In this document: positions 1 to 34,626 of the stretch, piece by piece
Layout of the letters: each line of letters opens with the position of its first letter
How positions within the stretch are numbered: position 1 is the stretch's first letter
Source of the DNA: Actinomycetota bacterium
Lineage (GTDB): Bacteria > Actinomycetota > Actinomycetes > Actinomycetales > Kineosporiaceae
DNA length: 34,626 nucleotides
Direction: 5' to 3'
NCBI GenBank assembly: GCA_030837505.1
Contig: JAUPKJ010000209.1
Location: 1 to 34,626, forward strand
Position numbers and translations under genes: made by a program
Notes under the pieces: model-generated
What the model was told of the DNA's origin: nothing
Seen by the model: the letters and a program-made list of their open reading frames with translations, nothing else
Databases searched by the model: none

Positions 1-557
1 ACGACCGCGAGAAGCTGCAGGAGCGTCTGGCCAAGCTGGCCGGCGGTGTTGCCGTCATCAAGGCCGGGGCCGCGACCGAGGTCGAGCTCAAGGAGCGCAA
101 GCACCGCATCGAGGACGCCGTGCGCAACGCCAAGGCCGCTGTCGAGGAGGGCATCGTCGCCGGTGGTGGCGTCGCTCTCGCGCAGGCGGGCAAGGCTGCC
201 TTCGCGAAGCTGGAGCTGGAGGGCGACGAGGCCACCGGCGCCAACATCGTCAAGGTCGCCGTCGAGGCCCCGTTGAAGCAGATCGCGATCAACGCCGGCC
301 TGGAGGGTGGCGTCGTCGCGGAGAAGGTGCGCGGCCTGAAGCCCGGCTACGGCCTGAACGCCGCGACCGGCGAGTACGTCAACATGCTGGAGGCCGGGAT
401 CCCGGACCCCGCCAAGGTGGTCCGCTCCGCCCTGCAGAACGCCGCCAGCATCGCCGCGCTGTTCCTCACCACGGAGGCCGTCGTGGCGGACAAGCCCGAG
501 AAGGCTGCCGCTCCCGCGGGCGGCGCCGGTGACATGGGCGGTGGCATGGACTTCTGA
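1..557 (+). CDS. groEL: GroEL (60-kDa chaperonin), C-terminal part
   Basis: This is the last 184 codons of a type I chaperonin; the 5' part lies before the window. The frame opens at base 3 and reads through the conserved [20 protein letters not shown] and [20 protein letters not shown] blocks of the GroEL intermediate/equatorial domains. It ends in a glycine-methionine tail, [12 protein letters not shown]. In Actinobacteria the paralogue with a GGM-rich tail (GroEL2) is the essential housekeeping folding chamber, while GroEL1 usually has a histidine-rich tail, so this is GroEL2-type. It works in the cytosol as an ATP-driven double ring with GroES. A 13-bp hairpin follows 74 bases after the stop. 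No groES is visible, so it is either upstream or at a separate locus. Confidence 0.97.
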
Positions 558-565
558 TCCGCGCA

Positions 566-612
566 GCTGTCGGAGAGACGCTCCACAGCGCTGTCGGATC
601 GACGTTCCACAG
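566..612. repeat. 23-bp imperfect direct repeat after groEL
   Basis: Two 23-bp copies (566-588 and 590-612) begin GCTGTCGGA and end TCCACAG, with three mismatches and a one-base gap. They sit between the groEL stop and its terminator hairpin. No function can be assigned. Confidence 0.6.
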
Positions 613-630
613 CCCGGGAGACCGGGATGC

Positions 631-660
631 CGGGGGCGGACCTCACCAGGTCCGCCCCCG
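631..660 (+). terminator. groEL transcription terminator hairpin
   Basis: A perfect 13-bp stem (631-643 pairs with 648-660) closes a CACC loop. It follows the groEL stop codon and has no T tract, as is usual for actinobacterial terminators. The remaining 210 bases up to 872 hold no gene. An ATG at 755 is in frame with the next gene but has no ribosome binding site. Confidence 0.8.
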
Positions 661-871
661 GCGCCGTTGTAGTACCCCCGGGCCGGACTCCGGAGCTTCT
701 GCCTCACAGATCCCAACAACCCCTTGCGTCACAGAATCCACAGCTGTCACTGTTATGACCATTCCTGAGGCTAGGCTGCTCACAGTCAGGCCATGTGGTT
801 GTTCGGATACAGTGCGCAGCGCCGACTCTTCGGCTGTGTTGTCACACTTCGAACCAGTCGGGAGGACGACC

Positions 872-2242
872 GTGGTACCGCTGGCGGCAGCGCAGCCGAC
901 TGGTGAGGAACGCCTCATCGGTGATGAAGAACTGTTCTTCTCCACCACGGACTCCCAGGGCGTCATCCGGTCGGTCAACGCATCCTTCGCACTCGTGTCG
1001 CGCTACGAGCCCTCCGAGCTCATCGGGTGCCCCCACAACATCCTCAGACACCCGGCCATGCCCCGGGGCGCCTTCAAACTCCTGTGGGACCGGCTGCTCT
1101 CGGGCCGTCCCATGGCCTGCTACGTCGTCAACCTGGCCGAGGACGGCGCGTACTACTGGGTCTTCACCACGATCACGCCGCTCGACGACGGCTACCTGGC
1201 CGTGCGGATCCGTCCCCGCTCCCGCCATTTCCAGGACATCGTCCGCGTCTACGCCGAGGTCCGGGCCGTCGAACAGGAGGCGGAGCGCGCGGGCGCCGGC
1301 AACCGGGCCGCTGCCGGACTCGGAGCGGCGGCCCTGGAGAGCCGCGTCCGAGGGCTGGGGTTCGCCGACTTCGGGCAGTTCATCACCGAAGCCCTCCCCG
1401 CCGAGATGGCGGCCCACACGGCCCGGCAGACGCGGGCCGGCGACAGTGTCGGGGCGGCAGCGGGCTTCGGGGAGATCCTCGCAGCCGTCGACGCCCTCGA
1501 CGAGCGTTTCACCGACCTGGTGGGGCTGCTCGACACCTACCAGAGTCTGGCCCGCTCCCTCTCGGCGTCCTCGGCCTCCGTGCTCCAGGCCAGCCACCAA
1601 CTGCGGCGGGCCGTGGCCGCGGCCCGGACGGGCTCGGCGGAGCAGGCGGGCCAGGCACAGGTCCTGCGGACGGTGGCAGAGGCCATGAGCCGGCCCGCCG
1701 ACCAGACCGTGGAGACCCTCACCCAGCTCACCGAGAAGCTGGACCGTCTGGGCCCGGCGATCGCGGCGCTGCGGTACCGGATCGCTCTGGCCCGGCTGCA
1801 CGACGACATGGTTGCGACCCTGGTCTGCGACATGGCCGACGTCGGCCACGACCCCGCAGACCCCGCCGAACCGGAAGGACCGCTGTCCGAGATCGGGCAG
1901 CTCTGCGATGCCCTCGGCGCGGGGATCGACGAGATGACCCGAGCCATGGAGGCCGTGAACCGGGAACTCACGTCCTCGGCCACCCTGATCGCCAAGGCCG
2001 CCGAACAGCTCACGGACTTCCGCCGGTTCCTGGCCAAATGGAGGCTCCTGGTCGTGCGCCACGGCCGCACGCGGGAACTGGACCCCTACGTGGGCCCGAT
2101 CGACGAACAACTGGCCAACGGGTACGACCAGCTGGAAGGTCTCCAGGACCTGAGCCGTCACTGCCTGAAGGGGATCACGACGCTCGACGCCGGGTCGATG
2201 CATCGGCAACTGGCCCGGATGCGGGCGGCCGTCAGGGCCTGA
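872..2242 (+). CDS. Soluble Aer-type PAS sensor protein
   Basis: The 456-residue protein begins with a PAS domain (about residues 18-115). It contains the motif PHNILRHPAMP (54-64) followed by AYYWVFTTITPLDDGY, the signature of the FAD-binding PAS of the Aer aerotaxis receptor. The rest, about 340 residues, is alanine- and glutamine-rich and predicted by eye to be mostly helical. I see no transmembrane segment, HAMP, MCP hairpin, kinase or cyclase motif, so the output is unknown. A redox- or oxygen-sensing role is inferred from the PAS family only. Start chosen: GTG 872, preceded by GGAGGA at 861-866. The frame stays open to an ATG at 755, which lacks a ribosome site and would add 39 low-complexity residues. 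moaE follows after 83 bases on the same strand. Confidence 0.75.
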   Translation: MVPLAAAQPTGEERLIGDEELFFSTTDSQGVIRSVNASFALVSRYEPSELIGCPHNILRHPAMPRGAFKLLWDRLLSGRPMACYVVNLAEDGAYYWVFTTITPLDDGYLAVRIRPRSRHFQDIVRVYAEVRAVEQEAERAGAGNRAAAGLGAAALESRVRGLGFADFGQFITEALPAEMAAHTARQTRAGDSVGAAAGFGEILAAVDALDERFTDLVGLLDTYQSLARSLSASSASVLQASHQLRRAVAAARTGSAEQAGQAQVLRTVAEAMSRPADQTVETLTQLTEKLDRLGPAIAALRYRIALARLHDDMVATLVCDMADVGHDPADPAEPEGPLSEIGQLCDALGAGIDEMTRAMEAVNRELTSSATLIAKAAEQLTDFRRFLAKWRLLVVRHGRTRELDPYVGPIDEQLANGYDQLEGLQDLSRHCLKGITTLDAGSMHRQLARMRAAVRA

Positions 2243-2325
2243 CGAACCCCGTTCCGGAAGCCCGGCCCGGGGAAGCTCGGCCCGGGAAGCTCGGCCCCGG
2301 AGGACCGGCCCCTAAGCTGAGGGCT

Positions 2326-2790
2326 GTGAGGTCCGGATCCCCGAAGAGCAGCCGATCGCCCGGGGGCGGACAGCCGGAGGTCCTCGCCGAGATCGTCCAA
2401 GCCCCGTTGGACCCCTCCCGGTACGAGGCTTTCGTGGCCCATCGCGCGGGCGGAGCCGTGGTCGCCTTCCACGGGGTCGTGCGGGACCACGACGATGGAC
2501 GGTCCGTGCGTGGACTGGAGTATTCGGCGCATCCGAGCGCGGCCCGGGTCCTGGACCTGATCGTGCGGGAGGAGCTCGTCCGGTACGGCCTTCACGCTGC
2601 GGCGGCTTCGCACCGGGTGGGGTCGCTGGCCGTGGGCGAGACGGCCTTCGTCGTCGCCGTCTGCGCGACCCACCGCCGGGAGGCGTTCGAGGCCGCGGGC
2701 CGGATCGTCGAGGAGACCAAGAGCCGGCTCCCGGTGTGGAAACGCCAGGTTTTCGCCGACGGCACCGAGGAATGGGTGCACTGCCCCTGA
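2326..2790 (+). CDS. moaE: Molybdopterin synthase large subunit MoaE
   Basis: MoaE joins thiocarboxylated MoaD to convert cyclic pyranopterin monophosphate to molybdopterin in the cytosol. The 154-residue protein shows the family core: GAVVAFHGVVRDHDDGR (dithiolene-site arginine and histidine region), GLEYSAHPSAA, HRVGSLAVGE, and the lysine-bearing tail IVEETKSRLPVWKRQ, whose two lysines match the catalytic lysines of E. coli MoaE. Start GTG 2326 is the first suitable codon. A TAAGCT box at 2313-2318 lies 7 bases upstream, so the mRNA may be leaderless. Its partner moaD lies 2.1 kb away on the opposite strand, beyond a glycosyltransferase gene. The rest of the molybdenum cofactor pathway is not in the window. 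Confidence 0.93.
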   Translation: MRSGSPKSSRSPGGGQPEVLAEIVQAPLDPSRYEAFVAHRAGGAVVAFHGVVRDHDDGRSVRGLEYSAHPSAARVLDLIVREELVRYGLHAAAASHRVGSLAVGETAFVVAVCATHRREAFEAAGRIVEETKSRLPVWKRQVFADGTEEWVHCP

Positions 2791-2798
2791 CGGAACGG

Positions 2799-2816
2799 CC
2801 CGGGCCCCTGCCCGGG
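2799..2816. terminator. Hairpin between convergent moaE and glycosyltransferase
   Basis: CCCGGGC (2799-2805) pairs perfectly with GCCCGGG (2810-2816) around a CCCT loop. It lies in the 48-base gap between two converging genes, so it could end either transcript. Confidence 0.55.
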
Positions 2817-2838
2817 AGAGGCACGCCCCACCGTTTGT

Positions 2839-4641
2839 TCAGAACTCCTGCGGGACGCCGAGGGAGAGCGGACCGGGGGTCTGCGCGGGCGGGGTGGGCA
2901 CGAGCGTGTAGAGGAAGACCTCGAACTTCAGGAAGTTCGCGTGCTCGCTGATGCGGTAGTCCCGCGAGAGTGTGGCGACCTTGGCCGTGTCGGCCTGCGA
3001 CTTCGGCCCGGCGAGCCCGTTCGGACCCGCTATGACCCAGATCCGGGTGCGGCCCTCGATCCGGCGCAGGACGGTCTCCGGCCTCTCCTCGCCCCAGATG
3101 GTCGAGGTCTTGACGGGGCTTGCGTCCGCCGCCAGATCGGTCAGCCCGCGGAAGCGATCGGGGTACTGCTGGGCGAGGAGTCGCATCTGGTCGGGCAGGA
3201 AGAGGACGGCATCGGAGTCCAGGGCGTGGGAGGCGATGTAGCGGGTGACTCCCCGGACGTCCTCACCGTGCCCCACGGCGGGGTGCCGGTAGATGGACTG
3301 CGTGTGGCTTCCGGACAGGACCAGCGCGACGAGCGGGAGGAGGGCTCCCAACGGGCGCAGGAGAGGCGCGAGGCTCGCCAGGAGCAGGGCCGTCCCCGGC
3401 AGGGAGAAAATCACGTAGCGGTGGGCGAAGAGGGGATGCACCTGCGAGACGCACCACAGCAGGAGCGGGGGGACCAAGGACCAGGTCAGGCCGAGGAAGA
3501 AGGCACCCCGGTGGGGTCCGGAGCCCATGAGCGCGGCGAAGGCGCGACGGCGTTCCCGGTCGGGGGAACCGGCCACGGGGGCCGACCGCGCGGGGGCTGG
3601 GAGCCGGGGCCCCATCGGCAGAGGGGACAGGCCTGCAGCGATCATCGCAGGAATCCTGACCTCGCCGGCCGTCCGCGGCGCGGGCAGGACCGCCGTGGTG
3701 CGACGTCGCAGGGCCCCGGCCAGGAGCGCCCCGGCGGCGATCGTGATCACGGCCAGGGGCACCAGGAGGGTCTCGTACTCGATCAGCAGAAAATGGTGCA
3801 GGATGTCCAGACCGGGCGAATGTATCCACGCGACCTGGGTGCGCTGGCTGAAGGACATCAGCACGAACGGCGCCAGGAGGGCCACGGTCCGGCCGGTGGC
3901 GGTGCACCAGCGGCGTCGGACGGTGGAGGGCGTGCTCGTCAGGACGTGCACGGTGTGAACGACCAGGAGCAGCAGGAAGGACAGGACATTGAGCAGGGCC
4001 GTGGCACCGAGGGCCAGGCCGTAGAGCGTCCAGCCGCGCCGCCGCCACGGGCGCCCGCAGGCCCGCAGCAGCGCCCAGGTGGCGCAGGCCGCAGCCAGCA
4101 TGATCAGGGCGTAGGAGCGGGCCTCCTGGGCGTAGCGGGAGGCCAGGGGGCTGGTGAGGAGCATGAGGGCCGCGGTCGTCCCCACGAACGCCGAGCCAAG
4201 CTGACGGCCGATGCGGACCATGACCCCGGCTGTCAGGGCCACTGCCACGACACTCACCCACCGGACGGTGAGCAGGGCGGTGTCGGGATCGGCTCCGGGG
4301 ACCAGGGCGAGCACGCCGTGGGCGATCAGGTAGTAGGACAAGTGCACCAGGTCGACGCCGGCGGCGAGCTGCAGGATCTGCGGCACGGAGCGATCGGCGA
4401 TGACCATGGTGGCCGATTCGTCCCGCCAGGGGCTGGGCGTACCGAGGTCCCAACTGAAGATGATCACTCCGAGGACGACCACGAGGGCTTCCGGACCGAT
4501 CTGGCGCATCACGCGGTCGAACGGTCTCCGGTGCTCCGGCGGGCGGTGGCCGGCAGTCGTCGGATCGGGGGCCGCGAGGCCGGTCCGGTCGGTCGGCCGC
4601 AGAACAGGGGCATTCCGCGCGTCCTGGAGCAGCTTGAGCAC
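2839..4641 (-). CDS. GT39-like membrane glycosyltransferase
   Basis: The 600-residue protein is a polytopic integral membrane protein of the GT-C fold, resembling family 39 / ArnT-like mannosyltransferases that use a polyprenyl-phosphate sugar. About 50 residues of cytoplasmic N-terminus precede the first helix. The first periplasmic loop carries PWRDES (71-76) with the Asp-Glu pair typical of the catalytic site. SRYAQEARSYAL (168-179) is the second family hallmark. Roughly ten further hydrophobic segments follow, then a soluble C-terminal domain of about 150 residues. The acceptor (protein, lipid or wall polymer) cannot be read. Start GTG 4641 has an ideal AAGGAG at 4647-4652. The frame is open 36 codons further upstream, but that part is low complexity. 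Confidence 0.8.
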   Translation of the reverse strand: MLKLLQDARNAPVLRPTDRTGLAAPDPTTAGHRPPEHRRPFDRVMRQIGPEALVVVLGVIIFSWDLGTPSPWRDESATMVIADRSVPQILQLAAGVDLVHLSYYLIAHGVLALVPGADPDTALLTVRWVSVVAVALTAGVMVRIGRQLGSAFVGTTAALMLLTSPLASRYAQEARSYALIMLAAACATWALLRACGRPWRRRGWTLYGLALGATALLNVLSFLLLLVVHTVHVLTSTPSTVRRRWCTATGRTVALLAPFVLMSFSQRTQVAWIHSPGLDILHHFLLIEYETLLVPLAVITIAAGALLAGALRRRTTAVLPAPRTAGEVRIPAMIAAGLSPLPMGPRLPAPARSAPVAGSPDRERRRAFAALMGSGPHRGAFFLGLTWSLVPPLLLWCVSQVHPLFAHRYVIFSLPGTALLLASLAPLLRPLGALLPLVALVLSGSHTQSIYRHPAVGHGEDVRGVTRYIASHALDSDAVLFLPDQMRLLAQQYPDRFRGLTDLAADASPVKTSTIWGEERPETVLRRIEGRTRIWVIAGPNGLAGPKSQADTAKVATLSRDYRISEHANFLKFEVFLYTLVPTPPAQTPGPLSLGVPQEF

Positions 4642-4762
4642 TGCGGCTCCTTCCCCGGTCTCGGGACCGGACGAAAAACGACCTGGCCGCTGTGGCCTGG
4701 TCGACGTCAGGTACGACTGTGAACGTCCCCTGCGGGCCTCGCCGCACATCCCCTGAGGAACC

Positions 4763-4777
4763 GTAACCGACGGTTAC
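4763..4777. promoter_or_regulatory. Inverted repeat upstream of the glycosyltransferase gene
   Basis: GTAACC-GAC-GGTTAC is a perfect 6-bp inverted repeat with a 3-base centre, about 120 bases before the glycosyltransferase start. It could be an operator. No promoter hexamers could be placed with confidence. The gap 4642-4892 holds no gene. Confidence 0.3.
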
Positions 4778-4892
4778 CCCTGTTTTCATCACGGGCAGAC
4801 AACGAAGTGGACAAAAACCGCTCCGGGCCTGTGATGTGGGCCACTGTTCGGGTGGGCCTCGAGCCCGGACGGGCGCTGCTGCGCCGCTGGGC

Positions 4893-5138
4893 TCACCCCC
4901 CGGCGAACGGCGGCAGCACGTCGACGGTCGCACAGGACGGCAGAGGAGCGCGCTGGTCACTGGCTGTTTCGTCGATCAGGAAGGTGCAGACGGGCAGGAC
5001 TCTGGACAAGGCGGCACCGTGCAGCCGGGACAGTTCGGAACTCAACTGTTCGACCGTTGCCGCGGAGTCGACGAGCACCGGCTCGCTGTCTGTCCCGGCA
5101 GCTGCCCGGGCCCCGGCGTAGTAGCGCACCGTGACCAT
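4893..5138 (-). CDS. moaD: Molybdopterin synthase sulfur carrier MoaD
   Basis: This 81-residue ubiquitin-fold protein starts MVTVRYYAGARAAAG and ends VDVLPPFAGG. The C-terminal Gly-Gly is the residue pair that is adenylated and thiocarboxylated by MoeB-type enzymes and inserted into MoaE. Length and both ends fit MoaD rather than ThiS, which lacks the ARAAAG pattern and is usually about 66 residues. Start ATG 5138 is the only ATG in a suitable place; the ribosome site is weak. The neighbouring moaE supports the call. It diverges from the beta-glycosidase gene across 372 bases. Confidence 0.9.
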   Translation of the reverse strand: MVTVRYYAGARAAAGTDSEPVLVDSAATVEQLSSELSRLHGAALSRVLPVCTFLIDETASDQRAPLPSCATVDVLPPFAGG

Positions 5139-5510
5139 GATGATTCTGCGGGTGTCTCCCTCCGATGAGGAGAGATCGACCGCAGGAGGAGCTGCGAGGG
5201 CTGCGGAGGCGATGGCCCGATCTGTTCGCACTCCTTCGAACGATACCCATCCGATCCGCGGACGTCCTGCAGACCGGACACAATCGCGAACCGGACGGAG
5301 TCGTGTCCCGGACGGAGTCGTGTCCCGCAGACACGAACATCGGGGGAGGGGACTTTCGCTCCCCGCCCTCTTCCGTGGTGTTGCATGGGGGTCGGACCGC
5401 TGCGGCGGTCCGGCGTCGGGACGGGCGTCCGGCGGGTGGCGGGTGGCGGGCGGGTGGCTCCGGGGCCGGCCAGGTGGCGGAGATCCGATCCAGGAGGAGG
5501 AACGGGAACT
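5139..5510. other. Divergent intergenic region moaD / beta-glycosidase
   Basis: No gene is supported here. It holds the 17-bp tandem repeat and hairpin at 5291-5336, a G-rich stretch of GCGGGTG-type repeats at about 5431-5456, and the AGGAGGAGG ribosome site (5492-5500) of the next gene. Promoter hexamers are not clear on either strand. Confidence 0.5.
5291..5336. repeat. 17-bp tandem repeat with hairpin
   Basis: CCGGACGGAGTCGTGTC is perfectly duplicated (5291-5307, 5308-5324). The end of copy two, TCGTGTC (5318-5324), also pairs with GACACGA (5330-5336) around CCGCA. A partial third copy begins at 5325. It may be a regulatory site or simple replication slippage. Confidence 0.7.
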
Positions 5511-6971
5511 GTGAACCAGGTGGACGAGCGCGGTGCCCTGCCGTCCCTGCCGGCCGCTTTCGTCTGGGGAGTCGGTACCTCGGCTTTCCAGATCGAGGGG
5601 GAGGCCGAGGGCCGGTCCGATTCGATCTGGGACAGGTTCTGTGCCGAACCGGGCCGGATCGCGGACGGCTCCGACGGGAGGATCGCCTGCGAGCACGTGA
5701 GCCACCTGGAGGAGGACGTCGAACTCCTGCGCAGCCTGGGGGTCAACGCCTACAGGTTCTCCATCTCCTGGCCCAGGGTGATGCCCTCCGGGAGGGGCGA
5801 ACTCTCCGGGGAGGGGCTGGATTTCTACGACAGGCTCGTGGACGGGCTGCTCGACGCTGGCATCGAACCGTGGGCCACGCTGTACCACTGGGATCTGCCC
5901 GTGGAACTCCAGGACGACGGCGGATGGCTGGACCGGCGGACCGTGGACCGTTTCACCGACTACGCCCTGGGAATGCATGCCGCCCTGGGAGACAGGGTCC
6001 GGCAATGGGCAACCCTGAACGAGCCGTGGTGCTCGGCCTGGTTGGGCTACGGCAGCGGTGTGCACGCCCCGGGGTTCGCCGACCACCCGTCCGCGGTCCG
6101 GGCAGCCCACCACCTGTTGCTGGCCCATGGCCGGGCCGTCGAGGCGCTGCGCTCCCAGGCGCCTGCGGACCATCAGCTGGGGATCGTCCTGAACCTGTTC
6201 TCGTTCCACACGGCCCCAGGGGTGTCCGAGGACCGGACGCAGGAAGTCGAACGGGTCGTCCGGTTGCTGGACGGCGAGCAGAACCGGTGGTTCCTCGACC
6301 CCCTCCTGCTGGGGTCCTACCCGCCGGACCTCCTGGAGACCTTCGCGCCCCATCTGGAGGGCTTCGTCCGGGACGGCGACCTCCGGCAGATCGCGGCGCC
6401 CCTGGACTACCTCGGCGTCAACTACTACTCCGATCATTTCCTGCTGCCGGCGTCGGACGGCTCACAGGAGCAGGGGGAACACTCGGGACTGGCCGGACCG
6501 GGGAGCTACCCGGGGGTGGGGAACGTGCGCTGGTCGGACCCCGGGGACGAGGGCACGAGCATGGGGTGGCACATCACCCCCGAGGGCCTGAAGGCGCTCC
6601 TGCTGCGGATCGGACGGGACTACCCCGGGGCCCCCGCCCTGGTGGTCATGGAGAACGGGGCGGCCTTCCACGATCCGCTGCCGGGCCCGGACGGGACGGT
6701 CGAGGATCCTCGGCGGGGCGCGTATCTGACCTCGCACGTGGAGAGCCTGATCGAGGCCGTGGCCCAGGGGGCGGACGTCCGGGGCTACTTCGCCTGGACC
6801 CTCCTGGACAACTTCGAGTGGTCGCAGGGGTACACCCAGCGTTTCGGACTGGTGAGGGTCGAGGAGGGGAGCCTGCGCCGCTTCCCCAAGCGGAGTTTCG
6901 AGGTCTACCGCGATCTGATCGCCCGCTATCGGGGCGGTGGGGGTTCCGGGAGTTCCGGGGGCTCGCTCTGA
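5511..6971 (+). CDS. Family 1 glycoside hydrolase (beta-glucosidase-like)
   Basis: The 486-residue protein is a complete GH1 retaining beta-glycosidase. It opens with FVWGVGTSAFQIEGE, followed by YRFSISWPRVMP and TLYHWDLP. The acid/base glutamate is E171 in TLNEPW and the nucleophile is E381 in VVMENG. Late FAWTLLDNFEWSQGY binds substrate. No signal peptide is seen, so it acts in the cytosol on imported beta-linked di- or oligosaccharides. The substrate cannot be read from GH1 sequence. Placement beside xylA-xylB suggests hemicellulose or cellulose oligomers (inference). Start GTG 5511 follows AGGAGGAGG at 5492-5500; in-frame upstream codons would add a proline/glycine-rich stretch. The tail is a GGGGSGSSGGSL low-complexity extension. 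The gene converges on xylB. Confidence 0.92.
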   Translation: MNQVDERGALPSLPAAFVWGVGTSAFQIEGEAEGRSDSIWDRFCAEPGRIADGSDGRIACEHVSHLEEDVELLRSLGVNAYRFSISWPRVMPSGRGELSGEGLDFYDRLVDGLLDAGIEPWATLYHWDLPVELQDDGGWLDRRTVDRFTDYALGMHAALGDRVRQWATLNEPWCSAWLGYGSGVHAPGFADHPSAVRAAHHLLLAHGRAVEALRSQAPADHQLGIVLNLFSFHTAPGVSEDRTQEVERVVRLLDGEQNRWFLDPLLLGSYPPDLLETFAPHLEGFVRDGDLRQIAAPLDYLGVNYYSDHFLLPASDGSQEQGEHSGLAGPGSYPGVGNVRWSDPGDEGTSMGWHITPEGLKALLLRIGRDYPGAPALVVMENGAAFHDPLPGPDGTVEDPRRGAYLTSHVESLIEAVAQGADVRGYFAWTLLDNFEWSQGYTQRFGLVRVEEGSLRRFPKRSFEVYRDLIARYRGGGGSGSSGGSL

Positions 6972-7038
6972 GCGATTTGTCGCGTGGGGATTGCCGCCTT
7001 CGGGTCCACAGGAGCCGGTTGCACACCCAAAATGGTGA

Positions 7039-7075
7039 CCGGCCGCCAGGACAGCGCGGATGTCCTGGCGGCCGG
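7039..7075. terminator. Bidirectional terminator, beta-glycosidase / xylB
   Basis: A perfect 14-bp stem (7039-7052 with 7062-7075) and a 9-base loop fill the gap between two convergent genes. Confidence 0.85.
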
Positions 7076-7097
7076 AGTTCTCTGTTGCCGGAGTTCC

Positions 7098-8513
7098 TCA
7101 GCCCGGCCTGCGGGCGGTGAGGTCCCGCACCTCGGCGTAGCGGGCCCGGACGGCCGGGGCGGGTTCCGCCCGGAGGACCTCGGTGCCGGGCAGCTCCCAG
7201 ACGGGCGGTTCGTCCCTGCCCCGCAGGACCCAGGCCGCCTGGCGTGCGGCGCCGTCGGCGACGTACTCCCCGGGCGGCGGGACGACGACCTGGTGGCCCA
7301 GGACGGCCGGGGCGATCCGGCGCAGAGCCTCCGACCGGGCGCCCCCACCGACCAACAGCACGCGTTCGACCCTCGCGCCCTGCGCGACGAGCGCGTCCAG
7401 ACCGTCGGCCAGACCGCACAGCAGTCCTTCGACCGCGGCCCTGGCGATATGCGCGGGAACGGCCGTGTCCAGGCGCAGACCGTGCAGGGCACCGGTGGCG
7501 TCGGGACGGTTCGGGGTCCGCTCGCCCTCCAGATAGGGCACGAGGGTCAGCCCGCCGCAGCCCGAGGGCGCGGTCAGGGCCAGCCGGGACAGCTCGTCGA
7601 GGTCGACCCCGAGCATCGTGGCCGTCGCGGACAGGACCCTCGCGGCGTTGAGGGTGCAGACCAGGGGAAGGTACCGGCCCGTGGCGTCGGCGAAACCGGC
7701 CACGGCACCCGAGGCATCCGCGGCAGGGACCTCCGCGACGGCGCTGACCACGCCGGAGGTCCCGATCGAGACGATGACGTCGCCCGGTCCGGCCCCCACC
7801 CCGAGGGCCGCTGCCATGTTGTCGCCCGTGCCGGGGCCCAGGAGCGCACCGGTGCACACCCCTTCGGCGGCGGCCGTACCCGCGGACTGCGACGGTCCCA
7901 GTACGCGGGGCAGGACGGCGTCGTGGCCGAGGGCCGCTGCGAGCAGGTCGCGGCGGTACTCGCCGGTCGCGGCGGAGAAGTAGCCCGTGCCCGAGGCGTC
8001 GCCGCGGTCGGTGACCAGGGCGTCCAGGCCGGGGGAGCCCGCGAGCTTCCAGGTGATCCAGTCGTGGGGCAGACAGACGGCGGCGACCTTCGCGGCGTTC
8101 TCGGGCTCGTGCTCGGCGAGCCAGGCGAGCTTGGTGACGGTGAAGGAGGCCACGGGTACCAGGCCGAGGTCGCGGGCCCAGGTCCCGGCACCGCCGTGGT
8201 CCTGCGTCAGACGCGTGGCCTGCGGGGCGGAGCGGGTGTCGTTCCACAGGAGGGCCGGGCGCACGACGTTCCCGGCGGCGTCCAGGGTGACCATGCCGTG
8301 CTGCTGACCGCCCACCGCGACGGCCTCGACGTCGTCGAGCCCGCCGGCCTGCGCAACCGCCTCCTGCAGCGCCGACCACCAGTGGTCGGGGTGGATCTCG
8401 GTCCCGTCCGGGTGCACGGCGCGTCCCGAACGCACCAGTTCACCGGTGTCGGAGCGGCGGATCACAACTTTGCAGGACTGCGTGGAGGAATCGATTCCCG
8501 CGACCAGAGCCAT
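7098..8513 (-). CDS. xylB: Xylulokinase
   Basis: XylB phosphorylates D-xylulose to xylulose 5-phosphate, feeding the pentose phosphate pathway. The 471-residue FGGY kinase has the N-terminal phosphate loop [14 protein letters not shown], the substrate motif GGQQHGMV (68-74), [12 protein letters not shown] (148-159), and the catalytic aspartate D231 in [11 protein letters not shown]. The C-terminal ATP fold shows [10 protein letters not shown] (250-259) and [11 protein letters not shown]. Length is normal for the family. ATG 8513 is preceded by a GAGAGGA ribosome site. It lies 126 bases downstream of xylA on the same strand, so the two form a xylAB operon with the promoter at about 10070. Confidence 0.95.
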
Positions 8514-8585
8514 CCTGGCGTCCTCTCTGCCGGTTCCGTGCAGCCGGCCCGATGGAAGGTGGAAAGTGCGATGTTCCCCGTCCCC

Positions 8586-8610
8586 CCGGGCCGGGAGCCG
8601 GACGGCCCGG
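8586..8610 (-). other. Intercistronic hairpin between xylA and xylB
   Basis: CCGGGCC (8586-8592) pairs with GGCCCGG (8604-8610). It sits in the 126-base spacer and might attenuate readthrough or protect xylA mRNA from decay, giving more XylA than XylB. Confidence 0.4.
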
Positions 8611-8639
8611 AGGGACGGGGAAGTCGTGTCACCAGCAGG

Positions 8640-9833
8640 TCAGCGGGCACCCATGAGGTGCTCGACGGCCAGCTGGTTGAGGCGGACGAAACCGCAGCCG
8701 CGCTTGCCGACGGCCACGGCGTCGAAGTCCTCGAAGGCGCTGCGGTCGCTGAGCAGGTCCTCGACGGACTCGCCCGCCGCGAGGGTGGGCAGGGCCAGCT
8801 CGCCGATCTTGGCGTCGACCATGGCCTGCTGGACCTCGGGGTCGGCCCGGAAGGCCAGGGCGCGCTCCTTGAGCAGCAGGTAGGTGCGCATGTTGGCGGC
8901 CGCGGAGGCCCACACGCCGTCGAAGTCCTCCGTGCGCAGGGGCTTGTAGTCGAAGTGCCGCGGGCCGTCGTAGGAGTTCGCGCCCTCGACGCCGTTCTCC
9001 AGCAGGTCGACCAGGAAGAAGGCGTTGATCAGGTCGCCGTGACCGAAGATCAGGTCCTGGTCGTACTTCACGCCGCGCTGGCCGTTGAGGTCGATGTGGA
9101 ACAGCTTGCCGTGCCACAGGGCCTGGGCCACACCGTGGACGAAGTTCAGGCCCGCCATCTGCTCGTGCCCGACCTCGGGGTTCAGGCCGACCATGTCGGC
9201 GTGCTCGAGGCTGTTGATGAAGGCGAGCGCGTGGCCGATCGTCGGGAGGATGATGTCGCCGCGGGGCTCGTTGGGCTTGGGCTCCAGCGCGAAGCGCAGG
9301 CCGTAGCCGCGGTCCTTGACGTAGCCGGCCAGGGTGTCCAGGCCCTCGCGGTAGCGGTCCAGGGCGATCCGCACGTCCTTGGCGGCCTCGCTCTCGCTGC
9401 CCTCGCGGCCGCCCCAGAAGACGTACGTCGAGGCGCCGAGTTCTGCGGCCAGGTCGAGGTTGCGCATGACCTTGCGCAGGGCGTACCGGCGCACGGTGCG
9501 GTCGTTGCTGGTGAACCCGCCGTCCTTGAACACCGGCTGGCTGAACAGGTTGGTGGTCACCATCGGGACCTTCATGCCGGTCCGTGCGAGGGCGGCCTTG
9601 AAGTCCGCGATCTTCTTGTCGCGCGTGGCGGCGTCCGATCCGAAGGGGATCAGGTCGTCGTCGTGGAAGGTGACACCGTAGGCGCCCAGCTCGGACAGCC
9701 GTTCCACCGACTCCACCGGGTCGAGGGGGGCCCGGGTGACAGCGCCGAAGGGATCCTGGGCCTGCCAGCCGACGGTCCACAGACCGAACGTGAAACGGTC
9801 CGCAGGGGTGGGCTGGGTGGTGGACTGCGTCAT
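8640..9833 (-). CDS. xylA: Xylose isomerase
   Basis: XylA converts D-xylose to D-xylulose with two divalent metal ions. The 397-residue protein is the short, actinobacterial class I form. Visible active-site residues are H57 and D60 in [13 protein letters not shown]184 and K186 in [13 protein letters not shown]220 and H223 in [12 protein letters not shown]248 in HIDLNGQ, D258 and D260 in KYDQDLIFG, and D295 in FDYKP. The VFWGGREG signature is present. Start ATG 9833 follows a GGAGG site. It is first in the xylAB operon, divergent from the ROK regulator at 10242. Confidence 0.98.
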
Positions 9834-10052
9834 GTGTTCCTCCGGGGTCTGCCGTCTCCGATCGGCTGTGGAAGCGGGCGGACCGATCGTTCCGGGCTCC
9901 GCCCACCGACGTCCCCTCCCCTGTTCGAGGACGTGGTTCTCAGGTCGAGCCCGCGTGAACAGGGAACGGTCACGATTCGAGCATCGGCCGGGAACGGGGC
10001 CGGCAGGAGTGGGATCGGTCAGGGACTTGGTTCGATTGTCGTGTGGAACGAC

Positions 10053-10096
10053 TTCGTTCAGGTACTGAACCTATGCCATGGTGGGGCGGGTGGCAA
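10053..10096 (-). promoter_or_regulatory. xylAB promoter with ROK operator
   Basis: Read on the minus strand, -35 TTGCCA (10096-10091), a 17-base spacer and -10 TAGGTT (10073-10068) put the start point near 10061, leaving a leader of about 230 bases. The operator-like element TTCGTTC-N7-GAAC (10053-10070) overlaps the -10 and start point. Inside it, GTTCAG-GTA-CTGAAC (10056-10070) is a perfect palindrome. A second palindrome, GAACGA-CT-TCGTTC, is at 10046-10059. The position suits repression by a ROK XylR protein relieved by xylose. The rest of 9834-10241 holds no gene. Confidence 0.6.
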
Positions 10097-10205
10097 TGGG
10101 TGGAGGAGATGAACTCCTCGTCCGCAGCAGTACCGTGGCGGGGCTCCTGCTTGGGGGGCGGGCCGTTCGAGACGCCATCTTCACGCCTCCTGAGTCATCT
10201 GGAGG

Positions 10206-10235
10206 TTGTTCGTTCGCTATGTGAACGAATATCAT
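10206..10235 (+). promoter_or_regulatory. ROK regulator promoter with autoregulatory operator
   Basis: -35 TTGTTC (10206-10211), an 18-base spacer and -10 TATCAT (10230-10235) predict transcription starting at 10242, the A of the ROK start codon, so the mRNA is probably leaderless. The spacer holds a perfect inverted repeat, TTCGTTC (10209-10215), N7, GAACGAA (10223-10229), matching the xylA-side operator in arm and spacing. Confidence 0.65.
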
Positions 10236-10241
10236 CGGGGA

Positions 10242-11516
10242 ATGCCTGTGTCCCGATCGGCCCCGGCTCGCCAGCGTTCCCTGCGCGAGCACAACCTCGC
10301 GCTCGTCCTCGGGGCGGTCGCCAGGACCGGGCCCCAGTCGCGGGCCAGGCTGGCCGCTGCCACGGGGTTGACCAAGGCGACGGTCTCCAGCCTCGTGGAC
10401 ACCCTGGTCACGGGCGGTCTGCTGCAGGAGCTGGGTCCGTCCGCCGGGGGAGTGGAGGATCGCCCCACCCCCGGCCGCCCGGGGCTGCCCCTGGGGCTGT
10501 CCCCCGACGGACCGGTCGGCATCGGGCTGGAGATCAACGTCGACTACATCGCCTGCTGCACCGTGGATCTCGCGCAGAATCTGCGACGGCGCGAGACCGT
10601 GATCGCCGACCTGCGCGACCAGCCCTTCGGGGTCGTGCTCGATCGCGCAGCCTCGGCCCTGTCGCGAGCCCTGTCCGACGCCCACGGGCACGGGCCCGTC
10701 GCCGGGGTCTCCGTGGCCGTGCCGGGGCTGGTCGACACCGACCACGGGGTCCTGCACCTCGCCCCCAACCTCGGCTGGCGCGACCTGCACGTCGTGGAGG
10801 AGCTGCGCCGTCGGTGCGGCGAACACGACCTGCCCATCAAACTGGAGAACGAGGCGAACCTCGCGGCCCTCGGGGAACTGTGGTGCGGCGGTCTGCGCAC
10901 CGACGAGGGCGAGCCCCTGCGGACCTTCGGGTACATCTCCGGGGAGATCGGGGTGGGGGCGGGGCTCGTGATGGACGGGCGCCTCTTCCGCGGCCAGCGC
11001 GGCTTCGGGGGCGAGCTGGGTCACCTGCCGGTCAGTCCCGACGGACCGGTGTGCAGTTGCGGTGCCACCGGTTGTCTGGAACGGATCGCCGGTCAGGACG
11101 CCATCCTGTCCCGGGCCGGACTGGACTGTGTGACAGGGCCGGTGACCAACAGCGAGGAGAGACGGCTCAGCGTCCTGCTGGAGCGCGCCCGGGAGGGCGA
11201 TCCGCGGGCGATCGGCGCGATCGAGGAGGCCGGCCAGGCCCTGGGCTCCGGGATGGCGGCCCTGGTGAATGTCGTCGACGTCGACACCGTGGTGCTCGGG
11301 GGGATGTACGCCCTGCTGGCACCGTGGCTGTTCGAACCGGCCCGCCGGGAGCTGGAACGCCGCGTGGTCGGGATGCGCTGGGCCCCGGTCCGTCTGCTCG
11401 TGTCCGGGGTCGGGCAGGACGCTGCGGTCCGCGGGGCAGCCGGTCTCATGATCCAGAAGGTCGTCGCCGATCCGGCCTCCTACGTGGGCGCCCGTTCCGA
11501 TCGTTCGGTCGGCTGA
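10242..11516 (+). CDS. ROK-family transcriptional repressor (XylR-like)
   Basis: The 424-residue protein has an N-terminal winged helix-turn-helix (about residues 20-65, GPQSRARLAAATGLTKATVSSLVDTLV) joined to a ROK sugar-binding fold. The ROK part shows GIGLEINVDYIACC, SVAVPGLVDTDHG, ENEANLAALGELW, and the signature GFGGELGHLPV followed by the zinc-binding CSCGATGCLE. Members with the HTH are repressors that leave DNA when the sugar binds. Divergence from xylAB and the shared operator make XylR the best role (inference). ATG 10242 is chosen because the -10 box ends 6 bases before it. A TTG at 10206 is in frame but forms part of the -35, and GTG 10248 is a weaker alternative. Confidence 0.88.
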   Translation: MPVSRSAPARQRSLREHNLALVLGAVARTGPQSRARLAAATGLTKATVSSLVDTLVTGGLLQELGPSAGGVEDRPTPGRPGLPLGLSPDGPVGIGLEINVDYIACCTVDLAQNLRRRETVIADLRDQPFGVVLDRAASALSRALSDAHGHGPVAGVSVAVPGLVDTDHGVLHLAPNLGWRDLHVVEELRRRCGEHDLPIKLENEANLAALGELWCGGLRTDEGEPLRTFGYISGEIGVGAGLVMDGRLFRGQRGFGGELGHLPVSPDGPVCSCGATGCLERIAGQDAILSRAGLDCVTGPVTNSEERRLSVLLERAREGDPRAIGAIEEAGQALGSGMAALVNVVDVDTVVLGGMYALLAPWLFEPARRELERRVVGMRWAPVRLLVSGVGQDAAVRGAAGLMIQKVVADPASYVGARSDRSVG

Positions 11517-11530
11517 TCGTTCGGTTGGCT
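11499..11530. repeat. 16-bp tandem duplication over the ROK stop codon
   Basis: GATCGTTCGGTCGGCT and GATCGTTCGGTTGGCT are adjacent (11499-11514, 11515-11530) and the stop codon at 11514-11516 lies at their junction. A weak 5-bp hairpin (11531-11547) follows, the only terminator candidate between this gene and the convergent tetR-type gene. Confidence 0.6.
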
Positions 11531-11566
11531 GATCCCCCGAAAGGATCGTGCGGGAGACGATTGATG

Positions 11567-12109
11567 TCAGGTGCTTTCCAGTACGGCCTCTGTGAGCTCC
11601 GCGAGGCCCGTGTACAGGCGCTCGTCCGGCCATTCCTGTAGGTGCGTGACGAGGTCGCTGCGTACGGCAGCGAGGAGGGCGTGGGCCAGGAAATCTGCGG
11701 AGCGAGGTCCTCTGGCCCGGGTGATCAGCTCGGTCAAGGTCGCATGCAGATCGTGATAGGTGATGTTGTTGTACGGGGAGCCACCGCCGGAGCTCTCCAG
11801 GGCGAGGGTGAGCGTTCGATTCTGGATCTTGAAGTGAAGGACGGCGTACAAAAGCGCCAGTACCTGCTCGGCCGGCCGGCCCGGGGGAAGCGTCCTCAGC
11901 TGTTCCTGCAACCGGGCTCCGCGCTCTTCGTACAGGGCGCGCAGGAGACCGACCCGATCGCCGAAGTGTCGGAACAACGTGCCCTTGCCGACACCGGCCG
12001 CGGCGGCCACGTCATCCATCGAAACCATGTCCGGGTCCGGGGCCGTGTCGAGCAAATGCCCGGCCGCATCGAGCACTGCATCTCGGTTGCGGGCGGCATC
12101 GGCGCGCAC
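11567..12109 (-). CDS. TetR-family transcriptional repressor
   Basis: The 180-residue protein has the TetR N-terminal DNA-binding domain: RNRDAVLDAAGHLLDTAP, then VSMDDVAAAAGVGKGTLFRHFGDRVGLLRALYE, with the recognition helix near residues 40-50. The all-helical C-terminal part carries a glycine/serine loop, ESSGGGSPYNN, near the likely ligand pocket. GTG 12109 follows an AAGGGG site at suitable spacing. The gene diverges from a leader ORF plus NmrA-like oxidoreductase. Two near-identical palindromes between them point to autorepression and control of the oxidoreductase. TetR/SDR pairs of this layout usually respond to small electrophiles or quinone-like compounds, but the ligand here is unknown. 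Confidence 0.9.
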   Translation of the reverse strand: MRADAARNRDAVLDAAGHLLDTAPDPDMVSMDDVAAAAGVGKGTLFRHFGDRVGLLRALYEERGARLQEQLRTLPPGRPAEQVLALLYAVLHFKIQNRTLTLALESSGGGSPYNNITYHDLHATLTELITRARGPRSADFLAHALLAAVRSDLVTHLQEWPDERLYTGLAELTEAVLEST

Positions 12110-12128
12110 CGGCTACCCCTTCCGTAAG

Positions 12129-12168
12129 TGGACTGGCAGTCCGTATGATGAACTGGACCAGCGGTCCG
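12129..12168. promoter_or_regulatory. Twin TetR operators around the NmrA-gene promoter
   Basis: GGACT-GGC-AGTCC (12130-12142) and GGACC-AGC-GGTCC (12155-12167) are perfect 5-bp palindromes 25 bases apart. Their flanks also match: TGGACY before and CCGWAT after. A -10 TATGAT (12144-12149) lies between them, with a weak -35 TTCCGT at 12120-12125, placing the plus-strand start point inside the second operator. The arrangement fits two repressor dimers on one promoter. Confidence 0.7.
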
Positions 12169-12259
12169 AATGGTACTGCTTCCGGTGGGAGTGATGGCGC
12201 GCGTGTTCGTCGCGCCTGGTCCCTCCGGCCGGGACCGCCCGAACCATGTGAGGTGAGTC

Positions 12260-12355
12260 ATGAGTGAGGTATCCACTGCCGTGATGGAGTTCCCGTCGGC
12301 CTCTCCGGACCGGCCTACCCGACCAGCCGGACTCGGACGTCGGGAGGGCTCATGA
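12260..12355 (+). CDS. 31-codon leader ORF coupled to the NmrA-like gene
   Basis: ATG 12260 follows a GAGGTGAG ribosome site. The frame encodes MSEVSTAVMEFPSASPDRPT plus 11 more residues and stops at 12353-12355, where its TGA overlaps the ATG of the next gene as ATGA. I do not recognise the peptide. It has no hydrophobic stretch. It could be a true microprotein, a leader that tunes translation by coupling, or chance. Confidence 0.4.
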   Translation: MSEVSTAVMEFPSASPDRPTRPAGLGRREGS

Positions 12356-13170
12356 TCCTGATCACCGGGGGTACCGGAACCACGGGACGACTCATAGCGC
12401 GTGAACTGGCGCATCGGGGTCGCCGGGTCCGGACGGCTGCACGGGGAGCCGGGGCGGACATTCCTTTTGATTGGTATGACCCGAAAACCCATCTTCCGGC
12501 GTTGCGGGGTACGCGAGCTTTGTACGTGGTTGCGCCGACCGGCCTGCTCGACCCGTCGCCGGTAGTGCTGCCCTTCCTCGAACTCGCTCGGCGTTCTGGT
12601 GTCCACAGGGCGGTCCTGCTCGGTTCCTCCGCGGTCCCAGCCGGTGAACACGGCCTCGGACTCGTGCAGACCTGTCTGGGAGACATTTTTTCTGAATGGG
12701 CTGTCCTGCGGCCTTCGTGGTTCATGGAGAACTTCGTGGGGAACCACCCGCATGCCCGTAACATCCGTGAACGGGGTGAGATCGTCAGTGCCACCGGCAA
12801 CGGAAGGGTCGGATTCATCGATCCCCTGGACATCGCAGAAACTGCAGTACGGGCTCTGACCGACCCGGTGCCCCACAACACAGATCATGTCCTCACCGGA
12901 CCCGAGAGCCTCTCCTACGACGACGTTGCAGCCGTCCTCTGCGAGGTCGGCGGGAGGCCGGTCCGCCACCGTGCGGTCGGGGAGGGCGAACTCGTCGGTC
13001 TTCTGGAGATGGCAGGGATGCCCGGTGGCTACGCACGTTTCCTCGCGGCTCTGGACGTCGGCATCGCTCAGGGGGCGGAGGATCGCACCACCCCTGTCGT
13101 CCAGGAGGTGACAGGGCGCCCTCCCCGGGCGTTCAGGGAGTTCTGTCGGGGTCGCTTCCCCGGACAGTGA
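12352..13170 (+). CDS. NmrA-like NAD(P)-binding oxidoreductase (atypical SDR)
   Basis: The 272-residue protein opens with the Rossmann motif ITGGTGTTGRLIARELAHRG (residues 4-23), followed by TAARGA as the NADP-phosphate position. It carries SGVHRAVLLGSSAV and RPSWFMENF, typical of atypical short-chain dehydrogenases of the NmrA/SDR_a5 group. These lack the usual YxxxK pair, and none is seen here at the usual place. Some family members reduce quinones or small carbonyls, others only sense NADP. The reaction here is not readable. Start ATG 12352 follows GGGAGG. Control by the divergent TetR protein is likely. Confidence 0.82.
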   Translation: MILITGGTGTTGRLIARELAHRGRRVRTAARGAGADIPFDWYDPKTHLPALRGTRALYVVAPTGLLDPSPVVLPFLELARRSGVHRAVLLGSSAVPAGEHGLGLVQTCLGDIFSEWAVLRPSWFMENFVGNHPHARNIRERGEIVSATGNGRVGFIDPLDIAETAVRALTDPVPHNTDHVLTGPESLSYDDVAAVLCEVGGRPVRHRAVGEGELVGLLEMAGMPGGYARFLAALDVGIAQGAEDRTTPVVQEVTGRPPRAFREFCRGRFPGQ

Positions 13171-13430
13171 TCCGGCGTGGTTCGCGCGAGGTGCGGGCCA
13201 CAGACCTCCTGGCGATGCGCCGACCGCTGTCGCCGGCACGGCGACAGCGTCCCGTCCGTTCGGGCTGGTCGGCGACCTCCGAAAGTGTTGCGGGCCAGGG
13301 ATGGCTGGCATGTCTCATATGAGCGCTATGTTCTGGTGTGTCACTTTGGTTGGTTATTCGCTCCTCGACTCCCGTCGCGAGCAAATGGGTGTTATCCTTG
13401 AGGTTAACAAAAGATGAACGAAGGATGACC

Positions 13431-13547
13431 ATGAAGGTTGGGCGGGTGGCTGTAGAGGTTGCAGCGCCACCGGTGCGAACCGGCGGGAGCCCGAACCGGC
13501 CAGGGGGGAACAAACGGCGGGGGACGACGGAGGTGTTCCAGAAATGA
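13431..13547 (+). CDS. 38-residue hypothetical basic peptide
   Basis: ATG 13431 follows AAGGA (13421-13425). The peptide starts MKVGRVAVEVAAPPVRTGG and is rich in Arg, Lys, Gly and Pro, with a GNKRRG patch near its end. Its TGA overlaps the next ORF start as ATGA, which argues for translation of both. An earlier in-frame ATG at 13425 is possible. The 260 bases before it (13171-13430) hold no recognised gene, only a 10-bp palindrome CTCATATGAG at 13314-13323. No homologue is recognised. Confidence 0.4.
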   Translation: MKVGRVAVEVAAPPVRTGGSPNRPGGNKRRGTTEVFQK

Positions 13548-13717
13548 CCAACGTGACTGCCACCAGGAACAGCACACTTCAGAACAAGACGCAGGGCAGG
13601 TCCCGCCCGTCGGCGCGGTGGACCCCGGTCGAGCGCACGGACGGCACACGACGCCTGGAGATGTCCTGGTCCGTGAGGGAGAACAAGGTCCCCTCACAGA
13701 CGACGTCGGCTCGCTGA
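13544..13717 (+). CDS. 57-residue hypothetical protein
   Basis: The frame starts at ATG 13544 with GGAGG at 13529-13533 and ends 22 bases before a strong terminator. The sequence is basic and serine/threonine-rich, with a central ARWTPVERTDGTRRLEMSW segment. The pattern WTPV..DGTRRLEM recalls short conserved actinobacterial hypothetical proteins, but this is from memory and unverified. No signal peptide or membrane segment. It overlaps the 38-residue ORF by four bases, so the two look like a tiny operon. Confidence 0.55.
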   Translation: MTNVTATRNSTLQNKTQGRSRPSARWTPVERTDGTRRLEMSWSVRENKVPSQTTSAR

Positions 13718-13739
13718 GCCCGCGGACAACAAACAGCCC

Positions 13740-13774
13740 CGATGGCCCGTACGCTCACGGCGTACGGGCCATCG
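13740..13774. terminator. Bidirectional terminator before htrA
   Basis: A perfect 15-bp stem (13740-13754 with 13760-13774) and a TCACG loop lie between the small plus-strand ORF and the end of the minus-strand htrA. Confidence 0.88.
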
Positions 13775-13798
13775 CCCTGTTCACGGACCCTGCGAGGA

Positions 13799-15199
13799 TC
13801 ACTGGCTCTGGTTCGGCCTGGTTCCCAGCTTCACCTTGATGTCCTTGTGCTCCTTGCCACGGATGACCGTGAAGGTCACCTCGGTTCCGGTGTCGCGCTC
13901 GCGGATGTGGGCCACGAGGGAGTCCGAACCGCTCACGGCGACCTTGTCGATCGCGATGATCTGGTCGCCGCGCTTCATACCGGCCTTGTCGGCGGGTGAG
14001 TCCTTCGAAACGCTCTCGACCTGTGCGGATTCCCGGGTGGCGCTGCTGTCCTCGACCCTGCCGTCCCGCAGCGTCACACCCATCCACGCGTGCGTCGCCG
14101 TTCCACTCTTGATCAATTCGTTGGCGACGGACTTGGCCTTGTTGATCGGGATGGCGAAGCCGAGCCCGATGCTGCCGGACTGGCCACTGACCGAACTGCC
14201 GAGGGAGGCGATCGACGAGGTGATGCCGACGACCCGGCCCCCGGAGTCGACCAGGGCGCCACCGCTGTTGCCGGGGTTCACCGCGGCGTCGGTCTGGATG
14301 GCGTTGGTGACCACCTGCTCACCCGTGGACTGCCCGAACGGGTTCTGCTGCTGCGAGGACGAGACGGTCGTGGTCACGGGACGGTTCACGGCGCTGACGA
14401 TGCCGGTCGTGACGGTGTTCGACAGCCCGAGGGGGTTGCCGAGAGCCATGACGCCGCTGCCCACCTTGACGTCGGAGGAGTTGCCCAGGGTCGCGGCCTT
14501 CAGATCCTTGGGGGTGTCCTTGATCTTGATGACGGCCAGGTCGGTGGCCGGGTCCGTGCCGACGACGTCGGCAGAGTATCCCCGCCCGTCGCTCAGCAGG
14601 ACAGTGATCGAGCCGTTCTGCCCCGCACCGTCGACGACGTGATTGTTCGTCAGCACATGCCCGGCGGTGTCGATGATGACGCCGGAGCCCTCCCCGGAGC
14701 TGGTCTCCTGCTGGCCGAAGGGGCTCTCCTGCCGGGCGGTCAACTTCACGGAGACCACGCTGGGGCCGACCGTCGATGCCACGGCCTGCCAATCGGGGGC
14801 TGAACCGTTGGTCGACTTCACCGGCGGATCGACCTGTTTGCCGTTGTCGGAGCTGCTCGTACTGAAGATCGAACCGCTGTTGCCGTCGTCCTCGAACAGG
14901 TCAGAGACCCCGACCGTGAGCAGACTCGCCAGGAGAGCTGTGGCCACGGTGGCGGCCCCCAGGATCATCCAGGTGGGTCCCTTGCGGTCCCTGCGCTCGG
15001 AGGCGGGGCCCGGATCGGGCGGACCCTCCTCGAAACAGGACACGGTGGAGGCGGGAATCTGTTGGGTGGGTTCAGCGACGTCCGGCGTGGAGCCCCGGGA
15101 CCCGCGAGCCCGGCCCTGCGGCTCGTCGCTGCCACCGGTGTTCGGACCGTCCCAGCGGCCTCGCCAGTTCTCGGGTTCCGGTTCCGTTGTCTGCGACAT
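13799..15199 (-). CDS. Membrane-anchored HtrA/DegP-type serine protease
   Basis: The 466-residue protein has a 76-residue acidic, proline-rich cytoplasmic N-terminus, one membrane helix (about 77-98), a serine/asparagine linker, a trypsin-like domain and one PDZ domain (about 372-460). The catalytic triad is H187 (LTNNHVVDG), D220 (TDLAVIKI) and S312 (NPGNSGGALVD). It would degrade or refold damaged proteins outside the membrane. Start ATG 15199 has a GAGAGGTGA site; 13 further upstream codons are open but less likely. It lies 180 bases downstream of the sensor kinase on the same strand. The arrangement matches M. tuberculosis mprAB-pepD and Streptomyces CutRS-controlled htrA genes. Two 7-bp direct repeats upstream suggest control by the neighbouring regulator. 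Confidence 0.93.
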   Translation of the reverse strand: MSQTTEPEPENWRGRWDGPNTGGSDEPQGRARGSRGSTPDVAEPTQQIPASTVSCFEEGPPDPGPASERRDRKGPTWMILGAATVATALLASLLTVGVSDLFEDDGNSGSIFSTSSSDNGKQVDPPVKSTNGSAPDWQAVASTVGPSVVSVKLTARQESPFGQQETSSGEGSGVIIDTAGHVLTNNHVVDGAGQNGSITVLLSDGRGYSADVVGTDPATDLAVIKIKDTPKDLKAATLGNSSDVKVGSGVMALGNPLGLSNTVTTGIVSAVNRPVTTTVSSSQQQNPFGQSTGEQVVTNAIQTDAAVNPGNSGGALVDSGGRVVGITSSIASLGSSVSGQSGSIGLGFAIPINKAKSVANELIKSGTATHAWMGVTLRDGRVEDSSATRESAQVESVSKDSPADKAGMKRGDQIIAIDKVAVSGSDSLVAHIRERDTGTEVTFTVIRGKEHKDIKVKLGTRPNQSQ

Positions 15200-15262
15200 G
15201 AAGGTCACCTCTCCGGGGAATGGATAGACACATCTCACCGCTCGGTCCTGTGGGGCGCCTCC

Positions 15263-15287
15263 ACCGTAGCTGGGAGTTTCCTGGGAG
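15263..15287 (-). promoter_or_regulatory. htrA promoter candidate with OmpR-type direct repeats
   Basis: On the minus strand CTCCCAG (15287-15281), GAAA, CTCCCAG (15276-15270) gives two identical 7-bp repeats at an 11-bp period. One base later comes a possible -10, TACGGT (15268-15263). OmpR/PhoB-family regulators bind such repeats head to tail. The repeats lie closer to the -10 than in classical Pho boxes, so activation or repression cannot be told. Confidence 0.5.
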
Positions 15288-15379
15288 AGGGGTGAATCGA
15301 TCGGGAAGATCCTGGTCTGTACCGGGGGAACACGCTCGGTGGGAGGGTCCGTGCTCCGTTCCGCTCCCGGGCTTTTGGC

Positions 15380-17143
15380 TCATCCTGAGGCCCCCCGGCC
15401 GCTTTCGCACGACGGGACGTCGTCGGGGGCACAGGGCAGGACCACGCGGAAGGTGGCCCCTCCCCCCGGTGTCGGGCGCAGACAGACCGTGCCACCGTGG
15501 GACTCGACCACGGCGACCACGATGGACAGCCCCAGCCCCGCGCCTCCCCCCTGCCCCCGGGAACGAGAGGTGTCCACGCGGTAGAACCTCTCGAACACCC
15601 GAGCGGCCTTGTCCGGAGGGATCCCCGGACCGTGGTCGCGGACCTCCAGGAGGGCGACGTCGCCGGGGCTACCAGGGCTACCAGGGCTACCGGGGCTGCC
15701 GGGGCTGCCGGGGCTGCCGGCGGAGGCCGGGCCCGAGGACTGTCCCGGAACCACCCCGACCGCCAGCTCGATCGGAGTCCCCGGCGGGGTGTGCCGGATC
15801 GCGTTCCCCATGAGATTGGCGACCACTTGTCGCAGACGGTCCTCGTCCCCGATCACGACCGTCGGACAGGGGCCCCCCGAGGCCGGCCCGCACAGGGTCA
15901 CCCTCCGGGTGGGGTCCAGCCCCCGGGCATCGTGCACCGCGTCCCCGGCCAGCACCGCCAGATCGACCGGCTCGCTGCGGGCCGGGCGCTTCTCGTCGAG
16001 TCGGGCCAGGAGCAGGAGATCCTCCACGAGCCCGCCCATACGCTCGGCCTCGCTCTCGATCCGCCGCATGGTCCGGGGCACCTCGTGATCGGCGACGGCG
16101 CCCTGCCGGTACAGCTCCGCGAACCCGCGGATCGCCGCCAACGGCGTGCGCAGCTCGTGCGAGGCATCGGCCGCGAACCTGCGGGTCCTGGACTCGGAGG
16201 CCTCCCGGTCCCGGAAAGCCGATTCGATCTGCGCCAGCATGCCGTTCAACGACTCGGTGAGCCGTCCGACCTCCGTGCGGGCAGGGCGCGTGGGCACCCG
16301 TTGCGACAGGTCCCCCGCCGCGATCGCCGCCGCCGTCCGTTCGACCTGCGCAAGGGGCACGAAGGCCCGGCGGATCGCCAACCATCCCAGCAGGACACCG
16401 GCCAGTAGGACGGCGCATCCGCTCCAGAGAACGGCCCACCGCACCTTGTCCACAGAGCTGTCCACATCGTCCAGGGACTGGGCGACCAGAATCGCCCCGG
16501 GGTGTTCCCCCTCGGAATCCTCGTACAGGAAGGGCAGGGCGACGACGCGGAAGGACCCGGAGTCCTCGATCAGACCCCGGGCCGTGCGGATCCGGCCGTT
16601 GTCCGCCGTGGCCTCGGCATGCGTTGGCTGGTCCAGGACGGCAGCCCGGGACAGCTCCCCCCAGGGCAGGGAGGTGCGCAGCCCCGTGGCGTCGTCGTCC
16701 AGGCTCAGCTGCAGGACGTACGAGGGGAGCGAGAAAGGACCGCCCCTCTGATCGTCCCGCAGAGAGGCAACGGCACGTTCGAGGTATCCGGGATCCCGGT
16801 GCAGCCTCAGATGGATCTGGGCCAGGTCCTCGTCCACCTGGGCGACCAGGAAACCGCGCAGGACACTCTGCATTGTCCATCCGGTCGAAAGAACCGCCCC
16901 CGCCAACAGGACCAGCAGGATCCCCAGCAGCCGCACTCGCAGCGACACCGTGCTGAGCCGCACCACGGCCCCCTGCGGCAGGGTGCGCGTCCGGCGCCAG
17001 AACAGCCGTCCGCCCCGCCGGGCCCTGTCCCCGGCGGACAGCGGGGCCGACGCCTCACCCCCGCCCACCGGCTCTGCGCGGTCGGCCTGCTCGGGCCCGG
17101 TGACCGGAACACTCGGAACACCGGTTTCAGAATCGGTGGACAC
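15380..17143 (-). CDS. Sensor histidine kinase
   Basis: The 587-residue membrane kinase has a 65-residue proline-rich N-terminus, TM1 (about 72-90), an extracytoplasmic sensor of about 145 residues, TM2 (about 236-258), HAMP (258-311), and HisKA with the phospho-acceptor H329 in ASHELRTPLAAIRG. HATPase follows, with N box NLMGNAIRHT (443-452), G1 DHGPGIP and G2 GAGLGLS (534-540). The sensor has no recognised ligand fold. Start GTG 17143 is 9 bases after the response regulator stop, so the pair is cotranscribed. An unusual six-fold Ser-Pro-Gly repeat (about 477-494) sits between the N and G1 boxes. The likely signal is envelope or secretion stress, inferred from the htrA neighbour. Confidence 0.93.
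   Translation of the reverse strand: MSTDSETGVPSVPVTGPEQADRAEPVGGGEASAPLSAGDRARRGGRLFWRRTRTLPQGAVVRLSTVSLRVRLLGILLVLLAGAVLSTGWTMQSVLRGFLVAQVDEDLAQIHLRLHRDPGYLERAVASLRDDQRGGPFSLPSYVLQLSLDDDATGLRTSLPWGELSRAAVLDQPTHAEATADNGRIRTARGLIEDSGSFRVVALPFLYEDSEGEHPGAILVAQSLDDVDSSVDKVRWAVLWSGCAVLLAGVLLGWLAIRRAFVPLAQVERTAAAIAAGDLSQRVPTRPARTEVGRLTESLNGMLAQIESAFRDREASESRTRRFAADASHELRTPLAAIRGFAELYRQGAVADHEVPRTMRRIESEAERMGGLVEDLLLLARLDEKRPARSEPVDLAVLAGDAVHDARGLDPTRRVTLCGPASGGPCPTVVIGDEDRLRQVVANLMGNAIRHTPPGTPIELAVGVVPGQSSGPASAGSPGSPGSPGSPGSPGSPGDVALLEVRDHGPGIPPDKAARVFERFYRVDTSRSRGQGGGAGLGLSIVVAVVESHGGTVCLRPTPGGGATFRVVLPCAPDDVPSCESGRGASG
15665..15718. repeat. 9-bp tandem repeat, six units, inside the kinase gene
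   Basis: Units of GGGGCTACC, AGGGCTACC and GGGGCTGCC run head to tail in frame and encode Ser-Pro-Gly six times on the minus strand. Gain or loss of a unit would keep the frame and change loop length in the ATP-binding domain. Confidence 0.9.
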
Positions 17144-17152
17144 CGGACCGGC

Positions 17153-17860
17153 TCAGGCTTCCGGCGGAAGTTTGAGCACGTACCCCACCCCGCGCCGGGT
17201 GTGGATGAGGGGCGAACGGTCTTTGTCGATCTTGCGTCGCAGGTAGGAGATGTAGGACTCGACGATCCCCGACTCCCCGTTGAAATCGTAGGCCCAGACA
17301 TGATCGAGGATCTGGGCCTTGGACAGCACCCTGTTCGGGTTGAGCATGAGGTAACGCAGCAGTTTGAACTCCGTGGGGGACAACTCGATCGCATGCCCCG
17401 CCCGACGGACCTCGTGGGAGTCCTCGTCCAGCTCCAGATCGTGGAACAACAACCGCCCGCTCGTCTCCGCCGCCAGGGCCCCCGTCCGCCGCAGCACGGC
17501 GCGGATCCGGGCCACGACCTCCTCCAGACTGAAGGGTTTGGTGACGTAGTCGTCCCCGCCCACGGTGAGCCCCTGGACCTTGTCGCTGGTCTCGTCCCTG
17601 GCCGTGAGGAACAGGATCGGCATCTGGCTGCCGCGCTCGCGGAGCTTGCGAGTCACTGTGAAACCGTCCATGTCGGGCAGCATCACGTCGAGCACCACGA
17701 GATCGGGCCGGTGCTGTTCGGCCAGCTTCAGGGCTTGCGCGCCATCGGCCGCCGGCACCACGTCGAAACCTGCGAAGCGCAGGCTCGCGGTCAAGAGCTC
17801 TCGGATACTCGGCTCGTCATCGACGACGAGCAATCGTGCCTCTGGAGTGTTCTCTGCCAC
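17153..17860 (-). CDS. OmpR/PhoB-family response regulator
   Basis: The 235-residue protein has a receiver domain with acidic pocket VVDDEP, phospho-aspartate in DLVVLDVMLPDMDG, the threonine of LFLTARDE and lysine of YVTKPFSLEE. A winged-helix DNA-binding domain follows, ending TRRGVGYVLKLPPEA. It pairs with the kinase starting 9 bases downstream. Start GTG 17860 has a GGGAGGAG site. The frame is open 76 codons further, but that stretch lacks receiver homology and is the apbE gene read in another frame. Its first 44 bases overlap the 3' end of apbE, and three 7-bp direct repeats lie 24-52 bases before the start, suggesting self-regulation from within apbE. Confidence 0.94.
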   Translation of the reverse strand: MAENTPEARLLVVDDEPSIRELLTASLRFAGFDVVPAADGAQALKLAEQHRPDLVVLDVMLPDMDGFTVTRKLRERGSQMPILFLTARDETSDKVQGLTVGGDDYVTKPFSLEEVVARIRAVLRRTGALAAETSGRLLFHDLELDEDSHEVRRAGHAIELSPTEFKLLRYLMLNPNRVLSKAQILDHVWAYDFNGESGIVESYISYLRRKIDKDRSPLIHTRRGVGYVLKLPPEA

Positions 17861-18869
17861 GTCCCGAAGTCTCCTCCCGCTTCCTGGGAACCTGCTGACA
17901 GCGATCTGACGGATCGGTGTTCGTGTCCTTCGAACTCCGCCCGGCCTCCGTCCGGTCTCCCGCCTGCACGGTCCCGCCGCGGACCTGGGTGAGCGTCCCG
18001 GCGCGGTCCACGACGAGCGCCGCGTGGTCCGGCAGCGCCCGCAGCCGGGCCACGCACGCCGGCCCTTGGGCGAACGCTGCGGTGGCATGGATGTCCGCCC
18101 AGGTCAGGCAGGGTCCGATCACTGTGACCGCCAGCAGGTCCTCGGCGGCGGCCCCCGTGTCCGGCCGCAGGATGTGCGGGCCGCGGGCCGCCGTCCCGGA
18201 GGTCGCGATCCCTCCGTGCCGCAGGGACACCGTGACCGGCACGTGGCTGCGGTCCGTGGGGTCCTCGACGCCGATCACCCAGCCGGGGGAATCCGTGAGG
18301 GAACACCCCACGGTGACGTCCCCTCCGGCCACGACACAGTGATCCACCCCGGGGAGGGTCTCCAGACGGACGGCGGCCAGTTCGACCGCCCATCCCTTGA
18401 CGAGTCCCGTGGGATCGAAACGCGCGTCCCCGGTCGGATCGAGGCGGTCGGGGACCTCCTGCGGGGCACTCCCCGACGCAGTGCCCCGGCCGGTGCCGGT
18501 TTCCAGCGCGGCGTCGGGGGAACAGAAGGCGGCGTCGGGGGAACAGAAGGCATCGAACCAGCCCTCTGTCCGTTCCCTGGCCAGCTCGCACACCTGCACG
18601 ATCCGGCGCAGCCGGTCCCCGGCGTTCCTCAGGGACAGCTCTCCTCGCCGCAGGCGGTTGAGCGCGCTGTCGGCCCGCCAGGGGCTGAGCTCGGTCTCGA
18701 CGGCGCGCAGTTCGTCGAAGAATCCGGCCACGGCCCGTTCCACCGTCGGACCGGCGATCTCACCGCGCAGGTGCACGCTCACGGGCATACCCATGACCTG
18801 CTCGACCCACACGCTGCGGGGCAGCGCTCCGCGGACGGGCCCGGCCAGCACCTGCGCGTGGCCGGGCAT
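17817..18869 (-). CDS. apbE: FAD:protein FMN transferase (ApbE family)
   Basis: ApbE uses FAD and Mg2+ to attach FMN by a phosphoester bond to a threonine of target proteins. The 350-residue protein shows DPTGLVKGWA (152-161), AGGDVTVG (181-188), GIATSGTAARGPHILRPDTG (220-239) and the metal-binding TWADIHATAAF (256-266). Here DIHATA replaces the more common DALSTA. No signal peptide or lipobox is seen, so this copy may act in the cytosol or be membrane-associated. Its ATG at 18869 shares one base with the stop of the FMN-binding protein, its evident substrate. A 40-residue basic tail beyond the domain runs into the response regulator gene. A 7-residue block (CSPDAAF) is duplicated at 109-122. 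Confidence 0.9.
   Translation of the reverse strand: MPGHAQVLAGPVRGALPRSVWVEQVMGMPVSVHLRGEIAGPTVERAVAGFFDELRAVETELSPWRADSALNRLRRGELSLRNAGDRLRRIVQVCELARERTEGWFDAFCSPDAAFCSPDAALETGTGRGTASGSAPQEVPDRLDPTGDARFDPTGLVKGWAVELAAVRLETLPGVDHCVVAGGDVTVGCSLTDSPGWVIGVEDPTDRSHVPVTVSLRHGGIATSGTAARGPHILRPDTGAAAEDLLAVTVIGPCLTWADIHATAAFAQGPACVARLRALPDHAALVVDRAGTLTQVRGGTVQAGDRTEAGRSSKDTNTDPSDRCQQVPRKREETSGRGREHSRGTIARRR
17884..17912 (-). promoter_or_regulatory. Three 7-bp direct repeats before the response regulator
   Basis: On the minus strand CCGTCAG (17912-17906), ATCG, CTGTCAG (17901-17895), CAGG, TTCCCAG (17890-17884) give an exact 11-bp period. They resemble the two CTCCCAG repeats at htrA (shared xTxxCAG). 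No -10 box is evident between them and the GTG at 17860, so a repressing or internal role is possible. The site lies inside the apbE coding region. Confidence 0.5.
18510..18551. repeat. 21-bp tandem duplication in apbE
   Basis: Two perfect 21-bp copies (18510-18530, 18531-18551) encode the doubled CSPDAAF block. The insertion is in a loop before the DPTGLVKG motif and keeps the frame. Confidence 0.88.
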
Positions 18870-19441
18870 CAGCCCGCCTGATCGATCGCTGACTGCAGGG
18901 AACGGACGTAACCCTCGCTGGTGACCGTGGCCCCGGAGACCCCGTCGAGCTCTGCGCTCTGCCGTTCGACGGTCTGCTGCTGCAGGATGGGCAGGGCGTA
19001 GGAGTTGATCTGAACGTCCTTGGGGTTGTCGTTCGGGTACTTCAGTGCCCGGGCGGCTGTGATCCGGCCGTCCCCCACCTTGATCTGCACCTGCACGTCT
19101 CCCCAACGGGTGGAGACCGCCTGCCCGGTCCACGTCCCCGCTGCCAGGGACCCCGAACCCTTCGAATCGTTCGAGCCGTTCGAACTCGAGCCGTTCGTTT
19201 CCTGCGAGCCGCTCGTGCTCTTCCCGGCTTCTGAGGCGTCCGGGTCCTGTCGGCCGTTCGATTTCTGCGCCGAAGGCGTCGATCCGCTCGTGCCGCTGGG
19301 GCTCGGCTCGTCCGCGCCGGAAGTGCCCGTGGCGCCGGCGGCGTCGGCCGGATCCGTGGAGCCGCCCGTGCTCGTGTGGTAGCTGAACAGCAGCACCAGG
19401 CCGCTGATCGTGCTCATCAGGGCGATGACGATCTTCTTCAT
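18869..19441 (-). CDS. Secreted/membrane-anchored FMN-binding domain protein
   Basis: The 190-residue protein has one N-terminal membrane segment (about 3-20), a serine/glycine/asparagine linker (about 25-100) and a C-terminal FMN_bind domain. The domain carries the flavinylation motif DGVSGATVTS (166-175), in which T172 is the expected FMN attachment site. It has no lipobox. The covalent FMN would shuttle electrons outside the membrane. ATG 19441 follows an AAAGGA site, 26 bases after the ferric-reductase-like gene. Its stop overlaps the apbE start (TGATG). The order reductase, FMN carrier, ApbE is that of described actinobacterial extracytoplasmic flavin-transfer modules. Confidence 0.92.
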   Translation of the reverse strand: MKKIVIALMSTISGLVLLFSYHTSTGGSTDPADAAGATGTSGADEPSPSGTSGSTPSAQKSNGRQDPDASEAGKSTSGSQETNGSSSNGSNDSKGSGSLAAGTWTGQAVSTRWGDVQVQIKVGDGRITAARALKYPNDNPKDVQINSYALPILQQQTVERQSAELDGVSGATVTSEGYVRSLQSAIDQAG

Positions 19442-19467
19442 GGCAGTCCTTTCCGAGTCTTTCGCCG

Positions 19468-20895
19468 TCACCACGAAAAACGTTCCCGGTGGACGGCCCG
19501 GGCCGGGACCCCGGCCTTCAGGGCCGCCCGCCGGGCCGCAGCCATCCACCCCGGCCCGCCGCACAGGAAGACGTCGTGCTCGTCGATGTCCGGCACGAGC
19601 TGTTGCAGGGCCTGGACGTCCGTCAGATGTGCTGCCGATTCCGGGAGCCAGCTGTTCCTGTCCCGGACCCGATGGCCCGCGATCACGTGCACCCGCGCCC
19701 CCTTCCTCGCAGCGGTCCGTTCCACGTGAGGCAGGAGAACGGCCTGGGACACGTCCCCCACCCGGTAGATCACGGTCAGCTCACCGGGCTCATGATCGAG
19801 ATCCTCCAGGAGGGACAGCATCGGTGCCATCCCGATCCCGGCCCCCATCAACGTCACCTTGCTGCGGGTCCTGACCCCCGCATGCAACAGGCCGTAGGGC
19901 CCTTCGATCGCCACCCGGGTCCCCGGGGCCATTCGGGCCACCCGGGAACTGCCGTCGCCGAGGTCCTGGACCGTGATCCGCAGGCTCTTGCCGTCCGGTG
20001 CCGCAGACAGGGAATAGGGATGCCCCCGGGACCATCCCGGACCGTCCAGGAAACGCCACACGAAGAATTGACCGGCCCGCACCGGGAGACGATCCAGACG
20101 CCGTCCCGTGAGATACACCGAGACCACCCCGGGGGCCTCCGGCGCCACCAGCTCGACCACCAGACGGTGCCGCAGCGTTCGGAACAGTGGCAGCCCCACC
20201 CGCCACACGAGCACGCAGGCCAGGGCCGTCCCCCACAACGACCACCAGTACAAGGTCGCGGCCGGTGAGGCCAGGAAATCGCCGCCCGTCCACAGCTGGT
20301 GCGGCAGCGCCAACCCCGTGCCCAGATACGCATACAGGTGCAACAGATGCCACGACTCGTACCTCAGCCGCCGTCTGGCCCGACGGATCGAGAGCACCGC
20401 CACCATGATCAAAAGTAGGGTGCCCACGAGGGCCAGCAGCATCCCCGGGTAGTCCTGCACCATCGAGACGAACTCCGAAACGACCGTCGAGTCCCCTGCC
20501 GCCGAGTACCCCACCGTGACCAGCACGATGTGCAGAACCATCCCGTTGACCGAAACAAAACCCACAACTCGATGCCAGGCCAGCAACCGGTCCTGTCCCC
20601 AGGCCCTCTCCCACCACGGGATCCTGGCGATCAACAGCATCTGGATCAGCATGAGGTCCGAGGCCAGCAGACCAGACAGCCGACCCGACGCGACCAGCGC
20701 GTCGGACCGGGATCCCCCCAGATCCTGCACCCCCCCGTGGCTCACCCACAGGGCCACGACGAACAGCAGGCTCGCCCAGATCAGGCTCCCCGTGAGATCA
20801 CGCTTCCACCCGGGCCGTCCCTGGGGAACCTTCACATCGTCCCGCCTCGACGCCTCGGCTGACGCCGCGCCGTTGGACCCAAATGTCCGGACCAT
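19468..20895 (-). CDS. Ferric-reductase-like transmembrane flavocytochrome
   Basis: The 475-residue protein joins a membrane heme domain to a ferredoxin-NADP reductase fold. About six helices span 38-235. Candidate bis-histidine heme ligands are H108/H122 and H183 or H186/H199. The reductase part has the FAD motif RGHPYSLSAAP (290-300), the pyridine nucleotide site GAGIGMAPMLSLLE (351-364) and a C-terminal FLCGGPGWM. It should pass electrons from cytosolic NAD(P)H across the membrane, here most likely to the FMN-binding protein encoded next. The terminal acceptor is unknown. Start ATG 20895 has GGAGG at good spacing. It begins the minus-strand cluster that runs through apbE and the two-component genes. 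Confidence 0.92.
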   Translation of the reverse strand: MVRTFGSNGAASAEASRRDDVKVPQGRPGWKRDLTGSLIWASLLFVVALWVSHGGVQDLGGSRSDALVASGRLSGLLASDLMLIQMLLIARIPWWERAWGQDRLLAWHRVVGFVSVNGMVLHIVLVTVGYSAAGDSTVVSEFVSMVQDYPGMLLALVGTLLLIMVAVLSIRRARRRLRYESWHLLHLYAYLGTGLALPHQLWTGGDFLASPAATLYWWSLWGTALACVLVWRVGLPLFRTLRHRLVVELVAPEAPGVVSVYLTGRRLDRLPVRAGQFFVWRFLDGPGWSRGHPYSLSAAPDGKSLRITVQDLGDGSSRVARMAPGTRVAIEGPYGLLHAGVRTRSKVTLMGAGIGMAPMLSLLEDLDHEPGELTVIYRVGDVSQAVLLPHVERTAARKGARVHVIAGHRVRDRNSWLPESAAHLTDVQALQQLVPDIDEHDVFLCGGPGWMAAARRAALKAGVPARAVHRERFSW

Positions 20896-20922
20896 CGTTC
20901 CTCCGACCTCGGGACCGCTCCT

Positions 20923-20963
20923 CCCCGGTACGGCGCCAGGACATGGAAGGCGCCGTACCGGGG
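20923..20963 (-). terminator. Hairpin between XPB gene and ferric-reductase-like gene
   Basis: A perfect 15-bp stem (20923-20937 with 20949-20963) with an 11-base loop lies downstream of the XPB helicase and only 27 bases before the reductase start codon. It may end the helicase transcript, or act as a 5' leader element of the reductase if its promoter lies upstream. Apart from this and the repeat at 21141-21213, the gap 20896-21214 holds nothing recognised. Confidence 0.75.
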
Positions 20964-21140
20964 TCACCCCTGAGCGACACGGTGACATCCCTGACTGGGA
21001 AAACGCTGGAGGTTTCGGGTGAGGACCTCACCACTCCCGCGCCACAGCCCGGTCACCCTCTCAGCGGCCGACACCCGGACCTGGTTACGGAACACTGCGG
21101 AGCGTGCCCGGACCGAACACCTGCGTGCACTTCCCACCCC

Positions 21141-21213
21141 GCCGGACCCCGCCAGGCAGAGATCGCCGCCGGACCCCGCCGGACAGAGATCGCCGCCGGA
21201 CCCCGCCGGACAG
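21141..21213. repeat. 27-bp tandem repeat downstream of the XPB gene
   Basis: Units begin at 21141, 21168 and 21195, the last one partial; each starts GCCGGACCCCGCC and the full copies end GAGATCGCC. The array stops two bases before the helicase stop codon. Confidence 0.85.
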
Positions 21214-21214
21214 C

Positions 21215-22888
21215 TCAGCCGTCGAGGCCGGAACAGGCGTCCCCTCCCGAGCCCATGATCTCCTCGGCGTCCACGATCCGGTAGGCGTACCCCTGCTCGG
21301 CGAGAAAACGCTGCCGATGCGCGGCGTACTCCTGATCGAGGGTGTCCCTGGCCACGACCGCGTAGAACCGGGCAGAACACCCGTCCCGTTTCGGCCTGAG
21401 GATCCGCCCCATCCGCTGCGCCTCCTCCTGACGCGACCCTAAAGCCCCCGACACCTGAATCGCCTCCCGGGCATCCGGCAGATCGATCGAGATGTTGGCG
21501 ACCTTTCTGACCACCAAGGTGGTCAGCTCTCCCGTCCGGAACGCCTCCAACAACCGTTGCCTCTGCGGGACCGGCGTCTCCCCTTTGATCACCGGAGCGT
21601 CGAGCATCTGCCCCAGCTCGTCCAACTGGTCCAGGTACTGACCGATCACCAGGAGGGGCTCCCCGGCGTGCCGATCCGCCAGGGCGCGCACGACCCGCAC
21701 CTTCTGCTCGCTGCCTGCGCACAACCGATACTTGTCCTGAGCCTGCGCCGTCGCGTACGTCAGCCGTTCGGACTCCGGCAGGGTCACCCGGACCTCCACA
21801 CAGTCCGCCGGGGCGATGTACCCCTGGGACTCGATGTCCTTCCACGGCGCGTCGTAGCGTTTCGGCCCGATCAGGGAGAACACGTCCCCCTCCCGGCCGT
21901 CCTCCCTCAGGAGGGTCGCCGTCAGCCCCAGCCGCCGACGGGCCTGTAGATCGGCCGTCATCCGGAACACGGGCGCCGGCAGCAGATGCACCTCGTCGTA
22001 GATCACCAGACCCCAGTCCCTGGCGTCGAGCAGCTCCAGATGCGTGTAGACGCCCTTCCGGCGGGTCGTCATCACCTGATACGTCGCGATCGTCACCGGA
22101 CGGACCTCCTTGCGGGCCCCCGAGTACTCGCCGATCTCGTCCTCCGTCAGCCGCGTGCGCCGAAGGAGCTCCTCACGCCACTGCCGGGCCGCGACCGTGT
22201 TCGTCACCAGGATCAGCGTGGTGGCGCTCGCCCTTGCCATCGCAGCGGCACCGACGATCGTCTTGCCCGCACCGCACGGCAGAACGACGACCCCAGAACC
22301 CCCGTGCCAAAAATTCTCGACGGCCTCGTGCTGGTAGGGCCGCAGCGACCACCCCTCCTCGCGCAACGCGATCGGATGGGCCTCCCCGCTGACGTACCCC
22401 GCAAGGTCCTCCGCCGGCCATCCGAGCTTGAGCAGAAGCTGTTTCAGACGGCCGCGCTCGCGGGGGTGCACGACCACCTCGTCCTTCCCGGACCGGTTCC
22501 CCACCAGCGGGGCGATCTTGCGGTTGCGCAGCACCTCCTCCAGGACAGGGATGTCGAAGGCCCGCAGAACCAACCCGTGGACCGGGTGCTTGACCAGCTG
22601 AAGGCGGCCGTAACGCGCCATGGTCTCTGCGACGTCGATCAGGATCGTGTGCGGAACCGGGTAACGGGAGTACCGGAGGAGGACGTCGATCACCTGTTCG
22701 GCGTCGTGCCCCGCAGCCCGGGCGTTCCACAGGCCCAACGGGGTGAGCCGGTAGGTGTGGATGTGTTCGGGAGCCCGTTCGAGCTCGGCGAACGGCGCGA
22801 TCGCCTGGCGGCACTTCGCAGCATCGGAGTGATCGACGTCCAGCAGCAAGGTCTTGTCGCTCTGGACGATCAGAGGGCCGTCTGTCAC
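21215..22888 (-). CDS. XPB-type DNA repair helicase
   Basis: The 557-residue superfamily 2 helicase is the bacterial counterpart of XPB/Rad25 (M. tuberculosis Rv0861c). An N-terminal damage-recognition-like region precedes Walker A LPCGAGKT (203-210), DEVH (298-301), TATLLREDGRE (323-333, containing the RED motif) and motif VI QRMGRILRPKRDG. It should translocate 3' to 5' on DNA. The repair role is assumed from XPB relatives. Start GTG 22888 follows GGAGA. A strong hairpin lies 68 bases upstream, so it has its own promoter or depends on readthrough from the membrane protein and helicase-associated genes, its usual genomic partners. Confidence 0.94.
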   Translation of the reverse strand: MTDGPLIVQSDKTLLLDVDHSDAAKCRQAIAPFAELERAPEHIHTYRLTPLGLWNARAAGHDAEQVIDVLLRYSRYPVPHTILIDVAETMARYGRLQLVKHPVHGLVLRAFDIPVLEEVLRNRKIAPLVGNRSGKDEVVVHPRERGRLKQLLLKLGWPAEDLAGYVSGEAHPIALREEGWSLRPYQHEAVENFWHGGSGVVVLPCGAGKTIVGAAAMARASATTLILVTNTVAARQWREELLRRTRLTEDEIGEYSGARKEVRPVTIATYQVMTTRRKGVYTHLELLDARDWGLVIYDEVHLLPAPVFRMTADLQARRRLGLTATLLREDGREGDVFSLIGPKRYDAPWKDIESQGYIAPADCVEVRVTLPESERLTYATAQAQDKYRLCAGSEQKVRVVRALADRHAGEPLLVIGQYLDQLDELGQMLDAPVIKGETPVPQRQRLLEAFRTGELTTLVVRKVANISIDLPDAREAIQVSGALGSRQEEAQRMGRILRPKRDGCSARFYAVVARDTLDQEYAAHRQRFLAEQGYAYRIVDAEEIMGSGGDACSGLDG

Positions 22889-22955
22889 AGGTTGTCTCTC
22901 CAGGTCTCGTCTCCCACGGGGGCACGCCGCAGGCGGTGTGCGGACCCTGTCCGGG

Positions 22956-22985
22956 CGCTACGTCCGCATCAGCGCGGACGTAGCG
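22956..22985 (-). terminator. Hairpin between membrane protein gene and XPB gene
   Basis: A perfect 12-bp stem (22956-22967 with 22974-22985) closes an ATCAGC loop, 55 bases after the stop of the upstream gene. Confidence 0.8.
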
Positions 22986-23039
22986 TTCCGGTCGCCCGGC
23001 TCGGCCACCGTCTCCGGTGCTGGCAGCGACCCGCTCGAT

Positions 23040-24407
23040 TCACCCCAACAGTCCGAAAGGACCGTTACCGGAGAACAGGTTGTACAGAGTCCCCAGGAGC
23101 AGGCCCAACATCAACATGCTCCAGGAACGGCTCAACAACGTGGCCGCGCTCCGCGGATCGGACGAGCAACGGCCGAGGGCCATCCACGCCAGGATCGCAC
23201 CGGGCACGCTGCCCAGGAAACTCGAACCGCAGCAGAGGGCCAGGGTTGCAACATTGATCACGAGGGCGGCGATGGCTTGACTGCGCAAATTGTTGATCCC
23301 CGAGGGCGTGCTCCGGTCCCCGGGAAACGGTGGGGCCCCCGGGGCGGGCGGGCCCGGGGGCGGTGGGAACTGGCCCGGGCCGAACCCCGGCGGTGGGGTT
23401 TGTCCGTACGACGGGGGTTGCCCGTAGGGCTGGGGTTGACCGTACGACGGGGGCTGTCCGTACGACGGGGGCTGCCCGTACGACGGGGGCTGCCCGTAGG
23501 GCTGCTGGGGGGGAGCGCCGTAGGGCGATGGGGCGCCGTAGGGCTGCTGCGGGGGTGCGCCGTACGGCGGGGGAGGTGGGGGTGCGCCAGGGGGCTGCGG
23601 GGGACCGTACGAGGGCTGGGGGCCCCAGTGCGACCCGTACGGTTGCGACCCGTACGGCTGCCGTGGATCGTGCTCCTGTCGCGGGTCCCACGCGGGGGCC
23701 TGCGGATCCCAGGAGCTGCTTTCGTCCGGTGAATCCCCTGCCGGGCCCCTGACATCACCGCGCGCCCCCTGCCCGCTCTGCCCACTCTGCTCGGCTTGCC
23801 CGGCCTGTCGGGCCGGTGAGTCGTCCCCGGTGGTCGACCCGCCGGTGAACGGTCGGCCGCTGCCGGGGCCCGAGGACTCCTCGTCGGATCCTGGCCGGTC
23901 CTTGTCTCCCACGGGCGCTGTCCCGGCCGCGGCCGGGACGCCGGGGGGGCTCCCCGGAACGTCGGGCAGGGCGAACAGTTCCGTGGGATCCGTCGGTGGA
24001 GGATCGATCCGGGGAGTGCTCAGGGTCGGGGGCAGCTCGAACAGCTGGGTCGAGTCCGTGATCGGTCCGTGGCCCTTGCCCGCCGGGGCGGGACCCTCCC
24101 CGGAACGGGGGACATCCTCCGGGGCAGGGGGCTCCTCCAAGGCCCGCTCGCCCTCCGGCGCCGGTGCCGTGGCCGGTGCCGTGGCGTTCGGGGGGCCCTG
24201 CTCACCGGTGGTGGGCTGCCCGCCGGCGCCAGTCGGTTCCTGTCGTGGAACCGGATCGAGGCTCGGAACCGGATCGAGGCCCGGGACCGGTTCGCTGCCC
24301 GCGACCGGATCGCCGTCGGTGCCCGGGCCTCCGGCATCGTCCCTGGGGTTCTGCGGGGGCGGGGTGTCGTCCGGACCCGGGGTGTCCTCCGGGCTGTTCT
24401 GGGTCAC
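23040..24407 (-). CDS. Proline/tyrosine-rich protein with C-terminal DUF4190-like membrane domain
   Basis: The 455-residue protein has a long disordered N-terminus: acidic Pro/Gly/Glu-rich to about residue 230, then PPSYGQ, PYGAPPQQ and similar repeats to about 365. A membrane domain follows (about 378-411 and 428-446) with NVATLALCCGSSFLGSVPGAILAWMALGR, like DUF4190 proteins. Function is unknown; such tails often organise other proteins at the membrane. Start GTG 24407 is supported by GGGAGA; the N-terminus is uncertain because low-complexity sequence codes poorly. It lies 67 bases after the helicase-associated gene and before XPB, splitting that pair. Confidence 0.75.
   Translation of the reverse strand: MTQNSPEDTPGPDDTPPPQNPRDDAGGPGTDGDPVAGSEPVPGLDPVPSLDPVPRQEPTGAGGQPTTGEQGPPNATAPATAPAPEGERALEEPPAPEDVPRSGEGPAPAGKGHGPITDSTQLFELPPTLSTPRIDPPPTDPTELFALPDVPGSPPGVPAAAGTAPVGDKDRPGSDEESSGPGSGRPFTGGSTTGDDSPARQAGQAEQSGQSGQGARGDVRGPAGDSPDESSSWDPQAPAWDPRQEHDPRQPYGSQPYGSHWGPQPSYGPPQPPGAPPPPPPYGAPPQQPYGAPSPYGAPPQQPYGQPPSYGQPPSYGQPPSYGQPQPYGQPPSYGQTPPPGFGPGQFPPPPGPPAPGAPPFPGDRSTPSGINNLRSQAIAALVINVATLALCCGSSFLGSVPGAILAWMALGRCSSDPRSAATLLSRSWSMLMLGLLLGTLYNLFSGNGPFGLLG
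23406..23495. repeat. 18-bp tandem repeat, five units, encoding PPSYGQ
   Basis: Units of GTACGACGGGGGCTGCCC (with one GTAGGGCTGGGG variant) run head to tail from 23406 and code in frame for the Pro-Pro-Ser-Tyr-Gly-Gln repeats of the membrane protein. Confidence 0.9.
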
Positions 24408-24474
24408 AGCGGGCCATCTCCCCCGGAGTCGGCGGTGTTCTGCATCGTGTCGGGCTCATGTTCCTCCCTACAGG

Positions 24475-27216
24475 CTATGCCGATCCTCCCGTTCCGGGCG
24501 GATCCCCTCGGGACCCGTGCAGGGACCCGGCCCTCGCGATTCCGCTCACCCTGTGCGCCGAGAAGGCCCGCACCTGCCGCGTTCGCCGATCGAAGGCCTC
24601 GATCCGGCCCGCCTCGACCCTCAACGGATCCACCAGTCGGCGGCCGACCTCACCGGAGGACTCCACATACCCGATCCACAGCGGGACGCCGTCCTCGATC
24701 GCACCCCGAACGGCCGCGAGCACTCCCACGGGATCCGCCGGCTCCAGGGCCTGCGGGCCCTCGCTCCCGTCCGGGCCCCGATCCCGCCCGGCCCTCTCCA
24801 CGGCCGCACCGTCGGCGACCCGCAGAGCCTGCACGGCCGAGGCCAACGCGGCACGCCCCGGCGCACGGGGCAACCCACGCACAGGGACCGGGGCACTGCG
24901 TTCCGGTGTTCTGAACCGTTCGGGCTCCCGCAGGACCATCTCGCCTCCCGGTCCCTCGGCCGCCGGAGCCAGCCCGATCTCCCGCAGAACCGACAGCACC
25001 GTGCCGACCGGGGCCTGCGCGGCCAACACGGTGGGGGCCAGACGGCGAAGCCCCAGCCCCGCCGTCCGCCGATCCGACAGGACCTCCGTCAACAGGGACG
25101 CATCGTCCGCCCGCAGATAGCTCTGGGCGACACCGACCCGGATCCGCCCGTGCCTGCGAGCCGTGTCCGCGATCAGATACTGCAGCGGCTGGGGAACCCC
25201 CGCCGGGGAACGCTCCCGCAGGAGGGCCAGCAGATCGTCCCCGGTCCGGCCCGCGTCGAGGGCCCGGCGCAGGGAACGCTCGCAGAACCGGTAGGTCGTC
25301 GCCCCGCCCCGACTCTCGACCCGTGCCATGAGGGACAACAGCCCCTCCAGCTCCGGGCTGGGAGGACCGGGGACCACGGCCGTCAGATCCGCCTGCAACA
25401 GAACCTGCTCCACAGGGCGGGGCAGCGCGTCGTTCAGAGCCTGCGCCGCCACTGCTGCGGCCCGCCCCCGGGCCGGGACCTCCCCCTCGGCAGCACTCGC
25501 GCTCCCAGCACCTCCACCGGCCTCGAACCCCTCGGACCCCTCGACGCCCACGGGCAGCAGGGGCCGGGCCTGCTCGGCCAGGGCCCCCATACCCAGCACC
25601 CCCAACAGGGCCGCCTGCTCCAGGGTCGCCTCCACCAGGGCATCCCTGCCCGGCCCCGACCGGCGGGGCTGGGACCAATCCAGCCGACGCCGCACCCGCT
25701 CGACGTCGAGAGCCCCCACCCACCCGTCGCCGGCCCCGGCCTCGACCTGCAGAGCGAGCACCGCGCGGCGAAGCCCGGGCGCACCCACCCGGTCCAGGCC
25801 CCGTCCCAGGGGCTGCAGGACGGCCTGCCGGGCGCCCCGACCGTCCTGCGGATCCTGCGGGGTCGCCGCAGCACCGATCAGATGCGGACACCGGGTCGCG
25901 GGCAACCACACCTCCACCAGACGCACCCACCGATGCCCCGTGTCCCCGGAACGCCACACGTCATAGGCCGGGGTCGGAGCCCAGACCGGATCGGTCCGGC
26001 CGTCATCGGCGACCAGACCCGCCAGACGCGCGATCTCGACCACGACCTGGGCGGTCCGCTCCGGAACCTGCAACGCCAGAGCCGTGCGCCTCAGCTCCCG
26101 CACCCCCAGACCACCTGTGCGCAACACGGGGGGCGGCGAACCGCCCCAGCGCTCGCAGAGTTCCCCCACCAGACGGACCATCTCGGCCGCCGCCCCGGCC
26201 GCCGTGTCCCGGACCCGATCCGCCGGCTGCCGGAAGGCGTCCAGGAGAGGCTCGGTGCGATCGGGCCGCCGAAACACCACCCCGCCCCGCAGCGCGAGCC
26301 CGACCTCCCGGGGCAGCACGACATGGCCGTCGTCCGAGGGCGCCAACAGTCCCCTGGCCAGCAACCAGTCCAGGGGCCCCGCGCCCTCCCCGGACCTCAG
26401 CGGACGGTCCGCGCGGGCCAACGCGCCCACGGGAGGACCCCAGGCGAGGCTGTCCAGGGCCTGTCTGGCCCCCTCGGGAGCGCCGCGCAGCAGTTCCTCG
26501 ACGGTCTCCTGTCGCCCCAGGTGGCCGGACAGCCTCCGCAGGGCCTGCCCGGGGTCGGCCGCCGGCTCCAGCCCGAGAAAGCGGGACACTTCGGCCAGAC
26601 GCCCGGGCGAACGACGCCCCAGCGCCTCGGCAACGGTGGGCCCCAGACCGGCCGGGTACGGCCCGAGCAACTCCCTGACCGACCTCACACAGACCAGACC
26701 TGCGGAAACCCGCCTCCCCTGCTCGGCTTGTTCGGTACTGCCCTGTTCGGTACTGCCCTGTTCGGCTTGGGCGGCTGGGCCTTGACCGGTCTCGCCTTGT
26801 TCGGTTTCACCCGGACCGGCCCTGCCCTGATCAGAAGATCCCCGTCCGACGGGAACCTTGCGAACGAGAGCCAGCGAACACAGGTTCTTCAGGTAAGCCC
26901 CTGCGGCAGCCCCCCAACGCCGACTGACCTCCCCGACCCCGACGGGCTCCGGCAGAACCACGAGTACCTGCAAGACCTGCAAAGTCGGTGTGTCCAGGCC
27001 GTCGAGGGCTCGCTGAACGCTCGCGCGCTCGCAGGCCCGGGCCGCAAGGGCCGCCAGGTCCCGGGGGAAGGGGGTCAGCAGGTCGGGGCGGGCCCGCAGA
27101 AGGGCGACCAGGTCGTCGTCGGACCACCCGCGCAATTCCTGCGCGAGGCTGCGAGCGGGCGCCTCCCGGCCGGCGCCCGAGGCGGGCCGGGAGAACAGCG
27201 ACGGTGACCTGGGCAT
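24475..27216 (-). CDS. Helicase-associated domain protein with C-terminal WYL-like domain
   Basis: The 913-residue protein resembles M. tuberculosis Rv0862c, the usual neighbour of bacterial XPB. The N-terminus is helical and leucine-rich (SLAQELRGWSDDDLVALLRARPDLL). The middle has the Helicase_C_3-like region LPRPVEQVLLQADLTAVVPG through RVESRGGATTYRFCERSLRRALDAG. The C-terminus, GVPLWIGYVESSGEVGRRLV through RAFSAHRVSGI, looks like a WYL domain. No Walker motifs, so it likely assists XPB rather than unwinding DNA itself. Start ATG 27216 lies 7 bases after a TAGTGT box, compatible with a leaderless mRNA; GTG 27225 is an alternative. A Gln/Thr/Glu/Gly-rich insert near residues 125-165 contains doubled QGSTE. 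Confidence 0.85.
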   Translation of the reverse strand: MPRSPSLFSRPASGAGREAPARSLAQELRGWSDDDLVALLRARPDLLTPFPRDLAALAARACERASVQRALDGLDTPTLQVLQVLVVLPEPVGVGEVSRRWGAAAGAYLKNLCSLALVRKVPVGRGSSDQGRAGPGETEQGETGQGPAAQAEQGSTEQGSTEQAEQGRRVSAGLVCVRSVRELLGPYPAGLGPTVAEALGRRSPGRLAEVSRFLGLEPAADPGQALRRLSGHLGRQETVEELLRGAPEGARQALDSLAWGPPVGALARADRPLRSGEGAGPLDWLLARGLLAPSDDGHVVLPREVGLALRGGVVFRRPDRTEPLLDAFRQPADRVRDTAAGAAAEMVRLVGELCERWGGSPPPVLRTGGLGVRELRRTALALQVPERTAQVVVEIARLAGLVADDGRTDPVWAPTPAYDVWRSGDTGHRWVRLVEVWLPATRCPHLIGAAATPQDPQDGRGARQAVLQPLGRGLDRVGAPGLRRAVLALQVEAGAGDGWVGALDVERVRRRLDWSQPRRSGPGRDALVEATLEQAALLGVLGMGALAEQARPLLPVGVEGSEGFEAGGGAGSASAAEGEVPARGRAAAVAAQALNDALPRPVEQVLLQADLTAVVPGPPSPELEGLLSLMARVESRGGATTYRFCERSLRRALDAGRTGDDLLALLRERSPAGVPQPLQYLIADTARRHGRIRVGVAQSYLRADDASLLTEVLSDRRTAGLGLRRLAPTVLAAQAPVGTVLSVLREIGLAPAAEGPGGEMVLREPERFRTPERSAPVPVRGLPRAPGRAALASAVQALRVADGAAVERAGRDRGPDGSEGPQALEPADPVGVLAAVRGAIEDGVPLWIGYVESSGEVGRRLVDPLRVEAGRIEAFDRRTRQVRAFSAHRVSGIARAGSLHGSRGDPPGTGGSA
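26731..26760. repeat. 15-bp tandem duplication in the helicase-associated gene
   Basis: TTCGGTACTGCCCTG occurs twice in tandem (26731-26745, 26746-26760), with degenerate copies around it. It encodes the QGSTE repeats in frame. Confidence 0.85.
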
Positions 27217-27312
27217 CCGAATCACACTACGGCGTTCCCCGGGGGCGTGGCCGCAGGGCTCGGCGGCAGCGCCGTCGGGATGCGATCCGAACGGCGAACG
27301 GTCAGGATGCAC

Positions 27313-27380
27313 GGGTGCGACAGCGGGACACAACAGCCGGGTGCGACAGTGGGACGCAACAGCAGGGGACGCAACAGCAG
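27313..27380. repeat. 26-bp tandem repeat before hemY
   Basis: Two full units (27313-27338, 27339-27364; GGGTGCGACAG...CAACAGC, three mismatches) and a 16-base partial third (27365-27380) fill most of the intergenic space just before the hemY start. It may be an operator array or slippage product. Confidence 0.8.
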
Positions 27381-27388
27381 GGGGCGCC

Positions 27389-28840
27389 GTGAAGGGCACG
27401 AGGATCGCCGTGATCGGTGGGGGGATCAGCGGTCTCGCGACAGCCAGGTACCTGGCCGGGGCGCCCGAACGGCCGCAGGTGACCCTGCTGGAGGCCGACG
27501 GGGCACCCGGCGGCAAGGTCCGGACCGTGGACCTGGGCGGCTTCGAAGTGGACACCGGGCCGGACGCCGTTCTGTTCCGCGCCGAAGCGGTCCGGGAACT
27601 CCTGTTCGAGCTGGGACTGGACGCCGAGGTCCAGGCCCCGGCCCTGCGCACCGCCTACCTGTGGAGCCGCGGCCGGCTGAGGGTCATGCCCCGCGGCTCG
27701 GTCTTCGGTGTCCCTGATCGTCTTCTGCCCCTGATGACCTCCGGGCTGGTCTCCGGGGCCGGGATCGCGAGGGCCGGGGCCGACCTCGTGCTGCCCCGCC
27801 GTCCACAGGGACAGGACCTGTCGATCTCGCAGCTGCTGCGTCCGCGCTTCGGCCGCCAGATCTGCGAACGCCTGGTCGAACCCCTGCTGTGCGGGGTCCA
27901 CGCGGGGCGCGCCGACGTGCTGAGCGCCCGGTCCACCGTCCCGGAGGTCGAGGCGATCGCTCGCGATTCCCGCAGCATCTACCTGGGGCTGCGCCGACGT
28001 GCCCCCGCGGCCCGCCCGGCGGAGGACGGCCCGCCACCCCCCGTTCTCGTGACCCTGCGGCACGGGCTGGGGCAACTCGTGCAGGCCCTGCGGGACGACC
28101 TGCCCGAGGGCTGCCTGCGCACCGGGACCCGTGCGGTCGCCCTGACCCGAGCCGGTTCGGGCTGGGTGGTCTCCTGCGGGGAGGGCCGTCCCGACCTCGA
28201 CGTCGACGCCGTGGTGCTCGCCACCCCGGCCGCGGCAACGGCCGACCTGGTCGAACCGCTGTCGGCGGACCTCGCACGGTTGCTGTCCGGTATCCGGTAC
28301 GCCGGGGTCGCGACCGTCACCCTCGTGCATCCGCTGTCGGGGATCGCACGGGACCTGGACGCCACCGGGTTCCTCGTGCCCCCGGCAGACGGACGGTTCG
28401 TCGTGGGGTGCACCTGGTCGACGGCCAAGTGGCCGTACCTGCACAACGACCGCCTCGCCGTGGTGCGCTGCGCCGTGGGACGCGACGGCGACCAACGCTG
28501 GGCCGACCTGGACGACGACGCGCTCGTGGCCGAGGTCCGTTCGGAACTGGAGGTGGCCATGGGACTGACCGGTCCGTCCGAACGAGTCCTGGTGACCCGG
28601 TGGCCGGGGGCGATGCCGCAGTACGCCGTCGGGCACGCGGCCCGCCTGGAGGAGATCGACGTCGAGGTGGCCGGTCTGCCGGGCCTTGCGCTGACGGGGG
28701 CCGCCTACCGAGGGTCAGGGCTGGCCGGGTGCATCACCCAGGCCAGGGCCACTGCCCGCGCCGTGCTGGACGGTCTCTCCGCGGCTGAGGATGGGGACGG
28801 GGACGGGGACGGAGCTGCGGCTGGGGACGGGGCGCGGTGA
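27389..28840 (+). CDS. hemY: HemY-type (copro)protoporphyrinogen oxidase
   Basis: The 483-residue FAD amine-oxidase-fold enzyme opens with IAVIGGGISGLATARYL (GxGxxG at 10-15) and continues with LLEADGAPGGKVRT, GGFEVDTGPDAVLF, LVEPLLCGVHAGRADVLSARST and, near the end, GLALTGAAYRGSGLAGCITQA. These are HemY/CgoX features. In Actinobacteria this enzyme oxidises coproporphyrinogen III to coproporphyrin III in the coproporphyrin-dependent heme pathway. Start GTG 27389 is chosen because homology begins there; AGGGGG is a weak ribosome site, and in-frame upstream codons translate the 26-bp repeat. The C-terminus ends in a GDGDGDG run from a GGGGAC hexamer repeat. It overlaps the radical SAM gene by four bases. 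Confidence 0.9.
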   Translation: MKGTRIAVIGGGISGLATARYLAGAPERPQVTLLEADGAPGGKVRTVDLGGFEVDTGPDAVLFRAEAVRELLFELGLDAEVQAPALRTAYLWSRGRLRVMPRGSVFGVPDRLLPLMTSGLVSGAGIARAGADLVLPRRPQGQDLSISQLLRPRFGRQICERLVEPLLCGVHAGRADVLSARSTVPEVEAIARDSRSIYLGLRRRAPAARPAEDGPPPPVLVTLRHGLGQLVQALRDDLPEGCLRTGTRAVALTRAGSGWVVSCGEGRPDLDVDAVVLATPAAATADLVEPLSADLARLLSGIRYAGVATVTLVHPLSGIARDLDATGFLVPPADGRFVVGCTWSTAKWPYLHNDRLAVVRCAVGRDGDQRWADLDDDALVAEVRSELEVAMGLTGPSERVLVTRWPGAMPQYAVGHAARLEEIDVEVAGLPGLALTGAAYRGSGLAGCITQARATARAVLDGLSAAEDGDGDGDGAAAGDGAR

Positions 28841-29937
28841 ACTTCGATGAACGTCCGATCCTGGTGTTCTGGGAGACGACCAGGGCCTGCCGACTGGCCT
28901 GCCTGCACTGCAGGGCCGCCGCCACGGAACGGGCCCTGCCCGGGGAACTGACCCACGCGGAGGGCCTCGACCTGCTCGAACAGGTCGCGGCCTTCGGCCG
29001 TCCCTCCCCGATCCTGGTGTTCACCGGGGGCGACTGCCTGATGCGACCGGACCTGTTCGAACTGGTCGAGCGCGCTCGCGGCCTGGGGATTCCCACGGCC
29101 CTGTCGCCGTCGGTCACTCCCGGCCTGGACAAGGCCGTCGTGGAGCAGATCGCTGCCGCCGGCGTCCGAGCCGTTTCGATCAGTATCGACGGCGCCGGGC
29201 CGAGGGTGCACGACGCCGTCCGAGGGGTTCCGGGGCATTTCGAGGACACCGTCGTGGCGGTGCGCAGGCTCGTGGCGGCCGGGTTGACGGTTCAGGTGAA
29301 CACGACCGTGATGCGCGAGACGGTCGAGGAGCTGCCGCGTCTGGCCGCGATGCTCGTGGAACTCGGGGTCCACATCTGGGAGGTGTTCTTCCTGGTGCAC
29401 GTCGGCCGGGGGATCGACCGGCGGGAGCTGAACGCCGCAGAGCACGAGGACGTCTGCCACTTCCTGTTCGACGCCTCGCACCACGGTTTCGTCGTGCGGA
29501 CGGTGGAGGCGCCCTTCTTCCGTAGGGTCGCGGCGGCCCGGAGAGCCGGTGGGCAGCCACCCGACACCCCCCTGTACACGCGTCTGTCCACAGGGCTCCG
29601 TGAGCTGGTGGGCGGCCCGAGCACCCCTCCCGCGGCCAGGACGGCCTCGACCCGCGACGGCAAGGGCATTGTCTTCGTCGCCCATGACGGACAGGTGTAC
29701 CCGGCCGGGTTCCTGCCGTTGGCCCTGGGATCGGTGCGGGACCGACCGCTGCGGGAGATTTATCGGGACGACGAGCGGCTGCAAGCGATCCGGGACGCCC
29801 GTTTCTCGGGCCGTTGCGGCCGTTGCGAACACGCCGACCTGTGCGGGGGGTCGAGGGCGAGGGCCTTCGCCGCCTCGGGGGACCTGCTGGGGGAGGACCC
29901 GGCCTGCGCGTGGGAACCGGCGCCGCCCGGGGCCTGA
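28837..29937 (+). CDS. Radical SAM/SPASM protein (heme-type, TIGR04053-like)
   Basis: The 366-residue protein has the radical SAM cluster motif CRLACLHC (C18, C22, C25), a GGD SAM-binding element in FTGGDCLMRPD, and SISIDGAG. A C-terminal SPASM-like cysteine set follows (C327, C330, C336, C357), expected to hold another 4Fe-4S cluster. The overall pattern resembles the TIGR04053/AhbD/NirJ group, some of which act on porphyrin side chains. GTG 28837 overlaps the hemY stop (GTGA), so the two are translationally coupled. That supports a heme-related step such as decarboxylation of Fe-coproporphyrin, but this is inference; no HemQ or HemH is in the window. Confidence 0.85.
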   Translation: MNFDERPILVFWETTRACRLACLHCRAAATERALPGELTHAEGLDLLEQVAAFGRPSPILVFTGGDCLMRPDLFELVERARGLGIPTALSPSVTPGLDKAVVEQIAAAGVRAVSISIDGAGPRVHDAVRGVPGHFEDTVVAVRRLVAAGLTVQVNTTVMRETVEELPRLAAMLVELGVHIWEVFFLVHVGRGIDRRELNAAEHEDVCHFLFDASHHGFVVRTVEAPFFRRVAAARRAGGQPPDTPLYTRLSTGLRELVGGPSTPPAARTASTRDGKGIVFVAHDGQVYPAGFLPLALGSVRDRPLREIYRDDERLQAIRDARFSGRCGRCEHADLCGGSRARAFAASGDLLGEDPACAWEPAPPGA

Positions 29938-29980
29938 ACGCCATGGTGCCTGAACGCTGTGTTGTTGGTGCTCCGGCCTT

Positions 29981-30008
29981 GGTGTTCCGTTCGTGGTGTT
30001 CCGTTCGT
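29981..30008. repeat. 14-bp perfect tandem duplication
   Basis: GGTGTTCCGTTCGT occurs twice without gap (29981-29994, 29995-30008), just left of the terminator hairpin and after the radical SAM gene. Confidence 0.9.
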
Positions 30009-30015
30009 GAACGAC

Positions 30016-30049
30016 GGACCGCCCGCCTGGGATTTCAGGCGGGCGGTCC
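30016..30049. terminator. Bidirectional terminator, radical SAM / amidase
   Basis: A perfect 14-bp stem (30016-30029 with 30036-30049) closes a GGATTT loop between two convergent genes. Confidence 0.9.
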
Positions 30050-30055
30050 AGGGTG

Positions 30056-30097
30056 TTCAGAGTGCGTTGTTCAGGGTGCGCTGTTCAGCGTGCGAAG
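30056..30097. repeat. 14-bp tandem repeat, three units, at the amidase 3' end
   Basis: Units TTCAGAGTGCGTTG, TTCAGGGTGCGCTG and TTCAGCGTGCGAAG follow each other (30056, 30070, 30084) and stop one base before the amidase stop codon at 30099-30101. Confidence 0.8.
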
Positions 30098-30098
30098 G

Positions 30099-32462
30099 TC
30101 ATTGCAGGACGGCCAGTCCGTCGGCGTGCACGTTCGGGCGTCCGCTGGTTCCGTCCACGACCATCTTGATGGTGTGTTTGCCGGAGGCCACGGTCTTGGT
30201 CCACACGATCTGCCGGTACTGGTTGGATGCGGAATAGAGGTTTACGGTGCCGGCCTTGGCGCCGTCGACGTACACGGTGGCCGTGCCGCTGCGCGCGGAC
30301 TTGAACGCGACCAACCCCACGGAACGCCCTGTGACCGTCCAGGTGAGGGAGGCTCCCTTGCGGGACGCGGCGAGGATCGCCCCACCGAGGTAACTGCTGC
30401 CGGCCTGTTGCGCCCACGTGCCGGCCTTGGTGCCCTTCTGCTCGGAGGTCAGCAGCGGGGTGCGGGTGATCGTGGCTGCGGCACTGGTGTTACCGGCCCG
30501 GTCCACGGCCTGCAGAGTGATCTTCCTGGCGCCCCCGGGCTTGAGGGAGGTGGACCAGGCGGTCGTGGTGGGCGCGAAGGACGCCGCCGTGGGGGCGGTG
30601 GCCTTCACCGAGGCCAGGGCGAGGTTGTCGGAGGCCTTCCAGCTCACGGTCACGGGGACGGCCGCGGTGCTCACCTGCCCGGTGCGCACGGCAGCGGCCG
30701 GCCAGGTGGCGAACTTCGGCGCGGTGACGTCGCCGTTGACGGTCAGGGTGCTCGTGGCCGTGAGGCCGGTCAGGTGGGTCGCACGGAGCGCGACCGTATG
30801 CTTGCCGGCGGGGACGGTCACGGACGCCGTGGTCGCCGTGCCGGCGAGAGTGGTCTTGACCGCGCCGTCCACGAGAAGTTCGAAGGACCGCAGGAGGCGG
30901 GTCGGGGTCGAGACGGACCAGGTGAGTTTGACAGCGCCCTTGGTGTAGTAGGCGTTGTCGGCCGAGTTGGCCCCGGTGACGGCGGTGACCTTCAGGTTCG
31001 TGGGAGCGGCCGCCCAGCTCCGGATCTCCGGCAGCTTCTGGTAGAAGGCCTCGCCCGGGCACTCGGTCGCGTAACCGTCCCGGTGACCGGAGATCGAGTT
31101 GAACGTGTAGGTCTTGCCCTTGGTGTAGCCGGGGCTGTCTGCGGTGGCCTGGGTCAGTTGCGCCGTCTGGGTGGAACTCTGCCCGGCGAGTCCGAGTTTC
31201 CAGGCGGCCAGGTGGGCCACGGCCTGCCTGGCGGGCAGGGGGGCGGGGCTGTCGCTGTAGGTGCCGATCACCGAGATGCCGGTGCTGCCGGTGTTGAAGC
31301 CGTAGGTGTGGGCCCCGATCACGCCCTGGTCGATCCCTCCGTAGCGCCCCTCGAAGATCGTGCCGCAGCGGTCGACGACGAAGTTGTACCCCAGGTCGCG
31401 CCAGCCCAGGCTGGTCACGTGGTAGGAGTACAGGCTGCGCACGATCTTGGCGGAGTCGGTGCAGACGTAGTCCGTGGTGGTCGCCGTGTGGTGTACGAAA
31501 ACCACTTTCGGGGAGGTCGCCGTGTAATCGGGTTCGGTCTGCTCGCGCAGCTTCTCGTTGGCCTGCCATCCGGCGCGCAACGTGATGGCCGGGCGCGTGA
31601 CCGGGGTGTTCTGTATGGCGGTGGGGGGCTTGGTCTTGGTCGGTGTGGGAGCCACCGACACGGAGGCCGACGCCGAGGGCTTGGGGGTTGCGGTCGCGGT
31701 GGGCGTGGGGTCCTGGGCCGGCGGGGCCTTCGGCTCGACCGGGGCAGTGGTCTGCTCGGCGGTGGGTGTCGGAGTCTGTGACGGCGCGGGGGTGTTCGCC
31801 GGGGTGCCGGGTTCCTGGGGGGTGTCGACCGGGGGAGTGGCTTCTTCGGTCGGGGTGGGGGTCTGCCCCGCGGGGGCCGGGTCGTCCATGCGCTGGGAGG
31901 CCAGCTGCCAGCGGGGGGCCGTGCCCTGGGCGAGGGTGTTGTCGGTCGGCTCGCGGTCGGGGTCGACCAGGTCCAGGCGCATCCCTGCGGGCAGGCCCTC
32001 GACGGTGCGGCCGTCGACGCGAACCTCGACACCGTCGGAGTTCCCGACCCACACGGGTTCGGTGCCACCGCGGCGGGCGTCCGCCGTGCCTTCCTCTCCT
32101 TGTTCCGAACCGAGGTCGGCCCAGGCCGTCCACTTTCCGGTGTCGGTGCTGCGGGCCCGGACCTGGACGCGGCCCTCCACGAGCTGGGCGGCGTCGTCCC
32201 AGGTGACTCCGATGAGGCTGAAGGGCTCGGTGGCCTCGTCCCTGGCGTGCACCGTGGTGGATCCCGCCTGCGGGGCGGGCAGCTGTACGGAACGCACGCT
32301 GCTGTTGCGGGGCCCGGTGGGTGCGGCCCGGTCACCGGAGGGGGCTGAGGAATCCCTGACCAGGAAGGTGACAGCCCCGGTTGCTACGAGGGCACCCGAC
32401 ACCAGGCAGGCCATCACCGCCTTCCCCTGCAGCTGAACGGGCATCCGACCCAGTTTTTTCAT
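30099..32462 (-). CDS. Secreted PGRP-type N-acetylmuramoyl-L-alanine amidase
   Basis: The 787-residue protein has a signal sequence (MKKLGRM, hydrophobic core about 15-34), a beta-rich N-terminal domain, a Pro/Thr-rich wall-spanning linker (about 195-285) and a peptidoglycan-recognition amidase domain (about 296-482). The linker precedes AGWQANEKL. Zinc ligands are visible: H324 in FVHHTATTTDY, H460 in SISGHRDGYATECPG, and C468. Bacterial-Ig-like regions (about 485-685) and a C-terminal beta module of about 100 residues (SYLGGAILAASRKG through ADGLAVLQ) likely bind the wall. It should cut the amide bond between muramic acid and L-alanine. ATG 32462 follows GAGGTTGGTC. It is divergent from the DNRLRE protein. 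Confidence 0.93.
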   Translation of the reverse strand: MKKLGRMPVQLQGKAVMACLVSGALVATGAVTFLVRDSSAPSGDRAAPTGPRNSSVRSVQLPAPQAGSTTVHARDEATEPFSLIGVTWDDAAQLVEGRVQVRARSTDTGKWTAWADLGSEQGEEGTADARRGGTEPVWVGNSDGVEVRVDGRTVEGLPAGMRLDLVDPDREPTDNTLAQGTAPRWQLASQRMDDPAPAGQTPTPTEEATPPVDTPQEPGTPANTPAPSQTPTPTAEQTTAPVEPKAPPAQDPTPTATATPKPSASASVSVAPTPTKTKPPTAIQNTPVTRPAITLRAGWQANEKLREQTEPDYTATSPKVVFVHHTATTTDYVCTDSAKIVRSLYSYHVTSLGWRDLGYNFVVDRCGTIFEGRYGGIDQGVIGAHTYGFNTGSTGISVIGTYSDSPAPLPARQAVAHLAAWKLGLAGQSSTQTAQLTQATADSPGYTKGKTYTFNSISGHRDGYATECPGEAFYQKLPEIRSWAAAPTNLKVTAVTGANSADNAYYTKGAVKLTWSVSTPTRLLRSFELLVDGAVKTTLAGTATTASVTVPAGKHTVALRATHLTGLTATSTLTVNGDVTAPKFATWPAAAVRTGQVSTAAVPVTVSWKASDNLALASVKATAPTAASFAPTTTAWSTSLKPGGARKITLQAVDRAGNTSAAATITRTPLLTSEQKGTKAGTWAQQAGSSYLGGAILAASRKGASLTWTVTGRSVGLVAFKSARSGTATVYVDGAKAGTVNLYSASNQYRQIVWTKTVASGKHTIKMVVDGTSGRPNVHADGLAVLQ

Positions 32463-33018
32463 GACCAACCTCGTGTTCCCGTGGGCCGACCGGGACCCTT
32501 GCCCGATCGGTGCGTTCCGTCGCATGGAGTATGAGTCTTCGACCCCGAACAAGGTGCCGGGGGCTCCAGTGAGTGGACGCCTCCGGCGGGGCCAGAGGGA
32601 ATGTCCGGAACTGAAAGTGACGATATATCAGCTGAGCGGTGAGGGTCTTTCGAGGCAGTGAGGTTTCCGAACGGAGGAAGTGATTCCGAACGGTCGAAAA
32701 CCCTACCGAATGGGCAGCACGTGACTGAAGAAACAGCGACATCGTGCCGTGAAAGCGGTGCCTCTTCCTCGGTGACACGGTCCGGGGACCTGAGGCGCAC
32801 CAAGGGCAAAACCAACTAGTGAGACGTCGAATTCCGACGACTGTGGGTAGATGGTACATGTTCCGGGGGGCCGTGGTTCCCCCGGCGCGTGTGATACAGA
32901 TCTCCTGCTGTTCCCGGTGGTGAGATCTTGACGGGCTGGGCGGGCGACTGTGAAGGTTACCCGGCGGTACGCGTAGCGAATCGGGACGTGCGCGTCGTTT
33001 CCCTCCGGGGGGTTTCTC
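32463..33018. other. 556-base divergent intergenic region
   Basis: No gene is supported on either strand. Contents: a 10-bp direct repeat TTCCGAACGG at 32665-32674 and 32684-32693 (19-bp period); on the minus strand a possible promoter TTCAGT-N18-TAGGGT just upstream of it; a 7-bp hairpin (32863-32869 with 32879-32885); on the plus strand TTGACG at 32928-32933 with only a poor -10. I looked for the c-di-AMP (ydaO) riboswitch often found before wall hydrolases and did not find its conserved blocks. Confidence 0.5.
32665..32693 (-). promoter_or_regulatory. 10-bp direct repeat in the amidase leader/promoter region
   Basis: CCGTTCGGAA occurs twice on the minus strand, 9 bases apart. A candidate TAGGGT -10 lies at 32707-32702, placing the repeats at or just after the start point. 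A regulator site is possible. Confidence 0.35.
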
Positions 33019-34626
33019 ATGGTTGTTCGTCCTTGGCTGCTGCCTGCCTGCCTGTCGGTTGGTTCCGGTGTGGGACGGGAGGATCCGGTTCGGGGTGGTC
33101 CGGTTCGGGGCGGTCCGGGGCGGTGGTGGCGGTTCTCGGCCTTGGTGCTTCCGGTGGCCTTGGTGTTGTCGTTGGCGGAGGGGGATCCCGCTCGGGCCGC
33201 GGTGGCCGGGCCGGCGCGAGGGGTGTCCTCGGCGGCGAAGGCGGTGTCGGTGCGGGAGGCCGCGGATGTCCCGGCGGCGCGGGTGGCGGCGCGGGTGTCG
33301 GGGGAACGGGTGGAGGCGTTGTCCGAGCGCAGCGAGTCGTCGACGACGTGGGTGAATCCGGACGGGTCGTTGACGTCGGAGTTGTTCGCCGGACCCCGGT
33401 GGGTGCGCCGGGGCGAGGAATGGGTCGAGGTCGATGTGACCTTGCAGAAGGCTTCGGACGGCACGGTGGTGTCCCGGGCCCACCCGAAGGGGCTGCGTCT
33501 GGGAGGCCGGGGCGGGGCGCGGCCGGCGTCGATGAAGGCGGCCCGTTCGGCTCCCGCGCGGGATCTGGTGACGTTGGGGCAGGGGGACGACGCCGTGACG
33601 TTGCGGTGGAAAGGGGGGTTGCCCGAGCCGGTGCTCTCGGGGGCGCGGGCGACGTATCCGCAGGCTGTGCCGGGCGCGGATGTCGTGGTGGAGGCCACCC
33701 GCACGGGGTTCGAACAGTTTGTGGTGCTCAAGGAGCGTCCGGCGGCGACGGATTGGTCGTACACGTTGCCGTTGGTGGTGCGGGGGGTGAAGGCCCGGAA
33801 GGCTTCGGACGGTGGGGTGGAGTTCGTGGACCGTCGGACGGGGAAGGTGCGGGCGGTGATGCCCGCACCGGTGATGTGGGATGCGAGTGGGGAGGCGGGG
33901 TCGGGGCGGTCGGTTCGGCAGGTTCCGGCGGCGATGGCGGTGTCGCAGAAGGGGTCGTCGATCGAGTTGACGGTGACACCGGACGCGGGGTTCCTGGCGG
34001 ATCCGGCGACGGTTTATCCCGTGACGGTGGACCCGTCGACGACGGGGTTGTGGATGGTGTCGGACACGTTCATCAAGCCGAACGACACGTCGGGTCGGAC
34101 GGGGGCGACGTCGCTGGAGTGGGGTACGAATCCGGCGGGCGTGACGATGAAGGCCGCTCAGACGTTCATGACCTGGTACACCGAGCCGGTGGCCGACGCG
34201 TTGGTCACGGACGCGAAGTTGAGCCTGTGGAACTACAACTCGGGGAACACCGCGGACTGCAAGTCCAGAGGATGGTCGGTGTATCCGGCGGACAAGACGG
34301 CGTGGTCGAGCGTGCTGTGGGCTGACCGGCCGGTTCCGGTGGAGGGCGCGTACGCGACGTCGTACGAGACCCGGGGCGGGGCCGGGTGCACGGCTGATGG
34401 GTGGATCAACGCTGATCTGACCGAGCTGGTGCAGGTGTGGGCCTCGGCGCGCAACACGAACTCCCCGATGATGATCAAGGCTGGGGCGGAGTCGGACACC
34501 ACGTACTTCAAACAGCTGAACTCCTCGGACGCTGCCACGAACGTCCCGAAGCTGACGGTGACGTACAACTACCGGCCGCGTACGGGCACTGCGCAGGAGG
34601 CCGGGCCGCCGTTCGTGAAGGACGCG
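33019..34626 (+). CDS. Secreted DNRLRE-domain (RHS-type) wall protein, 5' part
   Basis: The frame is open for all 536 codons from ATG 33019 to the window end. The N-terminus has a Gly/Pro-rich basic stretch, RWWRF and a hydrophobic core SALVLPVALVLSL, with likely signal cleavage after DPARA-AVA. After an Ala/Arg-rich region comes a beta-rich domain (WVEVDVTLQKASDGTVV, VPGADVVVEATRTGFEQFVVLKE) and then a DNRLRE domain (about residues 345-516, MVSDTFIKPNDTSGRTGATS ... PKLTVTYNY). In actinobacteria this layout precedes RHS repeats and often a C-terminal toxin; neither is reached here. A GGGGGG element 6 bases upstream may serve as ribosome site. Confidence 0.85.
   Translation, partial: MVVRPWLLPACLSVGSGVGREDPVRGGPVRGGPGRWWRFSALVLPVALVLSLAEGDPARAAVAGPARGVSSAAKAVSVREAADVPAARVAARVSGERVEALSERSESSTTWVNPDGSLTSELFAGPRWVRRGEEWVEVDVTLQKASDGTVVSRAHPKGLRLGGRGGARPASMKAARSAPARDLVTLGQGDDAVTLRWKGGLPEPVLSGARATYPQAVPGADVVVEATRTGFEQFVVLKERPAATDWSYTLPLVVRGVKARKASDGGVEFVDRRTGKVRAVMPAPVMWDASGEAGSGRSVRQVPAAMAVSQKGSSIELTVTPDAGFLADPATVYPVTVDPSTTGLWMVSDTFIKPNDTSGRTGATSLEWGTNPAGVTMKAAQTFMTWYTEPVADALVTDAKLSLWNYNSGNTADCKSRGWSVYPADKTAWSSVLWADRPVPVEGAYATSYETRGGAGCTADGWINADLTELVQVWASARNTNSPMMIKAGAESDTTYFKQLNSSDAATNVPKLTVTYNYRPRTGTAQEAGPPFVKDA

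Follow-up and report, generated by a model that had tools for sequence, protein, structure and literature searches.

Matching operator-like sites at the divergent xylA and xylR promoters of an actinobacterial xylose locus point to control by one ROK-family regulator

What controls a xylose isomerase gene that lies divergent from a gene for a ROK-family regulator, when the same inverted repeat recurs at the promoters of both? The question is raised by contig JAUPKJ010000209.1 of a Kineosporiaceae genome assembly (GCA_030837505.1), here called the window: the whole stretch of DNA that was analysed, 34,626 nucleotides in length. We propose, with a probability of roughly 0.86, that the DNA between the two genes is a control region for xylose utilisation: the divergent ROK gene would encode the local XylR, xylose would release repression at two operators (O1 and O2), and xylR would be transcribed as a leaderless mRNA. 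The features on which the argument turns are as follows.

7098 to 8513, minus strand: xylB, xylulokinase (TIGR01312, 411 bits, cut-off 380)
8640 to 9833, minus strand: xylA, xylose isomerase (TIGR02631, 691 bits, cut-off 447)
9834 to 10061, minus strand: predicted xylA leader, about 228 nt
10053 to 10073, minus strand: operator O1, TTCGTTC-AGGTACT-GAACCTA on the plus strand, overlapping the xylA -10 and the predicted transcription start
10068 to 10073, minus strand: xylA -10, TAGGTT, read from the sequence, within the right arm of O1
10091 to 10096, minus strand: xylA -35, TTGCCA, 17 bp from the -10
10206 to 10211, plus strand: putative xylR -35, TTGTTC, with three of six consensus bases, overlapping the left arm of O2
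10209 to 10229, plus strand: operator O2, a perfect 7-7-7 palindrome, TTCGTTC-GCTATGT-GAACGAA, adjoining the xylR -10
10230 to 10235, plus strand: xylR -10, TATCAT, with an 18 bp spacer from the -35 and 6 nt before the ATG at 10242
10242 to 11516, plus strand: xylR, ROK-family regulator with a winged helix-turn-helix (PF00480, 167.5 bits, cut-off 22.9), predicted leaderless from ATG 10242

Profile matches agree with the calls of xylA and of a ROK gene made in an earlier, sequence-only reading of this DNA. The N-terminus of the ROK protein matches MarR_2 and HTH_IclR above cut-off (residues 21-63), and residues 12 to 400 align with the ROK regulator 1z05; the alignment with glucokinase 3vov begins only at residue 134 of the query. 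Where the glucokinase has LENDAN, the Asp of which we take to be the catalytic residue, the window protein has LENEAN, a difference that would fit a regulator without kinase activity. The protein falls far under the NCBIfam equivalog cut-offs for NagC (114 against 650 bits) and Mlc (105 against 530), and there is no XylR model among the 11 NCBIfam families that it matches.

A pattern search recovered both of the sites from which the sequence-only reading had started, TTCGTTC-N7-GAAC at 10053-10070 and the full palindrome at 10209-10229. The window holds three matches to TTCGTTC-N7-GAAC, at 10053-10070 (plus), 10209-10226 (plus) and 10212-10229 (minus), the last because O2, as a perfect palindrome, is matched on both strands; none of 100 dinucleotide shuffles reached three, and across the whole window there is no further occurrence beyond O1 and O2. 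With the full 21-mer and up to three mismatches, the whole window yields only 10053-10073 (two mismatches) and 10209-10229 (none), a result that is not significant by itself: 13 of 100 shuffles gave two or more. The perfect 21-bp palindrome occurs a single time in the 4.52 Mb assembly; with up to two mismatches allowed, the 21-mer is found at 17 places, against two for the reversed pattern. Scored with a motif learned outside the window's family (see below), O1 (20.8 bits) and O2 (15.4 bits) rank first and second among all positions of the window; the third scores 6.4. A separate inverted repeat, GAACGA-CT-TCGTTC at 10046-10059, overlaps O1 with its arms in the opposite order; among 37 intergenic regions a pattern of this type occurs in the window only.

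Both sites lie on promoter elements. The hexamers and distances given in the sequence-only reading proved correct when the sequence was read again, including the overlap of O1 with the xylA -10 (TAGGTT, the complement of 10068-10073); that the right end of O1 must double as a -10 may be why O1 is an imperfect palindrome. The same reading had O2 filling the spacer between the -35 and -10 of the ROK gene: O2 does adjoin the -10, but at its other end it reaches beyond the spacer to take in the final three bases of the -35. A scan of 9780-10300 with a strict sigma-70 consensus found no promoter on either strand; both promoters are thus weak by that standard, and the case for them rests on position and conservation. 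A consensus terminator scan found none. At about 228 nt, the predicted xylA leader is the longest among the 35 loci that yielded an estimate. An RNA element within it (9834-10061) was considered and rejected: the leader has no Rfam match, and it folds no better than its shuffles (z -0.04).

A search of related genomes for the pattern had been suggested at the outset. The sample comprised 50 loci of closely related ROK genes, fetched because they scored best and therefore non-random: 29 were new, from 114 of 394 class genomes with a match, nine came from 14 of 248 order genomes, ten from 8 of 13 family genomes, and two were named contigs. In 37 (window included) the ROK gene is divergent from xylA. 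A 21-bp motif, palindromic and ungapped by design, was learned by expectation-maximisation on the 29 xylA/xylR intergenic regions from outside the window's family. Its consensus is TTAGTTC-AGTCACT-GAACTAA and its log-likelihood ratio 343, compared with 28-34 for three base-shuffled sets (run with fewer restarts). All 37 divergent loci examined carry a site above 12 bits: the 29 used in training, where the lowest best-site score is 17.9 bits, and the eight same-family loci unseen by training, where it is 15.3. A test of spacing that makes no use of the motif gave the same picture: at x = 9, the spacing of the window, TTNGTT-Nx-AACNNA matches 23 of the 37 intergenic regions, and at each of the ten other values of x from 5 to 15 it matches none. 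Among the 13 loci without a divergent xylA, the four with a judgeable xylA upstream region (L055, L062, L068, L069) have a 19.8-21.2-bit site there; two end before the region (L061, L067) and seven have no xylA. Sites of 13.7-14.7 bits, unconnected to xylA, occur in two loci of the last kind (L077, L079).

Position relative to the promoter is conserved as well. In 26 of the 37 loci the best xylA -10 lies at offset 15 of the operator, within its right arm, and in nine at offset 19-21, the edge; two have no passing hexamer. We asked for a -10 with at least three of six consensus bases within the operator or at its edge, together with a -35 with at least four of six bases 16-19 bp away. This arrangement is present in 32 loci and absent from five; when the 40 upstream bases were shuffled (200 trials) it appeared in 3.0 loci on average and in eight at most. 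Within the window's family, the pattern search gave 21 distinct places, 11 of them between xylA and xylR and ten elsewhere; for the latter, neighbours were identified at L017, L024, L031 and L036. At L024 and L036 (genus g5) a 7-7-7 site coincides with, or lies close to, the start of another ROK gene, which suggests that other ROK regulators of that genus may use the same geometry.

Which protein occupies the sites? Synteny makes the neighbouring ROK protein the strongest candidate, as does a parallel shift of operator arms and recognition helix in one clade of seven loci. In these loci (L066, L070, L071, L073-L076) the arms carry GTCC/GTCT or ATCC in place of GTTC, giving TTAGTC or TTAATC, and the recognition helix is TKTTVS, as opposed to TKATVS or TRATVS; since the seven form a single clade, the shift counts as one event. 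In the remaining loci both arms and helix vary without a clear rule. That one regulator serves both promoters had been argued from the shared arm and seven-base spacing, and synteny and conservation now lend that argument support: very probably, a single sugar-sensing repressor controls xylA and the regulator gene alike.

By analogy with reports on the XylR proteins of Streptomyces and Bacillus, we infer that the protein is a repressor and that xylose is its inducer. Without xylose, XylR would occupy O1, blocking the -10 and transcription start of xylA, with xylB behind it, and would also occupy O2, within its own promoter between the -35 and the -10. Xylose, or a close sugar, would free XylR and both units would be expressed. 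The 5′ end of the xylR mRNA would fall at the start codon or within one or two bases of it.

The leaderless start of xylR, first proposed from the TATCAT six bases before the ATG, is a prediction that the window shares with its whole family sample. All eight same-family loci have a -10-like hexamer whose end lies 5-9 nt ahead of the xylR start, a property shared by 148 of the 1360 positions in those regions (10.9%); the eight represent five genera, and their start codons were chosen after inspection, six of the eight offering one candidate start only. No Shine-Dalgarno-like word was found before xylR in the window, where the spacing is TATCAT-6-ATG; one of the other loci (L016) also has a Shine-Dalgarno-like AGGA, which is part of its own -10. 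Among the xylR starts of other families, several are preceded by a Shine-Dalgarno-like sequence or lack a nearby -10-like hexamer, which means that leaderlessness is not universal. In Streptomyces lividans the distance from -10 to transcription start is reported to average 6.3 nt, which the window spacing fits, and 17% of transcripts to be leaderless (PMC8079986); PMC3160421 puts the predicted leaderless share of actinobacterial genes above twenty percent. A leaderless mRNA is an ordinary trait in Actinobacteria.

Two operators are less usual. Two sites above 12 bits occur in six of the 37 loci: five of the window's family (G000, which is the window's genome, G003 and G010-G012) and one of another family (L060). 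In the 29 loci outside the family a single operator is the arrangement in 28; the one-operator layout is the rule among the 37 loci and the two-operator layout the exception. On the XylR tree, which is midpoint rooted and leaves out L058 (its sequence ends at a contig edge), the window falls in a clade with support 99/97 (G000, G001, G003, G010-G012), of whose six members five have two sites, one at each promoter. The sixth, G001, has an operator at xylA only, its second-best site scoring 3.3 bits; two further same-family loci (L014, L015), each with a single site, branch elsewhere. The one-or-two label requires three changes on this tree, against 5.7 when labels are shuffled.

In 15 of the 29 outside loci, and in L014 and L015, the right arm of the operator is followed 17-18 bp later by NANNGT and, 6-8 nt further on, by the xylR start, an arrangement that would let one set of bases act as the xylR -35 and, on the opposite strand, as the xylA -10. 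The xylA -35 is TTGACA or TTGACC in 15 of these 17 interlocked loci and runs over the final three bases of the xylR -10; two of the 17 (L059, L064) have no passing xylA -10. The pattern is absent from 14 outside loci (seven of family f35, three of f54, and L007, L008, L060 and L063), several of which have Shine-Dalgarno-like sequences before xylR. It was drawn up after the sequences had been viewed, and the shuffle control (mean 0.065, maximum one of 29) therefore overstates its significance.

Other explanations of the paired sites can now be weighed. The operators could answer to a second ROK regulator of the genome (G000:C189), which alone or together with XylR would bind them as a pathway-wide sugar regulator. 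This protein is 45% identical to the window ROK, its gene (L006, 5958-7148) is divergent from one for a ChvE-type sugar-binding protein (NF040907, 467 bits, cut-off 460), and the 7-7-7 site TTTGTTG-CAGGGTC-TAACTAA in front of it makes cross-regulation possible. Rok7B7 of S. coelicolor, which we would guess to be closer to this second protein than to the window ROK, is a ROK protein without an adjacent xylA that has been tied to xylose use, as proposed for the window; its specific binding to DNA is reported as undetected by EMSA (PMC4856308). However, the arms of the site at the G000:C189 gene are different, the xyl motif gives that site just 9.9 bits, the recognition helices differ (NRSTVGR against TKATVSS in the window), and all 37 loci in which a ROK gene is divergent from xylA carry the operator; we consider control by the second regulator unlikely. 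Nor do we claim that the xylose regulon of this genome extends further. The ChvE-type locus has only the weak site just mentioned; at least two other places outscore O2, only candidates found by pattern having been scored, and both lie beside genes without a known link to xylose. One (L029, G000:C342:6307-6327) is an 18.3-bit operator-like site over the start codon of a gene for an ABC transporter ATPase, the subtype of which is settled by no NCBIfam cut-off; the other (L003, G000:C7:5709-5729), TTTGTTCGTTCATTGTACGAA, scores 18.5 bits near an open reading frame without a Pfam match.

It is also conceivable that XylR represses at O1 only and that O2 is a relic, with some other effect or with none. 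G001, of the same clade, has a leaderless-type xylR promoter without a second operator, and to that extent O2 is dispensable; O2 is moreover the weaker match in all five two-site loci of the family, as judged by a motif trained mostly on xylA-type sites. Against this, O2 is a perfect palindrome placed between -35 and -10, where a bound protein would be expected to block polymerase, and a second site is retained in three genera of the family. An idle O2 seems to us improbable, in about the same degree as control by the second regulator. That the repeats are chance palindromes without function deserves hardly any credence: the mismatch-tolerant 21-mer does turn up twice or more in some shuffles, as noted above, but one spacing conserved in every divergent locus, together with the position on promoters, speaks strongly against chance. 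Repression by XylR at both O1 and O2 remains the reading that we prefer.

How does such a switch compare with known systems? Bacillus XylR, as described in PMC9104551, is likewise a ROK repressor of xylA and xylB, with an operator of GTTT-N7-AAAC geometry, equal to that of the window sites, and regulates both PxylR and PxylAB. The window differs in its arms (TTCGTTC rather than the GTTT type), in having one operator per promoter and in the predicted leaderless xylR; the Bacillus site is placed between the -10 and the ribosome-binding site (PMC9104551), whereas O1 lies on the xylA -10. Sites upstream of xylR in many Firmicutes species have been taken to suggest autoregulation (PMC2873477). Among actinobacteria, the XylR of S. 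lividans and S. avermitilis is presented as a putative repressor of a xylose-inducible xylA, as proposed here: a deletion study in S. lividans is reported to show it as a repressor, and the S. avermitilis xylA promoter became 24-fold xylose-responsive on adding XylR (PMC6149001). There, unlike in the window, xylA diverges from xylB, and xylR is expressed from the side of the latter; the main text of that paper contains none of the words operator, palindrome, inverted repeat or ROK. The arms of the RokB site at novH in S. coelicolor, TTTGTTC/GAACAAA, are nearly identical to those of the window, but they are spaced by 11 rather than seven bases and the protein is described with other targets (PMC4856308). 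For Bifidobacterium, a XylR whose regulon has been reconstructed is listed as regulating the use of xylose (PMC4746261). No actinobacterial XylR operator, and no consensus for one, was found in the open-access literature searched, mostly as listings, the RegPrecise motif for Bifidobacterium lying outside the comparison.

The twin sites at xylA and xylR are a variant of the known XylR-type switch rather than a new kind. As to how the variant arose, we narrowly favour the view that the common design of the class is a single XylR operator, the right half of which serves both as the -10 of xylA and as the -35 of a leaderless xylR: the two promoters would compete for polymerase and one repressor would shut both. 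In the clade of the window the promoters would have parted and a second operator arisen, autoregulation thereby being split from control of xylAB; the direction, from one operator to two, is inferred. The loci would then provide a natural series that begins with a single interlocked divergent promoter and ends with a pair of promoters under separate control. They also supply a testable XylR operator consensus spanning many families of a single bacterial class, and may aid the building of xylose-inducible expression tools in these bacteria.
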